From Clostridiales bacterium Firm_14 (GTDB lineage: Bacteria; Bacillota; Clostridia; Saccharofermentanales; Saccharofermentanaceae), in contig LVAT01000010.1 in NCBI GenBank assembly GCA_001604135.1, forward strand, positions 62,001-126,000: a stretch of 64,000 nucleotides of DNA, given 5' to 3'. Below are positions 1 through 64,000 of this stretch, piece by piece (positions within the stretch are counted from its first letter, which is position 1; each line of letters begins with the position of its first letter). The notes under the pieces were generated by a model, which ran no database searches, was not told the origin of the DNA, and saw only the letters and a program-made list of their open reading frames with translations. The position numbers and the translations under genes are program-made.

Positions 1-827
1 GTCGGCGTCTTTTGCGGGAGAAATTCGTTGTCTTCTGATGTAGTCACTTCAACAAAGCACGTGTCTTCGGTCATGTTGAGCGCTTCGAAATCAGGCTCGA
101 ACTCTATCTTGCCGCACCACATCTTGAACTTCTTAACGAAAGAATCGAAGTCGCCGATAAAATCTGCTTCGTCCTTGATGAGAACATGCTCTGAATCCGC
201 AAATGCCTTGTTGATCTCATCGCTGTTGCCGACGCTTAATATCGCAATGTCTTTGCGCTCAACATCCGGAATAACGCTCAAGTTTTCCATCGAACACATC
301 GCAGGCGTGATCTCGCCGGGACCCCAGAGATACTGGCCGTCGATCTTCTTTAAGAGGTTCTTCGCAACGAAGTCTGCTGACTTGCCGTAGCTGTAGATAT
401 CCGCACGGAAGATCGCGCCCCTCGCAAAATACCCTTCAAACGTCTGCGTGAAGAAATTGAAATTCTCCACGATGCCGTCCCTATATACCGTGATCATCTT
501 AATCTCAGCAATAACGTCTGCATAAAGCTTGCTGTCACATTCTGCCCAGCCGCCCTCAGTTTTTGGGTATACGAACAGGACGCTTGAATCGTATCTGGCT
601 GCGATTTCTGCGAGCTTTGTATCGTGCGCGAACTTTACCGCCTCATCCATTTCCTGCTGCTCTTCCTCAAAGACGAGCAGGAGCGGCGCCCTGAATCCGT
701 AGTTATTTGTCTGTCCGTCCAGATCGTTATCCGGAACAAAGACCTTCATGGTAAACGAATCAAACCCGTGCTCCCAGCACTTGCCGCCATTGCAATCCCT
801 GACCTCAGGTCTTTCCATCATAGGCAT
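1..827 (-). CDS. Alpha/beta-hydrolase-like protein (3' end outside window)
   Basis: An open frame runs from ATG at 827 to the window edge (275 codons, no stop). It begins MPMMERPEVRDCNGG and is preceded by a GGGGG site 8 nt upstream of the ATG. A segment around residues 65-90 (AARYDSSVLFVYPKTEGGW) resembles the start of PHB-depolymerase/LpqC-type esterases, where a similar stretch precedes the nucleophile elbow. The expected G-x-S-x-G is not intact; the nearest candidate is IYSYGKSAD. No signal peptide is visible, so it should be cytosolic. The fold assignment is an inference from weak resemblance; the protein may be a catalytically altered member or something else. That it is a real gene is clear from the long open frame and ribosome-binding site. 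Confidence 0.75.
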   Translation of the reverse strand, partial: MPMMERPEVRDCNGGKCWEHGFDSFTMKVFVPDNDLDGQTNNYGFRAPLLLVFEEEQQEMDEAVKFAHDTKLAEIAARYDSSVLFVYPKTEGGWAECDSKLYADVIAEIKMITVYRDGIVENFNFFTQTFEGYFARGAIFRADIYSYGKSADFVAKNLLKKIDGQYLWGPGEITPAMCSMENLSVIPDVERKDIAILSVGNSDEINKAFADSEHVLIKDEADFIGDFDSFVKKFKMWCGKIEFEPDFEALNMTEDTCFVEVTTSEDNEFLPQKTP

Positions 828-903
828 ATGAATATCCCCCTGTGATTGATACTTCTATATATTAACCTAAATGTGGATTTGAGGCTCATGCAGATCACGG
901 GAA

Positions 904-1350
904 AAAGGAAAGCATACTAACTGCCTTCAAAAATGCCATTAGGTGGGCTTTTTGTCTGCCGAGTTGGAGTTTGCAGCCCACTTGGAACAGTATTTTGAGC
1001 GGTTTAGTGGGCTTTTCGAGTCCTTGTGAAAGGAATTCTTCTGTGATAAGCCCACTTGGAGGGTCAAAAACGACTTCTAAGTGGGCTCTTTGCTTAGGCC
1101 GCTCGTTAAACAAGCCCACCCGGAGGTCCAAAATCAACCATTAGGTGGGCTTTTGCAGTTGCGAATCCCAAAATACCTACCTGAAGGGCAAAATCGCGTT
1201 TCAGGTAGGTAAATTATGAGCGCCACCGTCGCGGAAATACCTACTTGGAAGCTAAAAACACATTCGAAGTAGGTAAATCAGCTTTTTCGAGACTTCAAAA
1301 ACAAGAAAAAATACCTACCTAAAGGGCAAAAATCAAGTCCAGGTAGGTAT
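904..1350. repeat. Inverted-repeat array A (seven hairpins, two stem types)
   Basis: This gene-free stretch holds seven hairpin units. One degenerate copy ends at 950, three have AGCCCACYT/ARGTGGGCT stems (975-1013, 1049-1087, 1113-1151) and three have TACCTACYT/ARGTAGGTA stems (1174-1211, 1238-1275, 1311-1350). Each unit is 38-40 nt. The loops share an A-rich core of the form GGNNNAAAAA. Left arms often follow A residues and right arms precede T residues, so each unit looks like a bidirectional terminator. Linkers are 21-35 nt. Small open frames overlapping this stretch are by-products of the repeats. Confidence 0.85.
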
Positions 1351-1404
1351 TTTGCGAGCATGCAAAAACTCAGGAAGAACCACCAGTGCGCAAAAGAACA
1401 TTTA

Positions 1405-1445
1405 TGTTCACACTCTCTTGCATTTGTGAACACGCGTGTTATAAT
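1405..1445 (+). promoter_or_regulatory. Promoter with palindromic operator candidates for the XRE gene
   Basis: TTGCAT at 1418-1423 and TATAAT at 1440-1445 are separated by 16 nt, a good sigma-A type promoter. Two symmetrical elements overlap it: TGTTCAC (1405-1411) with GTGAACA (1426-1432) flanking the -35, and a perfect 12-bp palindrome AACACGCGTGTT (1429-1440) between -35 and -10. Such placement is typical of repressor operators, and the downstream helix-turn-helix protein is the obvious candidate for autoregulation (inference). Confidence 0.7.
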
Positions 1446-1476
1446 GCAATCAAAATATAACAAAGGAGACACCAAT

Positions 1477-1869
1477 ATGAGCAAGGATAATACACGCCGT
1501 TTAATCATGTACAAGACACTTTTAGATCAGGCAGTTGAGAAGCGTAAGGAGAACATCTCTGCAAAGGATCTGGCAGAGAAGCTGAAGGTCGAACCGACAA
1601 GCATTTACCGTCTGGAGCGCGGCGTCAACGACATAAAGCTCTCTACTTTCATCGCTTATCTTGATGCCTTCAGCTACCAGATAGACATCATTCCCAAGAC
1701 TGATTCGCCGGAGAAAGGAACTGACGTTGATTTTGTTGCCACTGGGGAGGTTCCTTTAGATATCGAATACTTTAAGACAGAGCCTGCCGCATTAGACCGC
1801 AAACAGCGTTTGAGCCTGATCAAATACCTTATCGATCTTGAGGAGAGATCATTAGGCGAAGATAAGTAA
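1477..1869 (+). CDS. XRE-family helix-turn-helix regulator, 130 aa
   Basis: The start at 1477 is chosen because AAAGGAGA lies 8 nt upstream; an in-frame upstream extension would run through the promoter. Residues about 10-65 form a helix-turn-helix of the XRE/lambda-repressor type: ISAKDLAEKLKVEPTSIYRL with the following LERGVNDIKLSTFIAYLDAF. The remaining ~65 residues (to LSLIKYLIDLEERS) are acidic, without recognised domain, and probably serve dimerisation or ligand sensing. It is the first gene of a likely three-gene unit with the tiny membrane peptide and the two-helix membrane protein downstream. The palindromes in its promoter suggest autorepression. Confidence 0.85.
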   Translation: MSKDNTRRLIMYKTLLDQAVEKRKENISAKDLAEKLKVEPTSIYRLERGVNDIKLSTFIAYLDAFSYQIDIIPKTDSPEKGTDVDFVATGEVPLDIEYFKTEPAALDRKQRLSLIKYLIDLEERSLGEDK

Positions 1870-1912
1870 TCCTTATCGGACAACCGGACAACCTTTAAAG
1901 GAGGATTCTCTG

Positions 1913-2005
1913 ATGAAGCCTTTAGTTAAGTTCGTCATTAAACTGGGAATAAAGATAGCATTCTTAGCCTTATTTCTCGCCATCGCAAAGGGGCTTGCGA
2001 GTTGA
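1913..2005 (+). CDS. 30-residue hydrophobic peptide
   Basis: This short frame encodes MKPLVKFVIKLGIKIAFLAL followed by FLAIAKGLAS and a TGA stop. A very strong site (AAAGGAGGA) sits about 8 nt before the ATG, which is the main reason to believe it is translated. Three lysines precede and punctuate a single apolar helix long enough to span the membrane. It lies 43 nt after the XRE gene and 62 nt before the next gene, in the same direction. Small cationic one-helix peptides next to an XRE regulator can be toxins, signalling peptides or small membrane subunits; nothing in the sequence decides between these. Confidence 0.6.
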   Translation: MKPLVKFVIKLGIKIAFLALFLAIAKGLAS

Positions 2006-2067
2006 CATTCAGGAGCATTAGGGGTTTAATCACTTCTGCACTTTATCAATAGATGTGTGGAGGACAT

Positions 2068-2535
2068 ATGGCTTCTGATGTTAAGTTTCAGGTAAAAAAG
2101 GCAGTTGATGAGCAGGCTCTGATTCCTGCGACCATAAGCGAGGAATTCGAACAGAAATTCATTAAGAAGGCCAGATCGTCATCGATAAAGCTCATCCCCA
2201 TCTCATTTATAGTCGCTGCGGTAGTTCTCGCGATCTTGTTTGCGCTCGTTTATTTCTTGAGGCTCCTGGCCATCAGCACTATCGCGATCTTATTCATCAT
2301 CTTCCCCATTTACTCGATCTATGATGCGATCGCAACTTCGAAAGCGATCAGGAATCACGACTACGAGTTCTTCTATGGCGAAGTCATAAATAAGACAGAC
2401 AACGGCAATTACCAGATCAAGGGCCTTGGAGATCTGAAGATCAGCGTCCTGTTCGGCAAGAAAGATTACAACCCCGGCGATAAGGCTGTCGTTGCAAGGA
2501 TCAAGGACGACCTGAATCTGATCTCGGAAGAGTGA
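2068..2535 (+). CDS. Two-helix membrane protein with C-terminal soluble domain, 155 aa
   Basis: ATG at 2068 is preferred over the in-frame ATG at 2053 because GTGGAGGA precedes it at the right distance. Residues about 43-65 and 68-86 are membrane helices joined by a very short turn. The N-terminal ~40 residues are charged and the C-terminal ~65 residues (FFYGEVINKTDNGNYQIKGL onwards) look like a small beta-rich domain, as in NfeD-like or SH3-like membrane-protein tails. I do not recognise a family. It is the last gene of the XRE/peptide unit and ends 36 nt before the convergent end of the ABC ATPase gene. Confidence 0.75.
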   Translation: MASDVKFQVKKAVDEQALIPATISEEFEQKFIKKARSSSIKLIPISFIVAAVVLAILFALVYFLRLLAISTIAILFIIFPIYSIYDAIATSKAIRNHDYEFFYGEVINKTDNGNYQIKGLGDLKISVLFGKKDYNPGDKAVVARIKDDLNLISEE

Positions 2536-2570
2536 TATCACTCATATTTCACAACCGGCTCAACAAACTC

Positions 2571-3239
2571 TTAAACTAGCTTACCGTCTGATATTCTTAT
2601 GACCCGGTCTGCCGTCTTGGCAAGCTCATCATCATGAGTTACCACGACAATGGTCCGGCCTTCAGAGTTAATGGCCTTGAACAATCCGGCTATTTCTTTC
2701 TTGGTCTTGGAATCAAGTTGTCCGGTAGGCTCATCAGCAAGGATGATATCCGGATCATTTACAAGTGCACGTGCAATGGCCACACGCTGTTTCTGACCGC
2801 CTGACATCTTGCGTATCTCACGCCTTGCCAGATCAGCGACGCCGGTCTTTTCGAGCGATTCCATGATCCGCTCATTTGCATTCTTTTTGTTTTTGGAAAA
2901 ATACAGCGGGACCATGACGTTGTCATAAGCTGTCCTGTAAGGTATGAGCGCGAAATCCTGCAGCACGATCCCGATCTTCTCGTTGCGGATCCTTGCGAGC
3001 TTTGTATCGCTGAGATTGCTTACATCCGTGCCGGAAACAAGGACAGTGCCGGATGTCGGCTGGTCCAGGCAGCCGATAATGTGCAGCAGAGTTGATTTGC
3101 CGGAGCCGGAGACGCCGCATATCGCAATAAACTCACCTCTGCCGACTTCGAGCGTCATGTTATCAAGTGCCACTACATCGTCAACACCTTTGGACTTATA
3201 CACTTTGCTTACAGATCTCAGTTCAATTACGTTTTCCAT
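2571..3239 (-). CDS. ABC transporter ATP-binding protein, MacB/LolD type (lactococcin-972 exporter-like)
   Basis: This 222-residue protein is a complete stand-alone nucleotide-binding domain. Walker A is GVSGSGKST near residue 43, the Q-loop is in IGIVLQDFALIPYRTAYDNV, the signature is MSGGQKQR, and Walker B is DIILADEP with TGQLDSKT as D-loop and THDDE as H-loop. The sequence is of the MacB/LolD/FtsE class, which works with FtsX-fold permeases. It is the distal gene of the operon that begins with the bacteriocin-like peptide at 7832 and starts 15 nt after the lipoprotein gene. It should energise the two half-size permeases. The family known as the lactococcin-972 group of putative bacteriocin exporters has this size and context. 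Confidence 0.9.
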   Translation of the reverse strand: MENVIELRSVSKVYKSKGVDDVVALDNMTLEVGRGEFIAICGVSGSGKSTLLHIIGCLDQPTSGTVLVSGTDVSNLSDTKLARIRNEKIGIVLQDFALIPYRTAYDNVMVPLYFSKNKKNANERIMESLEKTGVADLARREIRKMSGGQKQRVAIARALVNDPDIILADEPTGQLDSKTKKEIAGLFKAINSEGRTIVVVTHDDELAKTADRVIRISDGKLV

Positions 3240-3254
3240 TGTTTCTCCATTAGA

Positions 3255-5507
3255 TCAATTTGACTCAGCTATATATTTCTTTATTGCGTTATCTATTTCC
3301 TGAGCAGCATCAGCTGCTGTAATCTCACCTGCACAATATTTCTCGATATGCGGATGTGCGATCTCTGACATGTAAGGATCCGGGAGATATACACAGGTCA
3401 CACTGTTAATGAGGGCACGGTAGCTGCCGGCGAGCCTTAAGATATCACCGGCATTGAATTTCCGAAGACCTCCCGGACTTAAGGGCGTGTGATCAGCCGT
3501 CTCCCCTCTTTCAATTGCGTTGATCTCCTCAACAACCTTAAGGGCTGCTTCCGATTCCTCATTATCAGAATAGATCAGAAGGACATCTGACTGATACACA
3601 TCATTGATCGTAGCCATGCCCGGTTTGATCTGAGAGTCATTATAGGCTTTGGTTGTCATTGAGATTATGTTGTCGAGAACAGTTAATGAGATCGGTGTTC
3701 TGGACATATAGTTATCAGCATCATCAGTAAGCGCATCGTCCGAGAAACAATACTCTATGAATTGCTTTACGCCTTCCGGACAACCGGTGTTCTCGAAAAC
3801 ACCAAAAAACATGTCGCATTCTACTATGGGCAAAGCCATCTCCGGGGCTTCACCGAAATATTCGCAAAGAAGGACATAGTTGCCGAACCCGCCGATCCCG
3901 CAGTCGATGTATCCGAGATCACCCGTGCGGAGCTGGGACGCCACACCCAGATCCTCCGTATATGTAAGCGTCTTATGTTTATCAATAAACGAGAGATAAT
4001 CATAGAGCTTGTCGGAAGAATATGTGTCAAACGAGAACAGCCGCGACAGCAGGGCATCTGACAGTGCGCGTGCGTCATCATGGCGGATAATGTGTTCACT
4101 GCTGCATGCAAACAGGTTGCCGGACTTTCCTGCAAAACCTGAAATGCGGAAGAACGGCGCGGCTAGGAGCAGTGATCCGTCTTTTTCCTTCATGCCGTTC
4201 CAGACACTGCTGACATATTCGGAATCGCGGAAACCTATGCAGCCGTTCAGATCCGCCAGCATTCCTGATTTTTTAATAACAGAGGCGTAGGCACTGCCTG
4301 TACAGAGCATGTCGGGAACGGAACCCGATGACAGATCGAGCAGGAAACGTTCTGCGTCGTTAGCTGAATAGATGCTGTCAGGGATCGCCTCATCCACATA
4401 GCGCTTTACGTTTATATGGTACTCACGGTTATCGGCATTGAAATCTGCAATGCGCCTGTCAAGCCATTCGTCATTGACGCCCATTACGGCAAGTTCGATC
4501 TCTTTCCTTCCGGTGATCTCCTCACCGAACTTCAGACTGAACAGACCTGATGCGCCTCTGTAAGAGCCATAGATCAGGAATTCCCCGTTGTCGAAGACCA
4601 TATTCCTGCCGGATGTTACGATCCTGAATTCATCAAGATTTGCGATCTGGTCGAGAGAATTATCCGCCGCCACGAATCTGATCAGGAAGCGGTCGTTTCT
4701 TACCAGATAGATCGAACCGGCATCACTTCCGATAAACTCCAGCTTATCGCTCTTTGAATCAGAGGCGATGCGGAATTTGCGCTCTATTGAGAGAGCATCA
4801 CTCTTAAGCTTTACGAGATTCAGACAGTCATCAGAATCTGAATATGAAGTCAGATAGATCGCACCGTCTTTATAATATGCAGATTCGAAAAAGTAATCAT
4901 CAAGCCTCACAGAAGCCTTTACGGCAAGCTGTCCGTCGAGCTTAACGATTTTCGAGCCCAGCACCACATAGATGTTTCCGGACTCGTCAACACACATATC
5001 CGTGAATCCGTCGCCATAAGTCTCATCGATCACTGAATCAGCAGTGATCGCTTTCTGATTGCAGTCATATATAAGCAGTCTTTCGGAATCACCCCATGTA
5101 TCAGAGCCTTTATCCGTTGCAATGACAAATACACCGGGAGCACTCTCTGAGACTGCCAGCACATCTTCATCTGTCTGAATGATGTTTTCGATATTGCAGT
5201 GCAAATCAGATCCGGCATTCTTCTGACTCACAATCCCGATATCATCTGACCCGTACAGGATCCATGACAAGCCGCCTTCCCTGCTGCCTGTCAGGACATA
5301 GCCGTCAATCTCATATTCGCTTTTGTATACTGACAGGAATTCGTTCACGATGTCTTCTTCTGTCATTACGCGGTTTATATCCGCAGCATATGATCTGACC
5401 TTAGCAGACCCCAGTTCCGTTACATCAAAACCGCGGAACAGACTGCAGCTGCCGATCGCAACCGACATCATTACTATGCATGAAACTGTTTTTATCTTAT
5501 TTCTCAT
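3255..5507 (-). CDS. Lipoprotein with N-terminal propeller-like region and C-terminal solute-binding-like domain, 750 aa
   Basis: The N-terminus has a lipoprotein signal peptide ending AIGSC, with Cys21 as the lipidated residue. Residues about 85-335 contain repeated short beta blades with Asp-rich turns (FVIATDKGSDTWGDSERLLI, NIYVVLGSKIVKLDG), suggesting a beta-propeller. From about residue 340 (IELAVMGVNDEWLDRRIADF) to about 660 the protein looks like a family-1 extracellular solute-binding protein, including SGSVPDMLCTG and a Cys-containing hinge region. Its start overlaps the permease gene upstream by 11 nt and it is followed by the ATPase. A propeller fused to a binding-protein fold inside an exporter-type operon is odd; it may act as a sensor, receptor or periplasmic adaptor. 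The domain limits are estimates. Confidence 0.75.
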   Translation of the reverse strand: MRNKIKTVSCIVMMSVAIGSCSLFRGFDVTELGSAKVRSYAADINRVMTEEDIVNEFLSVYKSEYEIDGYVLTGSREGGLSWILYGSDDIGIVSQKNAGSDLHCNIENIIQTDEDVLAVSESAPGVFVIATDKGSDTWGDSERLLIYDCNQKAITADSVIDETYGDGFTDMCVDESGNIYVVLGSKIVKLDGQLAVKASVRLDDYFFESAYYKDGAIYLTSYSDSDDCLNLVKLKSDALSIERKFRIASDSKSDKLEFIGSDAGSIYLVRNDRFLIRFVAADNSLDQIANLDEFRIVTSGRNMVFDNGEFLIYGSYRGASGLFSLKFGEEITGRKEIELAVMGVNDEWLDRRIADFNADNREYHINVKRYVDEAIPDSIYSANDAERFLLDLSSGSVPDMLCTGSAYASVIKKSGMLADLNGCIGFRDSEYVSSVWNGMKEKDGSLLLAAPFFRISGFAGKSGNLFACSSEHIIRHDDARALSDALLSRLFSFDTYSSDKLYDYLSFIDKHKTLTYTEDLGVASQLRTGDLGYIDCGIGGFGNYVLLCEYFGEAPEMALPIVECDMFFGVFENTGCPEGVKQFIEYCFSDDALTDDADNYMSRTPISLTVLDNIISMTTKAYNDSQIKPGMATINDVYQSDVLLIYSDNEESEAALKVVEEINAIERGETADHTPLSPGGLRKFNAGDILRLAGSYRALINSVTCVYLPDPYMSEIAHPHIEKYCAGEITAADAAQEIDNAIKKYIAESN

Positions 5508-6234
5508 GATATTCCTCTGCCAGCCGGGCTATCATTGTCTCAACAGTGACCGTAACGAAGAACAGCAATGGAATAAGTACCGCAAGAAGTCCCAGATTGC
5601 CTGCGTGACTCATCCTTGTATATATGAATAATCCGCAAATACCTATGGCCCCTGCAATCAAAGAGAGAACCGCGACGTGAATAAGATGCGCCGCCAGGAT
5701 GAAACTTACCGGCGCGCCGCATATCCTGTAGCTTCTGAACTCACTTTCGCGTATCTTGACCGGGTAGTTGATTATCGGTATCAGCACTATCAGGATAACA
5801 GCCGTTATCAACGCGAAAATAACTACCTCTTTAAACACGTCGTAGCCGTCCCTATATACTTCCGGTGCGGCGAATTCAGCATCCGGGAGGTAATGTCCTG
5901 CATAGTTTCTGAGCCTGCCCAGTTCGGCATTCTTCAGGACTCTGTTATATCTGAAGACTATCGTCTGAGATTCATTACCGTCAGCATAGATCTCATTAGC
6001 TTTCACAAGACTGTCGGGATAATTATCCTTAAGGACCTGAACCATATCAGAGCTGTCCCGTTCACTTACAAAACGGTAACTGGTATAAAGATACATCTCC
6101 CCTGACATGGAGAAGGAGTATGCATTCGCGATCAGGCCCTGCGCGAACACCAGCAATGCCAGCGCCAGACATACAAACAGATTGATAAGAGGTCTGTCGA
6201 TAAGAGCCTTAACTGTAATCTTTAGCAACCTCAT
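5497..6234 (-). CDS. FtsX-type half permease, 245 aa
   Basis: One N-terminal membrane helix (residues about 15-37) is followed by an extracellular segment of about 95 residues and three further helices (about 135-158, 178-203, 212-235), the topology of one half of a MacB/FtsX-like permease. The segment INYPVKIRESEFRSYRICGA between helices 2 and 3 matches the cytoplasmic loop of FtsX-like proteins (cf. R-x-x-E-x-x-x-x-x-x-x-x-G). It overlaps the 404-codon permease by 4 nt (ATGA) and the lipoprotein gene by 11 nt, so the three are translationally coupled. The two halves total about 640 residues, close to the usual single-chain lactococcin-972-associated membrane protein. Confidence 0.8.
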   Translation of the reverse strand: MRLLKITVKALIDRPLINLFVCLALALLVFAQGLIANAYSFSMSGEMYLYTSYRFVSERDSSDMVQVLKDNYPDSLVKANEIYADGNESQTIVFRYNRVLKNAELGRLRNYAGHYLPDAEFAAPEVYRDGYDVFKEVVIFALITAVILIVLIPIINYPVKIRESEFRSYRICGAPVSFILAAHLIHVAVLSLIAGAIGICGLFIYTRMSHAGNLGLLAVLIPLLFFVTVTVETMIARLAEEYHEK

Positions 6235-7427
6235 CCTTCAATCCTCAACATTTCGACCGGTGATTTCTTATATTCAAATGCAAAGAACGCCAGATTGACC
6301 AGTATGTATGCGCCAAGAAGGATTCCTGACACAGACAAGACGGTCTTCAGATCCAGAATATAAACGCCGTTCGACATCGCCTTTATCCATGGGTTGTATT
6401 TATAAATTGCAATGCCCGTGACAAGGCCTGCAAGAACAGTCGGAAGATATGAAAAACATGCGGTCAGGCACACATACAGCCACGCTCCGCCGTTAAGATA
6501 GTAGATGACCAGTTCGTTCTTCCTCAATGACAGCTGTATCAGCGTGTAAGCGATCAGAAGTTCCAATGTGACTATTGCCGATGCTATTGCTACCGCCTTA
6601 AAGACAACGGCATTATCGCTGTCAGCGTCATACAGCATATCGCGGTAGTCTTCATATGTGTAAGCGGTTCCGCGTCCGGCAACTTTAAGCACCTGCGGTT
6701 TTATATCGCTTACCGTGTAGCCGTCTGCCGGATGTACGATCATGATATCCCTGTTGCCGCCCGCATTATCAGGCACGATTACACTATAAGTAAACGCATT
6801 CGCGTAGGCTCCGAGACTGCTTTCGATCTCACAGAAATAACTGTCGCCAAAAAGCGCTCTGGAGTTGATATCGAAGAACCCTGATACCTTGAACCGGTAT
6901 TCCTCATCAGGGTTCCTGACATTATTCATAACTAACGTGTCACCGATATTGCATCTGCCAATGTAATTGCTCGAAATGCAGATCTCTTCAGGCGCACCGG
7001 GATCCGGAGCCCTGCCTTTTACGATACGCCAAGGAAAACCCTTCAGATCCATAGGAAGCTGCTCAGCAGTCAGATAAAAGGGATTTCCTTCCAAAGAACG
7101 CTCCCTGTTTACAAGAACATTCCCATAAGTATATGTCTCATACTCAGCCCCTGATACACAATCAAGATGGTTAATGCGGTCAAGAAGTTCTTCCGGCTCA
7201 TTGCTCTCCCCTGAATCGATCCTTATATAATCGGCCATCGAATACATTGGAGAATATACCAACGACTCATCAAGCCCATATGCTTTGTACGCCTTTACAC
7301 CTTGAAACGCGCTGACATAATAGCTTGAGATACAAAAGATACCAAGCACGGTTACAGCCGCATATAAGACCAAGGTAATGGTGTGACTAAGAATATGTTC
7401 AGATAGATTTTTAAAAAACAATTTCAT
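6231..7427 (-). CDS. FtsX-type half permease, about 398 aa
   Basis: A helix at about residues 15-40 is followed by a large extracellular domain (about 230 residues) and three C-terminal helices, ending FEYKKSPVEMLRIEG, which is the typical P-x-x-x-L/I-R end of FtsX permeases. The start is uncertain: TTG at 7445 and ATG at 7427 are in frame and neither has a convincing ribosome-binding site; ATG is chosen. The extracellular part contains a G-R-A-P-D-P-G-A-P-E-E-I stretch of the MacB periplasmic core type. It lies 37-55 nt downstream of the bacteriocin-like gene and overlaps the next permease gene. Role: export of, or protection against, the peptide (inference). Confidence 0.8.
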   Translation of the reverse strand: MKLFFKNLSEHILSHTITLVLYAAVTVLGIFCISSYYVSAFQGVKAYKAYGLDESLVYSPMYSMADYIRIDSGESNEPEELLDRINHLDCVSGAEYETYTYGNVLVNRERSLEGNPFYLTAEQLPMDLKGFPWRIVKGRAPDPGAPEEICISSNYIGRCNIGDTLVMNNVRNPDEEYRFKVSGFFDINSRALFGDSYFCEIESSLGAYANAFTYSVIVPDNAGGNRDIMIVHPADGYTVSDIKPQVLKVAGRGTAYTYEDYRDMLYDADSDNAVVFKAVAIASAIVTLELLIAYTLIQLSLRKNELVIYYLNGGAWLYVCLTACFSYLPTVLAGLVTGIAIYKYNPWIKAMSNGVYILDLKTVLSVSGILLGAYILVNLAFFAFEYKKSPVEMLRIEG

Positions 7428-7481
7428 AAGAAGCGTGATTGTCAATCAGTTAAATATCAATATCTAAAACGAAGGATAAAT

Positions 7482-7832
7482 TTACTTACCGTTAAATCCT
7501 TTGTTGTAGTACATAGTATTGCCGATCTTATAATATCCGATGAAGTATCCTCTATTAGATAAAAGGTTGAAATAACTTACCTTGTGATCTAATGCGGCAG
7601 CGTCATTTGACCATGACTGGGTCTTTGCACCTAAAGATTTATTATTTTTGAACCCCTCAGCTCCAAGCGTAACAGTGGTGGCATAATAATCTCCATCGTA
7701 CTTGCATGTCTCTGTCCAGGTACCATACGAACCCGTGATTCTTGTTGTTGTTTTTGCTGCCGCTGAACATACGGCTGCAAATCCTGCAATGATGGCTACT
7801 GAAATAACTACAGAAATAATTCGTTTAATCAT
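7482..7832 (-). CDS. Secreted lactococcin-972-family-like bacteriocin precursor, 116 aa
   Basis: The precursor starts MIKRIISVVISVAIIAGFAA, a clear Sec signal peptide with a likely cleavage site after CSA near residue 24. The mature part of about 90 residues contains GTWTETCKYDGDYYATTVTL, a central W-S-N-D segment and an aromatic C-terminal region (VSYFNLL, GYFIGYYKI, TMYYNKGF). This size, the GTW start, the S-A-T/A-T-T-V strand and the aromatic tail fit lactococcin 972, a two-sheet beta-sandwich protein that inhibits septum formation by binding lipid II. GGGGAGG stands before the ATG. Adjacent FtsX permeases and a MacB-type ATPase are the hallmark partners of that family, so context supports the call more strongly than sequence identity. 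Confidence 0.65.
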   Translation of the reverse strand: MIKRIISVVISVAIIAGFAAVCSAAAKTTTRITGSYGTWTETCKYDGDYYATTVTLGAEGFKNNKSLGAKTQSWSNDAAALDHKVSYFNLLSNRGYFIGYYKIGNTMYYNKGFNGK

Positions 7833-8273
7833 ATAAACCTCCCCAAAACTATAGCAATTCCACTATGTGTGAAGCATTCCATAAATAACAGATTGACATT
7901 TCATTACTGCTAAGCCATTACACATACCGCTGCTTTCTTTGCACGTTTCACAACAATATGCTGCGGCTTGTTTTTAACTGAAGCTTGACTTGTCTGTTGG
8001 TATATTCCCCGACAAAATGCAATGGAAAAATCCTTCAGAGAATCTCCCCATGTCATTTATGTTTGGAAATAATTATTCCTTACGGAACACATTTGAAAAT
8101 GCCAGCTACTAAGGTAGCTAACCCTGTCTGTTCTCCCTTTGCAATCCCCACAGCAAAGGGTATACCTTCTATCGAGAATCATTCTAACACTCCGGATTTT
8201 GGGTGACAAGTTTATTGGATTTTTGCCGTTTGTGGGTGTTCATCTATAACTTTCAGATAACAAAATAACGCCC
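7833..8273. other. Gene-poor intergenic stretch with scattered small hairpins
   Basis: No convincing gene is present. Several short inverted repeats are visible: ATTCCTTACGGAA around 8076, AGCTACTAAGGTAGCT around 8104, and CCCTTTGC/GCAAAGGG around 8137-8161. The promoter for the bacteriocin-like operon must lie near 7845-7900 on the minus strand; TATAGT about 17 nt before the GGGGAGG site is a possible -10. The short open frames in this stretch lack ribosome-binding sites and could be the remains of a decayed gene. Confidence 0.4.
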
Positions 8274-8461
8274 GCCCACTTGATGGTGGATAAAATGGCA
8301 TTTAGTGGGCTTTTTATAAATTGACAACACAGAGGTTTTCCCAAAAAGCCCACCCAGATGCGTCAAAAACAGGTTTAGGTGGGCTTTTCGCAATCAAACA
8401 ACACGAAGTATTCAAAAAAAAGCCCACTTAGAAGTCTAAAAAACAGGACTAGGTGGGCTTT
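8274..8461. repeat. Inverted-repeat array B (three hairpins, GCCCACYT stem)
   Basis: Three units share the stem of array A: 8274-8310, 8344-8388 and 8418-8461, the latter two extended by A4/T4 pairing. Loops again carry an A-rich core (GTCAAAAACAGG, GTCTAAAAAACAGG). The array sits directly downstream of the ABC exporter gene whose stop is at 8489, so on the minus strand it may end that transcript. It is about 7 kb from array A and uses the same stem, whereas the other arrays use different stems. Confidence 0.85.
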
Positions 8462-8488
8462 GAGAACTATCGGCATCCGCTCTGCTCA

Positions 8489-10204
8489 TCAGGCAACCAT
8501 AAACAGCGCATGGAAGTATCTCTTCATGGCCATCAGTTCGTCGAAGGTTCCTTGCTCTTCGATCCTGCCGTCACGCATGACAATGATCTTGTCGTATCTT
8601 TTCATGAGGCGTTCTTCGAGCGAATGTGTGACAACTATCCTCGTAATGCCAGTAAGATCCAGGATATCCGAAGATACCTTATACGCAGTCTGCGAATCCA
8701 GCGCCGCCGTGATCTCATCTGCAACTAACACAGACGATCTCTTAAGAAGGCTCCTCGCGATAGATATCCTCTGCTTCTCGCCGCCTGACAGCGCCTTGCC
8801 GCTCTCACCGCAGAGATAGTCATCGCCTTTATCCTCAACAAGTTCCTTCAGATGAGATCTGCAGATTGCTTCGCTTACTTCCTCTTCAGGGAATTCGCGG
8901 AACATCGTGATGTTGTCCTTTATCGACGAATTGAAGACAAATACATTCTGGTCTATCGATGATACCTGATCGAAAAATGAATCCGAAGACGATTCCTTAA
9001 GGTCCACATTATCCCACATTATGCAGCCGCTGTATTCCGCTCCGCAGGCGCCTGACATTATGAGGTTTAAGAGCGTTGACTTGCCGCTTCCGGAAGCGCC
9101 TACGACCGCATAGGATTTCCCTGCTTCGAAGTCGAAAGATATATCATGAAGGACTTCTTTTCCGTCTTCGTATGCGAAAGAAACATCCTTTACGGAGATG
9201 CTCTTTTCGAGCGGGCAAAGCTCAGTATCGCCGCCTGCAAATGAGCTCTCAGACAATGATTTTGCAATCTTCTCAATGAGCGCTCTTGATGCCTTGCGCG
9301 CCGCAAGGAGTCCCGGAAGCTCTGCCACGGGAGCTACAACGAAGTTCATCAGGTTTACGAACATGATGACGTTGCCCGCTGTTATGCCCTTTCCCGCGAG
9401 CGCCATATATGCGCCGGCGAAGAATACCGTGACCTGAGCGGTCATGCCGGATAACTGGCCCAGAGTATTGATGAAGATCTGAAGCTTTGTGCGCTTATAT
9501 TTCGAGTTCTCGAGCTTGGTATTCTCCTCCGAGAAGAGTCCTGACACGGGCTTTTCCGCACGGAAAGCCTTCACTACAGAAAAGCCGTTGAGACAGTCGG
9601 CGACAGTTGCGGTAAAACTCTTGTTTCTGTCTGATACGGTTACTTCCTGCTTGCTCAGTTTCTTGCCTGACAAGAGCGATATCGTAAGAGGCAGGAATGT
9701 AACGCCGATCGCTACAAGCGTAAGGACAGGCGAATAGAAAAGCATAAGTGCAAGCGATGTCACGAACGAAGTCATTCTGAAGATGAACCAGAACTCTTTG
9801 TCCAGGTAATTGGTCTCTATTGAAGTGCAGTCATTTGTAAGCGCAGAGAGATATGTTGATGTGCTCTCGGAACGGAATGACATGATGTTCTTTTCCGTGA
9901 GTTTGGAGAACAACGCCTGCTTGTAGTTCTGCATTGCTTTCCTGATGTATCTGGGCTTCGCGTAGTAAGTCAGATAGGATGCTGCGAGGAAAAATGCAGC
10001 GATGCAAAGGCTGATTATCAGCAGCTCACTTATGCTCCATTTGCCGTTGCCTGATGCGGTGTCTATGAGTTCTCCGGTTAGCCACGAAACGCCCATTCCA
10101 AGGAATCCTGACAGGAGCGCGCCAATAACTGAGAGGATAAAAAAGACATGGTTGTCCCTATGGAACTGATTCTTCAGTTCCACAAATAAGTTTTTATTTG
10201 TCAT
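8489..10204 (-). CDS. ABC transporter, fused permease and ATPase, 571 aa
   Basis: This is a half-size type IV exporter. Residues about 20-310 carry the six-helix transmembrane domain (first helix HVFFILSVIGALLSGFLGMG) and about 330-571 the nucleotide-binding domain. Walker A is GASGSGKST, the signature LSGGEKQR, Walker B SVLVADE followed by ITAALDSQ, and the switch histidine lies in VVTHSLEER. Homodimers or heterodimers of this class export lipids, drugs or peptides; no peptidase domain is present, so double-glycine leader processing is not expected. It lies 9 nt downstream of an XRE-type regulator gene transcribed in the same direction, which probably controls it. Confidence 0.9.
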   Translation of the reverse strand: MTNKNLFVELKNQFHRDNHVFFILSVIGALLSGFLGMGVSWLTGELIDTASGNGKWSISELLIISLCIAAFFLAASYLTYYAKPRYIRKAMQNYKQALFSKLTEKNIMSFRSESTSTYLSALTNDCTSIETNYLDKEFWFIFRMTSFVTSLALMLFYSPVLTLVAIGVTFLPLTISLLSGKKLSKQEVTVSDRNKSFTATVADCLNGFSVVKAFRAEKPVSGLFSEENTKLENSKYKRTKLQIFINTLGQLSGMTAQVTVFFAGAYMALAGKGITAGNVIMFVNLMNFVVAPVAELPGLLAARKASRALIEKIAKSLSESSFAGGDTELCPLEKSISVKDVSFAYEDGKEVLHDISFDFEAGKSYAVVGASGSGKSTLLNLIMSGACGAEYSGCIMWDNVDLKESSSDSFFDQVSSIDQNVFVFNSSIKDNITMFREFPEEEVSEAICRSHLKELVEDKGDDYLCGESGKALSGGEKQRISIARSLLKRSSVLVADEITAALDSQTAYKVSSDILDLTGITRIVVTHSLEERLMKRYDKIIVMRDGRIEEQGTFDELMAMKRYFHALFMVA

Positions 10205-10212
10205 GTGAAGTC

Positions 10213-11280
10213 CTACTTTCTTATGCTATTCCAGAAAGATGAAAATTTCTTGTCTGCTATGATCGCTGTCGTTGACCCGATCGCTTCCATGCCGGTTCCG
10301 CCCAGGAGGCTGAAAAGCGCCGCTTCCTGCTGAGAGTCAAAGAGCTTGATGATGTCCTTGATCTTCTCTTCGGAAGAGTCGAAGAATACTGCGAGATCAT
10401 AAGCTTCTGTCAGAAGTTCTTTCGCCTTCTCCTTATCCCCGCTCTTAAAGTATGCGTAGCTTTCTGCAGTCAGGCATGCGCAATTGATCTTGTCGTAGAA
10501 GCAGGGATCCTTCGTCTTCCTCGTGTTCTCCGAGAACTCTATGCACCATCTGGCAATCGTCTTGATGCCGTTCATATCGCCTTTGTTCTTGTAGTAGAAA
10601 AGAAGACCCATGGTCACGTTGATGAGCTCGAAATTAAGCATCGAGAAGTTCGTGCAAAGCAGCGTGTAGCAATCCTCTCCGGTGTCACCCGTCATAGCGG
10701 TAAGCCATGCGATCTTGGAACTGAAGACGCCGCCCTCGTTGTTCTCTATCATCATGGAGAGAGCCTTGTCTTTCTCATCGAGCAGAAAATACATGAACGC
10801 GATGTTTCCGATTATGTTCAGCTTTCCGTAACGCGGATCGATATCAGACGGAACGATGCATAACGCTTTCTCGAAAAGAACTATCGCCCTCTTAAGCATG
10901 TCATTATTCTTCTCTTCCATTCCGAACGCCGAGAAAGTATTTCCCGCTGCCACGATCACGCCGAAGTCATTCGGATATCTGATGAGCGCCTTCTCAGCTT
11001 CTTCCAAAGCCGCATGGTCCTTCTTTGCCAGTAGGCTGTATATGTACTTCGTGATCGAACCCTTGCGCTTGTCGGCCATCTCATAACCCAGGAGTGTATC
11101 AACGGATGTATCGAAAAGATCCGCGATCCTTACAAGCATTGATATCTCAGGAGACGTGAGATCAGCCTCCCATTTATAGACAGCACCCACGGTTACGCCC
11201 AGCGCATTAGCCAATGCTTCCTGGGTGAGCTGGCGCTCCTTCCTCATTCTCTTGATGTTTTCAGCGAGTTTCAGTTCCAT
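10213..11280 (-). CDS. XRE-family regulator with helical-repeat C-terminal domain, 355 aa
   Basis: ATG at 11280 is preferred: AAGGGAG lies 8 nt upstream, while the GTG at 11289 would abut it. Residues about 2-58 are an XRE helix-turn-helix (RMRKERQLTQEALANALGVT, then AVYKWEADLTSPEI). The remaining ~290 residues are alpha-helical with tetratricopeptide-like periodicity (ALEEAEKALIRYPNDFGVIV, AIVLFEKALCIVPSDI, KAKELLTEAYDLA). This layout matches RRNPP/Rgg-like or PlcR-like regulators in which the repeats bind a peptide or other effector. It heads a two-gene unit with the ABC exporter and is a likely regulator of it. Confidence 0.85.
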   Translation of the reverse strand: MELKLAENIKRMRKERQLTQEALANALGVTVGAVYKWEADLTSPEISMLVRIADLFDTSVDTLLGYEMADKRKGSITKYIYSLLAKKDHAALEEAEKALIRYPNDFGVIVAAGNTFSAFGMEEKNNDMLKRAIVLFEKALCIVPSDIDPRYGKLNIIGNIAFMYFLLDEKDKALSMMIENNEGGVFSSKIAWLTAMTGDTGEDCYTLLCTNFSMLNFELINVTMGLLFYYKNKGDMNGIKTIARWCIEFSENTRKTKDPCFYDKINCACLTAESYAYFKSGDKEKAKELLTEAYDLAVFFDSSEEKIKDIIKLFDSQQEAALFSLLGGTGMEAIGSTTAIIADKKFSSFWNSIRK

Positions 11281-11394
11281 GTCAGTCACTCCCTTAAGTC
11301 TTCATTTGCCACTATGATAGCGGAAACGGACTTAAGTTTGAACTGACAAGTAATACTAATTGGATATTTATTTTTATACCAACAGGGAGGGTTT

Positions 11395-11997
11395 CTATTT
11401 AATCTTACCCTCCAGCTCCTGCATAAGTGAGATCTTATCTATCGGTATGACCGCCTTCACGTTGTTGTCCATGCTGTTGAAGAAAGCGATCAGTTCATAT
11501 CCCATCTTTCTGAGTTCGGCAGCCACGATGTTTGCTTCCAGAAGATCGTACTTAAAGTCCGCACTGACAGGCGCTCCCTGGAAGCTGTACTTCACCACTT
11601 CAGTACGGTATGTATTTACTATCTCATCCTCGTTAAGAAGCTGCGCCGCGCCAATGCTTCTAAGGATCCTGTTTATGTCCGCAGCGAAAGTTCCGATATC
11701 ATCAGACATTGTAAGTTCAGTTACAAAGCCGTTTTGCTCAAGTGCTTCGATCCATGCATCGTAGAATTCCCAGAATTCATCTTCGGACGAATCTTTCGAG
11801 AGGGAATCAAAACCTTCAACACCGGCCATATTCATTTTGTTATTGGTTACGAGCGCATTGATCTCAGAATACACAGCAGGATCTGTTGTTCCCTCTTCGA
11901 ATACCAGGTCATAGCCGGAATAGTCGTACGGAATGCTGAGAATATCATTCGCAGCCGGTGCATTTTTATCCTTGGAAAACTTATCGAATAATCCCAT
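11395..11997 (-). CDS. Uncharacterised cytosolic protein, 200 aa
   Basis: ATG at 11997 follows GGAGG at 12003-12007 with proper spacing, so the in-frame codons upstream are not used. The product begins MGLFDKFSKDKNAPAANDIL and has no signal peptide or membrane helix. It is acidic, with an alpha/beta appearance and a C-terminal strand-helix-strand (AELRKMGYELIAFFNSMDNN, then VKAVIPIDKISLM). A resemblance to DUF6630-like proteins is possible but not certain. It is the last gene of a run 13411-11395 of three soluble proteins expressed together, 22 nt after its neighbour. Confidence 0.75.
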   Translation of the reverse strand: MGLFDKFSKDKNAPAANDILSIPYDYSGYDLVFEEGTTDPAVYSEINALVTNNKMNMAGVEGFDSLSKDSSEDEFWEFYDAWIEALEQNGFVTELTMSDDIGTFAADINRILRSIGAAQLLNEDEIVNTYRTEVVKYSFQGAPVSADFKYDLLEANIVAAELRKMGYELIAFFNSMDNNVKAVIPIDKISLMQELEGKIK

Positions 11998-12018
11998 AAT
12001 GATCCTCCACAAAACCCA

Positions 12019-12975
12019 TCAATACCTGTACTTATCGGTAATCTCCAGTGCTCCCTTGCTTCTGTCGAAGAGGAATACGTCTTTGCAGAACAGCAGATAC
12101 GGAGTCTCTTTCTGATTATTCTCAAACATGTCCGCTGCCATCTGAAGGAGCTTCTTAACGAGCTTCTTTTCGCTTGCTTTTGTATAAAAAACGATGTCCT
12201 TTGTGGGGACGCATATGATCAGATCATCTTCCAAGGAATCAGCAAGGCCTTTCCAGACACCGTCCAGGCATAAGCTCTCCGCTTCGAAATCGCCGCCTGC
12301 CAGAATGCCGTAAATACCGGGCTCTTTGGACTCACTCCACCTGTAATTAATGTCCCTGCAGAGGTTCTCGAATGCCTTGTTCCAAAGTGCCATGACGTCC
12401 GTTCCCTCAGGAAGCATATCGTAAGTCAGGTAGGTCAGAACGCTGCCCATATCCTGGACGATCATGCCGACAAAACTTTCCATGACGCGGATCAGGACCA
12501 TCTGGTCCGGATAGTCCGGAGATGATGCATCAGGCGGCATCATAGATACTTCTTTAGAAGGGTCCTTTGCCCAGTTCTTCTTGATCCTGGGATATATCTT
12601 TGACTCGTCGAAAACAAAGTCATCACTGAATCCGTCGTCGAACGGTCCGTCATCAGGCGAATGCGTCCACTCGATATCGCAGATATCATCCTTTGCCTTC
12701 ACAAATTCACGGATGCGCTCAAGGAAATCAATGCAGAACTTACTGTATGAATACTGCGCGATCACGCGGATCACGGGACGGAGACCGGGCTTTGCTTCCT
12801 CTGCCTGACCGCTTGAGATGTAGTTGAGATAATCGTTGATCTTGTCCTGCAGCATAATTGCGTGCTGCTGACGGGTTGCAGGTTCCCACTTCATGTCGTC
12901 GATGATGATAAGAACGTACTTGCCGTCCTCGACCAGTACAATATCCAAAACTCCGCGGTCTCTTATGTTAGACAT
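12019..12975 (-). CDS. Uncharacterised protein, DUF6572-like N-terminus, 318 aa
   Basis: Residues about 1-100 (IRDRGVLDIVLVEDGKYVLI, then IIDDMKWEPATRQQHAIMLQ and DKINDYLNYISSGQ) match my memory of the DUF6572 pattern: a strand pair, a W, then a helix on which a quaternary H-x-x-x-L-Q-x-K-I-N is conserved. Residues about 145-318 form a second alpha/beta domain that ends in a region reminiscent of DUF1444 (LIICVPTKDIVFYTKASEKK). The ATG is preceded by AAAGGAG. It is only 4 nt from the upstream tetratricopeptide gene, so the two are co-translated. No enzyme motif is evident. Confidence 0.75.
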   Translation of the reverse strand: MSNIRDRGVLDIVLVEDGKYVLIIIDDMKWEPATRQQHAIMLQDKINDYLNYISSGQAEEAKPGLRPVIRVIAQYSYSKFCIDFLERIREFVKAKDDICDIEWTHSPDDGPFDDGFSDDFVFDESKIYPRIKKNWAKDPSKEVSMMPPDASSPDYPDQMVLIRVMESFVGMIVQDMGSVLTYLTYDMLPEGTDVMALWNKAFENLCRDINYRWSESKEPGIYGILAGGDFEAESLCLDGVWKGLADSLEDDLIICVPTKDIVFYTKASEKKLVKKLLQMAADMFENNQKETPYLLFCKDVFLFDRSKGALEITDKYRY

Positions 12976-12979
12976 ACAG

Positions 12980-13411
12980 TTACTCCTTTCCGCTGCTGTT
13001 GCCGATCAGATCCGAGATCGCCTCCCGGTACTTGTCGTTATCGAAGAGCTCATCACCTTCCATCTCATATGCGGCAAAAAGATGCTCTCTGGCCTCTTCA
13101 ACTTTACCTGTCTCATAGAGGCACTGGCCGTATCTTACTCTGGCAAAGGGATTGCCTTCTTCGTGGTACTCATTCATGAGCTGCTCGAAAACTTTAAGCG
13201 CCGATACGAACTCCCTTAACATGAAATGCGCATCGCCGATGGCCGCAAGTGTCCAGACTGAAGCCTCCCAGTCAGTCTTGGGTTCAGGGATCAGTTCAAA
13301 AGCTTTCTTATATTCTTCGAGAGCTTTCCTGAACTTGCCTTCTTCGAAATAGTGCTCTCCAATGTCAGTGTGCCTTGTTATCTGCGCATATAATTCATCA
13401 CTTAATTCCAT
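12980..13411 (-). CDS. Tetratricopeptide-repeat protein, 143 aa
   Basis: Three to four TPR units can be read: GEHYFEEGKFRKALEEYKKA, AIGDAHFMLREFVSALKVFE, RYGQCLYETGKVEEAREHLF and a last partial helix pair. Each has the small residue at position 8 and Ala/Tyr packing positions expected for TPRs. No signal peptide is present. AAAAGGAGA precedes the ATG. It is the first of three tightly spaced genes with the DUF6572-like and 200-aa proteins, and is likely a scaffold binding one of them (inference). Confidence 0.85.
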   Translation of the reverse strand: MELSDELYAQITRHTDIGEHYFEEGKFRKALEEYKKAFELIPEPKTDWEASVWTLAAIGDAHFMLREFVSALKVFEQLMNEYHEEGNPFARVRYGQCLYETGKVEEAREHLFAAYEMEGDELFDNDKYREAISDLIGNSSGKE

Positions 13412-13424
13412 TTTAATCTCCTTT

Positions 13425-15281
13425 TCAGATGCCCCAGATATTAACCAATTCCAGCATGAGCATCATGACGATCGATAAGCCGTTGCCCAGGATGCTCATG
13501 ACATATTTCCAAACCGGTCCGTTGTCTTCGCTCTTCTTAAAGAGCCTGAATGCGGAAGATACAAGTGCCGCAACAAATACCGCAAGGCACACAGCTTCGA
13601 TCGCAAATACCGTGTAGCCCTGCGTTTTAGTGATTCCGTACAGGTGCTGGTAAGATGCCAGCAGTGCGATGATCGGTGCAACAACGACCGGTCTTATTAC
13701 CTGCGAAGCTGTTATCAGGACAAATCCCTTGAAGCTCTCGAGCTTTCTCGCGATGAGGTTGATTATCTTGCCGAATACCATAAATATGCTTACGAGTGTC
13801 ATTACGAGATAGATGGCAAGAAGCGCGAGCGAAGGTGCGATCGTCTTATCGAGTGCGAAGCTCTGTGAGCCGAGCGTAAAGATCGTTGCGCCGTCAGAAG
13901 TGTTATAGACATAAGCCGGGTATACATCCCCCTGCTCCAATTCACATACATTGTCAGATAACTGGCGGATCGTTGCCATGCCCATCGCATCGTATGTATT
14001 GTCTCCCTTATAGCTTACGGGGAGCATGCTCATCATTCCGAAGACCTTAAAGAATCCTTTGCGGACCGATCTGCAGCCTGCGTAAACACCTTTGAGCGAA
14101 CCGGGATTAGAGACCGTTCCCGCAAAGGCTTTTGCATCAGGATATTTTGGAGTTCCGAACAGCGTCGTTACCACACCTTCACGGCCGCCTGATGACGTCA
14201 TGACTACCATTCCGAAGCCCGTGTCCTTATCGAACTTAAGGCTTGCAGAGCAGCCGTTCGTGCCGCCGTCGTGGCCCAGCAAAGTGCAATTCTCAAATGT
14301 ATCCTGCCAAAGTCCGTGGAAGGAATTGGGAATGCCGGTATCGCCCAGATAAGAGGATGGTGAGAGAAGCAAATCGAGAGTCTCCTTTTTCGCAAACAGC
14401 GGATGATCGTCCCTGACAAAACTCTGCGCGAACTTCGCCATATCACCTATCGTTCCCGTCACGGCGCCTGCCGGATACAGATTAATGTATAAGAGCTGCT
14501 GGCCGTTGTTGTTCCAGCCGCTGCCGTAGTTGGTATACGAATACAATTCCAGCCTCTTCTGCTGCACAAACGCGTTGTCGCGGTGGTCAGGAAGGATCGC
14601 CGTCTGCTCCATTCCCAAAGGCTCGAAAATATTCTGATGCACATAATCCGCATAAGACTGCCCCGCAATGCGCCCGACCACATAAGCAGCGAGAGCTGCG
14701 CCCCAGTTCGAATATGAGCATACCTCGCCAGGACGGTACATCTGCGGCGGTTCGGTAGCCTGGAGAGCCTCGCCGAGAGAAATAATATCAGCCGAGTCAT
14801 CGACCTGAAGGTTCCATGTGCCTTCGCCCCAGCCTGCGTCGTGGTTCATGAGGTTGATCATGGTGATCGGATCGTCGTATTTAAGCTTCTTGAGGAATCC
14901 TTCCGGCAGGTATGTGCGCACATCGGCATTCAGGTCTAACTTGCCCTGTTCATAGAGCTGCATGACGCTGACCCAGACCGTAAGCTTGCTGACGCTTCCC
15001 CACTCGAAAACGGAATCAAGCGCGCAGTCCATTTTATTCTCGCGGTCGATCTGACCGAAAGCACCCTGATATAGGAGCTGGTCCTTGCTGAATACCGCAG
15101 TCACAAATGACACATAATCATCAGGATTCTCCTTAGCCCATTTCTCAATGGCGGCGCCTACTCTGTCGTAGGCTATGCCTGTCGGAGTCTTATCGTTTTC
15201 TGCCGCGAAAACAGTAACTCCCGTAAACAAAACGGTCATGGCGCAGAATGCACCTGCAAAAGCCTTCAAAAACTTCTTCAT
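13425..15281 (-). CDS. Beta-lactamase-fold serine hydrolase with C-terminal membrane domain, 618 aa
   Basis: A Sec signal peptide (cleavage near VFA-AEN, residue 27) is followed by a class C/PBP4*-type catalytic domain to about residue 385. The three active-site motifs are intact: S96-V-S-K99, Y190-S-N192, and H337-D-G339 in GHDGGTNG. Residues about 480-618 contain four membrane helices (LALLAIYLVMTLVSIFMVFG, FVLITASQVIRPVVVAPIIA and two more). Such proteins act outside the membrane on peptidoglycan stem peptides, D-amino-acid peptides or esters; antibiotic hydrolysis is not implied. AGAGGA precedes the ATG. It lies 14 nt upstream of the TPR gene. Confidence 0.85.
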   Translation of the reverse strand: MKKFLKAFAGAFCAMTVLFTGVTVFAAENDKTPTGIAYDRVGAAIEKWAKENPDDYVSFVTAVFSKDQLLYQGAFGQIDRENKMDCALDSVFEWGSVSKLTVWVSVMQLYEQGKLDLNADVRTYLPEGFLKKLKYDDPITMINLMNHDAGWGEGTWNLQVDDSADIISLGEALQATEPPQMYRPGEVCSYSNWGAALAAYVVGRIAGQSYADYVHQNIFEPLGMEQTAILPDHRDNAFVQQKRLELYSYTNYGSGWNNNGQQLLYINLYPAGAVTGTIGDMAKFAQSFVRDDHPLFAKKETLDLLLSPSSYLGDTGIPNSFHGLWQDTFENCTLLGHDGGTNGCSASLKFDKDTGFGMVVMTSSGGREGVVTTLFGTPKYPDAKAFAGTVSNPGSLKGVYAGCRSVRKGFFKVFGMMSMLPVSYKGDNTYDAMGMATIRQLSDNVCELEQGDVYPAYVYNTSDGATIFTLGSQSFALDKTIAPSLALLAIYLVMTLVSIFMVFGKIINLIARKLESFKGFVLITASQVIRPVVVAPIIALLASYQHLYGITKTQGYTVFAIEAVCLAVFVAALVSSAFRLFKKSEDNGPVWKYVMSILGNGLSIVMMLMLELVNIWGI

Positions 15282-15309
15282 TATTTTCCTCTGTTCTCCA
15301 CGCTATTAC

Positions 15310-15639
15310 TTACGGCTTCTCAATGACTTTCTCAAGGAATATCCTGTTATCAAAGCCTCCGCGCTTTTCCCTCTTCCTATCTGCAAGGTTAATTATATCT
15401 TCCAGAGACCTGTTTTCCAATTTGGCCAACGCCCTTACGACCTCAACAACGTCGGCCAGTTCCTCACAGCGCTCATCACCGGAAGACTCCATGACCTCCT
15501 GATACTCTTCGCAGAGCTTGTCTTCCAGCGCTTTCTTATATTCGGCATCACCGAGAATACCGGTAACGGGAGTCTCTCCCTTCGCGGCAATTATATCCGG
15601 AATATTATCCCTTACCAGCTTATTATAAATCCTTTCCAT
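15310..15639 (-). CDS. MazG-like nucleotide pyrophosphohydrolase family protein, 109 aa
   Basis: ATG at 15639 is chosen because GGGGG stands 6 nt before it and the family start M-x-x-x-Y-N-K-L-V-R-D-x-I-P is exactly reproduced (MERIYNKLVRDNIPDIIAAK). A helix with E-E-Y-Q-E-V (residues about 55-60) and E-E-L-A-D-V-V-E-V (about 70-78) supply the acidic Mg-binding residues of the all-alpha NTP pyrophosphohydrolases. Proteins of this size are commonly annotated as phosphoribosyl-ATP pyrophosphohydrolase-like house-cleaning enzymes; no histidine-biosynthesis gene is nearby, so that role is not supported. It is probably cytosolic and separately transcribed. Confidence 0.8.
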   Translation of the reverse strand: MERIYNKLVRDNIPDIIAAKGETPVTGILGDAEYKKALEDKLCEEYQEVMESSGDERCEELADVVEVVRALAKLENRSLEDIINLADRKREKRGGFDNRIFLEKVIEKP

Positions 15640-15737
15640 AGTGCACCCCCGGTACTTTTCAAATACCATTTTACACTTAGGAAAGGATCTTTCAGATAAC
15701 AAAATATATGCGGGCTGTCCGCAATCAAAACTGAGCT

Positions 15738-16688
15738 TCAGATGCCCGGCATAGTCTCCTGTATTACATATTCATAGTCGTCTTCGTAATAGCCTTCGAA
15801 AGACTTTTGGTAGTTGTAATCAGTTATGGCAACTACTTCTGAATCGGGATTAAATGCATTATAGGAATCTCTGATACAGGCGGCAAATGCTTCCTTCGAA
15901 GGGAACGGGATGTATTTGACTTCACAGGACTTCTGCTTTGTGTAGCCGTCCCAGTATGAGGTCATGTGCTTCGCGAATGACTCGCCGTCCTTGAAATAAT
16001 TGCCGTGTCCGTCATCAAGCCAGGTGTTGATCTTCTTGGTATCCATTTCGACGCTTACGTCGCAGCCTCCGATGAAGTCTTTGCCGATCTGACCGTTAAA
16101 TGAATACGAGATATAGCCGATATATTTTGCAGCCCATCCCGCGCTTGAATAATTCGTGAGCAGATAATAGTACTTGCCGTCCTTCATATAGCACTCATAT
16201 ATCTCAGTGCAGATCTCCTTTGCGCTGCCCCTGACGAAATCGGCGTCCCTGTCAGGTCCGGTCTCCCCGTTGATATTAAGCCTCTCTAACTTGGTTAAGT
16301 CTTCTGAGACCTCGTACATTGAAGTAATGGAGAATGCGCCGCTGCCCATGCAGCTGGTAATTATGACTTCCAGTCTTCCGTTATGGTTAAGATCGGTTAC
16401 AGCCATGTGAGAATTGATCAATGAATCCTCGCCGTATTGCAGATAATCGTTCCTCAGATAATCGTAATTATCCGAAATGACATCAAACTGCGAGATGATA
16501 TCTTCTGACAGTGATGTCTTTGTCTCATCCGTGAAAACAATAGCATTGCTCTTCTCTGTTGATCCTTCAATGCCCGTGTCCGATGTATCTGTTGTTTCTG
16601 CGTCCTGCCCGCCAATGGCAATGGTCGCGCAAGAAGCCAGTAACGATAAACATAATAAGCCTGTGGTGATCTGTGCAAGTTTTCTCAT
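15738..16688 (-). CDS. Lipoprotein of unknown function, 316 aa
   Basis: The signal peptide MRKLAQITTGLLCLSLLASC ends in a lipobox (L-L-A-S-C, Cys20). A Ser/Thr/Glu-rich linker of about 30 residues follows, then a globular domain with VTDLNHNGRLEVIITSCMGS, a pattern of D-x-N-x-N-G-x-L-E seen in FG-GAP/EF-hand-like calcium-binding loops of surface proteins. The C-terminal ~90 residues are Tyr-rich. A possible -10 (TATAAT) lies at about 16724 on the minus strand. The ribosome-binding site is weak. No partner gene is evident. Confidence 0.75.
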   Translation of the reverse strand: MRKLAQITTGLLCLSLLASCATIAIGGQDAETTDTSDTGIEGSTEKSNAIVFTDETKTSLSEDIISQFDVISDNYDYLRNDYLQYGEDSLINSHMAVTDLNHNGRLEVIITSCMGSGAFSITSMYEVSEDLTKLERLNINGETGPDRDADFVRGSAKEICTEIYECYMKDGKYYYLLTNYSSAGWAAKYIGYISYSFNGQIGKDFIGGCDVSVEMDTKKINTWLDDGHGNYFKDGESFAKHMTSYWDGYTKQKSCEVKYIPFPSKEAFAACIRDSYNAFNPDSEVVAITDYNYQKSFEGYYEDDYEYVIQETMPGI

Positions 16689-16804
16689 ACCTGATTAAAC
16701 GCCCCATAATAAAAGTATGGAAGCATTATATCAGGCATATTCTTAATAAATGCGGCATTTTATGGGATTAACCGCCGTTTATTTGCGGTAATTACCGGGC
16801 ATTT

Positions 16805-17932
16805 TTATTGGGTTACAGGCACTTCCTGTGAGATTACCAGATCGTAAAGCTTCCTGAACGAGTCATTCTTCTGTGATTCGATGAAGCCGTTCGCTGTTTT
16901 CTCAGCCTGCGCACGGTAGAACTCATACATCTCCGCAACGTTGTAAGTGTTGTCAGGATTATAGAATCTGAATCTCGGATCCATCTTCATCTTGTATGTC
17001 TCTTTGTCTCCGATGCCTTTGATGAACAGCATCATTCCAAGAGCAAAATAGAATACCGCAAACGGGTTGTATCTATGCGCTTCAGTGAAATCAGGGAAGC
17101 GCTGGATGAAGCCGAGGCTCTTGGAAGGATCAAAGACTGCATAATACATGAGCAGTTTTCCGACCTCCTCTAAGATCTTGTTCTCACTTACCATGATCCT
17201 TCTGCACTTTGAAGCATAGTCCTTCATCATTGCCATGACGTCTTCTGAGACCTGCTCGCCGGAGAGCTTTCGCCGGGCCATGAAGAGCATGTAATGCGTA
17301 TAAGTAATAAACGGAACTTCCGCACATCTTCTCCTTCCTTCGAATATGGCCTGTGCCTTATGCATGGCAATAAGGTATCTTCCTTTCGAGAGCAGATAAA
17401 GAAACTCGGAATTGCTCTCGCATGCCGAACAGTCGCTCATATCGTCCCTGGGTGTTGCGAGGTACTGTCTGTAATACTCCTCAGCTTTCGCGGGATTGGA
17501 ATAAACGTAGAACTGTGCTGCCTGCATATAGATCGAACGGGCATTATAACCGGCATTCTGAAATCTTACGATGGCGTCCTGCACGAGCTTTTCGAACTGC
17601 TCCTGATCGATCTGATAGAAGAATCTGGCATCCTCTATCAGCCATTTGTACTGCCAGAGAGTCTTATACAGATACGGTCTGTCGCCGGTCTCTGCAAACG
17701 CCTCGTCACTGATCTTAAGCAAAACGGGGAAAACCAGATATGCCTGCAGAGTATCGTCGTGATGGCAGCTCTCATCCATCAGAAGAAGACGGTATTTGAT
17801 CTGCCTGTCTCTGTCCTTGTGCTTGTCGGCAAGTTCAATGCACTTCTGGTAGGCATCAATGCGCGCCTTGCCGTGCGGCATGATATCCACGTTTTTTACA
17901 ATGCCGTTATAATCGGGATGGGTGTCACTCAT
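16805..17932 (-). CDS. Helical-repeat (TPR-like) protein beside Hsp90-family gene, 375 aa
   Basis: The protein is almost entirely alpha-helical with no signal or membrane helix. TPR-like helix pairs can be read, for example ARIDAYQKCIELADKHKDRD, RSIYMQAAQFYVYSNPAKAE and EYYRQYLATPRDD. GGAGGAAAT precedes the ATG, and the gene starts 13 nt after the end of the Hsp90-family gene, so the pair is one operon. In eukaryotes Hsp90 works with TPR co-chaperones; a functional partnership here is an inference from operon structure and fold only. I do not recognise the family by name. Confidence 0.75.
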   Translation of the reverse strand: MSDTHPDYNGIVKNVDIMPHGKARIDAYQKCIELADKHKDRDRQIKYRLLLMDESCHHDDTLQAYLVFPVLLKISDEAFAETGDRPYLYKTLWQYKWLIEDARFFYQIDQEQFEKLVQDAIVRFQNAGYNARSIYMQAAQFYVYSNPAKAEEYYRQYLATPRDDMSDCSACESNSEFLYLLSKGRYLIAMHKAQAIFEGRRRCAEVPFITYTHYMLFMARRKLSGEQVSEDVMAMMKDYASKCRRIMVSENKILEEVGKLLMYYAVFDPSKSLGFIQRFPDFTEAHRYNPFAVFYFALGMMLFIKGIGDKETYKMKMDPRFRFYNPDNTYNVAEMYEFYRAQAEKTANGFIESQKNDSFRKLYDLVISQEVPVTQ

Positions 17933-17945
17933 ATGATTTCCTCCG

Positions 17946-19721
17946 TCAGATGCATCTGTCGAACAGATCGAGAAGCTTAAAATTCAATGTGCCAAGCTCA
18001 TTATTCCTCAGCGGGAAATCACCGATCAGCAGCGTCTGGATATATTGGACCGTGACAATGTCCGAGATCAGTTTCCTGTCCTTGCAGTTAATGAGATTTC
18101 TAATGACCGGATTGTTGAAGTTGAAGAATACCGTAGGATAAGCCTCTTCAACAGCAGAAGCGAACTCAGCCAGCATGCCGGAGAAAACATCCTCCGACTG
18201 GTTCAATGCATTTTGCACCTGCTGATAGAGCATAACGTCATCGTCGATGTAGTAGAACGCAGCCATATCCGAAGGCACGAACTTCTTTATGTCGACATTT
18301 ACCTTATAGCCCTTCAGCGATTCTTCAGCGATGGTAAGGAAATCAACGCATGTCTCAGCATCCCGGGGCGAGATATCAACGAGCATGTCATCGATTATGT
18401 CCACGCTTACCCTTGTGATCGCCAGATCGTATTTTACGGAGAGCTTATCAAGGAGCTCTATTGTGTAAACGTATCCCGCATCGATCAGGAGCTTGTTCTG
18501 CGCCATGAAGATCTGCGACAGATGCTTGAATTCCGATATGTCGGCATATACGAGATCTTCATTTGTAGTCCTTAATTCCCTGCCTGTGAGATAGCCCTTT
18601 GTCGTATGGAAATAGAGCTCGTCAATGAAGGTATCGAACATCTCGTCATTAGCGCACGCGATCGATCTTATCGCAAGCTCGTGAATGCGCATGAAGCTCT
18701 CGAAAAGCTGATGGTTATCCCTTGCCATCTGCACCAGATGATCGGTGATGCACCTTCCTAATTCGATCCTGGTCTTCTCCAGCACTTCGTCATTATAGAA
18801 GCCTTCTCTGGAAGCTGTGGGCCTTAAGTTCTGCGAGTTGATTATGCACCTGGTAAAGAACGCCCAGTCGGGAAGGATCTCATCGCCCTTCTCAGTGACG
18901 AGCATATTCTTCAGATATACAAGATGCTTCTGCTTTGCAGATGAATGGACCTGATAAGGCAGGATGAATGCTACGCCCGTGGCATCTCCGGATTCAGACT
19001 TAAGTATGACCGCGTCGAAAAACTTAGTCCTGAACATGTCGTATCCGTACTCGAGAAGTTCGCTCTTATCAACGTTCTCCTTCTCCCACGGCAGGACCTG
19101 GAAATTGATCCTGTCACTCTCTCCTTCAGCGTGAAGATTGATCGGATAAGGCAGAATCTGGCCATAGTGGAGCAGCAGTTCCCTTACTCTGTCAGGCTCG
19201 AAATACGGCAGGCAGTCTTCCTTGGGCGTAAGAATGATCTCCGTTCCGGGATCGTGCGGCTCGCCGTACTTATCGAGAGTATATGTGCCGTCAGGTTTTC
19301 CGATCCAGATAAATGCATCTTCGGACCGGATCGATCTGGTCTTAACGACTATCTCATTGCTCACCATGAAGCAGGACAGAAGTCCGATACCGAACTTGCC
19401 GATGTAATCGGATCTTAAGGCTGCTTCGTTAAGCTGCTTCTTCGAAGATTCGCCGATGATGGACAGGAACTTGTGTATCTCTTCGTCAGTCAATCCGATA
19501 CCGTTATCGATGAATCTCAGAGTGTTGTCTTCGAGATATACGTCGATGCTGCCTTCGTAGCCTTGAAGTTCAGCTGCGCTTGAATTCTTCTTGCGGGCAA
19601 CGACCGCGTCAACGGCATTCTGCAAAAGCTCTCTGATATATACGTCAGGACTGCTGTAAAGGTGATCTGAGAGAATCTCGATCATGCCGCTCAGGTTAAC
19701 TTTAAATCTGTAATCTGACAT
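17946..19721 (-). CDS. Hsp90-family chaperone (HtpG-like), 591 aa
   Basis: ATG at 19721 (MSDYRFKVNLSGMIEILSDH) is preferred over an upstream TTG. The N-terminal GHKL ATPase domain shows the N-box variant YIRELLQNAVDAV (standard: ELISNASDA), the G1 box FIDNGIGLTDEEI and the G2/lid segment GKFGIGLLSCFMVSNE. The middle domain includes the catalytic arginine region (NLRPTASREGFYND). The C-terminal dimerisation domain is shorter and divergent, and the usual E. coli-type length of about 620 residues is not reached. This is a divergent subgroup often annotated only as HSP90 family. TATAAT at 19757-19762 (minus) is a likely -10. It is followed by a helical-repeat gene. Confidence 0.88.
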   Translation of the reverse strand: MSDYRFKVNLSGMIEILSDHLYSSPDVYIRELLQNAVDAVVARKKNSSAAELQGYEGSIDVYLEDNTLRFIDNGIGLTDEEIHKFLSIIGESSKKQLNEAALRSDYIGKFGIGLLSCFMVSNEIVVKTRSIRSEDAFIWIGKPDGTYTLDKYGEPHDPGTEIILTPKEDCLPYFEPDRVRELLLHYGQILPYPINLHAEGESDRINFQVLPWEKENVDKSELLEYGYDMFRTKFFDAVILKSESGDATGVAFILPYQVHSSAKQKHLVYLKNMLVTEKGDEILPDWAFFTRCIINSQNLRPTASREGFYNDEVLEKTRIELGRCITDHLVQMARDNHQLFESFMRIHELAIRSIACANDEMFDTFIDELYFHTTKGYLTGRELRTTNEDLVYADISEFKHLSQIFMAQNKLLIDAGYVYTIELLDKLSVKYDLAITRVSVDIIDDMLVDISPRDAETCVDFLTIAEESLKGYKVNVDIKKFVPSDMAAFYYIDDDVMLYQQVQNALNQSEDVFSGMLAEFASAVEEAYPTVFFNFNNPVIRNLINCKDRKLISDIVTVQYIQTLLIGDFPLRNNELGTLNFKLLDLFDRCI

Positions 19722-19800
19722 CCTGATGCGCCCCTTCAAAAAATTTTAATAGTGTCATTATATCAGTCTATTAAACCGGAGCGTCGTTCATTTCGAGCAA

Positions 19801-20889
19801 TTACGCGTAAAAATTATATTTGTTTTCAGAATCTGCCTTGGATCTGTATAAAGCGGTGTCAGCTTTCTTAAATATCTCTGTGTAGGACTTCTCGAGGCCC
19901 TGATAGATTGCGATTCCGATGCTTACACTGACCGCACTCTCCTGTCCGGGATACTTGATGCTCTCGGAAGCACCTTCCAAGACAGCCTTTGCTATGGATG
20001 CGGCGAACTCAGGATCGTCCGCATTCCTGATGAAGATGATGAACTCGTCGCCGCCGAAACGTCCCGCGATCTCATCGTCGACAAACTTCCTGCCGAGGAG
20101 ATGTCCTAACTGGCAGATGACATTGTCGCCGACATCGTGGCCGTATGTATCGTTGATCTGCTTGAAATGATCGACGTCCATCATGAAGAGGATGCCCTTA
20201 CTGATCTTCTCGTCGTCTAACGCCTGCTGGATCTCCCTGATGAGAGCGCCCTTGTTCTTAAGGCCGGTGAGTTCGTCCGTATCCTTCTGGATATTGATCT
20301 TCCTGGTCAGGGTGAACTCCTTGATCCTGATGGAATTTGCGATGATGTTGAGGATGACTCCGACGATCGTGAAGATGGTGACATTGATGACGTCCATCTG
20401 CCAGATCTCGTAGGGTTTAACGTTATACATCCATACGAGAAATACCGTCGATGCTGCCGCGAGCTCGAAAGTCATGAAGAACGGCTTGTCGATCATGAAC
20501 ATCGGTGCGATCAAGAGCAGCGCGATAAATGTCGTTGCAGGGATCTCCGGCTTGTTCTGCGTGATTAGGCATGCGAAAAGGAAGAGCAGCGATATAGACA
20601 GATATATCAGGAGCTGCGCTGCCAAAGAGTCCTTCTTCATAACGAAGAACAGAAGGCTTGCGACAACCGAATATACGAGTGCTGTCAGATAATAAAGTTT
20701 GTTTAATTCCAGCAGGTCATTTGCGAGCGAGCCGACATAAAGGAACGCGAATGCCGCGACCATAAGAACGTGCAGAAGACGCCAGACCTTATAATTCGAG
20801 ATATAAGCGTCCTTCTTTACCGCGTTATATTCGTCTTTCTCGATGCCGCTGTAGAAGAAATAATTTCTTGCGGTCCTCAAAAATCTCAT
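19801..20889 (-). CDS. Membrane-bound diguanylate cyclase, 362 aa
   Basis: Six hydrophobic segments occupy residues about 38-185, forming an integral membrane sensor. A short linker helix leads to a GGDEF domain beginning DTDELTGLKNKGAL (about 203-216). The active-site motif GGDEF is at about 279-283 (GRFGGDEFIIFI), and the metal-binding D in MMDVDHFKQINDTYGH is present, so cyclic-di-GMP synthesis from two GTP is expected. The RxxD inhibitory site that usually lies 9 residues before GGDEF is absent (VDDEIAGRF is seen instead), suggesting no product inhibition. A -10 TATAAT is at about 20938 on the minus strand. No EAL or PilZ protein is in the window. Confidence 0.9.
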   Translation of the reverse strand: MRFLRTARNYFFYSGIEKDEYNAVKKDAYISNYKVWRLLHVLMVAAFAFLYVGSLANDLLELNKLYYLTALVYSVVASLLFFVMKKDSLAAQLLIYLSISLLFLFACLITQNKPEIPATTFIALLLIAPMFMIDKPFFMTFELAAASTVFLVWMYNVKPYEIWQMDVINVTIFTIVGVILNIIANSIRIKEFTLTRKINIQKDTDELTGLKNKGALIREIQQALDDEKISKGILFMMDVDHFKQINDTYGHDVGDNVICQLGHLLGRKFVDDEIAGRFGGDEFIIFIRNADDPEFAASIAKAVLEGASESIKYPGQESAVSVSIGIAIYQGLEKSYTEIFKKADTALYRSKADSENKYNFYA

Positions 20890-21064
20890 CTGTTTTACCT
20901 CTATACCTTACCCTGATAGGAGAATATTCGGCACGCATTATACACTACGAGTCAAGCGTTATGGTATAAGGCTTTTTTTAGATTTCGAGCTATATGCAAA
21001 ATGGCAGTCAGATTTCTGACATATATTCAGATTTTTGATAAAAAACAGCTCATATTTAAGCGGG

Positions 21065-21919
21065 TCACGCTCCGAGACCCGGATTCTCATCGGTCCATTT
21101 CTGACTTGGAAGGTCCAGTTCCCTTCTGTAGTTATCCTGAACGAACTCGATTTTTCCGTAGCTGTATATCTTCCATTCCATTTTTTCTATAATCACCTGA
21201 TCGTTCAGACCCCAGTCGCCATAACTGATATAGGCGAGATACCTTCTGAAAATATACCCGTTCTCAGTCTTGATCACATACTCACCGATAACTGTATCAG
21301 GACTTTCGTTCACATCAGTAACCTCATATGCGAAGAAATGCCTTATGCTTTCTTCATTAAGATCAAAGTAAGCAGTGGAAGTCTCTTCGTCAAAATAGCT
21401 CTTCTTGTATACCGATGTAGTGAATACAAAACTGAACTTCCCATCATAATAATAATCACAGGCAAACAGCCAGAATTCATCATTCTCAGCTGCGAGCCGT
21501 ATGTTTTTGTGGTCATTCCTGTCGCCATTTTTCCATACTTCTTTTATTATTGCTTGCGCCTCGTCATAGCTTGACGCAGAACGGCTTGCATGTCTCCACA
21601 CCTGCTCATATTCATCGCCCAGATTCAGGTCAGCTCTCTTGGTATTCGGACGCCTGACATCTTCAACGCCATGCTCAATAAGGATCATTCCAAAATCAAT
21701 GAGATCCTCATCCGACATGTTCAGTATCTCATCTTCGGTATACTGCGGCTTGAAGGTCTTGACCCGGGTAGTGACCGCGGTTGTCTGCGGGGGTTCTAAG
21801 GATTGGGACGGAGCCTTTTTCGAATCGCATCCGGACACCATGGAAAGGCAGAATGCGGTTAAGAGCACAAGAGATATGAGCGATGCTGCCCTATTGCTTT
21901 TATATGTGTTTTTCATCAC
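21065..21919 (-). CDS. Lipoprotein of unknown function, 284 aa
   Basis: The signal peptide ends LSMVSGC (Cys about 31) and is followed by a Ser/Pro/Thr-rich linker. The globular part contains an N-terminal helical segment (FKPQYTEDEILNMSDEDLID) and a C-terminal beta-rich half (FWLFACDYYYDGKFSFVFTT). No domain was recognised. Its start overlaps the stop of the 255-aa gene (ATGA at 21916-21919), so translation is coupled and the two products are probably functionally linked. Confidence 0.75.
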   Translation of the reverse strand: MMKNTYKSNRAASLISLVLLTAFCLSMVSGCDSKKAPSQSLEPPQTTAVTTRVKTFKPQYTEDEILNMSDEDLIDFGMILIEHGVEDVRRPNTKRADLNLGDEYEQVWRHASRSASSYDEAQAIIKEVWKNGDRNDHKNIRLAAENDEFWLFACDYYYDGKFSFVFTTSVYKKSYFDEETSTAYFDLNEESIRHFFAYEVTDVNESPDTVIGEYVIKTENGYIFRRYLAYISYGDWGLNDQVIIEKMEWKIYSYGKIEFVQDNYRRELDLPSQKWTDENPGLGA

Positions 21920-22683
21920 CGGTTCACCACAAATAAGACCGCGTTCCTGGTCTGCTTAAACAATTCGTCGGACAACTGCTTATACTCGTCTGTCCTGTGC
22001 TTTTCCGAAGCATAACCGGCGGGATCATCATTCCATGAACCCATGCCTCCGAACACGTCCGCCTTCGATGAAGCAAAGAACATCCTGACTGATTTGTCAT
22101 CGAAGTTCGGGAAGCTCTCCTTCATCCACGCGGGTGGAGTGATCGTCTGCGAGCCTGTCAGTATATCAAGTGCGCCTCTGAATACGGAAGCCCAGTTCTT
22201 GCATCCTATCTCTTCCGCGAAAACAGATATCCTCTCCAGAACATCCTTAAAATCTTCGTAGTTATCAGGATACGAAGGCGGATTGCCGATATCGCCCAAT
22301 TTCTTCTCGTTGTAACAGATATTCCACATCGTACGGACTCTGTCGAAGTCCCATCTGGGGACCCAGAGCGACTTCTGTCCGTCTTCTGCGATCGTTATAA
22401 GGCCTCTTCGCCCTGCATTTGCAAAGCCTGCAGAGCGCGGGTCATCGTCCGTAGCAACAAAGAACACCGCTCTTTTAACGCCCCTTATAAGGATCTCCTT
22501 CACCCACTCCGGAGTGCCTGTTATGGTCTCATTCTCCGTATCAGAAAACGACTTCTTGTCGGCAAAGATATAAACAACGTCATTCTCATACTGCGAATTC
22601 TTAAACGGCGCTAAAGTACCGCTCTTTATGGAATCATTTACATAGCACGTGACTCTCGCCAGCTGTAACATCTCACCATTCAT
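21916..22683 (-). CDS. Uncharacterised cytosolic protein, 255 aa
   Basis: No signal peptide or membrane helix is visible. The sequence has an alpha/beta look (NDVVYIFADKKSFSD, VKRAVFFVATDDDPRSAGFA, ending RNAVLFVVNR), which could be a Rossmann-like core, but no binding motif is clear. GGGGG precedes the ATG at 8 nt, and TATAAT at 22729-22734 (minus) is a likely -10, giving a leader of about 40 nt. It is the first gene of a two-gene unit with the lipoprotein downstream. Confidence 0.7.
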   Translation of the reverse strand: MNGEMLQLARVTCYVNDSIKSGTLAPFKNSQYENDVVYIFADKKSFSDTENETITGTPEWVKEILIRGVKRAVFFVATDDDPRSAGFANAGRRGLITIAEDGQKSLWVPRWDFDRVRTMWNICYNEKKLGDIGNPPSYPDNYEDFKDVLERISVFAEEIGCKNWASVFRGALDILTGSQTITPPAWMKESFPNFDDKSVRMFFASSKADVFGGMGSWNDDPAGYASEKHRTDEYKQLSDELFKQTRNAVLFVVNR

Positions 22684-22746
22684 AAAATTACCCCCATAAA
22701 TAAGAATGTTATCATGTCTGATAAAGTGATTATAACATGATGTTTT

Positions 22747-24168
22747 TTACCAGGCAGTCTGTGAATAATCAGGCACAAAGGTTTCTGTGGGATTCTCCAT
22801 CCGGCGGCGCATCTCATCGGGATAGAAAGTCTTCGAGATCTCGATGGCATTCACGAAGTTTTTCTTCATATCACAATCCTTATCCCAGTTTCTTTGGATG
22901 AGCTCGATGAGATCGTCGATTCTTACCGACAGGTAACCGCTGCTCCAGCCGTGATTGGCACGGTCCATGAGCGCTTTGCCGTTCTCGATATAAGCCGAGA
23001 TGTATTCACCCGGATCGCTCTTGTTAGTCCTGCGGTAGAAGTTCCAGAACATCAACGTCTGTTCTGCCGTAAGCAGATCGAAAAGCTTGAGGAGCGTATC
23101 TCTCGAAGGCGTCTCATCCATGGACAGGAAATAACAGCAGTGGCCTTCCCTGATCTTAAATCCGAGCGCGATCAGATCCTCAGGATCGATATTGATATCC
23201 TTAAGCTTCATGACGAGATGGGAGCTGTAGTACTTCTCGGTGAAATTGATACGGCTCATGATCTGCTCAGATGTAAAGCTGCTGTTCTGCGGTGCTACAA
23301 CGAGTTTTGTCTCCACGTCATCATCCCTGTGGACGATTCCGATCACTTCGCCGGTGATCTCTTTTACAGGCTCATCAACGCCTAAGATATAAGCGTCCTG
23401 CTCTTCTCCGTCTTCTGCGATGACGCCTTCGATATAGCCGTAATTTACCGGATAGTACATGTCCTTGTGTTCCGGATGATAGCTGCCAAGAGGCCTGTCG
23501 ACAGTGACTTTTACAATATCGCCGAGCTTGATCTTCTTTTTGGAAACAGCGGGCGCTTTGTCCTCAGTCTTATTCGGTATCCTCGCCACCACATTGAATT
23601 CCGGATTGAAAGGCCTTCCCGTCTTCGGATTGACTTCGGACTGCTTGGTCGGATCGATACCGCTCTTTGCCGTCTTAACACCGTCATCAAAGAAAACAAC
23701 ACCGATCAATAAGATGATCGCGCCGATAATGAGCGGCACATTATAACCGCTTCCGGCATGAACGTATCCTCCGGTAAGCCAGTCTTTTTCTGCGACGTAG
23801 CTTGTCAAGGGCGATGATTCCTTATAACAGACTGTGAAGACATCGCCCTCTTTGGTGAAGTAACTCGTAAAGCCGCTATAGGAGGCGAAATAAGTAAGAC
23901 TTGTTCCCTCAGGTGAATATTTTACCGAGACGGTCGTTTTATAACGATATTTCCTGGCATAGTAGGTACGCTTTGTTTCGATCGAGGACACGACGCCGTC
24001 AACCTGCTTATACTCAGCGCTCATTTTGGAGTCGATTATTCTTACGATCAAACTGACTCCGATAACGATCACGGCAACAACAATGAAAAACACGCCGACT
24101 TTTCTGTTATCGACGAACTTTGCTTTCTTTGTGTCAGGAACTTTTGCGTTGTTCTGTTCTGTACCCAT
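22747..24168 (-). CDS. Membrane protein with embedded inorganic-pyrophosphatase-like domain, 473 aa
   Basis: Residues about 25-45 are a membrane helix, followed by an extracytoplasmic DUF3592-like beta region (GVVSSIETKRTYYARKYRYK) and a second helix (YNVPLIIGAIILLIGVVFFD). After a linker, residues about 215-310 match the small Firmicutes proteins annotated as inorganic pyrophosphatase: VTVDRPLGSYHPEHKDMYYP, then VNYGYIEGVIAEDGEEQDAY and ILGVDEPVKEITGEVIGIVH. The family hallmark D-x-D-x-x-D is altered to E-D-G-E-E-Q-D-A, so catalysis is uncertain. The C-terminal ~150 residues are helical and unrecognised. The combination looks like a lineage-specific fusion. Confidence 0.75.
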   Translation of the reverse strand: MGTEQNNAKVPDTKKAKFVDNRKVGVFFIVVAVIVIGVSLIVRIIDSKMSAEYKQVDGVVSSIETKRTYYARKYRYKTTVSVKYSPEGTSLTYFASYSGFTSYFTKEGDVFTVCYKESSPLTSYVAEKDWLTGGYVHAGSGYNVPLIIGAIILLIGVVFFDDGVKTAKSGIDPTKQSEVNPKTGRPFNPEFNVVARIPNKTEDKAPAVSKKKIKLGDIVKVTVDRPLGSYHPEHKDMYYPVNYGYIEGVIAEDGEEQDAYILGVDEPVKEITGEVIGIVHRDDDVETKLVVAPQNSSFTSEQIMSRINFTEKYYSSHLVMKLKDINIDPEDLIALGFKIREGHCCYFLSMDETPSRDTLLKLFDLLTAEQTLMFWNFYRRTNKSDPGEYISAYIENGKALMDRANHGWSSGYLSVRIDDLIELIQRNWDKDCDMKKNFVNAIEISKTFYPDEMRRRMENPTETFVPDYSQTAW

Positions 24169-24284
24169 TTTCCAACCTGCAGCGCTTTCCCGATTCCGTC
24201 ACGTATAAAAATAATATAACATAAGACGGAAACGTAAGCAGTCAGATAAGCCTGAGGGCTGAGCATCCCGGGCACTGATGCAAA

Positions 24285-24311
24285 TAAAAAAGGCTGCAGT
24301 GAAGCAGCCTT
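24285..24311 (-). terminator. Intrinsic terminator
   Basis: On the minus strand AAGGCTGC, a 6-nt loop and GCAGCCTT are followed by a T6 run (A run at 24285-24290 on the plus strand). It lies just after the stop of the lipoprotein gene that ends at 24322. Confidence 0.9.
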
Positions 24312-24321
24312 CGTTCTATGT

Positions 24322-25158
24322 TTACTTAACGGTCTTATATCTTAACAGGAAGTAATTTCCTGACTGGCCGACGCTGACCGTCGCGGTGCCTGTGGCAGTC
24401 TTGGTAAGCGTCTTGTCGGAAGCAGCCCTCTCAGGTGTCAGCTGGTAGTATGACTTGATCCCTTCGGCACTCATGTTCGAATAGACTTCCCAGTCGATCG
24501 TATAAATGGTGAAATACAGAGTGATCGTACCGTTGCTGTTGGACCTTGCGGAATCGACTATGCCTATGCGGTTATAGCTCTCGCCCGCAGCAGAATGGAA
24601 CCAGATCTTGCCGTCAGCATAGCAGGGACCCTGCTCGTCGGCAGAAGGCGCAGGGAGCTTCTTCAGATCCTCTTCCGTAATGCCGGTGCCGAAATACTTT
24701 CCAATAGTCTTGAGTGCATCTGCAAAAGTAAAAGTCTCATAGGTGATGCCGCCCTTATCCTCATACTTGATGGTCTTATTTGAATTGATCGTGTAGTGGA
24801 TGTGGGCAAAGTTCAAAAGCTGCTCGATGTTCATGTTCTCGGAATCGTAATCTGCGAAAAAGGCTTCAGCGAAATTGCTTATGAAGACATTGGCTTTCTG
24901 CTGTTCCTCGCTGTTATAAACTATGGGTTCGCCTTCAAAAGGGTTATCAATAGCAGAAGGTTCAACTGCCGGCCCGTCGGAGACCGATACCACAGCAGGA
25001 TCACCAGGCGTCAGATCATCCGTGAACTTTATCACTTCGTGAGTAGTCTCCGTGCTTGCAGAAGACGACTCAGTGGCTTTTGTATCAGTGCATCCAGCCA
25101 ATGCTCCGAGCATCAGGCCGGCACTGATCAAGGCTGTAAACAACTTTATTCTCTTCAT
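24322..25158 (-). CDS. Lipoprotein of unknown function, 278 aa
   Basis: The signal peptide MKRIKLFTALISAGLMLGAL ends in A-G-C (Cys about 23), followed by a Ser/Thr-rich linker. The globular region holds ISNFAEAFFADYDSENMNIE and a beta-rich C-terminus. The overall layout resembles many Clostridia surface lipoproteins of unknown role. GGAGAAA precedes the ATG, TATAAT at about 25226 (minus) is a plausible -10, and an intrinsic terminator follows, so it is a single-gene transcript. Confidence 0.8.
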   Translation of the reverse strand: MKRIKLFTALISAGLMLGALAGCTDTKATESSSASTETTHEVIKFTDDLTPGDPAVVSVSDGPAVEPSAIDNPFEGEPIVYNSEEQQKANVFISNFAEAFFADYDSENMNIEQLLNFAHIHYTINSNKTIKYEDKGGITYETFTFADALKTIGKYFGTGITEEDLKKLPAPSADEQGPCYADGKIWFHSAAGESYNRIGIVDSARSNSNGTITLYFTIYTIDWEVYSNMSAEGIKSYYQLTPERAASDKTLTKTATGTATVSVGQSGNYFLLRYKTVK

Positions 25159-25255
25159 AGTCTTTCTCCAATCCTATTATTCTCACAGGAATACCTTACA
25201 CCCGGGAAAAATACAATCGGCATCATTATAATGACAAATCGGCGTTATTCAAGGA

Positions 25256-25951
25256 TCAATTAAGGACTATATCCTTGTTCTTAATGTGCTGCTTGATCGC
25301 TTCGGCTATCAGTTTGTGGCCTTCCTCATTGGGGTGGATGCCGTCTGCGCAGAGGTATCTCGAGTAGTTCTTCTTCTCCAGGAAGATCGAAGTAATGTCT
25401 ATGACCGGAACGCTGTTTGCGATCGCAAGCTTGAAGATCTCAATGTTATATCGCTCATGCCAGTTCGAGATGTGTTGCTTGTCATTGCGCATCCACTTCA
25501 TGATGTTATCTGCGTTGAGGCCTGCCGAGATGTGCTCGAAATATATATTTGAATCGATAGGCGGCAGTGACAGAAGGACCGGCGTCTTTCCTATCGCCTT
25601 GATCTCCTTGATGATGTTCGTATATGTGGTGACAAAATTCGAGACAGTGCTTAACGGCAGGTGCTTCCTGTCCGGATCTTCTGAAACTTCCTTCCAGTTA
25701 TAGGCGCAGTCGTTGCCGCCAAACTCGAGTATTACGTACTCGCTCTTAGTCTCCTTGATCATCTCGAGATTTCTGTCGAAAACAGATTCGCCCTTTGTGA
25801 TCGTGCTGCCGAACTTAGCCTTGTTCTCAATGGTGATCCCGAAATATTCTTCGCAGATCTTCTGGAAAGATGCGTCAGACACCCTGTAGTGCTCATCTTC
25901 GTAGATGACACCTTTTAAGACCGAATCGCCGAACGCTGCCATTGTGCCCAT
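25256..25951 (-). CDS. SGNH/GDSL-family hydrolase, 231 aa
   Basis: All SGNH blocks are readable: block I with the nucleophile in MAAFGDSVLKGV (Ser10), block III G-x-N-D in LEFGGNDCAYNW, and block V with D-x-x-H in CADGIHPNEEGHKLI. Block II Gly lies in the KFGSTITKG region. This supports a Ser-His-Asp esterase or lipase acting on acyl or acetyl esters. No signal peptide is seen, so it is cytosolic. AAGGAG precedes the ATG and TATAAT near 25993 (minus) is a likely -10. Confidence 0.9.
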   Translation of the reverse strand: MGTMAAFGDSVLKGVIYEDEHYRVSDASFQKICEEYFGITIENKAKFGSTITKGESVFDRNLEMIKETKSEYVILEFGGNDCAYNWKEVSEDPDRKHLPLSTVSNFVTTYTNIIKEIKAIGKTPVLLSLPPIDSNIYFEHISAGLNADNIMKWMRNDKQHISNWHERYNIEIFKLAIANSVPVIDITSIFLEKKNYSRYLCADGIHPNEEGHKLIAEAIKQHIKNKDIVLN

Positions 25952-26069
25952 GATCTTTACTCCTTAAATAACAGTACCCAAAACATATCAATTCATTATA
26001 ACATCACATCATTTATAAAAATTTTTTATATAACAGGCGGTGGAGTAAACATTTTCGAGGTGTGGAATA

Positions 26070-26436
26070 ATGAACATCAGATCAATTCAGTGCCCTTCCT
26101 GCGGCAGTAATCTCAACGTTGAGAGCGTCAACCAGTCCCTTATCTACTGCATGTTCTGCGACGCGTCGGTCCAGCTCGAGACAAACCACAACAAGGGTTA
26201 CGACATGGAGCTCGGCAGGCTCGAAGCCCGTGCCGAGAAAGCAGGAATATGCAGAGACAGAAGCATTCCTTAAGGGCAATGCGGAAGTTCAGATCCCGCC
26301 GCGCTTCAGACAGGAAAAGGCCGTCGAGTACATCATCAAAGGCCTTAAGGCGAGAGAATTCATTACCATGGAGCAGGCTATCTTCAAGTGCGAAGAAGCC
26401 ATGACAAGAGGCGAGATCAGAGACGATTACATCTGA
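26070..26436 (+). pseudogene. Zinc-ribbon protein with +1 frameshift
   Basis: The first frame starts at 26070 (MNIRSIQCPSCGSNLNVESV) with a zinc ribbon C-P-S-C then C-M-F-C, and stops at 26273. The remaining coding sequence continues in another frame from about 26242 (KQEYAETEAFLKGNAEVQIP) to TGA at 26436 and keeps normal codon use. Removing one A from the GAGAAAGCAG run near 26240 restores a single protein of about 121 residues whose helices join smoothly. It is either a recent inactivating insertion, a sequencing error, or a frameshift site. GAGGTG precedes the ATG. The intact product would be a small zinc-ribbon plus helical protein of unknown role. Confidence 0.7.
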
Positions 26437-26592
26437 TCGTTCCGCCCGTACTTTTTGCACGTTTTCACCTGATTCTGTCCATAATTAATGGAAGTATTCG
26501 GCAATAAAGTATACTGCCCTTTTATATATTTGCTTTGAATCTAAGAGTATCATTGACCTGAAAAACAGGCCCTGCCTGATATGAGGATTCAA

Positions 26593-27990
26593 ATGGAAAG
26601 CGCTGTCAGCAAAAGAAACACAGTCATAATCGATGAGAAGACGCCTTTGATGTTACTGGCGGGACCGATGTTTCTCGAAATGTTCCTGACTACACTGGTC
26701 AATAACATCGATACGCTGATGCTGAGCCACTACGACGAATATGCCGTAGGCGCAGTCGGCAATGCGAACACCATCATGTTCATGATGAACATTCTTTTCA
26801 ACGTCATCGCGACAGCTACGAGCGTTGTTGTCTCGCAGTATCTCGGCGCGAAGCGTTACGACAAGATGAACATGATCTACACGCTTGCCATCATGGTAAA
26901 TCTCGTTGTCGGCGTCGTCTTAAGCGCAACATTCTGCGCTGCAAATCCGCTCATAATGAAATTCCTTCACGTGTCTGACGAGATGCGCCCGTACTCGATG
27001 ATCTACATCTACATCGTCGGCGGCGGCGGATTCATAATGGCTGTATATAATGTTATGCTCCAGATCTTAAGGTGCAACGGACACCCTAAGATCGGCATGT
27101 ACGTAACGCTTGCGATCAACGTTATTAATATCGGCGGAAACTACCTGTTCCTCTACGGACCTCTCGCACCGCTCAACATGGGCGTTGCAGGCGTTGCGAT
27201 CTCTACTGTTGTCTCAAGAACATTCGGTTTGATCGCTGTTTTCGTATTCTTCTTCAGAAAGAAGATCGGTAAGATCGCGCCTAAATATTTGAGACCTTTC
27301 CCTACCAGGCTCCTTGGCAAGATGGTCAAGATCGGCCTTCCTACCGCAGGCGAGAACCTAACATACAACCTCTACCAGACAACGCTTCTCTCGTTCGTTA
27401 ACGCGATGGGAAATGACGCCGTCTGCGCAAGAGCTTACTGCAACACGCTCATATCGCTCGCGATAATCTTCTCGAACGCATGTGCCATGTCGACGCAGAT
27501 CATCACGGGTCACTTAGTCGGCGCGGGCAAAGAGGAAGCTGCGTATAAGAGAGTATTCAGAACGCTTAGGACATCGATGCCTATCACGATCATGCTGGTA
27601 TCACTCAATGCTATCTTCTGCAGATACACGCTGCAGCTTTTCACGCAGAATGAGAACATCATCGCTCTTGGCCAGATGATCATGATCGTTGATATCTTCA
27701 TTGAGATCGGCAGATGCCTTAACATGACATTCGTCTGCAGCCTCAAAGCTGCCGGCGCTTATATATTCCCGCTTATCATGGGACTTCTGTGCAACTGGGG
27801 CCTGGGCCTTACGACAGGCTGGCTCGTCGGCGTTTACATGGGTGTCGGCGTGGCAGGCATCTTCGCCGGAACCGCTACGGACGAATGCATAAGAGGACTC
27901 ATTGTCATGTACTACTGGTACAAGAAGAAATGGGTCGGAAAATCCGTCGTCGAGAAACGTAAGAAGAACGTGCTGGAAGAGGCTGAGTGA
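26593..27990 (+). CDS. MATE-family efflux transporter (first copy), 465 aa
   Basis: The start at 26593 (MESAVSKRNTVIIDEKTPLM) has GAGG 6 nt upstream; the ATG at 26581 does not. Twelve membrane helices in two equivalent halves can be traced, beginning LAGPMFLEMFLTTLVNNIDT, where the polar N-x-x-D segment typical of the first helix is present. The family exports cationic drugs or metabolites in exchange for Na+ or H+. The DinF/NorM subgroup cannot be decided by eye. Transcription ends in a 279-nt gap filled by inverted-repeat array C. Confidence 0.9.
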   Translation: MESAVSKRNTVIIDEKTPLMLLAGPMFLEMFLTTLVNNIDTLMLSHYDEYAVGAVGNANTIMFMMNILFNVIATATSVVVSQYLGAKRYDKMNMIYTLAIMVNLVVGVVLSATFCAANPLIMKFLHVSDEMRPYSMIYIYIVGGGGFIMAVYNVMLQILRCNGHPKIGMYVTLAINVINIGGNYLFLYGPLAPLNMGVAGVAISTVVSRTFGLIAVFVFFFRKKIGKIAPKYLRPFPTRLLGKMVKIGLPTAGENLTYNLYQTTLLSFVNAMGNDAVCARAYCNTLISLAIIFSNACAMSTQIITGHLVGAGKEEAAYKRVFRTLRTSMPITIMLVSLNAIFCRYTLQLFTQNENIIALGQMIMIVDIFIEIGRCLNMTFVCSLKAAGAYIFPLIMGLLCNWGLGLTTGWLVGVYMGVGVAGIFAGTATDECIRGLIVMYYWYKKKWVGKSVVEKRKKNVLEEAE

Positions 27991-28029
27991 TTATCCGGTT
28001 GGAAGTGACGCCGGGGTGATATTGGCGTT

Positions 28030-28223
28030 GTATCTCAAATCTTCGAAAACATGGATTTTGAGACACATTTTTCTGCCAAAAGTATCTCAAATCATCAGAA
28101 GCTGAGCTGTTGAGATACATTTTTCGAGCTGTTGTATCTCAAACACCAACAAAGCACATAGATGAGATACAGATCTGGTGCAGATTGTATCTCAAACACT
28201 TCAAAAATGCGGATTTAAGATAC
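28030..28223. repeat. Inverted-repeat array C (four hairpins, GTATCTCAAA stem, period 52-53)
   Basis: Four units of exactly 37 nt start at 28030, 28082, 28134 and 28187. Each begins GTATCTCAAA and ends with its complement (TTTGAGATAC, with one mismatch in units 1 and 4). Linkers are 15, 15 and 16 nt, and two of them share ATTTTTC at the start. Loops of units 1 and 4 share CTTCNAAAA and GGAT. The array fills the gap between convergent genes (MATE, ending 27990, and the 241-aa membrane protein, ending 28270). Confidence 0.9.
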
Positions 28224-28269
28224 ACGGGCATCAGAAAGACGTTGACGCTCAAATATTTCCCCCAAAATC

Positions 28270-28995
28270 TCAGTACGACGCGCCGACATTGATATCTTCG
28301 ACCGCAAGCTCCATCAGTCCATTTGATTCTAGATGCTGTACGACCTGTTCGTAAAACTCTGCGGTACCGCCGTCTGCTATGCCTTCGAACGTGGTCTCGA
28401 TCGTGCCATCGAACCTGTCGGGATCAAAGAGAATATCCATATACAAGTGCTGCTCGATATCGTCATTGATCTCCCTCATGCGGTCGAAAGAGATGACGTA
28501 ATGCATCTTATCGTCGAAGAAGTACTTCTCCTTCTTAATGTGCACGGTGTAAGTCTCATCTGGAAGCGCCATGTCCGCAATGTCTTTCTTGTACAGTTCG
28601 AAGACCTCACTGACGGTCTTTGCTTCGGACGCTTCGTGCCTCAGATCATGCGCTTTCTCACTGTAGAGATCTTCTTTATCAGGCTTGCCCTTGGTGGAAT
28701 TCTCATCGCCGTAAGCATCCTCGTTCTGGGCGGCCTGAAGGATCAGGTTGAACATCTCCCGGCTCCCCTTAAGCCTGACCGTCTTTATCGCAAAAAAGAT
28801 CGAGATTATGAAGTCAATTACAAGCAGGACCACACCGATAATGAGGCATTCCCGTCTGAATATTCCGGCGATTAAAAAGACCACAGCGCCCAGGAACAGG
28901 TAGATAAATGACCTGAAAAAATACACGGCAAATATAATGAGCCTGAATTTCCATTTGCTTACCGGCGGCTTGGTTTTCTTGTTCTGATCTTCCAT
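28270..28995 (-). CDS. Two-helix membrane protein, 241 aa
   Basis: ATG at 28995 (MEDQNKKTKPPVSKWKFRLI) is chosen because AAGGA lies 8 nt upstream and a -10 (TATAAT) is at about 29033; the frame continues farther upstream only as the antisense of the neighbouring MATE gene. Helices at about residues 19-42 and 46-68 are followed by a cytosolic region of 170 residues, with a Lys/Glu-rich segment and a C-terminal beta domain (YTVHIKKEKYFFDDKMHYVI, then SFDRMREINDDI). A YcxB-like membrane protein is possible. No enzymatic motif is seen. Confidence 0.75.
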   Translation of the reverse strand: MEDQNKKTKPPVSKWKFRLIIFAVYFFRSFIYLFLGAVVFLIAGIFRRECLIIGVVLLVIDFIISIFFAIKTVRLKGSREMFNLILQAAQNEDAYGDENSTKGKPDKEDLYSEKAHDLRHEASEAKTVSEVFELYKKDIADMALPDETYTVHIKKEKYFFDDKMHYVISFDRMREINDDIEQHLYMDILFDPDRFDGTIETTFEGIADGGTAEFYEQVVQHLESNGLMELAVEDINVGASY

Positions 28996-29057
28996 CCTCT
29001 TATTCCTTAAAACTGGTGTCGGTAATAAGATTATAACATCTTGAAGACGGCCGGCTA

Positions 29058-30416
29058 TTACTGCTCTTCTTTGGGGAGCTTCGCGAAAAAACTGACCGTG
29101 AACGGTATGCAGATGAGGCTTGTCATGACGTCGGCAACTGCCTGCGCGATCTGGATTCCAGTAAGGCCCCAGACAAAGCTGAAGAGCAGAAGGACCGGAA
29201 TGAAGCACAGACCGTTTCTTAAGGACGACAGGAAGGTCGCATTGAACTTATAGCCGATGCTCTGGAACATCATGTTGTTGCACACCTGGAAAGGCACGAT
29301 AAACAGCGCTAAGCACTGAGCATGAAGCGCCGGTATGCCGATCATGATTACTTCCGGATCGTCCCTGAAGAACTGAATGCAATTTCCTGCGTTAAAGTAG
29401 ACGGCCATTGACGCGATGCCGAGCGAGATCGTTCCGAAGATAAGCGTGAAGAAGAAACCCTGACGGACGCGGGAATACTTTTTCGCGCCATAGTTAAAGC
29501 CAGCGATGGGCTGGAATCCCTGTCCGATGCCCAGGACGGCGCTGAAGATAAACATGCTGATCCTGTTTACGATGCTCATTGCTGCGATCGCCGCATCGCC
29601 GTACGCGCCTGCCGCGTTGTTGAGAAGCATCGTTGAAATGCTCGCAAGGCCTTGTCTTGCAAGGCTCGGAAGACCCGTAGTTATGATGTCTCCTAAGATC
29701 GAGAGCTTGAATCTCGCATACTTGGGATTAAGAGATGTCTGTGTCTTCTTGAGGATGAACATCGTGAGCAGCAAAGCCCATGAAATGTACTGTGATATCG
29801 CGGTCGCAAGGCCCGCGCCGAATATGCCCAAGCCCATCTTCTGCATGAAGAGCATGTCCAGGAAGATGTTGAGGATGCCGCCTGACGTAAGGCCGATCAT
29901 GGCAAAGAACGCGCGGCCTTCGTATCTTAGGATGTTGTTCATTACGCAGCTTGATACGAGCGCCGGTGCGGCCGCGAGAATGCAGATGGCATAAGTTCTC
30001 GCATAAGGAAGGATCGTGTCGGTGCTGCCGAGAAGCCTCATGAGCGGCGTGACGAAAAGTCCGCCGAAAATGAGGAAGAAGAATCCCGCTATGAGCGCAG
30101 AATAAAAGCCCGTCGCCGCGATCGTTCTCGCGTTCTCGACGTCTTTCTGCCCTAACTTCCTGCTGATGATGCTTCCGGAACCGTGACCGAACATGAAGCC
30201 TACTGCCTGAAGTATGGCCATGAGGCCCAATACGACGCCGGTGGCGCCGCTCGCGGACGTGTTGATCTGACCTACAAAGTAGGAGTCCGCCATGTTATAT
30301 ATGCTCGTTACGAACATGCTGACCATAGTCGGCAGGCCGAGCTGGATGATCAGGCTCGGAACGGGCTTGGCGGTCATCATCTCATATTGTGATCTATACT
30401 TCCCCTTAAAAGGCAT
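29058..30416 (-). CDS. MATE-family efflux transporter (second copy), 452 aa
   Basis: The N-terminus (MTAKPVPSLIIQLGLPTMVS, then MFVTSIYNMADSYFVGQINT) is the classical MATE first-helix signature with N-M-A-D-S-Y-F-V-G, close to MepA/DinF-like proteins. Twelve helices follow, with the second repeat beginning near TTGLPSLARQGLASISTMLL. A second helpful marker is the FGHGSGSIISRKLGQKD loop. The ribosome-binding site is poor (AGAGAA). TATAAT at about 30456 (minus) is a possible -10. Substrates cannot be told from sequence. Confidence 0.9.
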   Translation of the reverse strand: MPFKGKYRSQYEMMTAKPVPSLIIQLGLPTMVSMFVTSIYNMADSYFVGQINTSASGATGVVLGLMAILQAVGFMFGHGSGSIISRKLGQKDVENARTIAATGFYSALIAGFFFLIFGGLFVTPLMRLLGSTDTILPYARTYAICILAAAPALVSSCVMNNILRYEGRAFFAMIGLTSGGILNIFLDMLFMQKMGLGIFGAGLATAISQYISWALLLTMFILKKTQTSLNPKYARFKLSILGDIITTGLPSLARQGLASISTMLLNNAAGAYGDAAIAAMSIVNRISMFIFSAVLGIGQGFQPIAGFNYGAKKYSRVRQGFFFTLIFGTISLGIASMAVYFNAGNCIQFFRDDPEVIMIGIPALHAQCLALFIVPFQVCNNMMFQSIGYKFNATFLSSLRNGLCFIPVLLLFSFVWGLTGIQIAQAVADVMTSLICIPFTVSFFAKLPKEEQ

Positions 30417-30455
30417 TACGGTGATTCTCTTATTCTTCGAACTAATACCAGCGTA

Positions 30456-31034
30456 TTATACACGCATCTCGTCATTAAGTTCAGAGATAAATGCTTCGAG
30501 GAAATCGTGACGCTTCGAAGCGGCCTTCTTCGCAGCTTCGGTATTAAGCTCATCTCTTATGAGAAGCAGCTTGTCGTAGAAGTGCTGCACGGATTCATCG
30601 ATGCTCCTGCCGTGCTCGCCGCCATAAGCAAAGGTCCTCGCTATCCCGATCGCGCCGATCGCATCCAGACGGTCAGCATCCTGAACGATCATGCCCTCGA
30701 TCGTCTCAGGCTTTTTGCCCCTGTTCTGACTGAACGACACGGAATTAATGACTTTGATGATCTCTTCGGCCTTATCTGCCGGAACGCCGTTATTACTCAG
30801 GAACGCGCGTGCATTCTCGTTGTTCTCATTATCGAAAAGCTTGTGGTCATCAGCGTCATGAAGGAGCGCTGCCAGTGACACGACGAGCATGTCGCAGGAA
30901 GGCTCTGTCTCAGCGATCTTTAATGCATTCTTATATACTCTTACTGAGTGGGCGATGTCGTGCCCGCCCGCATTGTTTTCGAGAAGGCCGGCGACATAAT
31001 CAGCCGCGTTCTTTATCAGCAATTCGTTATCCAT
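30456..31034 (-). CDS. HD-domain phosphohydrolase, 192 aa
   Basis: The HD-superfamily metal ligands are present: H in GGHDIAHSVRVYKNAL (about residue 24), the H-D pair in SLAALLHDADDHKLF (about 53-54), and an Asp in IVQDADRLDAIGAIG (about 118). This pattern (H...HD...D) belongs to the broad HD hydrolases of the YedJ/uncharacterised type that act on nucleotides or other phosphate esters. There is no signal peptide. AAGGATAAG precedes the ATG. The gene is divergent from the ion-channel gene 95-104 nt away. Confidence 0.9.
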   Translation of the reverse strand: MDNELLIKNAADYVAGLLENNAGGHDIAHSVRVYKNALKIAETEPSCDMLVVSLAALLHDADDHKLFDNENNENARAFLSNNGVPADKAEEIIKVINSVSFSQNRGKKPETIEGMIVQDADRLDAIGAIGIARTFAYGGEHGRSIDESVQHFYDKLLLIRDELNTEAAKKAASKRHDFLEAFISELNDEMRV

Positions 31035-31137
31035 GGCTCTTATCCTTGAAAATCAGTTGATAACAGTATAACAAGTAATTGCGAATGATTTCATATACTT
31101 ATAAAATGCTTATAGACTTTAGCGCGAGGTGACAGGA

Positions 31138-33258
31138 ATGTTCAGAAAGATCCGTGAATGGTTTAGCATCAGGCTTGCGAAAAATCCGGGGCAGATCGTT
31201 TTGCTCTCGATACTTTTATTCAATATCGCTTTCTTTTTCCTGTCAGCATTTATCATCAGCAAGATGTCCCTCAGCGGGACTGAAGAACTCGGCTTCCTGG
31301 AATCTGCTTTCTACACGATAAGCATGATCCTTGATGCGGGATGCATCTCATATGTCGTTGCGGATATCGGACCGCAGAACGCGGCGATCGCGATCGTCTG
31401 CCTCCTCATCGTCATCATCGGCATGATCTCCTTCACAGGCGCTGTCATCGGTTACGTCACCAACTATATTTCGAGTTTCATCGAAGATTCCAATGCCGGC
31501 AATCACAGGCTCATAATGTCTGATCACTTCGTCATCCTCAACTGGAATTCAAGGGCTCTGGAGATCGTAAATGACCTCCTCTACAGCGAGAACATCAGCA
31601 AGGTCGTCGTCCTGGTCGGCTCCGGCAAGGCCGAAGTCGAGAAGCAGATCGAAGAACGCCTCCACGAGACCGTAAAAAGAGAGAACGACAAGATCTTCGA
31701 GAAATCTATCGGGAAGTCTTTCCTCGCGCGCAAATGGTACTGCATGAGGCACAAGTTTAAGAACAACCTGACGATAATCGTAAGAGAAGGCGACGTGTTC
31801 TCGTCAAAGCAGCTTTTCGACATCTCGCTCCATCACGCATCTTCAGTCGTCATCCTCGGCGAAGAGATGAACAACAGCCTCTGCAAATATGCGGTCAACG
31901 AGAAAGCCGACAAATACGACAAGGGCAACTCCCTCACGATCAAGACCCTGATGCAGGTATCAGACATCACGTCCGCATCCTATTCCAATGACAACCAGAG
32001 GATCATCGTCGAAGTCACCGACGACTGGACATGGAATCTGGTCCAGAAAATCATCAGGAGCAAGCAGGTTGACGGCAAGTGTAACATTGTTCCAGTCCGT
32101 GTAAACCAGATCCTGGGCAAGCTTATGGCCCAGTTCTCACTGATGCCCGAACTCAATTCGATCTACAACGAACTTCTCTCCAACAAGGGCGCTACATTCT
32201 ATTCATCCCACTGTGATGAGAGCAATGAGCTGTCCTATGTAGAGGCATCACTGAAAAGCAACACCCACGTTATCCCTCTGACAGTCCAGTCCGAAGACGG
32301 CAAGAATTATTGCTATTACATGGCCCTTAACGACAAGGATCTCGAGAAGATCGGCAGCGAGAAACGCACCGGGATCCCCGTCAGGCTCAATAAGGATTTC
32401 TGGCTCGAGAAAAAGAAAATAATCATTCTCGGCCACAACAGCAAGTGCCACGAGATCATGGACGGCTTCGCAGCCTTCCTGTCCGAATGGGGCTACAAAG
32501 ATTCCGACGAGCTCCTTCTCAACATCGTAGTCATCGACGACGAGAAGAGCCTCGAAAAGATGAATTTCTACAAGGAATATCCGTTTGTCATTAAGACAGT
32601 CGCAGCCGAGATCTTCGAGAAAGACCTCATCTGCAATTCCATCAACGAGTTCCTGGAACTCAACGCAGAAGACGTCAGCGTCCTCATCCTCTCCGACGAC
32701 CTCGTTCCCGAAGACGAGATTGACGCCGGCATGTTCGCAAACCTCGTTTACGTCCAGGACATCATCCGTGACAAGGTCGAAGCCAATCCCGAATTCGACG
32801 TCGGCAGCATCGACGTCATCGCCGAGATCAACGACCCCAAGCACCACGACGTCGTCAGCAGCTACAGCGTAAAGAACGTCGTCATAAGCAACCGCTTCAT
32901 CAGCAAGATGATCACCCAGATCGGCGAGAAAGACGCGATATTCGACTTCTACCAGGACATCCTCGATTACGACTCCGCCTCCGGCAAATCCGACGGCTAC
33001 GAGAGCAAAGAAGTCTACGTCAAAAAGGCCAAGGATTTCTTCGCAGGCCTCCCTGCCGCATGTACTGCCGATAAGCTGATAAGGGGTGTTTTCGACGCAT
33101 CCTACGACCCTGACGTCGCGCCCGGAAAGCAGAACATCTCCATCCTGTTGGGTATCGTCAAGCAGGACGGCGAGATATTGCTGTTCAGCGGCGACCAGAC
33201 TGCGATCGACGTAAAGGTCGAACCCTCCGACAAGGTGATCGTATTCAGCAATCACTGA
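31138..33258 (+). CDS. CASTOR/POLLUX-like ion channel with RCK-type domains, 706 aa
   Basis: GAGG lies 8 nt before the ATG at 31138; the GTG at 31129 overlaps that site and is rejected. Two membrane helices (residues about 19-41 and 82-110) flank a re-entrant pore segment around FLESAFYTISMILDAGCISY. Residues about 130-340 and 430-620 each form a Rossmann-type RCK/TrkA-N-like domain (first: HFVILNWNSRALEIVNDLLY; second: KKIIILGHNSKCHEIMDGF). This layout matches the CASTOR/POLLUX/SYM8 family, cation channels of plant nuclei with poorly studied bacterial relatives. The usual K-channel filter TVGYG is absent. It terminates towards inverted-repeat array D. Confidence 0.85.
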   Translation: MFRKIREWFSIRLAKNPGQIVLLSILLFNIAFFFLSAFIISKMSLSGTEELGFLESAFYTISMILDAGCISYVVADIGPQNAAIAIVCLLIVIIGMISFTGAVIGYVTNYISSFIEDSNAGNHRLIMSDHFVILNWNSRALEIVNDLLYSENISKVVVLVGSGKAEVEKQIEERLHETVKRENDKIFEKSIGKSFLARKWYCMRHKFKNNLTIIVREGDVFSSKQLFDISLHHASSVVILGEEMNNSLCKYAVNEKADKYDKGNSLTIKTLMQVSDITSASYSNDNQRIIVEVTDDWTWNLVQKIIRSKQVDGKCNIVPVRVNQILGKLMAQFSLMPELNSIYNELLSNKGATFYSSHCDESNELSYVEASLKSNTHVIPLTVQSEDGKNYCYYMALNDKDLEKIGSEKRTGIPVRLNKDFWLEKKKIIILGHNSKCHEIMDGFAAFLSEWGYKDSDELLLNIVVIDDEKSLEKMNFYKEYPFVIKTVAAEIFEKDLICNSINEFLELNAEDVSVLILSDDLVPEDEIDAGMFANLVYVQDIIRDKVEANPEFDVGSIDVIAEINDPKHHDVVSSYSVKNVVISNRFISKMITQIGEKDAIFDFYQDILDYDSASGKSDGYESKEVYVKKAKDFFAGLPAACTADKLIRGVFDASYDPDVAPGKQNISILLGIVKQDGEILLFSGDQTAIDVKVEPSDKVIVFSNH

Positions 33259-33301
33259 GTTGATGGGGTGCATGGCTTCGGTGACGTAAGGAAACTTACA
33301 C

Positions 33302-33523
33302 CTTTTTAGTATGCTTCAGGAGCTGTTTTGCCAAGGCAACAGACAAATCACCTTCTATTCTTCGGTTTTGTCTGTAATTTTCATGCTTCAGCCACCATTT
33401 TCTCGGAAAAACACAGACAAAACGCTCTCTATTCCTTGGTTTTGTCTGTAATTCCCGTGCTTCAGGCACCATTTTCGCGAAAAAATACAGACAAAACTGC
33501 CTTTTCCGGATGATTTCGTATGA
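33302..33523. repeat. Inverted-repeat array D (74-nt tandem unit, ACAGACAAAA stem)
   Basis: Hairpins of 37 nt occur at 33339-33375 and 33413-33449, with ACAGACAAA(A) pairing to TTTTGTCTGT; a third left arm begins at 33487 but its right arm at about 33514-33523 is degraded. Units start exactly 74 nt apart. The 37-nt linkers are themselves conserved (TGCTTCAG-CACCATTTTC-CG-AAAAA) and contain two mini-hairpins (GTGC/GCAC and TTTTCGCGAAAA). A partial linker precedes the first hairpin (33302-33338). The array lies between the convergent channel and zinc-ribbon genes. Confidence 0.88.
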
Positions 33524-33601
33524 CTGATGTTTTTTAAGAAATGTAAAACGGTTAAAACCTGATCAAACTGCGTTTTTACCCGTTACCATGAGTACAAAAA
33601 C
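33524..33601. other. Remainder of the intergenic gap after array D
   Basis: About 80 nt of AT-rich sequence without gene, hairpin with T tract, or recognisable signal. Confidence 0.4.
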
Positions 33602-35053
33602 TTACACCTCAACAGACCGCTCGCCGATGACATGACCGTTATCGTCCGTGATGAGCACGACGTGGCGGAGGAATTTCTCTTCGACATTGAAATCGGTGTG
33701 GCTGGTTGAATCGAGATATGCGTCGAGGCCGGGATCTTCGTCGTAATCGTTGATCTTGTTGGCGGCTTTGCGCATCATTCTCGAGACGATCTTCGCGATG
33801 GCCGCAAGCACGCCCACTACGGCTATGGTTCCGAGAAGTATCACTTCAATTACGATCAGCACCGTGAGGAGCACTGCCAGGAAACTGTCTGCATAGGACT
33901 GGTTGGTGATCATCCAGATGAAGACGAAGATGACCGCGGCGATGGCAATCGGAAACCATTTGAGGGGGCCGGTCGCGAGCTTGACTGCCCAGTCGAGATT
34001 GTCGATGGCGCTGGTGTTGGGGACCTGGCCGCTGGCTTCGCCGGTCTGGCCGTTTACGGCAAACTGGTATTGGCTGCCTTCGAACTCGACCGTCATGAAC
34101 CAGACGGGGAGAAGGCAGTATTTCATGGAGGCGTCGCTTAGCCAGGTAAAGCCTTTGTCGTAACGCTTCTCGAATTGATCGTATTTCTTGAAGGCGATGT
34201 CGGATTCGTCCTTGGAGAACTTGCTGATCCTTCGGACGATGCGCTCGGTCATGTCAGACGGTAGCTGCTCGTACTTATCCGCGTAGAAGCCCTGAAGATA
34301 TTTGCTCTCGAACTTTACCATGTCCTTGTAGTCGAAAGGTTCGATTGCTTCCATCAGCTTATTGGCGATCTTTACGGAGGCATCGAAAGGAACGCCCTTT
34401 ACATGGTAGGTCATGTTTGTGTTGACTTCGTAGATCGTCTTGGTGGTGCCCCTGCCGATCTTGCCGGTACCGGACATGTCGGAATGGACGACGCAGTCCA
34501 GGAGCCAGAACGGGACATAGAGCGCGGTCATGTTGGTGAGTTTGCTCTTTGTCTTGAAGCCCATGGGCGTGTATTTCTTGGTGGAAAGCCACTCCATCAT
34601 GTTCTTCTTGGCCTGGTCCTTGTCGATCTTGAACGGGACAATGTAGTCGGGCTTGAATTCGCGGGTCATTCGCCTTGTGATGAGCGCCGGCGAGCCGCAG
34701 AAAGGACACATGGTCGACATCGTGTTCTCATCGGCGATGAGCGCGGCGCCGCAGCTGTTGCAGACGATCTCGTGACGCTTCCTGTCTTCTTCGGACATGT
34801 CGCTGTCGCCCATATAATCGTGCTCTTTCGAGATGCCGAGAGAACCTCTCGGTTCAAGCGTGTCAGCCGCGTAGATATTGCCGCAGTTACGGCACATCAT
34901 TGCGCTTAATTCAGGTTCATAAACGATGTTCGAACCGCAGGACGGACACTTGACGGAATCGGCCGCAAGCCTGCCCTCACCTTCCTTTGCGGGAGCTCCT
35001 CCGAACGGATTGGAACCCAACGCATTTAATGGTCTGCTGTTCCATAAAGCCAT
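33602..35053 (-). CDS. Double zinc-ribbon membrane protein, 483 aa
   Basis: Two zinc ribbons lie at the N-terminus: C-P-S-C...C-R-N-C (about residues 37-61) and C-N-S-C...C-P-F-C (about 97-119). A long soluble region (about 125-345) contains a repeated domain with FKPDYIVPFKIDKDQAKKNM, seen in TFIIB-type zinc-ribbon proteins of Firmicutes. Two helices near residues 370-390 and 395-425 place it in the membrane, with a charged tail. AAGGGG precedes the ATG and TATAAT at about 35115 (minus) is a likely -10. The family is known only from sequence; its role is unknown. Confidence 0.8.
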   Translation of the reverse strand: MALWNSRPLNALGSNPFGGAPAKEGEGRLAADSVKCPSCGSNIVYEPELSAMMCRNCGNIYAADTLEPRGSLGISKEHDYMGDSDMSEEDRKRHEIVCNSCGAALIADENTMSTMCPFCGSPALITRRMTREFKPDYIVPFKIDKDQAKKNMMEWLSTKKYTPMGFKTKSKLTNMTALYVPFWLLDCVVHSDMSGTGKIGRGTTKTIYEVNTNMTYHVKGVPFDASVKIANKLMEAIEPFDYKDMVKFESKYLQGFYADKYEQLPSDMTERIVRRISKFSKDESDIAFKKYDQFEKRYDKGFTWLSDASMKYCLLPVWFMTVEFEGSQYQFAVNGQTGEASGQVPNTSAIDNLDWAVKLATGPLKWFPIAIAAVIFVFIWMITNQSYADSFLAVLLTVLIVIEVILLGTIAVVGVLAAIAKIVSRMMRKAANKINDYDEDPGLDAYLDSTSHTDFNVEEKFLRHVVLITDDNGHVIGERSVEV

Positions 35054-35140
35054 AAAAATTACCCCTTATTCGCGAGAGGCCTTCCACGCCTCTTAAGATA
35101 AAATTCCAAGCGAAATTATAATACAAATGAGACTTCCAAC

Positions 35141-35989
35141 TCAACAATTACCGGTATAGACGTATTCGAGCTTCTCAGATGCAATCTCAGCCAGCCTATA
35201 TACCTTTGATACATCAGTGGCGCGCACGTCGCTCATCTTATAGCGCGGGAAGAATCTCGAAATATGCAAAGGCACCTTATCACCGATCACATTGCCTGAT
35301 GAATCCTTAAGTTTACTTATCCAGCAGGAGAGCTCTATCATCTCTTCTTCAGTGTCGTTCATGCCTGGCACGATAAGTGTCGTAAGCTCAACATGGCAGC
35401 TCCTGACCGCCCTCTCAATGAAAGCCTTCGTAGTCTTCAGATCTCCCTTAAGAACCTCGCTGTAGGTCTTCTCAGAAAAGCTCTTAAGGTCGATATTCAT
35501 CGCATCGATATAAGGGATTATCTCTTCTAAGATCTCAAGTTCTGCCGTGCCGTTGGTTACGAGCACGTTCTTCATGCCCATGTCCTTCACGAGCTTTGCC
35601 GTATCACGGATGAACTCATATCCGATAAGCGGTTCGTTATAGGTAAACGCGACGCCGATGTTGCCCCGGTCAGCATATTTAAGAGCCAGATGGGCGAGCT
35701 GCTCCGGCGTTATCTCATCGTCAAATTCAGAGCCGTCGGACCTGGAGATATCGTAATTCTGGCAGAAAGGACAGAAGAGATTGCAGCCGTAACTTCCGAC
35801 CGACAGGATCTTCTTGCCGGGGCAGAATCGCGACAGCGGCTTCTTCTCAATTGGGTCTAAAGCGAGCGCTGTTATGCGGCCGTAGTTTGAAGCTGTAACA
35901 ACGCCGTCAATGCAGCTCCTTGCACCGCAGGCACCGGTCCTGCCTTCCGCAATATCACAATGTCTGAAGCATACTTTGCAAACAGTCAT
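35141..35989 (-). CDS. amrS: AmmeMemoRadiSam system radical SAM enzyme, 282 aa
   Basis: The radical SAM motif is C-N-L-F-C-P-F-C (CxxxCxxC) at about residues 69-76, preceded by an N-terminal Cys-rich segment CKVCFRHCDIAEGRTGACGA, as in PflA-like activases of this group. FTYNEPLIGYEFIRDTAKLV and VTNGTAELE are further core motifs. This family (TIGR04337-type) is always found with AMMECR1 and MEMO-like proteins, and that is the case here: the fused partner ends 1 nt before this ATG. The substrate is not established in this organism; the [4Fe-4S]/SAM chemistry is inferred from family. Confidence 0.92.
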   Translation of the reverse strand: MTVCKVCFRHCDIAEGRTGACGARSCIDGVVTASNYGRITALALDPIEKKPLSRFCPGKKILSVGSYGCNLFCPFCQNYDISRSDGSEFDDEITPEQLAHLALKYADRGNIGVAFTYNEPLIGYEFIRDTAKLVKDMGMKNVLVTNGTAELEILEEIIPYIDAMNIDLKSFSEKTYSEVLKGDLKTTKAFIERAVRSCHVELTTLIVPGMNDTEEEMIELSCWISKLKDSSGNVIGDKVPLHISRFFPRYKMSDVRATDVSKVYRLAEIASEKLEYVYTGNC

Positions 35990-35990
35990 G

Positions 35991-37382
35991 TTACTTGTAC
36001 CGTACGACTTCGAATCTCTGCAGGTGGTAGTTATCGGTGGGCTTTATGCCGCCCTTTCTCATTGCGATGCTGATCTGGTCAGCGACTGTATCAACGCCCT
36101 CTAAGTCAGGGAGCAGCAGACCCTTCTTCGCGCCGCACGAGACGATCACGCCGTAGCGCTTAACATCCAGTTCGTCAGGACCTGATATGTCTTCAGGCTT
36201 GCCCAGGATATCGACGTTGATCTCCAAGAGCTCTAATTCGTCTTCTCTTACCATGTCGAATCTCGGGTCTCTTGATACTGCGCTTACAGCGTTGCAGATG
36301 ATCTCTTCGGCGATGAATTTCTGAACGGGCGCGATAGTTCCTATGCAGCCTCTGAGCATGCCGCCCTTATGGACTGACACAAAGCACCCCGCGCGGTCTT
36401 TTGAAGCTTCGGGAGGCATCTCTGAGACAAGCTCAGATGGAAGGTCATTCGGGTATTTGAGCCACTTTCTTGTCCTTACGTATTTGTCTATCGTGGCCCT
36501 CGCAAGCTTAACGTATGGAGTTGAATCTGAAGACTTTATCTCGTCTGCCATGACCTTCAGGATGCACCGATCTTCATTCTTTTCGAGCGGCTCGAAAATA
36601 CCGATCCCGTAGCCTACTCCGGTGACATCCTGGTGCGACAAGACTTCTGATCTGACGTTATATCCGTCAAACGTGCCGGCCATTATGCAGAACGACCTGT
36701 GGCCGCATTCGGCTGCTTTGTCCAGGAGGTCTTCATCAAAATGGAGCATGCCGTAGAAGTCGGCTTTGGAAGCAGCCTCCATTATCTTCTCATCGTAAAC
36801 CGGGCCCTTGGGATCGAACCCGTAGGGACCGTAATCTTTGAGCTTGTGGGAGAGGTCGCCGCTTGCGACGATGACCGTATTGCGGCCAAGTTCTTCAGCG
36901 ACCTTTCTGATATAGATGCCCAGCTTGTAGTGGTCAGTCAGAGGCAGGCCGGAAAGGCCTATCCTTATTATCTTTCCGCCCTGATAACACTTTCTGATAA
37001 AGTAGAGCGGGACCATCGTTCCATGGTCTAATGCCTTATCTTTCTCGCCCTGAAAACCGCCCGGGAAACCGGCGTCCCAAAGCATGTCGACGAGCCTTCC
37101 CGCGAACTCTTCATCGTACTTCTCATCGAACTTTACCTGCGGAGCGCCGAACCTTCCGAAGTCACCCGAAGCGCCTTTGCCGGGAGATATATGGAAATAG
37201 TCGGCGTACATGACCGAGTGCGGACTTAAAATGACGATAGTGTCGGGCGCGATCCTGCTGATCTCAGAAGCCACGCGTTCGTAAGCTTCGGTGGTTGGGA
37301 CGATCTCCGATTCACCGCCTCTTCCGACCGCAGGAACTATAAGCGGCGGATGCGGTACCATGTATGCAGCTTTAATTCCCAT
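35991..37382 (-). CDS. AmmeMemoRadiSam protein: extradiol-dioxygenase-like (MEMO-type) domain fused to AMMECR1 domain, 463 aa
   Basis: The start at 37382 has GAGG 8 nt upstream; a GTG at 37391 overlaps it. Residues about 1-265 form a class III extradiol dioxygenase/MEMO-like domain (YMVPHPPLIVPAVGRGGESE with the H-P-H-P metal motif, LSPHSVMYADYF, IVASGDLSHKLKDYGPYGFD). Residues about 285-463 are an AMMECR1 domain with its hallmark LRGCIGTIAPVQ and SRDPRFDMV. The two parts exist as separate proteins in some species; a fusion is common in Clostridia. It is followed by amrS with a 1-nt gap. Together the pair is thought to modify a small molecule or protein by radical chemistry, with unknown substrate. 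Confidence 0.9.
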   Translation of the reverse strand: MGIKAAYMVPHPPLIVPAVGRGGESEIVPTTEAYERVASEISRIAPDTIVILSPHSVMYADYFHISPGKGASGDFGRFGAPQVKFDEKYDEEFAGRLVDMLWDAGFPGGFQGEKDKALDHGTMVPLYFIRKCYQGGKIIRIGLSGLPLTDHYKLGIYIRKVAEELGRNTVIVASGDLSHKLKDYGPYGFDPKGPVYDEKIMEAASKADFYGMLHFDEDLLDKAAECGHRSFCIMAGTFDGYNVRSEVLSHQDVTGVGYGIGIFEPLEKNEDRCILKVMADEIKSSDSTPYVKLARATIDKYVRTRKWLKYPNDLPSELVSEMPPEASKDRAGCFVSVHKGGMLRGCIGTIAPVQKFIAEEIICNAVSAVSRDPRFDMVREDELELLEINVDILGKPEDISGPDELDVKRYGVIVSCGAKKGLLLPDLEGVDTVADQISIAMRKGGIKPTDNYHLQRFEVVRYK

Positions 37383-37406
37383 AACAGTCACCTCGTTAAC
37401 TGATGC

Positions 37407-38156
37407 TTATAACTCTTCTAATACCGTCACGTTGTAATATGCGTTGTTGTAATCGTCGTTATCAAAATCATTTACGAATTCCGTTGAGACTCTGAATGTC
37501 TTTCCGTTAAATGTGTGGAGCTTCGCGCTTCCCTTAAAAACGAGTCCCTGGCCGCCGTAGAAGACCATCTGGTCAATGACCTGCTTATAGTCTTCGAGCT
37601 TGTCTTCAGGAACCTTGCTTATGCCGTAATCGGGCCTGCCGAATTCGGCCATGCCTCTTGTGTGGATCCAGTACCCGTCCTCTTCCTTGGAGAACATGAT
37701 GAGCACGTGATTCTGGGCATTAACTTCCTTGCCGAAGAACCTGTCATTCCATTCCTTGGGTGAATAAAGAGAGAATGTCTGGATGTCGAATATTCCTTTC
37801 GCGCCCTTATCGAAAAAGGCCTGGCCCATGCCAATGACGTTTCTCATGTAATCAAGCGTGCTGTCATCGGCCATCTCGCCCCTCATGATGACTACCTTGT
37901 CGCAAGCCCTGCATGTTTCATACAGATCGCTGTCAGCACGCTTCAGAACCTTTCCCATCTCGCCGCCGATAAGTCCGTCAATGTAATCCGAGTGTTCCGG
38001 GCGCGTCAGCGAGATAGCGTCCAGACCTTCGGGAATGGCATCAACATTATGTTTTTCTCTTGATATCTCAAGCTCGTCTCCTGATACACCGAATACAACA
38101 TAGAACAAATAAGGCTTGTAGCCGATGTCTTCGTAGTACTGTCTCTCGTTACTCAT
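37407..38156 (-). CDS. Uncharacterised protein, 249 aa (DUF4261-like possible)
   Basis: No signal peptide or membrane helix is visible. The protein contains VIDQMVFYGGQGLVFKGSAK and a segment MFSKEEDGYWIHTRGMAEFG followed by R-P-D, which resembles the C-terminal half of DUF4261-type proteins (W-x-H-T-x-G-x-x-x-F-G-x-P-D). That link is tentative. GAGGTAAT precedes the ATG. Its start lies 9 nt downstream of the 127-aa gene, so the two form a small operon that ends before the AmmeMemoRadiSam genes in the same direction. Confidence 0.7.
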   Translation of the reverse strand: MSNERQYYEDIGYKPYLFYVVFGVSGDELEISREKHNVDAIPEGLDAISLTRPEHSDYIDGLIGGEMGKVLKRADSDLYETCRACDKVVIMRGEMADDSTLDYMRNVIGMGQAFFDKGAKGIFDIQTFSLYSPKEWNDRFFGKEVNAQNHVLIMFSKEEDGYWIHTRGMAEFGRPDYGISKVPEDKLEDYKQVIDQMVFYGGQGLVFKGSAKLHTFNGKTFRVSTEFVNDFDNDDYNNAYYNVTVLEEL

Positions 38157-38165
38157 AAAATTACC

Positions 38166-38549
38166 TCATACCATCTTTCCGTCTTCGACTTTTACTGCTA
38201 TCTGCCAATCGTCCTCATAGACGATAGTGCCGACAAAATTAGTATAGACCACATCATAAGGCTTGCCGTATTTATCTAAAAGCGCAATAGCAGGCTCAAG
38301 CTTCTTTACCATGTGCTCAGTGTTTTCGCATTTGAAAAATGTAATGACTGTCTCGTGATTTTTGCAGGGCTCAGGTTCCGGAAGGTTTTCCTTAAACCAG
38401 TCATCGATAGATATGAAGAGCTGTTCTTCTTCAGGCGTCATCTTCTTATCTCTTATGAGATTCCAGCAAAGGCTGAATATGCCCTTTGGATACTTCGTGA
38501 TGTAAGAATCCTCTCTGCCCTGGATGCGCATGTACTTGTAGTCTGCCAT
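38166..38549 (-). CDS. Uncharacterised small protein, 127 aa
   Basis: A soluble protein starting MADYKYMRIQGREDSYITKY with an N-terminal beta strand pair and a helix-rich middle (TPEEEQLFISIDDWFKENLP). The C-terminal half reads VVYTNFVGTIVYEDDWQIAV. I recognise no family. GGAGAAGG precedes the ATG. It is the first gene of a two-gene unit with the 249-aa protein. The neighbouring terminator at 38572-38597 separates it from the sugar-permease operon. Confidence 0.7.
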   Translation of the reverse strand: MADYKYMRIQGREDSYITKYPKGIFSLCWNLIRDKKMTPEEEQLFISIDDWFKENLPEPEPCKNHETVITFFKCENTEHMVKKLEPAIALLDKYGKPYDVVYTNFVGTIVYEDDWQIAVKVEDGKMV

Positions 38550-38571
38550 GTTTCCTTCTCCCCAATAAAAA

Positions 38572-38597
38572 ATCCTGCCTGAAAATCCAGACAGGAT
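38572..38597 (-). terminator. Intrinsic terminator of the sugar-permease operon
   Basis: On the minus strand ATCCTGTCTG and CAGGCAGGAT form a stem with a 6-nt loop, followed by T6. It lies 26 nt past the stop of the MalG-like gene. Confidence 0.9.
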
Positions 38598-38622
38598 AAT
38601 TATATCATTTGTTATCAGGCGG

Positions 38623-39471
38623 TTATGCCTTGACGCTTCCTAACGCGATACCTTCGACAATGTGCTTTGAGAGGAACGCATAAAGGATAATGGGCGGAAG
38701 CAGCATAAGGAGACCTGCGCCCTGTATACTTCCCGTGAGAGGAAGCGTTTTGATGTTTTTACTGTTGTCGATGAGAATGATCCTCGGAACCCATTCATCT
38801 GTCCAGCTCGCAACAAAGCAGAAGATTGTCTGCGTAGCGATGGCCGGCTTCATGAGCGGCAGCATGATCTGGTTGAAGATCCTGAATTCACCTGCGCCGT
38901 CAATTCTTGCTGACTCTACGATCTCTCTGGAGAATGTTGCCTTCAGGTACATTCTGATGAAGAATACCGTCATAGGTGTAGCGAGGGCCGGGATAATGAG
39001 CATTGCAAGATTATTGATCAGATGGTACTTATAACACATCTGGACAAAACCGATCGATGCTACGGTACTGGGGATCATCATGGCAACAATAATAAATTTC
39101 TCGAATGCTGCTCTTAACTTCCACTCATAAGCAGTGATCGCATATGCAGTAAGCGCAGAAAAATACATATTCAGCAGAGTGCTGGTGCAGGTAACGAGCA
39201 TTGAATTCCTGAAGCCGATGAAGTCTGCTTTTGTAAACAACTTTCCGAACTCTTTCAAGGTAATCATGTGCTCACGCGGAGTGATGACCAGCTGGGTATT
39301 GTCTCCGGCGCCGTGAACCAGTTTTACCTCTTCTCCGAATGTCTGTTTGAGCATGTAATAAAGCGGCGTAAGGATCATGATCGTCAGCAGGATAGAGACA
39401 ACGTAGGTTGTTATCTTAAGGGCAATCGTTCTTTTCTTATCTTCAGATAATGTCAGTTCATTATTACTCAT
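38623..39471 (-). CDS. Carbohydrate ABC transporter permease, MalG type, 282 aa
   Basis: Six membrane helices are readable, with the type I permease EAA loop in ESARIDGAGEFRIFNQIMLP (E-A/S-A-x-x-D-G-A-x-x-x-x-x-x-x-x-x-x-P) near residues 190-209 that docks on the ATPase. The N-terminal helix (TYVVSILLTIMILTPLYYML) is typical of CUT1 MalG proteins. GGGGGATAATT precedes the ATG. It follows the MalF-type gene by 11 nt. No solute-binding protein or ATPase lies in the operon, so it presumably shares a MsmX-like ATPase and a binding protein encoded elsewhere. Confidence 0.92.
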   Translation of the reverse strand: MSNNELTLSEDKKRTIALKITTYVVSILLTIMILTPLYYMLKQTFGEEVKLVHGAGDNTQLVITPREHMITLKEFGKLFTKADFIGFRNSMLVTCTSTLLNMYFSALTAYAITAYEWKLRAAFEKFIIVAMMIPSTVASIGFVQMCYKYHLINNLAMLIIPALATPMTVFFIRMYLKATFSREIVESARIDGAGEFRIFNQIMLPLMKPAIATQTIFCFVASWTDEWVPRIILIDNSKNIKTLPLTGSIQGAGLLMLLPPIILYAFLSKHIVEGIALGSVKA

Positions 39472-39482
39472 AATTATCCCCC

Positions 39483-40472
39483 TCAGATGCTCCTTGCGAG
39501 CTCTCTCTCTTTTTCTCTGTTGAGCTTCTTCAATCTGGCTTCATCCTTATCCCTGAGGAACAGGAAGTAAATGATCCCGGACATGAGAATGTAGATCGCA
39601 AGTAAGACAAGGCTCGCTGCAGATGCCCTGTCATAAGCATAAGATCCGGAGAACGCCTGTTTCTCCATATACATCATTAGCGTAAGATTCCTTCTGAATG
39701 TATCAAAAGGTCCGAACAGGGACGGAATATCATACATGCCGATACCGTCAACGACTGAAACAACGGTAATGAAGAACAGCATCGGACGCATCGAAGGGAG
39801 CGTAACCTTAAAGAACGTCTGGGCTCTGTTCGCGCCGTCAATCTCCGCTGCTTCAAATACCTCGACTGGAATACCCGTAATGCCTGCAACCGCATAGATA
39901 AATGTAATGCCGAAGTGCATGAAGATGGTTGCAAGTATTATTACGAACTGCACCGATGTGAGGAACTCCAGGTCCTTCTCCTTAAATCCGAATCCGTTCA
40001 TCATTAATGCAGCCATGGTATATCCGGAACCCTGGAAGACAACTGAAATGATCTGGTCCAAAACAGCGTAGCCTAATGTCGATCCGGCAACGAGCTTGGG
40101 GAAGAAGAAAGCGGTCTTCCAAAGGAATCTTCCCTTGATCTTCATTCTTCTGTCCGTCATCATTGCCGCCAGCCAGAATGCCAGAAGCCATTCCGGGATA
40201 GTTGAAGCCAGGAAGAAGACTATCGTATTCTTGAAGGCATCCCAAAAAGATTTAGCAGTAAAAACCTCTTTGAAATTCTGATACCAGGGCTTGCCGATCG
40301 TAGTGAGTAATTCCGGATTGGTATTTCCTGCGTGCTTCAGGTAACAGAATGCGTAATAAATCGTGCTGGCCATAGGCCAAAAACTGAATATCAAGAATAC
40401 AACGACAAACGGGATTACAAAGATATATCCCCATTTGGTGTAATGCCTCTCAAGGTGATTCCTTCTGCTCAT
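39483..40472 (-). CDS. Carbohydrate ABC transporter permease, MalF/UgpA type, 329 aa
   Basis: ATG at 40472 follows GGGGG at 6 nt spacing, better than the in-frame ATG at 40493. Six to seven helices are present; the EAA motif is EAAEIDGANRAQTFFKVTLP near residues 228-247. The N-terminal YIFVIPFVVVFLIFSFWPMA is characteristic of the MalF class. A -10 (TATAAT) lies at about 40509 on the minus strand, so this is the operon head. With the MalG-type partner it would form the membrane channel for an oligosaccharide importer; the substrate is unknown. Confidence 0.92.
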   Translation of the reverse strand: MSRRNHLERHYTKWGYIFVIPFVVVFLIFSFWPMASTIYYAFCYLKHAGNTNPELLTTIGKPWYQNFKEVFTAKSFWDAFKNTIVFFLASTIPEWLLAFWLAAMMTDRRMKIKGRFLWKTAFFFPKLVAGSTLGYAVLDQIISVVFQGSGYTMAALMMNGFGFKEKDLEFLTSVQFVIILATIFMHFGITFIYAVAGITGIPVEVFEAAEIDGANRAQTFFKVTLPSMRPMLFFITVVSVVDGIGMYDIPSLFGPFDTFRRNLTLMMYMEKQAFSGSYAYDRASAASLVLLAIYILMSGIIYFLFLRDKDEARLKKLNREKERELARSI

Positions 40473-40552
40473 ATTACCCCCACACACAACCATGTCAGTC
40501 GTTTAATTATATCATTACACTTGGAAGTAATAGAACCTACTAATAATATTAA

Positions 40553-41143
40553 TTAAACTAACTGCCTGATTACTGCATCGTAATCGCCCATGAATCGGAA
40601 CGTGCTCATGCCGGCCATCTTGGCACCTGATATGTTGTCTTCCCTGTCATCAACAAAGAAGCATTCTTCAGCCTTCAGGCCGTACTTTTCGAGGAAAACC
40701 TTAAATATCTCTACATCGGGCTTGAGCATGCGGTAGTCTGCAGATACGAATACGCCGTCGAAAAAGTCTAATGGCAGGAACTTGGGGAAATACTTATAGA
40801 ACAGGTCGCTCGCATTCGAGAGCACATAGACCTTATAACCCTTTGCTTTTAATGTCTCGCAGAATTCTTTCGCGCCCTTGATGGGGTCCATGCAGATATC
40901 CCATTTATCGGCGCAGTCTTTCAGTGCCTTATGGTATCTCCCGGGTACTCTCTGCTTTACCAGGTCATAACGTTCCTTGTCCTTGATGTCTCCGCGGTCG
41001 CCCATCTGCCATTCAGGTCCGTCGAAAAGTTCTTTCCTTATGACAGCCTTCTCCTCTTCAGAAGAGCAGAATTGGTCCAATACGAATTCAGGTCTGAAGT
41101 CCAGGAGGACATTTCCCATGTCCAGCACAACGTTTTTGATCAT
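40553..41143 (-). CDS. HAD-superfamily hydrolase, 196 aa
   Basis: HAD motif I is D8-M-G-N-V-L (VVLDMGNVLLDFRP); DxG instead of DxD at the second position is seen in the YihX/epoxide-hydrolase-like HAD group. Motif II is VYVLSNASD, motif III the Lys in YRMLKPDVEIF, and motif IV FVDDREDN. A cap domain lies between residues about 17 and 85. This matches alpha-D-glucose-1-phosphate phosphatase-like or dehalogenase-like enzymes; the substrate cannot be told. The ribosome-binding site is weak (GGTATC). It lies 79 nt upstream of the MalF gene and may be independent. Confidence 0.88.
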   Translation of the reverse strand: MIKNVVLDMGNVLLDFRPEFVLDQFCSSEEEKAVIRKELFDGPEWQMGDRGDIKDKERYDLVKQRVPGRYHKALKDCADKWDICMDPIKGAKEFCETLKAKGYKVYVLSNASDLFYKYFPKFLPLDFFDGVFVSADYRMLKPDVEIFKVFLEKYGLKAEECFFVDDREDNISGAKMAGMSTFRFMGDYDAVIRQLV

Positions 41144-41216
41144 CTTAAGATACCCGCGCCAAAAGTTTTACATATATATATCACAGAGGCGCGATAAATT
41201 AACACTCCGGCATGGT

Positions 41217-42017
41217 TTATTTTTGTGGCAGATTAGGCCTTATATAACAGATCACGCTGTTGTCGTGCCTGCTGTATGTTTTTCCTTCCAAAAGCTTGAA
41301 TTCATGCTGCTTTGCGACGCCTCCGAACCACTCGTAAGGCTTGTCATCTTCTGTCTTCCCTTCCACTATCTCCAAAGCGCCCTGACGGATGCATCTCATG
41401 AGAGAGATGTCGTCAAAGCCCGTCGAGTGACCGTGAAGGATGAAGTCAGCCTTATCTTCCAGGAACATTAATCTGTCCAGATTCTTAATGTACTCTTCGA
41501 TCGTGGAACACCCGTCCAGCATCATCCAGAGGTGATGGTTTATGGCATCTCCGGCAAAGAGGATCCTCTCTTCCTTAAGAAGGATCACAATGCTGCCCGG
41601 AGTGTGACCGGGAAGCTCATAAACTTCCAGTGTCTTGCTGCCCAGGTCAAACACATCGCCCTCTTTTACGGGCTTAAAAGGAGGCATGCTGACGCCATGC
41701 TTCTCGAACTCCGCTATTGCCTCCGGCGACTTTATGAAAATATCAGCTAGCTCGAGATCTCTGGAATTCATATATGCTTCATCGAAATATGCATTCCCCA
41801 GGATGTGGTCGCCGTGACCGTGCGTGTTGATGACCATAATGGGCTTGTCGGTAAAGCTCCTTATAAAGCTCTTGATGTCGTTAAATCCGATCATCGTATC
41901 GATGACGCATACCTTGTCATCGCCTTCCACGACATATCCCGTAGCTTCGTGGCCCTCATCCATAAGATGAAGCCAGGGCTTAAGCTCAGTAATGAATAAT
42001 TCAGGTCTCTCTTCCAT
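41217..42017 (-). CDS. Metallo-beta-lactamase-fold hydrolase, 266 aa
   Basis: The start at 42017 (MEERPELFITELKPWLHLMD) has GGGGG 7 nt upstream. The zinc-binding motif is H-x-H-x-D-H in NTHGHGDHILGN, with further His in ELPGHTPGSIVIL and ILHGHSTGFDDI, and the Asp in LFAGDAINH. This is the complete ligand set for a two-metal hydrolase of the glyoxalase II/MBL superfamily. Substrate unknown; beta-lactam resistance is not implied. The promoter region to the divergent lipoprotein gene includes a -10 TATAAT near 42060 (minus). Confidence 0.9.
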   Translation of the reverse strand: MEERPELFITELKPWLHLMDEGHEATGYVVEGDDKVCVIDTMIGFNDIKSFIRSFTDKPIMVINTHGHGDHILGNAYFDEAYMNSRDLELADIFIKSPEAIAEFEKHGVSMPPFKPVKEGDVFDLGSKTLEVYELPGHTPGSIVILLKEERILFAGDAINHHLWMMLDGCSTIEEYIKNLDRLMFLEDKADFILHGHSTGFDDISLMRCIRQGALEIVEGKTEDDKPYEWFGGVAKQHEFKLLEGKTYSRHDNSVICYIRPNLPQK

Positions 42018-42063
42018 ATTGTCCCCCATAAATATGCATTTATTTTAATCAGGAGTATTATAA

Positions 42064-42077
42064 CACCGGACCCGGTG
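42064..42077. promoter_or_regulatory. 14-bp palindrome in divergent promoter region
   Basis: CACCGG-AC-CCGGTG is perfectly symmetrical and lies between the metallo-hydrolase (minus) and lipoprotein (plus) genes, close to the probable -10 of the minus transcript. It could be an operator. No cognate regulator is recognised nearby. Confidence 0.4.
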
Positions 42078-42137
42078 CAACATTTTGGCTTTCTTGTCTG
42101 TTTATAGGACAGAATGCAAAACACGGAGGACATGAAA

Positions 42138-42515
42138 ATGAAGATCACACAGTCCAGGGATTATAAGAAGCCCCTTTACGCAATAGGCATTGCAGCAGCT
42201 CTTTCGGCAATTGCAGTTACCGGTTGCGGCGCAGATAAGCCCGTCGAATACGCAGGCGACATCCAGCCCATGACAGAAACAACCGACGAGGTAGAACTCG
42301 CAGGAAAAGAGACGGTCAATACAAAGGAAACATCATTCCTGTATTCCAAGCCTGACGGTGACGAAGTAGTTCTCGCAGGCGAGACCACAATAGAATATGC
42401 CGGTGACGTAACAGAATACACCGATGAGACCGAGCCTGTTAATACCCGTCAGAGCGCCGAGCCGGTAACTCTCGACGGCGGCGTTGAATTCGCCGATCCC
42501 GGTCAGGAGAATTGA
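42138..42515 (+). CDS. Small lipoprotein with five [VI]-x-[YL]-[AD]-G motifs, 125 aa
   Basis: The ATG at 42138 (MKITQSRDYKKPLYAIGIAA) is 8 nt after GGAGG; the ATG at 42132 is only 2 nt away. A lipoprotein signal peptide ends AVTGC (Cys30). The mature part is acidic, Thr/Glu-rich and probably unstructured, with five similar motifs: VEYAGD, VELAGK, VVLAGE, IEYAGD and VTLDGG, separated by Thr/Glu stretches. It ends only 39 nt before a radical SAM/SPASM gene in the same direction. The repeated motif and the neighbour suggest a maturation substrate, but that is inference; it may simply be a surface protein with a linker. Confidence 0.8.
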   Translation: MKITQSRDYKKPLYAIGIAAALSAIAVTGCGADKPVEYAGDIQPMTETTDEVELAGKETVNTKETSFLYSKPDGDEVVLAGETTIEYAGDVTEYTDETEPVNTRQSAEPVTLDGGVEFADPGQEN

Positions 42516-42542
42516 ACCGGATATATGACCCGATAAATCAGT

Positions 42543-42557
42543 TATAATGACCTTATG
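42543..42557 (+). promoter_or_regulatory. Candidate leaderless start: TATAAT 6 nt before ATG
   Basis: TATAAT at 42543-42548 is followed by GACCTT and then the ATG at 42555, so the expected transcription start coincides with the first base of the start codon. No Shine-Dalgarno sequence is present. A good -35 is not seen. See the matching arrangements at 45860 and 54104. Confidence 0.5.
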
Positions 42558-43616
42558 AATCTGACACTGCATCTGACAGACAATTGCAACATGGACTGCA
42601 GTTACTGCATCCGTGAGAAATGCCCGAAGGACATGACAGAAGATGTCCTCATTGCAGCCTGTGATCTGGCGTTCTCCAAAGGACAAAGAGCAGGTCTGTG
42701 TTTCTTCGGCGGCGAACCTCTGCTCAAAAAGGATCTTATCTACAAGGCATTGGATTATTGCGAAGAAAAGTCCCGGAAGACCGGCATCAGATTCGACTGC
42801 AAGATGACCACAAACGGCTCGCTGCTTGATGAGGAATTCTTAAAGCGCGCTGTAAAAGCAAAGATGGGCATCGGTCTCTCATTCGACGGCAAAGCCCAGG
42901 ATATCTGCAGGATCTTTGCAGGCGGCAAGCCCACATCATCCGTTGTTGAAGAGAAAGCAAAGCTTCTCTTAAGTTATATGCCTGAAGCATCGGCATTAGC
43001 GACGATCGCGCCTCAGGCTGTTCCCTATTACGCCGAATCAGTCAGATATCTTCACGAGCTGGGATTTAAACACATCTCATTTGTCATCGCATACGGCAGG
43101 AAGGTCAACTGGACCGACGAAGATCTTGATGCTTTAAGGGTCCAGCTCGAAAAGGCATGCGAATACATTAAGGAATTATTCATTAAGGACGATAAGGTGT
43201 TTATCGGTCCCATCTATTCGAAGATACGCGAATGCATCAGGGACAAAAATCCCGCTGAGCGCTGTCATCTTGGCGTCAGACAGATGCCCGTAACACCTAA
43301 GGGAGACCTCTATCCCTGCACATCTTTCATCGGCGATAAGAATTATCTGCTGGGTAATGTTTTCGAGGGTCTTAACGATGCAAAGGTCATAGAGATCGCG
43401 AAGAGATCTTCCACTCCCGAGACATGCACCGGCTGTAACCTCGTTAAGCGCTGCACGAATTCATGCGGATGCGCAAACAGAATGAACACAGGCGACGAGA
43501 ATAAGGTGTCGCCCCTGCAGTGTACATACGAGAGAATGCTCATCGAGATTAGCGACAAGCTCGGTGAAGAACTCTATCAGATAGACCCTCAGAGATTTGC
43601 AAAAGAGTTTGGCTGA
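42555..43616 (+). CDS. Radical SAM/SPASM-domain enzyme, 353 aa
   Basis: The N-terminus MNLTLHLTDNCNMDCSYCIR carries the SAM-cluster motif C-x-x-x-C-x-x-C. GGEP follows in CFFGGEPLLKKDL, and a T-x-x-S-F-D-G in IGLSFDGKAQ. The C-terminal ~100 residues form a SPASM/twitch domain: C-H-L-G-V..., YPCTSFIGDKNYLLGN, then CTGCNLVKRCTNSCGCANRM and a last Cys, giving ligands for auxiliary iron-sulfur clusters. Such enzymes (sulfatase maturase/RiPP-maturase-like) modify peptide side chains. It follows the repeat-bearing lipoprotein by 39 nt and has no ribosome-binding site. It converges with the flavin-reductase gene, stop to stop, with no gap. Confidence 0.9.
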   Translation: MNLTLHLTDNCNMDCSYCIREKCPKDMTEDVLIAACDLAFSKGQRAGLCFFGGEPLLKKDLIYKALDYCEEKSRKTGIRFDCKMTTNGSLLDEEFLKRAVKAKMGIGLSFDGKAQDICRIFAGGKPTSSVVEEKAKLLLSYMPEASALATIAPQAVPYYAESVRYLHELGFKHISFVIAYGRKVNWTDEDLDALRVQLEKACEYIKELFIKDDKVFIGPIYSKIRECIRDKNPAERCHLGVRQMPVTPKGDLYPCTSFIGDKNYLLGNVFEGLNDAKVIEIAKRSSTPETCTGCNLVKRCTNSCGCANRMNTGDENKVSPLQCTYERMLIEISDKLGEELYQIDPQRFAKEFG

Positions 43617-44168
43617 TTATCTGATCTTATTTCCGTCTTTGAAGGCTTCTCCGACAACCTCACCCAATCCTATGTAAGTGTTGTTGATCGGATCGAAAGT
43701 GATCGGCTTAAGCTTTTTGGGATCGACCTTGCCGTCCGTAAGAACGCTCTCATCAGCTGAGACATTAACTATCTCACCTACAAGGATACCGTCGTTAAAG
43801 CTCTTTACCCTGCACTCCAATGCCATCGGGAGTTCGTCGATAAGAGGAGCGTCAACGAATTCGCTCTTTGTGGCGTGGAAGCCTGCCTTGGCGAACTTGC
43901 CGGGTTCTTTTCTTCCTGATTCTATGCCGACATAGTCACAGGGGATGACCTGGTCTTCCGTTGCCATGCTGACCGTGAAGGCCTTTCGCACTGCGAGATT
44001 ATCAGTGGTCTTATGCTCACCTAAGCTTATCGTGATCTCCTTATAATCAGTGGTAATTCCCCATGCAGCATTCATCGCATTGGGAACGCCGTTCTCATCG
44101 TATGTGCCGATAATGAGCACCGGCTGCGGATACATAACAGGCTTTGCGCCAAAATTCTTTCTTCCCAT
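43617..44168 (-). CDS. Flavin-reductase-like FMN-binding protein, 183 aa
   Basis: The start MGRKNFGAKPVMYPQPVLII, then GTYDENGVPNAMNAAWGITT matches the flavin reductase-like (FlaRed) family in which the P-N-A-M-N-A-A-W region contacts FMN. The later segment ECRVKSFNDGILVGEIVNVS is also typical. It should bind FMN and use NAD(P)H or serve as an electron carrier. AAAGGAGA precedes the ATG. Its stop touches the stop of the radical SAM gene on the other strand. It lies 18 nt from a membrane-protein gene upstream, so the two may be cotranscribed. Confidence 0.9.
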   Translation of the reverse strand: MGRKNFGAKPVMYPQPVLIIGTYDENGVPNAMNAAWGITTDYKEITISLGEHKTTDNLAVRKAFTVSMATEDQVIPCDYVGIESGRKEPGKFAKAGFHATKSEFVDAPLIDELPMALECRVKSFNDGILVGEIVNVSADESVLTDGKVDPKKLKPITFDPINNTYIGLGEVVGEAFKDGNKIR

Positions 44169-44186
44169 GTTAAGTCTCCTTTCAGA

Positions 44187-44975
44187 TCAATCTTCAATAT
44201 AAGCTGAAGTCTCTTCAAGTTTCTTCTCTGCCCTTTTTGCCATAACCAGGACATATACAGGCATTACGATTCCAACAAACGAACCGAACAACATGTAAAT
44301 GATTTGGAATATTGAGAAGTTTTCTATATGTTCGAAATATATACTTTCCGCACCTGATCCGCCACTAAGACAGAAAGCATAGAAGCCAATGCTTGCGATG
44401 ATCATAACAAGGCTCCAGCAGTATGTTATGAGCCTGATGATCCACGCGTGAGGAATGATCTTCTCGTTCTTCCTGTTCCTGTAAAAAACTACGATCAGAA
44501 TGATTGCAGTAACAGTTCCCGTTACCAGTGAAGTAACGTTTGTGGAAAGGCCAGTACCAGCAATTAGCACTCCTTCACCGCCTATACGGCTTAAGACAAA
44601 TCCGGAAACCACACGTGAAAACGTACTGACTATAGGCTGTGCAAACAGCGGAAAATATATCCATTTACATCCGTAGTTCTTATGAACAAATAAGCAGACA
44701 CATAAAAGTCCGAAAAGCGAAGATACAGCTGCCGCAGCTGTGTCTACGTTAATCAGGATTCTGATGATATCAGAAGTGCGGACGATATTGCGTGCGAGGA
44801 AAGCTGCCTGCGTAACGATTCCGATAATACCTGTAACGATATACCCGATACCCAGGATCTTAACAGACTTGATCTTGCCTGAAACAATAATGAAGCCAAT
44901 GATCACTGCAGCTATTTCAGCAGCAAAGCCAACAAGAGTAATTAATAAGATCAATGGATGAATACCTAGAATCAT
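44187..44975 (-). CDS. Seven-helix membrane protein, 262 aa
   Basis: About seven hydrophobic segments are readable, from PLILLITLVGFAAEIAAVII at the N-terminus to FQIIYMLFGSFVGIVMPVYV near the C-terminus, which ends in a Lys/Glu-rich tail. No signature motif was recognised. The ATG is preceded by AAGGGG, and TATAAT near 45006 (minus) is a likely -10. It lies 18 nt upstream of the flavin-reductase-like gene in the same direction, which may point to a shared transcript. Confidence 0.75.
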   Translation of the reverse strand: MILGIHPLILLITLVGFAAEIAAVIIGFIIVSGKIKSVKILGIGYIVTGIIGIVTQAAFLARNIVRTSDIIRILINVDTAAAAVSSLFGLLCVCLFVHKNYGCKWIYFPLFAQPIVSTFSRVVSGFVLSRIGGEGVLIAGTGLSTNVTSLVTGTVTAIILIVVFYRNRKNEKIIPHAWIIRLITYCWSLVMIIASIGFYAFCLSGGSGAESIYFEHIENFSIFQIIYMLFGSFVGIVMPVYVLVMAKRAEKKLEETSAYIED

Positions 44976-45011
44976 AATTCCTATACCCCTTTTTATCCGC
45001 AGATAATTATA

Positions 45012-45860
45012 TCACTTTTTCCCGTTTATCAGTTCCTCGCTGAATTCGAAAAGCTTCTTTGCAAGTTCCATGTCCTTCGAACGTCTGGAAGATTTGGCTA
45101 TCCTGCACTTGTAGAAATACTCTCCCGTAATGTCTGATACCGAATCGTCTGAAGCTAAGAATATTGCAGTCCTTGCACCCTGTTCAGGTGTCTGGAAAAA
45201 AGGCTTAAGAAGACCTGTTACGGTCTTGCCAAAACCTGTATCTCTATCGATCCCGATGTTGGTCGCAACAGCACCCGGATGGCAGCAGTTTACCTTTATG
45301 CCCCTGTCCTTAACGCGCCTTGCAAGCTCCCTTGTAAAGAGCACGTTCGCAAGCTTGCTCTGTGAGTAAGCCTTAATGACATTAAAGCCCTTCGTAAGAT
45401 TTATGTCGTCGAAATGGATCTTGCCGGTCTTGTGCGCGCCTGATGCTACATTTACGATCCTTCCTCCCTCGCCCATGAGATCTAAAAGGCTCATCGTAAG
45501 AAGGAAATGACCGACGTGATTTATACCGAACTGCCGCTCAATGCCTTCTTCTGTTTCCTGTCTGTCAAGCGAGATGAAGCCTGCGTTATTGACCAGTATG
45601 TCTATGTGGTCGTGGCTCTTTCTGACCAGATTCGCAAAGGCCCTTATGGATGCATAGTTGCCAAGATCACAGAGGATGAGTTCAAGATCGCGGTATTTCT
45701 CAGACGAGAGCTTTTCGAGCGCTTCGGTACCGCGCTTCTCACTTCTGCAGAGCATGATGACTTTAGCTCCCATGTCGCTTAATGCTCTCACGGTTGCCAT
45801 GCCCATTCCGGAATTAGCTCCGGTTACTATAGCTGTCTTATTCCGCAACTTGCCGCTCAT
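45012..45860 (-). CDS. Short-chain dehydrogenase/reductase, 282 aa
   Basis: The start is placed at ATG 45860 (MSGKLRNKTAIVTGANSGMG). Cofactor motif T-G-A-N-S-G-M-G is present, as are LVNNAGF (N-N-A-G), the catalytic Ser in VNVASGAHKTG, and Y-S-Q-S-K. The family is the classical or WW-domain-oxidoreductase-like SDR using NADP(H); the Arg after the cofactor motif (MLCRSEKRG) favours NADPH. The frame remains open 24 nt further upstream (to 45884) but no ribosome-binding site is seen at either start; TATAAT at 45867-45872 sits 6 nt before ATG 45860. Substrate unknown. Confidence 0.88.
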   Translation of the reverse strand: MSGKLRNKTAIVTGANSGMGMATVRALSDMGAKVIMLCRSEKRGTEALEKLSSEKYRDLELILCDLGNYASIRAFANLVRKSHDHIDILVNNAGFISLDRQETEEGIERQFGINHVGHFLLTMSLLDLMGEGGRIVNVASGAHKTGKIHFDDINLTKGFNVIKAYSQSKLANVLFTRELARRVKDRGIKVNCCHPGAVATNIGIDRDTGFGKTVTGLLKPFFQTPEQGARTAIFLASDDSVSDITGEYFYKCRIAKSSRRSKDMELAKKLFEFSEELINGKK

Positions 45861-45872
45861 AAAATCATTATA
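45861..45872 (-). promoter_or_regulatory. Candidate leaderless start: TATAAT 6 nt before ATG 45860
   Basis: On the minus strand TATAAT is followed by GATTTT and ATG. There is no Shine-Dalgarno sequence. The spacing equals those at 42555 and 54104. Confidence 0.45.
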
Positions 45873-46023
45873 TGTGGGAGCCATTAGGATTGAAAGGCAA
45901 AATTAACTGAAAAACAGACATTCCCGGTGATGTTCTTTTGAACTCCAGCGGATATAATATAAATGTTGCAGGTATTCTTTTTGGGTAAGAATAAATTTCA
46001 AAGTACGAGGAAGGAGAATTGCT

Positions 46024-46926
46024 ATGAGTGTTGTTGAGAAGTCTTTCTACAAGGGTGAAGTAATAGTCAAAGAGGGCGATATCGGCGACAGCTTCTTCCG
46101 CCTGCTTGAGGGCAAGGCAAGCGTCTATGCAGACTGGGACAAGAAGGACCAGGAGCCTTTCCGCATCGCGCTTCTCGAGACCGGCGAATACTTCGGCGAG
46201 ATGGCGATAATAGATTCGATCCCCAGAAATGCGACGATCGTTGCAGTCGGCAACGTTCGCGTAATCGAGATCCCGAAGGATGAACTCACCACATATTTCC
46301 AGGAGAATCCTGACCAGATCTTAGAGCTCATGAAGCACCTGGGCAGAAGAGTCCAGGCCATGACAAACGACTATAACGAAGCCAAGGCCCTCCTTAAAGA
46401 AGTCAAAGAGGCAGAAGCTTCCAAGAAGAAGTCCTTGTTCTCCAGGATCAAGAAGCATGTAGACATGTATGAGAACAACAAGGATTACATCGCACCTCCG
46501 AGCGCAGAAGCCATTAACGAAGCTTTCGAAGCGATCACAGATGAAGGCACGGGCGACATCCAGAACTATGATACGAATACTCTCATCTATCAGGAAGGTG
46601 CTCTCGAGAACACGATGTACATCCTGCGCAGCGGAACGGTCGGAATGTATAACAGTGACGGCGAGAAATTATCGGAACTTAAGCCTGTATCACTATTCGG
46701 TGAACTCGGCATGCTCGCTAATGAGAAGAGAGAAGCTAATGCGGTTTCCGAATCCGACGACACATATGTGGAGACGATCACTCCCGAGTACTTAGAGCCC
46801 CTCTTCCTCTCCTGCCCCGTCAAGATCGAACTGATATTAAAGCAGCTCTCATACCGCTTAAGAGTCCTTAACATCGATGTCATCAACACATGTAAAGAGA
46901 TCACGGAAACATACAACAAGAAGTAA
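46024..46926 (+). CDS. Tandem cyclic-nucleotide-binding-domain protein, 300 aa
   Basis: Two CNB (cap/CRP-like) domains lie at residues about 1-115 and 180-285. The first phosphate-binding cassette is FGEMAIIDSIPRNATIVA with intact Glu and Arg. The second is FGELGMLANEKREANAVS with Glu and Arg also preserved. There is no helix-turn-helix or kinase domain; a helical Lys-rich linker (KEVKEAEASKKKSLFSRIKK) joins them. AAGGAGAA precedes the ATG and TATAAT at 45953-45958 is a good -10. It resembles the regulatory subunit of eukaryotic PKA in arrangement, but the partner is unknown. Ligand could be cAMP, cGMP or a dinucleotide. Confidence 0.88.
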   Translation: MSVVEKSFYKGEVIVKEGDIGDSFFRLLEGKASVYADWDKKDQEPFRIALLETGEYFGEMAIIDSIPRNATIVAVGNVRVIEIPKDELTTYFQENPDQILELMKHLGRRVQAMTNDYNEAKALLKEVKEAEASKKKSLFSRIKKHVDMYENNKDYIAPPSAEAINEAFEAITDEGTGDIQNYDTNTLIYQEGALENTMYILRSGTVGMYNSDGEKLSELKPVSLFGELGMLANEKREANAVSESDDTYVETITPEYLEPLFLSCPVKIELILKQLSYRLRVLNIDVINTCKEITETYNKK

Positions 46927-46933
46927 TGATCAA

Positions 46934-46983
46934 AAGCAATATAAAAACCTGTCTGAGATATCAGGCAGGTTTTTATATTGCTT
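46934..46983. terminator. Long bidirectional intrinsic terminator
   Basis: A 50-nt hairpin (AAGCAATATAAAAACCTGTC and its complement GGCAGGTTTTTATATTGCTT, with a loop of GAGATATCA or less) separates convergent genes 46024-46926 and 47000-48271. One G-U wobble interrupts an otherwise perfect stem of about 23 pairs. The A5 and T5 runs within the arms make it active in both directions. Confidence 0.88.
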
Positions 46984-46999
46984 GGATTTTTGCAGCATC

Positions 47000-48271
47000 T
47001 TATCTTCCCAGATAATCCATTGCCCAGTCTACATCCTCTATCCTGTTTGCTGATCCGCAGTGAGGACATGTCTTGGTCCCGGTGGCATCGTAAGAACCTC
47101 CGCAGTTCGGGCAATGAAGGCTCGTGATATTGAATCCCAGATTAACGGGCTTTGAGATGTTCTTCTTTACAACGACACGGAACATGTCTTTTACGATCTT
47201 GATCTGATCTCCGTTAATGTATGTATTATCGAGATGTACATTTGCATTAACAACAACGTAATCGCCGATGACTTCCATTCTCGTAATGCCTACTTCACCA
47301 AGCGATGAGACATTCAGTATGTTCTTAAATGACGGATCCAAAGCAGGGCCGTTATAGAAAGTCAGTTCCTCAGGCTTCTCGGAATAGATGAGCATCTTTA
47401 TCATAGAGACTGTCTTATCGGCAAAGTATTCATATGAATACTCCTGAGAGAGCTTCTCCATATAATCTTTGAAGGCCGTTCTCGACCCCTTGTAGATCGT
47501 GGACATCTTGTTGCTTCTGGCATCGTTGGTCTCATACTTCATCTTATCTATCCAGTAAGCAATGCAGTAACCGAAAGTGGGGCCGAAGATCAAAGCCAAG
47601 ATCAATCCTATAAGAACGATTCCGATGAAGCCGGAAACGTGCTGATATGTAAGCGCATTAAAGCCGCCGAAGAAAATAAACGGAGTAAATATGGCTCCAA
47701 ATGAGATCGGGATCGTCCATTTGCAGATCTTTGCAGTCCTTCCTGATTTGTAGCCGATGTCCAGATTGAAATAGTAGTTGGTTATCTTCGGATAGAACTC
47801 AGACATCTTGAATTTGGTTCCGCAGTAAGGGCACCCTGCAACGAGCTGCGCAACTGTAGATACAGCTCCGCACGAAGGACATTTGTACTGTCTGTCAGCA
47901 GGATTCTCCTCCGTCGCAAAATCCGTTACCGTCTGGGAAAGCTTATAATTGTCCACATTTCTATAGAGGCGCCTGCCGTTCTTGTAATAGGACTCATCCT
48001 TTTTGCAGGTGCGGCTCTCCTTATAGAACTCGAAATGATCGTCGCCCTGGCAGCGCCCTAACTTAAAGCCTTCCGTCCAAATGCCTCTCGGAATTATATC
48101 CATCTTCATAGTCACGCCATGCTTCTCTAGCCTGTCGTGCTGAAGCTTAATGCCGTAATTAAGATCTCGGTCAGCGCATTCCAGGCTCTCACCCTTACTG
48201 ATCGCATCATCGATCCCTGCCGCGAATCTCTCGAAAATATCGCTGCTCTCACTAGACCATTCTTTTGCCAT
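47000..48271 (-). CDS. Zinc-ribbon membrane protein, 423 aa
   Basis: ATG at 48271 follows AGGGGTAAGG. Two zinc ribbons are visible: C-P-S-C...C-P-Y-C near residues 132-152 and C-P-N-C...C-P-H-C near 394-412 close to the C-terminus. Between them are two membrane helices (about 189-210 and 218-245) and a region of about 140 residues with a Tim44/lipid-carrier-like look (TYINGDQIKIVKDMFRVVVK). Such zinc-ribbon plus membrane proteins are widespread in Clostridia but uncharacterised. The -10 TATAAT near 48308 supports an independent transcript. Confidence 0.78.
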   Translation of the reverse strand: MAKEWSSESSDIFERFAAGIDDAISKGESLECADRDLNYGIKLQHDRLEKHGVTMKMDIIPRGIWTEGFKLGRCQGDDHFEFYKESRTCKKDESYYKNGRRLYRNVDNYKLSQTVTDFATEENPADRQYKCPSCGAVSTVAQLVAGCPYCGTKFKMSEFYPKITNYYFNLDIGYKSGRTAKICKWTIPISFGAIFTPFIFFGGFNALTYQHVSGFIGIVLIGLILALIFGPTFGYCIAYWIDKMKYETNDARSNKMSTIYKGSRTAFKDYMEKLSQEYSYEYFADKTVSMIKMLIYSEKPEELTFYNGPALDPSFKNILNVSSLGEVGITRMEVIGDYVVVNANVHLDNTYINGDQIKIVKDMFRVVVKKNISKPVNLGFNITSLHCPNCGGSYDATGTKTCPHCGSANRIEDVDWAMDYLGR

Positions 48272-48367
48272 AACCTTACCCCTATTTCTTTGCAAGAGTG
48301 ATTTCATTATAACATCTGCTCAATAATAATTTACAAATTCGCTGTTATACGAACATCAATCCGCATT

Positions 48368-48464
48368 CACTGTAATACAGGGCCTAAAAAAAAACACCAA
48401 CAATTATATAAATCGGCGTTTTTATATAATTGTTGCCCCTCAAAAACAGGCCTGTATTACAGTG
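48368..48464. repeat. 97-nt nested inverted repeat
   Basis: Outer arms CACTGTAATACAGGGCCT and AGGCCTGTATTACAGTG pair across an inner perfect hairpin whose arms CAACAATTATATAAA and TTTATATAATTGTTG occupy 48398-48412 and 48421-48435. The inner loop is the 8 nt TCGGCGTT. CTGTAATACAG in the outer arm is itself a near palindrome. It lies between two same-direction genes and could act as terminator or be a miniature mobile element (MITE-like). No flanking target-site duplication was obvious. Confidence 0.85.
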
Positions 48465-48536
48465 AACCGTATTTCAATAATATAAAGGGGCCGCCTCGTT
48501 TTCGAGACAACCCCTGAAAGCCGGAAATAATAAATC

Positions 48537-50024
48537 TTACTTGCACTCCACGCCTTCTTTTTTGCAGATACGCCATGCGGCATATTTGCCCTGCGCAGTT
48601 GCCGGCGGAAGTCCGCCTGAACCCATGAGCCACTGGCCAGCGAGGAATACGTTCTTGAGCTTCTTGATGACGCCCGGAGTCGTAACGGTCTTCGTATCCT
48701 TGTCGGCAACAAAGCCCATGTACGCGCCTCTGTAAGCGTTGAAGCGCTTAGCGTATGTGACAGGTGACCATGTATCAAGGATAGTGATCTTCCCCTTTGT
48801 CTCAGGGCACTTCTCTTCGATGATGTGCATCATGGCCTCTGCGATCTCAGCCTTCTTGGCTTCATATGCTTCCTTGTCGTCAGCTATTGCAAACCACTTG
48901 TCGACGTCGTCTGTGTACTGGAATATCTTCATCTGAAGGATGGTCTTGCCTTCAGGCGTGATCGTTGGGTCGTAGTCGTAGCAGATAACGCCGACGTCCT
49001 TGATCTCCTTGTCCCAGACTGTAAGTCCGTTGCTCTCCCAGAATGTCGTGTCGGGAATAAAGTTTGTTTTTCCGTCAACAAGGAATGCTGCGTGGAACTT
49101 TGAGAATACCGAGAAATGCTCCTTGTCGCCGAAGGGCTTCTGGAGCTTCTTGGGCATATATTCTGAAGGCAGGAGCTTTGTAAATGTGTGGTTGGCATCT
49201 GATGCGCAGATGACGTAATCAGCCTTAACTTCTGTGCCGTCCTCCAATACGACGCCGCTTGCGAGTTTGCCTTCGATCTTAACGTTCTTAACGGGAGCAT
49301 TTAAGTGGAGCTTGCCGCCTGCTGCCTTATACTTGTTCGCGATCCTTGTCGCAGCTGCAAGAGATCCGCCCTCAGGGATATCGCCGCTTCCTGATGTGCA
49401 CATAGCGTAAGACATGATGAATGAATATGCCTGAGTGTTCTCAGGGTGTGTCATCAAGACAGCGCTTCTTAACACCGGGCTCTTGAAGCTCTCGGATAAG
49501 TCCTTAACGCTTACGCCCTTATATGCCTTCTGGGCAGCGGGAACGTTCTTTGCAAAGTCGCCAAGCTTCATGAAGTCTCTCGGGCCCATCTTATCCATAG
49601 GCTTGTCGATCGGCATTATCATGCTCTCTGCTCTTGTGACGTTCTCGAAAAATTTCTCGATAACATCTTTATCTTCAGGTGAGAGCTCCAGCATCTCACG
49701 CTTTGTTCTTTCCTTGTCTCTCCAGAAAGTGATCTCGCCGCCGTGGCCTTCGTACTTGAAGAAATAGTCCTTGCTGTACATGTTAAGGCCTTCTTCGAGC
49801 ATGCCGATCTCATGCCAGAGACCGTTCATGTCACTGCCCTTTTTGCTGCACATGAGATAGTCGATGCAGTTGTCGATGTAGACTCCGTCGCGCTTCCAGC
49901 CCGTAAGCTCTCCGCCTGCCACAGGATTCTTCTCGTAGATCTCTGTCTCGAATCCCGAGTTTTGCAGGATAATGCCTGCAGTCATTCCGGAGATGCCTGC
50001 TCCGACAATGATTACCTTTTTCAT
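48537..50024 (-). CDS. FAD-dependent oxidoreductase of the phytoene-desaturase/carotenoid type, 495 aa
   Basis: The N-terminal dinucleotide fold is VIIVGAGISGMTAGIILQNS (G-x-G-x-x-G) with Glu in EIYEKNPVAGG, and the CrtI-like FAD-motif G-G-x-x-x-x-x-x-x-G-x-x-x-D. The C-terminal segment contains NVFLAGQWLMGSGGLPPATA, the second FAD-binding region of amine-oxidase/desaturase proteins. No carotenoid genes lie nearby, so the substrate is unknown; related proteins act on lipids or are orphan retinol-saturase-like enzymes. GGGGGG precedes the ATG and TATACT near 50076 (minus) is a possible -10. Confidence 0.88.
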   Translation of the reverse strand: MKKVIIVGAGISGMTAGIILQNSGFETEIYEKNPVAGGELTGWKRDGVYIDNCIDYLMCSKKGSDMNGLWHEIGMLEEGLNMYSKDYFFKYEGHGGEITFWRDKERTKREMLELSPEDKDVIEKFFENVTRAESMIMPIDKPMDKMGPRDFMKLGDFAKNVPAAQKAYKGVSVKDLSESFKSPVLRSAVLMTHPENTQAYSFIMSYAMCTSGSGDIPEGGSLAAATRIANKYKAAGGKLHLNAPVKNVKIEGKLASGVVLEDGTEVKADYVICASDANHTFTKLLPSEYMPKKLQKPFGDKEHFSVFSKFHAAFLVDGKTNFIPDTTFWESNGLTVWDKEIKDVGVICYDYDPTITPEGKTILQMKIFQYTDDVDKWFAIADDKEAYEAKKAEIAEAMMHIIEEKCPETKGKITILDTWSPVTYAKRFNAYRGAYMGFVADKDTKTVTTPGVIKKLKNVFLAGQWLMGSGGLPPATAQGKYAAWRICKKEGVECK

Positions 50025-50079
50025 TGATTAGATTCCCCCCTGGATATGTTTGTGTCCGAGAAACACTTTTGTAAGTATA

Positions 50080-51126
50080 TCACTGAACCTTGAATTTACT
50101 TCCTATAAATCTGTCGGTCCTGACTCTCTCGTAAAGGGAGGGATATATGCATGTACGGTTCTCGGAAGGCTCTTCCGACTTATCGTTATCAAGGCGGGTG
50201 CCCACATAGAAGACAACCGGCTTTTTCGCATCGTAAAGTTTTATGGAGATCTGTCTTCTTACTGCACTGAAAAAGTTCAGATAAGGAGGCGTCATTTTGA
50301 CTGATTCTATCTCTCTATAATTGAATTCTCTGCCGTTGATCGTCAGCGCTTTCGAATCGAATTTCAGAGTCTTAACAGTTTCCTTGGTCTCGATCTGATT
50401 AAGACGCCATAAGAAACAAAGAATGATAATACCAAGTATCCAGAAAAACACGCCGGCTTCTATGGCTCCGATATACTTGACCGGATTATTGAGGACCTTG
50501 AAAAATATAGTGTAATAAGCCACAGGTCCCAGTACGACCAAGGCTATTAACACCCCTATCATCTTCTTGATACTTCCGTCCGACTGATCCGACAGTTTTC
50601 CTTCGTATTCATCGCCTTCGAAAGCTTCGTATTCTATATCACCAAGCTTTTCGTGCTTGCATATAAGGATGGCATCTGAGATCTCCATAAAAAGTTCGTT
50701 ATTTACCGGCAGATTATAGAAGATATTAGACTCGGAATCTTCTTCATCAACGAAAACAAGTTCTCTTCTCATCTTCGATCTGGATCCGCTGAAATGAGGT
50801 CCGATATAATCCTCCACAGGATATACGTCATGCTCAGTGCCTACCGTAATATCGACTTCATCCTTGATTATCTTAACGCAGGAATCCTTGATCTTGAGCA
50901 TGCTGTACACGCCATATATCAATGCGATCACAGCAGCTCCGCCAACAACAGCCAATGCGGTCTTTATCCCCTCTTCAAATGTAGCTTTGCCGGATACGAT
51001 CATCTTGACCGTGAAAAAGATCGTTGCTAATAAAACAAATCCCCACAAGCGTAAAAACTTGATTATCAATGTCTTGATCTTATAGCCCTTATTAGTGAAG
51101 ATCTGTTCCGTGTTCGGTGTACCCAT
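50080..51126 (-). CDS. Membrane protein of unknown function, 348 aa
   Basis: Four hydrophobic helices form two pairs: residues about 24-45 with 58-78, and 195-214 with 220-242. The intervening and C-terminal parts are soluble. The C-terminal ~100 residues (TKETVKTLKFDSKALTINGR, then EFNYREIESVKMTPPYL) look like a PH-like or YcxB-type domain facing the cytosol. GGGGGC precedes the ATG. It has no recognised partner and lies 47 nt from the next gene upstream in the same direction. Confidence 0.7.
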   Translation of the reverse strand: MGTPNTEQIFTNKGYKIKTLIIKFLRLWGFVLLATIFFTVKMIVSGKATFEEGIKTALAVVGGAAVIALIYGVYSMLKIKDSCVKIIKDEVDITVGTEHDVYPVEDYIGPHFSGSRSKMRRELVFVDEEDSESNIFYNLPVNNELFMEISDAILICKHEKLGDIEYEAFEGDEYEGKLSDQSDGSIKKMIGVLIALVVLGPVAYYTIFFKVLNNPVKYIGAIEAGVFFWILGIIILCFLWRLNQIETKETVKTLKFDSKALTINGREFNYREIESVKMTPPYLNFFSAVRRQISIKLYDAKKPVVFYVGTRLDNDKSEEPSENRTCIYPSLYERVRTDRFIGSKFKVQ

Positions 51127-51173
51127 AACTGCCCCCTGCTGACGCGAACCACGCGATTTAAAGACAGTATAGC

Positions 51174-53195
51174 TTATCTTTGTGCAAAAATAAGATACTT
51201 GATCGAATAATAGAGCTTAGGGTTTGTCGATACCAAGGCCCACTGTTTGGAATCTGCAAGCATGATCATCAGATTGGCAAATACTGTTATGCCCGTTAAT
51301 ACTATCAGCGCAATAAGCGCGAACTTAAACGCATTCTTATAAGATGAGTCTTCTGCCTTCCTGATAAGCACGGTCAGGATAAGCACGGCAGTAAGTACAA
51401 TGAACATTCCGAAATCCATCTGATATCTTAATGTGATGCCCGTCATTTCGATGTCCATGAAGAGCAGAATAGCTGCGAAAACAAGCGATACGACGCAAGT
51501 CCAATACATCTTCATCTCGCTTAACTGCTTTCTGAATTTCCTTATGAATACAACACAGAGGCATACCGGGCACAGCGCAAAATATCCGCCGTAGACCGGA
51601 TCAAAGAACATATAGCCCATATAGTCTGTGGAGCGGTTCTGATAATCGTAAATGCTCTCGACATAAGGGAATCTTCCGCTTATCTTCATAGGCTGGAACA
51701 GGTATTCGAATATGCCGAGCCACAATCTCCTGATGCCGGGATGCCTGTTCTTAAGATCCATTTCAGAGAGGTTATACGTGTTGCCGAAATCAAAGAAACT
51801 TCCGAAGCGGATCTTGTTGTAATACAGTAACGCTGCACCGATGACAAGGAGCGGGACCACAATGCACATAGTATTGACAATGCCCTTTTTGGAGAAGAAT
51901 AATCTCTCCCTGATCTCTGAATAGAACAGCGGGAATGCAAGTAACGCATAGAGTCCGAACACAGGTCTCGAGCCTATTGCAAGTCCCATCGCCATAGCGC
52001 CGATAAGAAGCCTCGACTTCGACAGCGGCATTTTATTATCTTCAAAGTGTTTATCGGATGCTGTTATCCAGAAATAAAGAGCGATCGCGGTAAACATTAT
52101 TGCCGATATGAACGCGACGGAATAAACGTGCGGCGTCTGCGCACAATAGAATGCTTCGGTACCGAATAAAAATACCAGTACCAGGAGGAAATAAATGCCG
52201 AGAGAAACCTTCGGACAGCATCTATTAAGGAGCCTGTAGACCAGCATGAACGAGAACAGTATAAACACGACGCCCATCAGGAGCACCGGTACTGAATTAT
52301 TAAGATGAAGTCCGGTCAATGCAACAAAAGGAACATAAAAAATAAGTGTCGGAACGATGCCATAATAGCTGTAATACTTCCCGTCGAAGAATGCGAAATC
52401 AAGCTTAAAGGATTCTCCTGTCTGTCTTGCCAATTCAAGCCTCGCGTTGTAATCGTAGGGGTTTGCCATCTCTGACAGATACTTTGGCGGAGTAAAATCG
52501 AGCCACACATGACCTTTCAAAAATGATTCAGACTGATATGTGTAGATCGCTTCCACATGTCCTGCTCTGTAGAAGTTTGTGGTGTCGTAATTAAAAGCAT
52601 ATACGATTAACATCCACAAACAAACAATAGCTGAAAGCGCGAGCAGGATATAGATGTTATTCCTGTCCCTGCCAAACAGCGGAATCTGATAGACCTTGGA
52701 TCCCGGCCAGAACAGCAAGATCAATGCGGCAATGACAGCAATAAAGACAGCCCTGAAAACATGAATGCAAAAAGGCCTCGTCTCATTGAGTTTGACGTCA
52801 ATACCCGATGCATCAGGCACTTCGTTCACGTCAAATGCTATCGTGATCTCCCTTACGTTTCCGTCAGGATAGATCCTTATGTAATTGCTCTCTGCAATTG
52901 AGGGAACAACTTCAGTTACGGAAAGTTCCAGATCTGTATTTGCCTCATCTGAGAGCAGGAGCTTTACGTGAACGGGCGAAGTTCCCGTGATGCTGCCGGA
53001 ACTGTCGATACGGATGTTTTTTACAGGCGCATTTATGTCGCTTATTACGATCGCGCCTGCGTCTCTTGTAACTTTATAGTCAGTGACTTTCCTGAAAAAC
53101 AGAGATTCCCAAAATCTGAAATTGAAGAAGAATACCTCGGCAATAAGCGGGATAATCAGAATCAGCAATATAGTTCTGAGAGTCTTCTTGTTCAT
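51174..53195 (-). CDS. GT-C-type integral membrane glycosyltransferase-like protein, 673 aa
   Basis: An N-terminal helix (about residues 9-25) precedes a beta-rich extracytoplasmic region to about 140, after which about ten membrane helices follow. The loop after the third helix (DYNARLELARQTGESFKLDF, preceded by WLDFTPPKYLSEMANPYDYN) resembles the first acidic loop of dolichol-phosphate-mannose-type GT-C enzymes, although the D-E/D-x motif itself is not clear. Proteins with this shape often transfer sugars from polyprenyl phosphate to surface polymers. It forms an operon with the lipoprotein gene 11 nt upstream. Activity is inferred from fold only. Confidence 0.65.
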   Translation of the reverse strand: MNKKTLRTILLILIIPLIAEVFFFNFRFWESLFFRKVTDYKVTRDAGAIVISDINAPVKNIRIDSSGSITGTSPVHVKLLLSDEANTDLELSVTEVVPSIAESNYIRIYPDGNVREITIAFDVNEVPDASGIDVKLNETRPFCIHVFRAVFIAVIAALILLFWPGSKVYQIPLFGRDRNNIYILLALSAIVCLWMLIVYAFNYDTTNFYRAGHVEAIYTYQSESFLKGHVWLDFTPPKYLSEMANPYDYNARLELARQTGESFKLDFAFFDGKYYSYYGIVPTLIFYVPFVALTGLHLNNSVPVLLMGVVFILFSFMLVYRLLNRCCPKVSLGIYFLLVLVFLFGTEAFYCAQTPHVYSVAFISAIMFTAIALYFWITASDKHFEDNKMPLSKSRLLIGAMAMGLAIGSRPVFGLYALLAFPLFYSEIRERLFFSKKGIVNTMCIVVPLLVIGAALLYYNKIRFGSFFDFGNTYNLSEMDLKNRHPGIRRLWLGIFEYLFQPMKISGRFPYVESIYDYQNRSTDYMGYMFFDPVYGGYFALCPVCLCVVFIRKFRKQLSEMKMYWTCVVSLVFAAILLFMDIEMTGITLRYQMDFGMFIVLTAVLILTVLIRKAEDSSYKNAFKFALIALIVLTGITVFANLMIMLADSKQWALVSTNPKLYYSIKYLIFAQR

Positions 53196-53206
53196 GCCGC
53201 AAAACC

Positions 53207-53833
53207 TTATTGTATAAGCGTCTCAGGCGATTTGATATCCATCTCGCGGCAGAAGCGGTCGACAAGCGTGCAGTCGTTTTTCTTATATCCGGTACCGCTT
53301 AATACGACTACGCACTTTCCTTTCAGATACTCTCCATACAGCGTAGTGGCCTGATCGTTGTGGCCGGAAATCATAAAGTACTCGTATTTTTCTTTTCCTT
53401 CTTCACGATCCAGTATTTTGAATCCTTCTTCTGTTTTATGGTAAAACTCTTCTGCCTTCCTGCTGCTATTGAAGGTAAACACAAATGCATACTCACTTAT
53501 CGCTTTTCCTTCACCGTTAATCACATTCGAGTACATGACTGCGGCAGCCTTAACGCTGGCCTTGGGATAAGTGTTGGATTTGTTATATATCTCATCGTAG
53601 ATCTGCTGGGCTTCAGCAGGTTTATCCGTGACGCAGTAGACCAGTTCGTTATAGTCCTGCTTGCCGTATATGTCTTTTGCGATCCTGCCGATATCGCCGG
53701 TTTCTTCAAGACCGCATTCTTCGGCAACATCTCTTATGTTTTCAAAACTGACTCTTTTCGATGAGCAGGCAGATACGCCCAGCAAAAGAACAAGGGCCAT
53801 AATCCCTGCAGCTGTCTTCTTAAGCAAATTCAT
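53207..53833 (-). CDS. Lipoprotein of unknown function, 208 aa
   Basis: The start at 53833 (MNLLKKTAAGIMALVLLLGV) has GGAGGG 8 nt upstream; GTG at 53842 overlaps that site. The lipobox is V-S-A-C (Cys about 23). The mature part looks like a compact alpha/beta domain, including a Tyr-rich EQ of AQQIYDEIYNKSNTYPKASV, and ends in a short helix with DIKSPETLIQ. It is followed 11 nt downstream by the GT-C-like gene, so the two are probably coexpressed and may act on the cell surface together. Confidence 0.75.
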   Translation of the reverse strand: MNLLKKTAAGIMALVLLLGVSACSSKRVSFENIRDVAEECGLEETGDIGRIAKDIYGKQDYNELVYCVTDKPAEAQQIYDEIYNKSNTYPKASVKAAAVMYSNVINGEGKAISEYAFVFTFNSSRKAEEFYHKTEEGFKILDREEGKEKYEYFMISGHNDQATTLYGEYLKGKCVVVLSGTGYKKNDCTLVDRFCREMDIKSPETLIQ

Positions 53834-53873
53834 CAGGATCACCCTCCGTTAATGAATGCGGTGCCGTTCCTAT

Positions 53874-54104
53874 TTAACTGTTGTATTCGCAACCGGATTT
53901 TGTGGGACCGTCCATCCCCGACTCGTAGTGAGCCCTGAATTCCATATTGATCTCGCGGATCTCTTTCTTGCCGTCGATGTAATCCTGATACATCTCGACA
54001 AGGCCGGACATGCATCCGTCGCAAGAGCCGCTGATGTTCCCGATGGATTCAGCGACGATCTTCTCACGTTCTTCTCTGGTTGTGTCTTTGATTAGAATAC
54101 TCAT
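53874..54104 (-). CDS. Small CxxC protein (often annotated PurH-like), 76 aa
   Basis: MSILIKDTTREEREKIVAES is followed by IGNISGSCDGCMSGLVEMYQ and ends with another Cys (KSGCEYNS). The C-D-G-C pair may bind a metal or form a disulfide. I recall similar ~75-residue Clostridia proteins carrying the name purine biosynthesis protein PurH, which is probably a misannotation; real PurH is over 500 residues. The start is at ATG 54104, 6 nt after TATAAT (54111-54116, minus), and no ribosome-binding site is present. The frame extends upstream to 54119 without better signals. Confidence 0.75.
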   Translation of the reverse strand: MSILIKDTTREEREKIVAESIGNISGSCDGCMSGLVEMYQDYIDGKKEIREINMEFRAHYESGMDGPTKSGCEYNS

Positions 54105-54116
54105 AAGGTGATTATA
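54105..54116 (-). promoter_or_regulatory. Candidate leaderless start: TATAAT 6 nt before ATG 54104
   Basis: On the minus strand TATAAT, CACCTT, ATG. The same layout occurs at 42555 (GACCTT) and 45860 (GATTTT). No ribosome-binding site is seen. Confidence 0.5.
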
Positions 54117-54127
54117 CATTAAGTTTA

Positions 54128-54907
54128 TTATGTTTGCTGACCATAACGCCTGAAATTTCCGGGTGTCATGCCCGTCATTTTCGAAAACTGCCTGATGAAA
54201 TGTTCGGTACTCTTATACCCGCACATCTCCGCAACTTCCGAGATCGATCTCGTCGTGTATTTGAGCCTGTCCTTCGCGAGCCTTATGCGCGCATTAATAA
54301 CATCATCAATAGGACTGATCCCGAACGTCTCCTTATACAAAGTCTGAAACCTCGTGCGCCCCAGGTTGATGCGCCTGGTCATGGAATCGACGTTCCAGTC
54401 AAATTCCGGATGGAGCATCATCTCACGCCTTAGTGCCGTCAGCTCGTGATGGTAAGGACTGCTCAATAAGTCAATGCTGTCATCTGACAGTTTCGCGAAA
54501 AGGATCTTAAACAAAGCGAGCATCTCCGGATCGTCCGTGTCCTTTTTCGCATTGCTCTCCCATGCTATGAGCTTGAAAAGATTATGCACAAAGTCCGGGT
54601 CAGCCGGCGAGAAAGGCACGTTTGTAATGGGAAAACTCTCAATGAATTCCTCGTCTGTATCAAATCTTATCCAGTCGTTCTTATAGGGTTCTCCCGGCAG
54701 CGAACTATAGTACTTACGGTGGCCCGGAGTAAATAAAATAACGGACTTCGCGGGATAGTACCTGAGTTCGTCTTCGACCCAGAACAACGCCGGCGTGTGC
54801 GTATAGAGCATCTGGTAACTCTCAAATCCGACCCTGCCCCTGTCCGTATCGTAGACCAGGCCGTCCTCATGAAGATAACTGAATCCCGAATAAAGAACAT
54901 TGATCAT
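54128..54907 (-). CDS. AraC-family transcriptional regulator, 259 aa
   Basis: The C-terminal ~100 residues form the double helix-turn-helix of AraC/XylS proteins (FQTLYKETFGISPIDDVINA, then RSISEVAEMCGYKSTEHFIR and QFSKMTGMTPGNFRRYGQQT). The N-terminal half is a cupin-like sensing domain (YPAKSVILFTPGHRKYYSSL) of the kind that binds sugars or aromatic ligands. The gene diverges from the MATE exporter at 55099 across a 191-nt gap, so it is the probable regulator of that exporter (inference). Confidence 0.92.
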   Translation of the reverse strand: MINVLYSGFSYLHEDGLVYDTDRGRVGFESYQMLYTHTPALFWVEDELRYYPAKSVILFTPGHRKYYSSLPGEPYKNDWIRFDTDEEFIESFPITNVPFSPADPDFVHNLFKLIAWESNAKKDTDDPEMLALFKILFAKLSDDSIDLLSSPYHHELTALRREMMLHPEFDWNVDSMTRRINLGRTRFQTLYKETFGISPIDDVINARIRLAKDRLKYTTRSISEVAEMCGYKSTEHFIRQFSKMTGMTPGNFRRYGQQT

Positions 54908-55098
54908 TTAATCAAAAGCCCTCCCCAAAAAGACTGCACAAAAATACAACATTTTTATACGATTTTCTACTATTAAACGGGCTTTGTAAAGCCTCGAGTG
55001 AACAATACATCAATTTAACTGTACTAAAGTTCATTGTTGACCCCATACCAAAATGCTAAAGTATGCCGACTTAAAAGAAAGGAACCGGTAAAGCGGAA
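54908..55098. promoter_or_regulatory. Divergent promoter region between AraC gene and MATE exporter
   Basis: Visible elements are a short perfect hairpin GGCTTTGTAAAGCC (54979-54992 approximately), an AACAAT/ATTGTT pair spaced by about 26 nt around 55004-55041, and TTGACC at about 55035-55040 as a -35 for the plus strand. These are plausible regulator sites but each is weak on its own. Confidence 0.4.
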
Positions 55099-56514
55099 AT
55101 GAGCACACTTATACGTGACATGACAAAGGGAAACACAGTAAAGCTCCTTCTGGAGTTCTCCTTACCCATGCTCGTCGGAAACATCTTCCAGCAGCTTTAT
55201 AATCTTGCCGACTCCGCAATAGTAGGACGTGTTGTTGGACCTGATGCACTGGCAGCAGTAGGCTCTACCGGCTCCCTTTCTTTTTTATTCTTCTCATTCT
55301 GCATCGGCGTAGCCAATGGCGGCGGTATCACCGCATCCAAATACTTCGGTGCCAAGGATGACCAGAGAGTCAAGAAGGTAATCGTCAACAGCGCCTACAT
55401 GATGCTCGTCGCATCAGTCTTCATGGCCGTCTTGGGCTATGCTATGTCAGCATGGATCTTAAGAATCCTCGACACACCTTCTGACATCATCGCATTATCA
55501 ACGCAGTACTTAAGGATCATGTGCATCGGCATTCCCCTGATCGGAATGTATAACTACGGCTCAGCAATGCTACGCGCATTGGGCGATTCGATCACTCCGC
55601 TCGTATTCCTTCTCGTATCCTGCTTCCTTAATATCGGCCTGGATCTCCTCTTCGTAAACGTCTTCGGATGGGGCGTATTCGGCGCAGCAGTCGCAACCTT
55701 GATCGCACAGTTCGTATCCGGCATCGGCTGCCTCCTGTTCGCTTATCTTAAGAATGATTATTTCAAGATCAATAAAGCTCTCCTCCGCCCCGATGCAAAG
55801 ATCATAAAGGAGTGCGCGAGAATGGGCTCCATGCTCGCTCTTCAGATGTCTCTCATCGCAGTATCCTGCATCGCTCTGCAGCGTTACGTAAACGGCTTCG
55901 GCTCCATGACAGTTGCAGCATTTACCGCAGTAGGAAGGATCGAGCAGATCGTCCAGCAGCCCTACGGTTCCCTTAGCATGGCACTGTCCACACATGCCGG
56001 CCAGAACTTGGGAGCTAAGAATTACAAGCGCATCAAGGAAGGCTTTACAAAGGGCATGCTCATCATGACAGTATTCTCCCTTATCGTCCTTCCTCTTGCT
56101 CAGGTTGGCGGCGAGACCGTAATGAGACTCTTCGTAGAAGACCCTGAGATCATTCACATGGGCGCTACGGCTCTCCGCATCACAAGCGCCTTCTACTTTG
56201 CACTCGGCACGATCTACGTCTGCCGCGGCGTGCTGAACGGCATCGGCGACGCAGGCTTCTCTTTGAGCAACGGCGTAGTCGAAGTCATCGGCAGAATAGG
56301 CTTCCCGCTCCTCCTCGGTCTGTTCCCCGCCCTTGGCGTCTGGGGCATCTGGCTCGCAGCCGGACTTACCTGGTTCATCAGCGGTTTCTTCGCTCTCGTA
56401 AGATACATCTCGAAGGTCAGAAGCGCGGCCTTCATCACAGCAGCTTCCCCTGTCAAATCACACCCCATCCACAGCGGTGCGCAAGTCACCGCCCTTCACA
56501 GAAAAGCTTCATAA
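55099..56514 (+). CDS. MATE-family efflux transporter (third copy), 471 aa
   Basis: Twelve helices are present with the family start ITLLLEFSLPMLVGNIFQQL-like (here VKLLLEFSLPMLVGNIFQQL) and N-L-A-D-S-A-I-V-G-R. The N-terminal half contains the MepA/NorM-like polar residues in the first and sixth helices. It stands opposite an AraC regulator gene. AAAGGAA lies about 16 nt before the ATG with a second weak AGCGGAA 4 nt before. An intrinsic terminator follows at 56543. It is closest in style to DinF/MepA rather than the other two copies, but this is a reading by eye. Confidence 0.92.
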   Translation: MSTLIRDMTKGNTVKLLLEFSLPMLVGNIFQQLYNLADSAIVGRVVGPDALAAVGSTGSLSFLFFSFCIGVANGGGITASKYFGAKDDQRVKKVIVNSAYMMLVASVFMAVLGYAMSAWILRILDTPSDIIALSTQYLRIMCIGIPLIGMYNYGSAMLRALGDSITPLVFLLVSCFLNIGLDLLFVNVFGWGVFGAAVATLIAQFVSGIGCLLFAYLKNDYFKINKALLRPDAKIIKECARMGSMLALQMSLIAVSCIALQRYVNGFGSMTVAAFTAVGRIEQIVQQPYGSLSMALSTHAGQNLGAKNYKRIKEGFTKGMLIMTVFSLIVLPLAQVGGETVMRLFVEDPEIIHMGATALRITSAFYFALGTIYVCRGVLNGIGDAGFSLSNGVVEVIGRIGFPLLLGLFPALGVWGIWLAAGLTWFISGFFALVRYISKVRSAAFITAASPVKSHPIHSGAQVTALHRKAS

Positions 56515-56542
56515 CTGTATTCCAATCACATACACACCAATT

Positions 56543-56584
56543 AAAGGCACCTGTCATTTCCTTTGTCCCGGCAGGTGCTTTTAA
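56543..56584 (+). terminator. Intrinsic terminator of the MATE gene
   Basis: AAAGGCACCTG and CAGGTGCTTTT pair with one bulged G and a loop of about 18 nt, followed by T-rich sequence. It lies 29 nt after the stop. Confidence 0.85.
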
Positions 56585-56629
56585 TTTATTTGTCCCACGC
56601 CGCCTTCAAGTGCACCGGGCAACTAGTAA

Positions 56630-56742
56630 AATTCCAGAAATAGTTCCGACTATATCGGACTAATATCCGGTTTTTTATGGGAGATAAACTAAAATTCCAG
56701 AAATAGTTCCGATACAGTCGGACTTTTTTCCGGATTTTTTAA
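56630..56742. repeat. Tandem 63-nt repeat (two copies) with AGTTCCGA/TCGGACT hairpins
   Basis: AAAATTCCAGAAATAGTTCC begins copies at 56630 and 56693. Each copy continues with CGA, a short variable loop, TCGGACT and a CCGG-T6 segment. The stem AGTTCCGA/TCGGACT differs from those of arrays A to D. It lies between the convergent MATE and pheT genes, with intrinsic terminators on both sides. Confidence 0.75.
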
Positions 56743-56784
56743 CAAGCGGTACCGGTGACACCGTTCATGTGCCCGGCATTCGGC

Positions 56785-56820
56785 AAAAAAGCGGTGCCTT
56801 CGCTGATGAAGACACCGCTT
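56785..56820 (-). terminator. Intrinsic terminator of pheST
   Basis: On the minus strand AAGCGGTG-T-CTTC and GAAG-G-CACCGCTT pair around a 6-nt loop, followed by T6. It stands 28 nt after the pheT stop. Confidence 0.9.
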
Positions 56821-56847
56821 GTAGTGATTTAGATTGTAAGCAGTAAT

Positions 56848-59265
56848 TTATGCTCTTAAAGTGATTCCGTACTTCTCTTCGAGGTTCTTAAGGATCGTGG
56901 ATACGAAGCCGTCGATTACTTCAGGCTTGAACTCTTCGTCCTTAGGCGTGAAGACTACGCTGAATGCGAGGCTCTTCTTGTTCTCACCAAGCTGTGCGCC
57001 TTCGTAGATGTCGAAGAGCTCGATCTTTGTGATGTAATCACAGGATGCTTCGATCTCCTTTTCGACGGTGCTGCATGTGACAGACTTGTCCATGACGAAG
57101 CAGAAGTCGCGCTTCTCTTCGAGGTACTTCGGAAGAGGTATGAACTTTCTGTCCTTGCCGTAGTACTTGGTGAGGGCGCGGAGGTCGATCTCTGCTACGT
57201 ATGCGGGAACTCTCATGTCGAGCTCGTCGCAGATCTCATAGAGGACCTGGCCTAAGTAGCCTACTTCAACGCCGTCGCAGATGACCTTTGCGGTTCTGCC
57301 CGGGTGGAGGAATGTTTTCGAAGACTTCTCGTAATCGAACTTGATATCAAGTGCGGATGCGATGACGTCAACGAGGCCCTTCAACGTGTAGAAATCCTCA
57401 CCATCGCCGAATACGCCGATCGAGATCGTCTCGCGCTCGTCGGGATATTCTGTGAGAGGCAGGCTCTTGGGCAAGAACTTGTTGCCCATCTCGTAGATGC
57501 GGCCGGTCAGAATGCCGTTCTTCTGATTGCGGGCGATCGCCTTGATCATCTGGGGAGCAAGAGTCGTACGCATCAGTGAGAGATCGAAGTTGATCGGATT
57601 CATGAGCTTGATCGCGAAGCGCTCGGGAGCGTCCTCTGGCAGACGAAGAAGATCGAAATCCGAAGGTGAGAAGAATGAATAATGTACGCCTTCGGAAGCG
57701 CCTGCTGCGCAGAGTGCGTTCTTGATCTTAAGCTCCGAACGCTGCTTCAGATTGTATCCGCCTGATGTGACCTTTGCAGTAGGAATGAATGTAGGCGTGA
57801 TGTGATCATAGCCGTACATACGGATGACTTCTTCAGCTACATCCTGATAGGATTCCATATCGACACGGTAGCCGGGGATATAGATCGTAAGCTCATCGCC
57901 GTTAAGCTCAGGAGCGAAGTTAAGACCTGTAAGAATGCGGACGATGTCCTCATCAGGAACAGTGATTCCGAGAACGCCGTTTACGCGTGCAACGCTTACC
58001 GTGAGCTTGCGGGGCTCAATGGAGTTTCCTGTATTAACGTCGAATGCTGTCTTAGATACCTTGCCGCAGCCGAGCTCTTCGATGAGGTGCAGCGCACGCT
58101 TCATTGCCATGACCGTTGTGTACTCGTCAACGCCCTTGGAAAATCTCATTGAAGAATCGGATACCTGGCCCAAAGCCTTGGAGCTCTTACGGATGTTGTC
58201 GTGAGCGAACTTGGCAGCTTCGAACATGACAGCGTTAGTGGAATCCAGGATCTCAGAATTGAGACCGCCCATGATGCCTGCAAGTGCAACGGGCTTAACG
58301 CCGTCGCAGATGACGAGGTTATCTGATGTAAGGGAGAATTCCTTCTCGTCCAGAGTAACGATCTTCTCGCCGTTCTCAGCGCGGCGTACGTGGATCTCTC
58401 CGCCTTCGAGATAAGAATAGTCGAATGCGTGCATCGGCTGGCCGAGTTCATAGAGAACGTAGTTTGTGATATCAACTACGTTGGAGATAGCAGAGCAGCC
58501 GACAAGAGCCAGACGTCTCTTCATCCAGAGAGGTGACTCGCCGATGGTAACGTCGGATACGTAGTGGCCGATGTATCTGGGGCAGAGATCAGGAGCGGAT
58601 ACGCGGATGTTGAAGTCGATTGCAACATCGCTCTCTGTGTAATCAAGCGCGGGCTCCTTGATTTCCTTGCCGAGTACTGCAGCAACCTCACGGGCGATGC
58701 CGAAGATCGACTGGCAGTCAGGTCTGTTTGCCGTGATGGAAACGTCGAAAATATAATCGTCCAAGCCAAGGATAGGCTTAACGTCTGCGCCCGGAACAGC
58801 GTCATCAGGAAGAACGAGAAGTCCGTTGTATCCTGCGCCGGGGAACATGTCCTCAGTAACGCCGATCTCAACGCCGGAGCAGAGCATGCCGTATGAATCG
58901 TAGCCGCGGAGCTTGCCCTGGCCGATCGTCATGACGCCTTCAACGGTTACATGGTCTTTAGCAGTAGCGTAAACCTGTGCGCCGATCAAGGCCAGAGGAT
59001 ACTTGCCGCCTGCTGCTACGTTATCAGCGCCGCAGCAGATCTGGAGCAAGCCGTGTTCACCTGCATCAACTGTGCAAAGGTGAAGGTGTGTGCCCTCGAT
59101 CGGTTCGCATGTCTTTACTTCGCCGACAACGACATTGGAGATGTCCTTGCCTACTTCATATTTTTCCTCTACTTCGAAGCCGCAGCTGAAGAGCTTTTCT
59201 TCAAGCACGTCCGGAGTAACGTCAATATCTACATAATCTTTAAGCCAGCTTAATGGTACTAACAT
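56848..59265 (-). CDS. pheT: Phenylalanyl-tRNA synthetase beta subunit, 805 aa
   Basis: The full-length beta subunit is present. The N-terminal tRNA-binding (EMAP/OB) domain is at about residues 40-150 (VVVGEVKTCEPIEGTHLHLC), B3/B4 domains follow with PRYIGHYVSDVTIGESPLWM, B5 at about 400-475, and the C-terminal FDX-ACB anticodon-binding domain at about 710-805 (DKSVTCSTVEKEIEASCDYI). Length matches the usual 790-810. It pairs with PheS to form the (alpha-beta)2 enzyme attaching Phe to tRNA-Phe. It starts 22 nt after pheS and is followed by a strong terminator; a T-box controls the operon. Confidence 0.97.
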   Translation of the reverse strand: MLVPLSWLKDYVDIDVTPDVLEEKLFSCGFEVEEKYEVGKDISNVVVGEVKTCEPIEGTHLHLCTVDAGEHGLLQICCGADNVAAGGKYPLALIGAQVYATAKDHVTVEGVMTIGQGKLRGYDSYGMLCSGVEIGVTEDMFPGAGYNGLLVLPDDAVPGADVKPILGLDDYIFDVSITANRPDCQSIFGIAREVAAVLGKEIKEPALDYTESDVAIDFNIRVSAPDLCPRYIGHYVSDVTIGESPLWMKRRLALVGCSAISNVVDITNYVLYELGQPMHAFDYSYLEGGEIHVRRAENGEKIVTLDEKEFSLTSDNLVICDGVKPVALAGIMGGLNSEILDSTNAVMFEAAKFAHDNIRKSSKALGQVSDSSMRFSKGVDEYTTVMAMKRALHLIEELGCGKVSKTAFDVNTGNSIEPRKLTVSVARVNGVLGITVPDEDIVRILTGLNFAPELNGDELTIYIPGYRVDMESYQDVAEEVIRMYGYDHITPTFIPTAKVTSGGYNLKQRSELKIKNALCAAGASEGVHYSFFSPSDFDLLRLPEDAPERFAIKLMNPINFDLSLMRTTLAPQMIKAIARNQKNGILTGRIYEMGNKFLPKSLPLTEYPDERETISIGVFGDGEDFYTLKGLVDVIASALDIKFDYEKSSKTFLHPGRTAKVICDGVEVGYLGQVLYEICDELDMRVPAYVAEIDLRALTKYYGKDRKFIPLPKYLEEKRDFCFVMDKSVTCSTVEKEIEASCDYITKIELFDIYEGAQLGENKKSLAFSVVFTPKDEEFKPEVIDGFVSTILKNLEEKYGITLRA

Positions 59266-59287
59266 AAATCACTTGCCTCCTTTTCGC

Positions 59288-60331
59288 TTAGTCATCGATC
59301 TGTTCAAGTACGCGGAGATCAGACTCGAATAAGAGCTTGATGTTGTTGATGCCATACTTGAGCATGGCAATACGATCGATACCGATACCGAAAGCCAGAC
59401 CGCTGTATTTGTCGCTGTCGATTCCGCAGCCTTCCAAGACTTTCTTGTTGACTACGCCTGCACCGAGAACCTCAATCCAGCCTGTTCCCTTGCAGAGCTT
59501 GCAGCCCTTGCCGCCGCACTGGAAGCAGGATACGTCAACCTCTACGGAAGGCTCCGTGAACGGGAAGTAAGAAGGTCTTAAGCGTGTTCTTGTCTCTTCG
59601 CCGAAGATCTTCTTAACGAATACGTCGAGCATTCCCTGAAGGTCGCAGAGCGTGATGCCCTCGTCAACTACGAGTCCTTCCATCTGTGAGAACATCGGTG
59701 AGTGTGTGGCGTCATCGTCAGATCTGAAAACCTTACCGGGTGAGATGATCTTTATGGGCGGCTGCTGGGATTCCATAACGTGAACCTGACCTGCGGAGGT
59801 CTGTGTTCTGAGAAGGAACTCAGGGCTCAAGTAGAATGTATCCTGCATATCGCGTGAAGGGTGGTCCTTCGGGATATTCAGCGCCGTGAAGTTATAGTGA
59901 TCTGTCTCGATCTCGTTGCCTTCGTAAACGGAGAAACCCATGGAACCGAAGATATCAACGATCTGGTTTCTGACCTGGGTATTCGGATGGAGATAGCCCT
60001 TCTTAAGCTTCTTGGAAGGAAGCGTTACGTCGATTGCCTCTGCCTCGTAACGCGCCTTCTGCTCGGCTGCCTTGAATTCTGCGTCCAAAGCGTCGAACTT
60101 CTCTGTAGCCCAGTTCCTGATCTCGTTGACCATCTTGCCGTATTCGGCCTTCTGCTCCTTCGGGATCTTGCCCATCTCCTTCATGAGGGAACCGATCTTG
60201 CCTTCTTTAGAGTCCATAACGCTCTTTTTGTACTCGAAGATTCCCTTAGAGCTCGTGATTCCTGTCAGATCAGCTTCGATCTGACTCTTGATAGCGGATA
60301 ACTTCTCACTTAATTCACTAAGTTCAGCCAT
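59288..60331 (-). CDS. pheS: Phenylalanyl-tRNA synthetase alpha subunit, 347 aa
   Basis: ATG at 60331 has GGAGG 5 nt upstream; upstream in-frame codons belong to the T-box terminator and are not translated. The class II catalytic core is evident: motif 2 in [20 protein letters not shown] and motif 3 in [20 protein letters not shown]. The zinc-binding-like cluster [16 protein letters not shown] near residues 273-288 is typical of clostridial PheS. The N-terminal coiled coil (about 1-85) contacts tRNA. The length is standard. Expression depends on uncharged tRNA-Phe through the upstream T-box. Confidence 0.97.
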
Positions 60332-60363
60332 GTTTTCCTCCTCTTTTTCTAATCGCCTATGCA

Positions 60364-60653
60364 TAAAAAAATCCCACGGCAATTATTCATTGCCATGGGA
60401 CGAATTAGCTTATTAAATGCACCTTCGCGGTACCACCCATGTTCGAAAAACCGTAATATCAGTTCTTCGCACTTGATACGCTGCCGTAATGCCGCAGCGA
60501 TCGCATCTGCTTAATCAGTAAGACCGTTTTCGACAGAATGCTCCAGTGTTGAAATTCATCCTTCTACCCTTAGTATCGTGCTCTCAGCCGGTGACACGAC
60601 TCTCTGTTACTGTCTGTAGGAAGACTACTTACGCACTTTCATTGCAGGACTTA
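60364..60653 (-). promoter_or_regulatory. T-box riboswitch (Phe) upstream of pheST
   Basis: The T-box consensus GGGTGGTACCGCG is at 60426-60438 (minus). The terminator hairpin TCCCATGGCAAT/ATTGCCGTGGGA (60372-60400) is followed by T7. Stem I lies around 60500-60640, and a specifier-loop context GAATTTCAAC places a UUC codon at 60551-60553, matching phenylalanine. In this class, uncharged tRNA-Phe pairs with the specifier and the T-box bulge (TGGT) and favours antitermination, so pheST is expressed when Phe is short. Confidence 0.93.
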
Positions 60654-60682
60654 TTTATAATATGGAGTCACAAAAAAGTCAA
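60654..60682 (-). promoter_or_regulatory. Promoter of the pheST operon
   Basis: TTGACT (60677-60682) and TATAAA (60654-60659) on the minus strand are 17 nt apart, an almost consensus sigma-A promoter. The start site falls just before the T-box leader. Confidence 0.85.
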
Positions 60683-60738
60683 GCACGGCAAGGGAAACAT
60701 AATGCATGGGACCCTGTATCTCACTATTCGAAAATAAA

Positions 60739-60772
60739 TTGACCCGGACAGCGTAAAAACTGTACGGGTCAA
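60739..60772. terminator. Inverted repeat, probable terminator of the 60898-62484 gene
   Basis: TTGACCCG and CGGGTCAA pair perfectly with a further ACAG/CTGT stem inside. On the minus strand it is followed by TTTATTTT. The region 60773-60897 holds a second short hairpin (GGATGAG/CTCATCC) and no gene. Confidence 0.6.
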
Positions 60773-60897
60773 TACTATCCATCAGTTTATCCCATTATTA
60801 AGAGAGTGGTGCAGGATGAGAATGAAGGGATGCTCATCCGGGATTTGAAGTTGGAAAGCGTTTTTTTATTTCTGGGATAAACGTTTTGGCTGAGTTG

Positions 60898-62484
60898 TCA
60901 CGCGCTCTTAAGGAACTGTTTCACAGCGCTGTTCAGATCGTCCGGCATCTGGTTCTGGGGTGCGTGGCCGCAGCCTTCCATAACGTACATGGCCTTTTTC
61001 GGAGCCTCGATGCTCTCGTAATACTCCTTGACCATAGTCCATGGGCAGGTCCAGTCTGCAGAGCCTGATATGTACATTACAGGAACCTCATAGCTCTTGT
61101 AGTGCTCGTTTATATCAAAACCCATAAGATCAGCCAGAAGTTCTCCCTGAGAAGCCTCAAAACCGGGGTTGCCCAGGAACATGGAATACTCGAAAAGAGT
61201 CCACCTGACATCATCGACTCCGAGATAAGGAGAGCAGACAATGTCCGCGTATGAGAATGCCTGTGGCACGGTCTCCTGATGGTAAACCGAAGTAGCCTGA
61301 CGGAGCGGCTGCATATTCACGACATTAGGATCTTCACAGAATGCCTTATAGACTTTCTCAAGTTCTGTTGTGTCATCACCCTTGGCTTTTGCCTGGGCAA
61401 TAGCATCAGCATATGCGTAGTGTTCGCTCGCAAAGTTCTTGAAGCTTACTACCTGGCCGATGCTTATAAATGCGGTAACCTTTTCCGGATGAGATGAGAC
61501 GTATGTGCTTCCAAGGACAGTGCCGTAAGAATGACCCATTATGACAACCTTGTCCTGATTAAATCTGCCGCAAAGATAATCAACGAGTGAATCAATGTCT
61601 TCCTGCTGGCTCTGCGGTGTGGGAAGCGTCGTGTTGCCCTTCTCTTTATTTCTGTAGTAGGATCTGCCGCAGCCGCTCTCATCCCAGATGGCAATAGTAT
61701 ATTCATCCGTCAGACCGTCAAAGCATAAATACTCCGCATAACCGGCAGGTTCTCCGGGGCCGCCGTGTAAGGACAGGATGACGGGATTGTTCTGATCCTT
61801 TCCGATAAGGCGGACGAAGCCGTCACCATTCTTGAGAGGAACATAGAGTTCCTCATTGATTCCGTCCTTGAATTCAAAGGCGCGCCTGACCTCATTGATA
61901 TTACGTCCTGTGATGGCGTAGATAAAGAATCCGAAAACAACGACCAGGAGCAGTATGACAACAGCTTTCAAGATGCCGAGAATGATCCTTACGGGAAGCT
62001 TCTTCTTGGGCTTCTTGCCCCATACTTCCTTTCTGTGCTGAAGATGGATTCCGATGTGGCCGATGCCTAAGATAATGGATCCTAAGATCATGATGATGTT
62101 GCCGCCGTAGATTCCGAGAAGGAAGAATGCAACGACAGGAAGAGATGCGCCCGGCACTGCAATGCCGAACATGTTCCTATAGAAATCCTTCATGGTCTTT
62201 TCAGATTTGAAGTAACGGATCCAGAAGATCTCGTATATCACCATGCAAAGGAAAGATAAGAGGAGCACAACGCTCCAGAATGTGATCTTGTGAATGTTGA
62301 AGTTTGAGAAGAAAAGCGCTGCAGGCGTTACGATGAACTGTCCCACACGCTCGAAAATGAGAAGCACGGTGTTTTCTTTCTTTGCATTCTCATAATCCTT
62401 CGGTTTGTTCTTCATCCAGATAAAGTTCGGAACGAAGAGCATTATCAGCCATATAAGGCCAATATAAGAAAAGCCTATTTTCAT
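60898..62484 (-). CDS. Membrane-anchored alpha/beta hydrolase (proline-iminopeptidase-like), 528 aa
   Basis: Five or more membrane helices occupy residues about 5-190 (three or four in the first 140, one at about 168-190). The remainder is an alpha/beta hydrolase of the proline iminopeptidase group: HGGPGEPAG at 240-248, WDESGCGRSY with the family W-D-x-x-G-C-G-x-S at 268-275, the nucleophile elbow GHSYG at 317-321 (Ser319), the acid in SGSADWTCPW and the His in EGCGHAPQN. The soluble part is probably outside the cell or lies on the membrane. GGGGG precedes the ATG. A small two-helix membrane protein lies 18 nt upstream. Confidence 0.88.
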   Translation of the reverse strand: MKIGFSYIGLIWLIMLFVPNFIWMKNKPKDYENAKKENTVLLIFERVGQFIVTPAALFFSNFNIHKITFWSVVLLLSFLCMVIYEIFWIRYFKSEKTMKDFYRNMFGIAVPGASLPVVAFFLLGIYGGNIIMILGSIILGIGHIGIHLQHRKEVWGKKPKKKLPVRIILGILKAVVILLLVVVFGFFIYAITGRNINEVRRAFEFKDGINEELYVPLKNGDGFVRLIGKDQNNPVILSLHGGPGEPAGYAEYLCFDGLTDEYTIAIWDESGCGRSYYRNKEKGNTTLPTPQSQQEDIDSLVDYLCGRFNQDKVVIMGHSYGTVLGSTYVSSHPEKVTAFISIGQVVSFKNFASEHYAYADAIAQAKAKGDDTTELEKVYKAFCEDPNVVNMQPLRQATSVYHQETVPQAFSYADIVCSPYLGVDDVRWTLFEYSMFLGNPGFEASQGELLADLMGFDINEHYKSYEVPVMYISGSADWTCPWTMVKEYYESIEAPKKAMYVMEGCGHAPQNQMPDDLNSAVKQFLKSA

Positions 62485-62502
62485 TTTTTATCCCCCAGAA
62501 TT

Positions 62503-62742
62503 CTAGTCTATATGTTTTTTCTTGTTCTCTTTGATTGCCCTCTCATTGAGCACCTTGTCCTGGTGCGCTTCAATGATGAGAAGGACCGTTAGCACGATAA
62601 GGATGAGCCCCGCAATTCCGGCAAAGATATAAGCCGGTATCTCCCATCTGACCAGATAGAAAACCAGAGCAATGGCCGCAATAATACCAAAAGCCGCCAG
62701 CATCTTTACTCCGGGCTCAAGCATGTTCAACTTATGTTTCAT
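62503..62742 (-). CDS. Small two-helix membrane protein, 79 aa
   Basis: Two helices (residues about 13-32 and 35-57) with a Lys/Glu-rich C-terminal tail (NERAIKENKKKHID). No ribosome-binding site is obvious; the ATG lies 6 nt after the end of a possible 45-codon gene, and translation may be coupled to it. The next gene, the membrane-anchored hydrolase, begins 18 nt after its stop, so they probably form one transcript. Confidence 0.65.
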   Translation of the reverse strand: MKHKLNMLEPGVKMLAAFGIIAAIALVFYLVRWEIPAYIFAGIAGLILIVLTVLLIIEAHQDKVLNERAIKENKKKHID

Positions 62743-62747
62743 GAATT

Positions 62748-62885
62748 TTAGAGATCCCTATGCATCAGTAATTCATCGTGAAACGGTCCGTCATAATGCT
62801 TCCGTGCATCATAACGTTGTGCGGACCTAAACAGACCGCACGCCCTGCCGTCTTTTGGCAGGATCTTCCTTTCTTCGAATTTCAT
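62748..62885 (-). CDS. Possible small gene or truncated remnant, 45 aa
   Basis: A frame starts ATG at 62885 after AGGGGGAAACAGGA and reads MKFEERKILPKDGRACGLFR onward to stop at 62750. The first 13 residues resemble the common start of GNAT acetyltransferases (M-x-F-E-E-R-K-x-x-L-K-D-G-R), but the fold is not continued, so this may be a remnant. The spacing to the racemase gene (20 nt) and to the next gene (6 nt) fits an operon position. Confidence 0.4.
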   Translation of the reverse strand: MKFEERKILPKDGRACGLFRSAQRYDARKHYDGPFHDELLMHRDL

Positions 62886-62905
62886 TCCTGTTTCCCCCTG
62901 TATAT

Positions 62906-63598
62906 TTACTTGACCGACATTTCGATCAGCTTTCTTATATGGATCTCGACTGCATCAAAGCATGCGACCGGACAGTTATCCGGATTAAGTATCAGCGGAA
63001 GCTCAGTGCATCCCAGGATGACGCCTTCAATGCCGTTTCCTTCCTTCATTCTGTTAATTACATCCTGAAGTTCTTTAAGCGTGGACTCTTTGACGATGCC
63101 CTTTTCGAGCTCTTCAAAGATCCTTTTTGCAACGAGCTTTCTGTCTTCTTCCGATGGCACGAAAACCTCGATCCCCGCTTCTCTCAGATCCTTCTTCATG
63201 TAATCCTTTTCCATCGTGAAAATGGTACCGAGAAGTCCGATGCGCCTGATGCCCTTGGATGCTGCTTCTTCTGCAACAGCCTTGGGAATGCTTACGATCG
63301 GCTTATTGAACCTTGCGGCGAGTTCGTCGTATACGACATGCATCGTGACCGCAGTAAGAGCGATGACCTCCGAACCGCTCTTATCAAGGCAGTCCAGCTT
63401 CTCATAGAGGTAATCTGCAAGGAGGTCAAACTTGCCCTCTGTTACATAGTTCCATGCCCTGGTGAAATTAACACTCTCGATCGCGATGTCAGGCATTGCC
63501 TCACCATTTGTAATGCGATCGATCTCAGTGTTTAAGATCTTGTAGTACATCAACGTCGACTCGGGACCTGTCCCGCCGACTAAACCAATCTTCTTCAT
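62906..63598 (-). CDS. Aspartate/glutamate racemase family protein, 230 aa
   Basis: The N-terminus MKKIGLVGGTGPESTLMYYK is typical of the family. The second catalytic Cys lies in VILGCTELPLIL near residue 195. The first catalytic position, usually C-N-T-x-H, reads ALTAVTMHVVYDEL, so the Cys is replaced by Thr or Ala. Some L-specific Asp/Glu racemases such as E. coli YgeA are reported to use Thr with one Cys, so activity is possible. A -10 TATAAT is at 63632-63637 (minus). It would interconvert L- and D-aspartate or glutamate. Confidence 0.85.
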   Translation of the reverse strand: MKKIGLVGGTGPESTLMYYKILNTEIDRITNGEAMPDIAIESVNFTRAWNYVTEGKFDLLADYLYEKLDCLDKSGSEVIALTAVTMHVVYDELAARFNKPIVSIPKAVAEEAASKGIRRIGLLGTIFTMEKDYMKKDLREAGIEVFVPSEEDRKLVAKRIFEELEKGIVKESTLKELQDVINRMKEGNGIEGVILGCTELPLILNPDNCPVACFDAVEIHIRKLIEMSVK

Positions 63599-63676
63599 TC
63601 TCTAAAATCCCCTGATTTATTGGCTTTCAGAATTATAGCACGTAACTATGTAATTTCTGTGTCTGCACGAAAAATC

Positions 63677-64000
63677 TTACAATCGGAAATTTATATAGTT
63701 CGCAGTGACTCTTCCGTCAGGACCTAGAATAAACTTTGATATGGAGCCCGAACGCCCGCTGAAACGCGCTTTGCTTAAATCTTCGAATTCGAATCCCATG
63801 ATCATCGCCTGCAGAAAACCTAATGTGCATCCGTGAGATACGATAAGGATCTTCTCATCGGGATCTGAGATGATCTTCTCATAAAAAGGCTTTATCCTGT
63901 TCCACAGATCCCTGTCGGATTCAGCATCATCGAAAGGCCTGTAATCAGGATCGTAGCCTTCTCCGGACTTGATCTTGTGCTCGTCAAACCAGTCCCAGGG
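63677..64000 (-). CDS. Histidine phosphatase family protein (5' end outside window)
   Basis: The C-terminal 107 residues are present, ending TANYINFRL. The second-histidine motif V-S-H-G in EKILIVSHGCTLGFLQAMIM is typical of the phosphoglycerate mutase/CobC-like family. The catalytic R-H-G at the N-terminus lies beyond the window. It ends about 80 nt before the racemase gene in the same direction. Confidence 0.8.
   Translation of the reverse strand, partial: PWDWFDEHKIKSGEGYDPDYRPFDDAESDRDLWNRIKPFYEKIISDPDEKILIVSHGCTLGFLQAMIMGFEFEDLSKARFSGRSGSISKFILGPDGRVTANYINFRL

Follow-up and report, generated by a model that had tools for sequence, protein, structure and literature searches.

What are four evenly spaced palindromes doing in the gap between two converging genes? 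The window, by which we mean the whole stretch of 64,000 nucleotides analysed, belongs to contig C10 of a 3.12-Mb genome (G000) of a rumen bacterium, closest among named organisms to Saccharofermentans and other rumen Clostridia. It carries on the plus strand a group of four 37-nt palindromic units, array C, at 28030..28066, 28082..28118, 28134..28170 and 28187..28223. Re-reading of the sequence confirmed the unit starts, the length of 37 nt and the linkers of 15–16 nt given in a preliminary description of this DNA, with a period of 52–53. Unit 1 (GTATCTCAAA ... TTTGAGACAC) was recovered by a pattern match at G000:C10:90030, and units 2 to 4 by sequence reading and pattern match. The stem described as common to the array holds for the shared arm GTATCTCAAA but not for the right arms, which differ among the units (TTTGAGACAC, GTTGAGATAC, GATGAGATAC and TTTAAGATAC). 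The flanking ORFs, 26581..27990 on the plus strand and 28270..29208 on the minus strand, agree with the earlier placement of the array between two convergent genes. The left neighbour is, by reading and from its relatives, a putative MATE-type transporter; the right neighbour is without a Pfam match. Rfam gave no match in the 64-kb window. A degenerate unit pattern allowing at most 3 mismatches produced 59 matches per strand in the whole genome, against 9 for the reversed control. Array C is real and not due to chance.

Further arrays, all listed on the plus strand, are found in the window. Array A (911..1151, arm AGCCCACYT) has units at 911 (decayed), 975, 1049 and 1113, with spacings of 64, 74 and 64. 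Array B (1173..1352, arm ATACCTACYT) has three units spaced by 64 and 74 and no secure partner gene, and array D (33339..33523, arm ACAGACAAA) has two good units and a decayed one, with a spacing of 74. That A, B, C and D are arrays of one build with differing stems, as had been claimed, is borne out. Array E (8273..8459; three units, the arm of array A, spacing 74) is a fifth array, absent from the preliminary list.

The arm of array C recurs far from this locus. In G000, the GTATCTC arm is present in 11 arrays and 46 units, array C included; the ten further arrays are located on C7, C9 (two), C10, C12, C13, C16, C18 and C20 (two), and the arrays have four units each, except one with six. The arm consensus of the 46 units is GTRTCTYAAA: positions 2, 4, 5 and 6 are invariant in 92/92 arms, with A or G at position 3 and C or T at position 7. 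The strict GTATCTC pattern was found 24 times in its own genome, once in G013, twice in G018 and never in the other 82 of 85 genomes, the arm being almost private to the species of G000. A series of GTATCWYAAA units is visible in G018 (L146:1500-1800, L147), with no gene of the partner family (see below) inside the 3 kb examined.

Two earlier proposals on the origin of the arrays need revision. The stem is not specific to each place, since GTATCTC is used by 11 arrays of G000. Because stems are not confined to one place, local tandem duplication alone is insufficient as an origin: the arm is dispersed genome-wide, and C12:3541 is a diverged copy of the whole module of array C, 77% alike and alignable over all four units. 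The identities between the two are 68/80 in the arms, 46/68 in the loops and 34/46 in the linkers, and the similarity falls off in the flanks. At the same gene junction of two relatives, L019 (transporter 98% identical) and L021, the array is absent. Such missing clusters at syntenic places had been taken as a sign of coincidence, yet the family is real, because its arrays are dispersed. Concerted change of the stem at one syntenic place was rejected, L019 and L021 having no array there.

Arrays of relatives have unrelated arms and the same build, with 36–39-nt units, a central A-tract, and spacings near 52, 63, 73.5 and 104. A detector of neighbouring like-stemmed hairpins, with no preferred spacing between 38 and 130, returned 165 pairs from 147 loci (2.71 Mb). 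The 31 arm families yielded 39 spacings with a best period of 10.6 bp (R 0.79; 2000 uniform sets reach at most 0.58), a count that holds one spurious 59 and the GTATCTC family split in two; after removal of both, R was 0.82 (n = 37). Seven arrays were dropped before this count and the centre profile: L018:18306 (a 66-nt array), L061:11403 and L033:7918 (tandem copies), L081 and L074 (coding-like pairs), and L017:5100 and L122:8775 (mis-framed). The repeats at L018:18306-18476, three in number and nearly identical, have a period of 66 nt and are CRISPR-like or another kind of tandem repeat. The means of the spacing classes, with held-out values pooled in, are 51.99, 62.67, 73.53 and 104.25, corresponding to a slope of 10.56 per turn. 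A period of 10.6 bp matches the pitch of B-DNA.

The lattice was found again in a held-out set of 36 of 40 stretches (720 kb of other DNA of the genus; four were excluded for overlap with earlier loci). It contained 42 like-stemmed pairs, against 0 in two dinucleotide shuffles. With nothing removed, the spacings gave R 0.54 (p = 0.007, n = 17), and R 0.70 (p = 0.0006, n = 15) without 59 and 67, judged to be frame slips; off-lattice values in this set included 44.5, 58, 59 and 67. In two related four-unit arrays, L079:2758-2984 and 7096-7331, whose likeness reaches into the right flank, a gap of 9 nt in a single linker turns 53 into 62, as expected if indels preserve phase. At the centre of the 148 units profiled, A occupies positions 18 and 19 in 70% and 80%, against at most 54% in the loop-shuffle control. 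Of the 19 arrays that have at least three clearly oriented units, 8 mix the directions of their A-tracts and 11 keep one direction throughout (3.9 expected), indicating that orientation is not free.

A 301-aa ORF (the C9 paralogue), flanked on either side by nearly identical TGTTGCC arrays, led to a gene family with a paralogue beside the C7 GTATCTC array. Searching other stretches with a model of five G000 paralogues recovered six further ORFs, of which four lie near listed arrays. The family occurs in 84/85 genomes of the genus, in 1–15 copies (ten-row alignment A4). An array lies at most 500 bp upstream of 46/76 distinct full-length copies and downstream of 1/76; if the six copies that led to the family are excluded, the upstream count is 42/70. 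Random windows contain an array in 8/2000 cases, and other genes of at least 250 aa have one upstream in 7/764 and downstream in 18/788. A coarser earlier count gave arrays at 19/30 family loci versus 28/400 windows. The first spacings before the 46 array-bearing genes fall on the same lattice (R 0.88). By the detector, 30/76 family genes have no array; probable units were seen by eye before three detector-negative genes (L214/L240, L237/L241 and L166/L246). In a sample of 291 genomes of the class, 16 genomes outside the genus have family members. Clear multi-unit upstream arrays, with spacings of 52–54, 63–64 or 74–75.5, accompany 9 of the 38 copies read from such genomes (L312, L313, L333, L334, L335, L337, L342, L345 and L348, several being mutually orthologous), and most of the 38 have no array visible upstream. 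The preliminary description was right about the common build of the family, and missed the spacing rule and the partner gene.

Several other features were noted around these genes. A further palindrome, TTGAGACTAGTCTCAA (GAGACTAGTCTC), is common to 14/110 upstream regions of the family (e.g. L157:1831 and L214:15303), mostly 100–127 nt before the start codon. An ORF that reads as reverse-transcriptase-like adjoins the C22:84633 paralogue in G000 and the same gene in G005 (seen in the right half of L237 and the left part of L214), with CTATCTY as the arm in one and CTATCGCA in the other. At L214:15168-15255, an array unit (CTATCGCAT ... ATGCGATAG) is apparently interrupted in the middle by a palindromic insert of ~40–50 nt. 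GC-rich AGGCGGCGCCTG/AATTCCGCC repeats occur at L120:15200-15560 and L238:1250-1420, one set being downstream of the C13 paralogue.

The partner protein has about 262 residues, the N-terminal half being more variable. Residues S154, E157, E174, D191, G209 and Y216 are kept in 110/110 copies, E206 in 109 and K155 in 108, and the protein shows the E ... D ... E/K active-site pattern of the PD-(D/E)XK nuclease superfamily. The position of the usual ExK lysine is occupied by C, L or F, and K155 may replace this lysine. Pfam, NCBIfam and solved structures searched by sequence gave no credible match for the family. The PADLOC model PDC-S68 (PDLC05065, candidate defence) matched 10/10 A4 members, with a best E of 1.3e-28, A4 member 1 aligning to the last ~118 of 1221 positions; PADLOC HEAT_CxxC_PDDEXK matched 2/10 and the PHROG Holliday junction resolvase 3/10. 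Unlike PDC-S68, the partner stands alone, with its own N-terminal half and without a helicase-size partner domain. We take the partner to contain a putative PD-(D/E)XK nuclease domain, and our guess is that the N-terminal half reads DNA. The family was not found in viral contigs. A viral origin was rejected, the two pattern hits in viral contigs being single matches in coding-like stretches with no array; plasmids gave no match.

Three arm types of the window each pair with a different paralogue. The gene C7:110925 (G000:C7:110925-111713) has just upstream a four-unit GTATCTC array with the same arm as array C. Upstream of C7:75970 lies the arm AGCCCACTT, with spacings of 73/74/64; it matches arrays A and E, being identical in arm and similar in spacings to array A. 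The arm upstream of C22:54584, ACAGACAA, and its spacing of 74 are those of array D. Genome-wide, AGCCCACTT has 16 pattern matches versus 0 for the control, and ACAGACAA 12 versus 3. G005 (with three arm types), G019 and G069 likewise show gene-arm pairs. On a hand-made arm list, in which one match, ACCTACCT, is loose and the paralogues are only partly sampled, 9/23 dispersed arm types have a counterpart among the gene-linked arms of the same genome, versus 28/702 comparisons across genomes; the other 14/23 arm types have no matching gene-linked arm among the sampled paralogues. Furthermore, arm similarity rises with protein identity (58 copies, Mantel r 0.33, reached by 0/5000 permutations), a correlation that is partly expected from the physical linkage of a gene and its upstream array.

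Array C thus probably consists of four duplex-DNA sites for the PD-(D/E)XK-nuclease-like product of C7:110925, in a system made of an operator and its dispersed copies. The protein, as a dimer or in a higher-order assembly, would contact the two arms of ~7–10 bp across the A-tract. Neighbouring units would be on one helix face, 5, 6, 7 or 10 turns apart, and several bound units would form one ordered complex. The array before a gene would be the operator of that gene, allowing autoregulation, and dispersed arrays such as C would be copies that proliferated in intergenic DNA, chiefly in gaps between convergent genes, and that are kept or spread by binding, and possibly nicking, by the same protein. 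Each genome would have several gene-arm pairs with diverging specificities, which would account for a constant build with varying arms. The arm family, helical spacing, A-tract, lack of arm covariation (see below), gene-array linkage, arm matching and active-site-like residues were computed; binding, cooperation, autoregulation, cutting and the beneficiary, host or element, are what we infer from them. Protein-binding sites were among the functions first suggested, and we judge by inference that this option was right.

The conserved active-site-like residues in 110 copies could also belong to a selfish pair. Gene and upstream array would then be a mobile or homing element whose nuclease targets the palindromes (in duplex, cruciform or single-stranded hairpin form), binding would serve spread and not regulation, and dispersed arrays would be deletion derivatives of the element. 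This is consistent with the copying of whole array modules, the empty site of array C in two relatives, the position of most arrays in intergenic gaps, where insertion is harmless, and the C9 paralogue flanked on both sides by nearly identical arrays. We consider it unlikely, because most copies have diverged loops and linkers but kept arms, which points to continuing selection on the arms; moreover, the left neighbour of the C22 paralogue is, by reading, shared between G000 and G005.

Upstream position, helical spacing and palindromic sites are equally features of operators bound by ordinary transcription factors, in which case the nuclease-like gene would be just one regulated target of each; the additional palindrome GAGACTAGTCTC before family genes is also as found in operators. 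We hold this to be improbable. Arrays occupy 18 convergent, 16 tandem and 5 divergent gaps, versus 27/110/58 for array-free gaps, in a count that relied on a crude ORF picker (the convergent gap of array C was called tandem) and omits six of the seven dropped arrays, keeping L033. The 28 non-family flanking proteins among 30 scanned have no common function, and the arm types travel with the nuclease-like gene family and not with a regulator family.

RNA hairpin arrays or terminators formed in 3′-end transcripts are very unlikely. Single units of array C are foldable (plus strand −3.9 to −13.8, minus strand −8.5 to −12.0 kcal/mol), arrays are enriched at convergent ends, and T-runs stand at the end of the units in arrays A and E, so that these two arrays may also act as terminators. 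However, joint change of the arms within arrays, as first suggested, is not seen inside the GTATCTC units: among the 46 units, the arms match at 164/230 variable positions versus 170.1 after shuffling, and both arms are off consensus in 4 units versus 6.6 expected, fewer but not significantly so. The other arm families, counted with L079:12690 additionally dropped, gave 157 matches versus 151.6 (fraction at or above 0.17, not significant). No terminator-like site (G+C-rich stem followed by a T-run) was detected in 27950–28300, which covers array C only, in keeping with the earlier view that these are not plain terminators. RNA gives no reason for a lattice with the pitch of DNA, and the tract at the centre can be A or T. 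Given arms that do not covary, an array C that shows no terminator and A-tracts running in either orientation, sites on duplex DNA fit better than RNA hairpins. Neither coincidence nor a partnerless local tandem duplication under concerted evolution is tenable: although some arrays outside the set are recent tandem copies (L061, L079:12690), the arms are dispersed, the shuffles empty and the arrays gene-linked.

Arrays read as duplex sites of a nuclease-like partner resemble several known systems in part. REP/BIME elements with RAYT (TnpA-REP) are described as short extragenic palindromes that fall into several families per genome, sort by species and often follow genes; a single-domain gene of nuclease type is dedicated to them and has its own repeats on its flanks (PMC3733652, PMC2817692, PMC8266576, PMC3116915). 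Array C shares with them the short extragenic palindrome in many copies (46 units of 37 nt in 11 arrays). Unlike REP/RAYT, the partner is PD-(D/E)XK-like and not a Y1 HUH transposase, the units of 36–39 nt have a central A-tract, 2–6 or more of them form an array on a 10.6-bp lattice, and the array is upstream of the gene. A RAYT was rejected as partner, G000 having none: Y1_Tnp (PF01797) gave 0 matches in G000, and the control was found in 5/14 reference genomes. No GTAG/CGTC tag at the palindrome foot was found beside the four units of array C.

RIP, or BIME-1, consists of inverted REPs around an IHF site, with a bend-prone centre. The inverted arms around a bend-prone centre are common to both; the arms here are, unlike REP hairpins, simple half-sites of 7–10 bp, and the central tract is only ~4–5 bp. 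Helix-phased operator arrays of autoregulated DNA-binding proteins likewise have upstream sites at whole helical turns, but not the many dispersed copies in convergent gaps or a nuclease-like protein. CRISPR had been set aside from the start, and we agree: there are no near-identical direct repeats with unique spacers of equal length, the arms alone are kept, loops and linkers have diverged, and the arms alternate in direction. No description of such arrays or of the gene link was found in the literature, with subscription papers and preprints outside coverage.

The system does not fit a known family, for it lacks features that define REP/RAYT, CRISPR, terminators and structured RNAs; given its similar working, it could be argued to be a variant of the REP/RAYT kind. 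At somewhat less than an even chance, the arrays represent a new repeat-protein class in Clostridia, in which fast-diversifying nuclease-like proteins would each recognise a helix-phased palindrome array of their own, regulate the gene encoding them through it and give rise to dozens more arrays across the chromosome; such a class would be the duplex-DNA equivalent of REP/RAYT, its sequence specificity free to evolve anew. If this is true, a gene family found in almost all genomes of a common genus of the rumen would gain a function-bearing partner, and a layer of the intergenic DNA of this genus would be explained. The natural gene-arm pairs would then allow the recognition code of a nuclease-like DNA-binding protein to be read, and one could test whether palindrome families specific to a species can arise without the REP/RAYT machinery.
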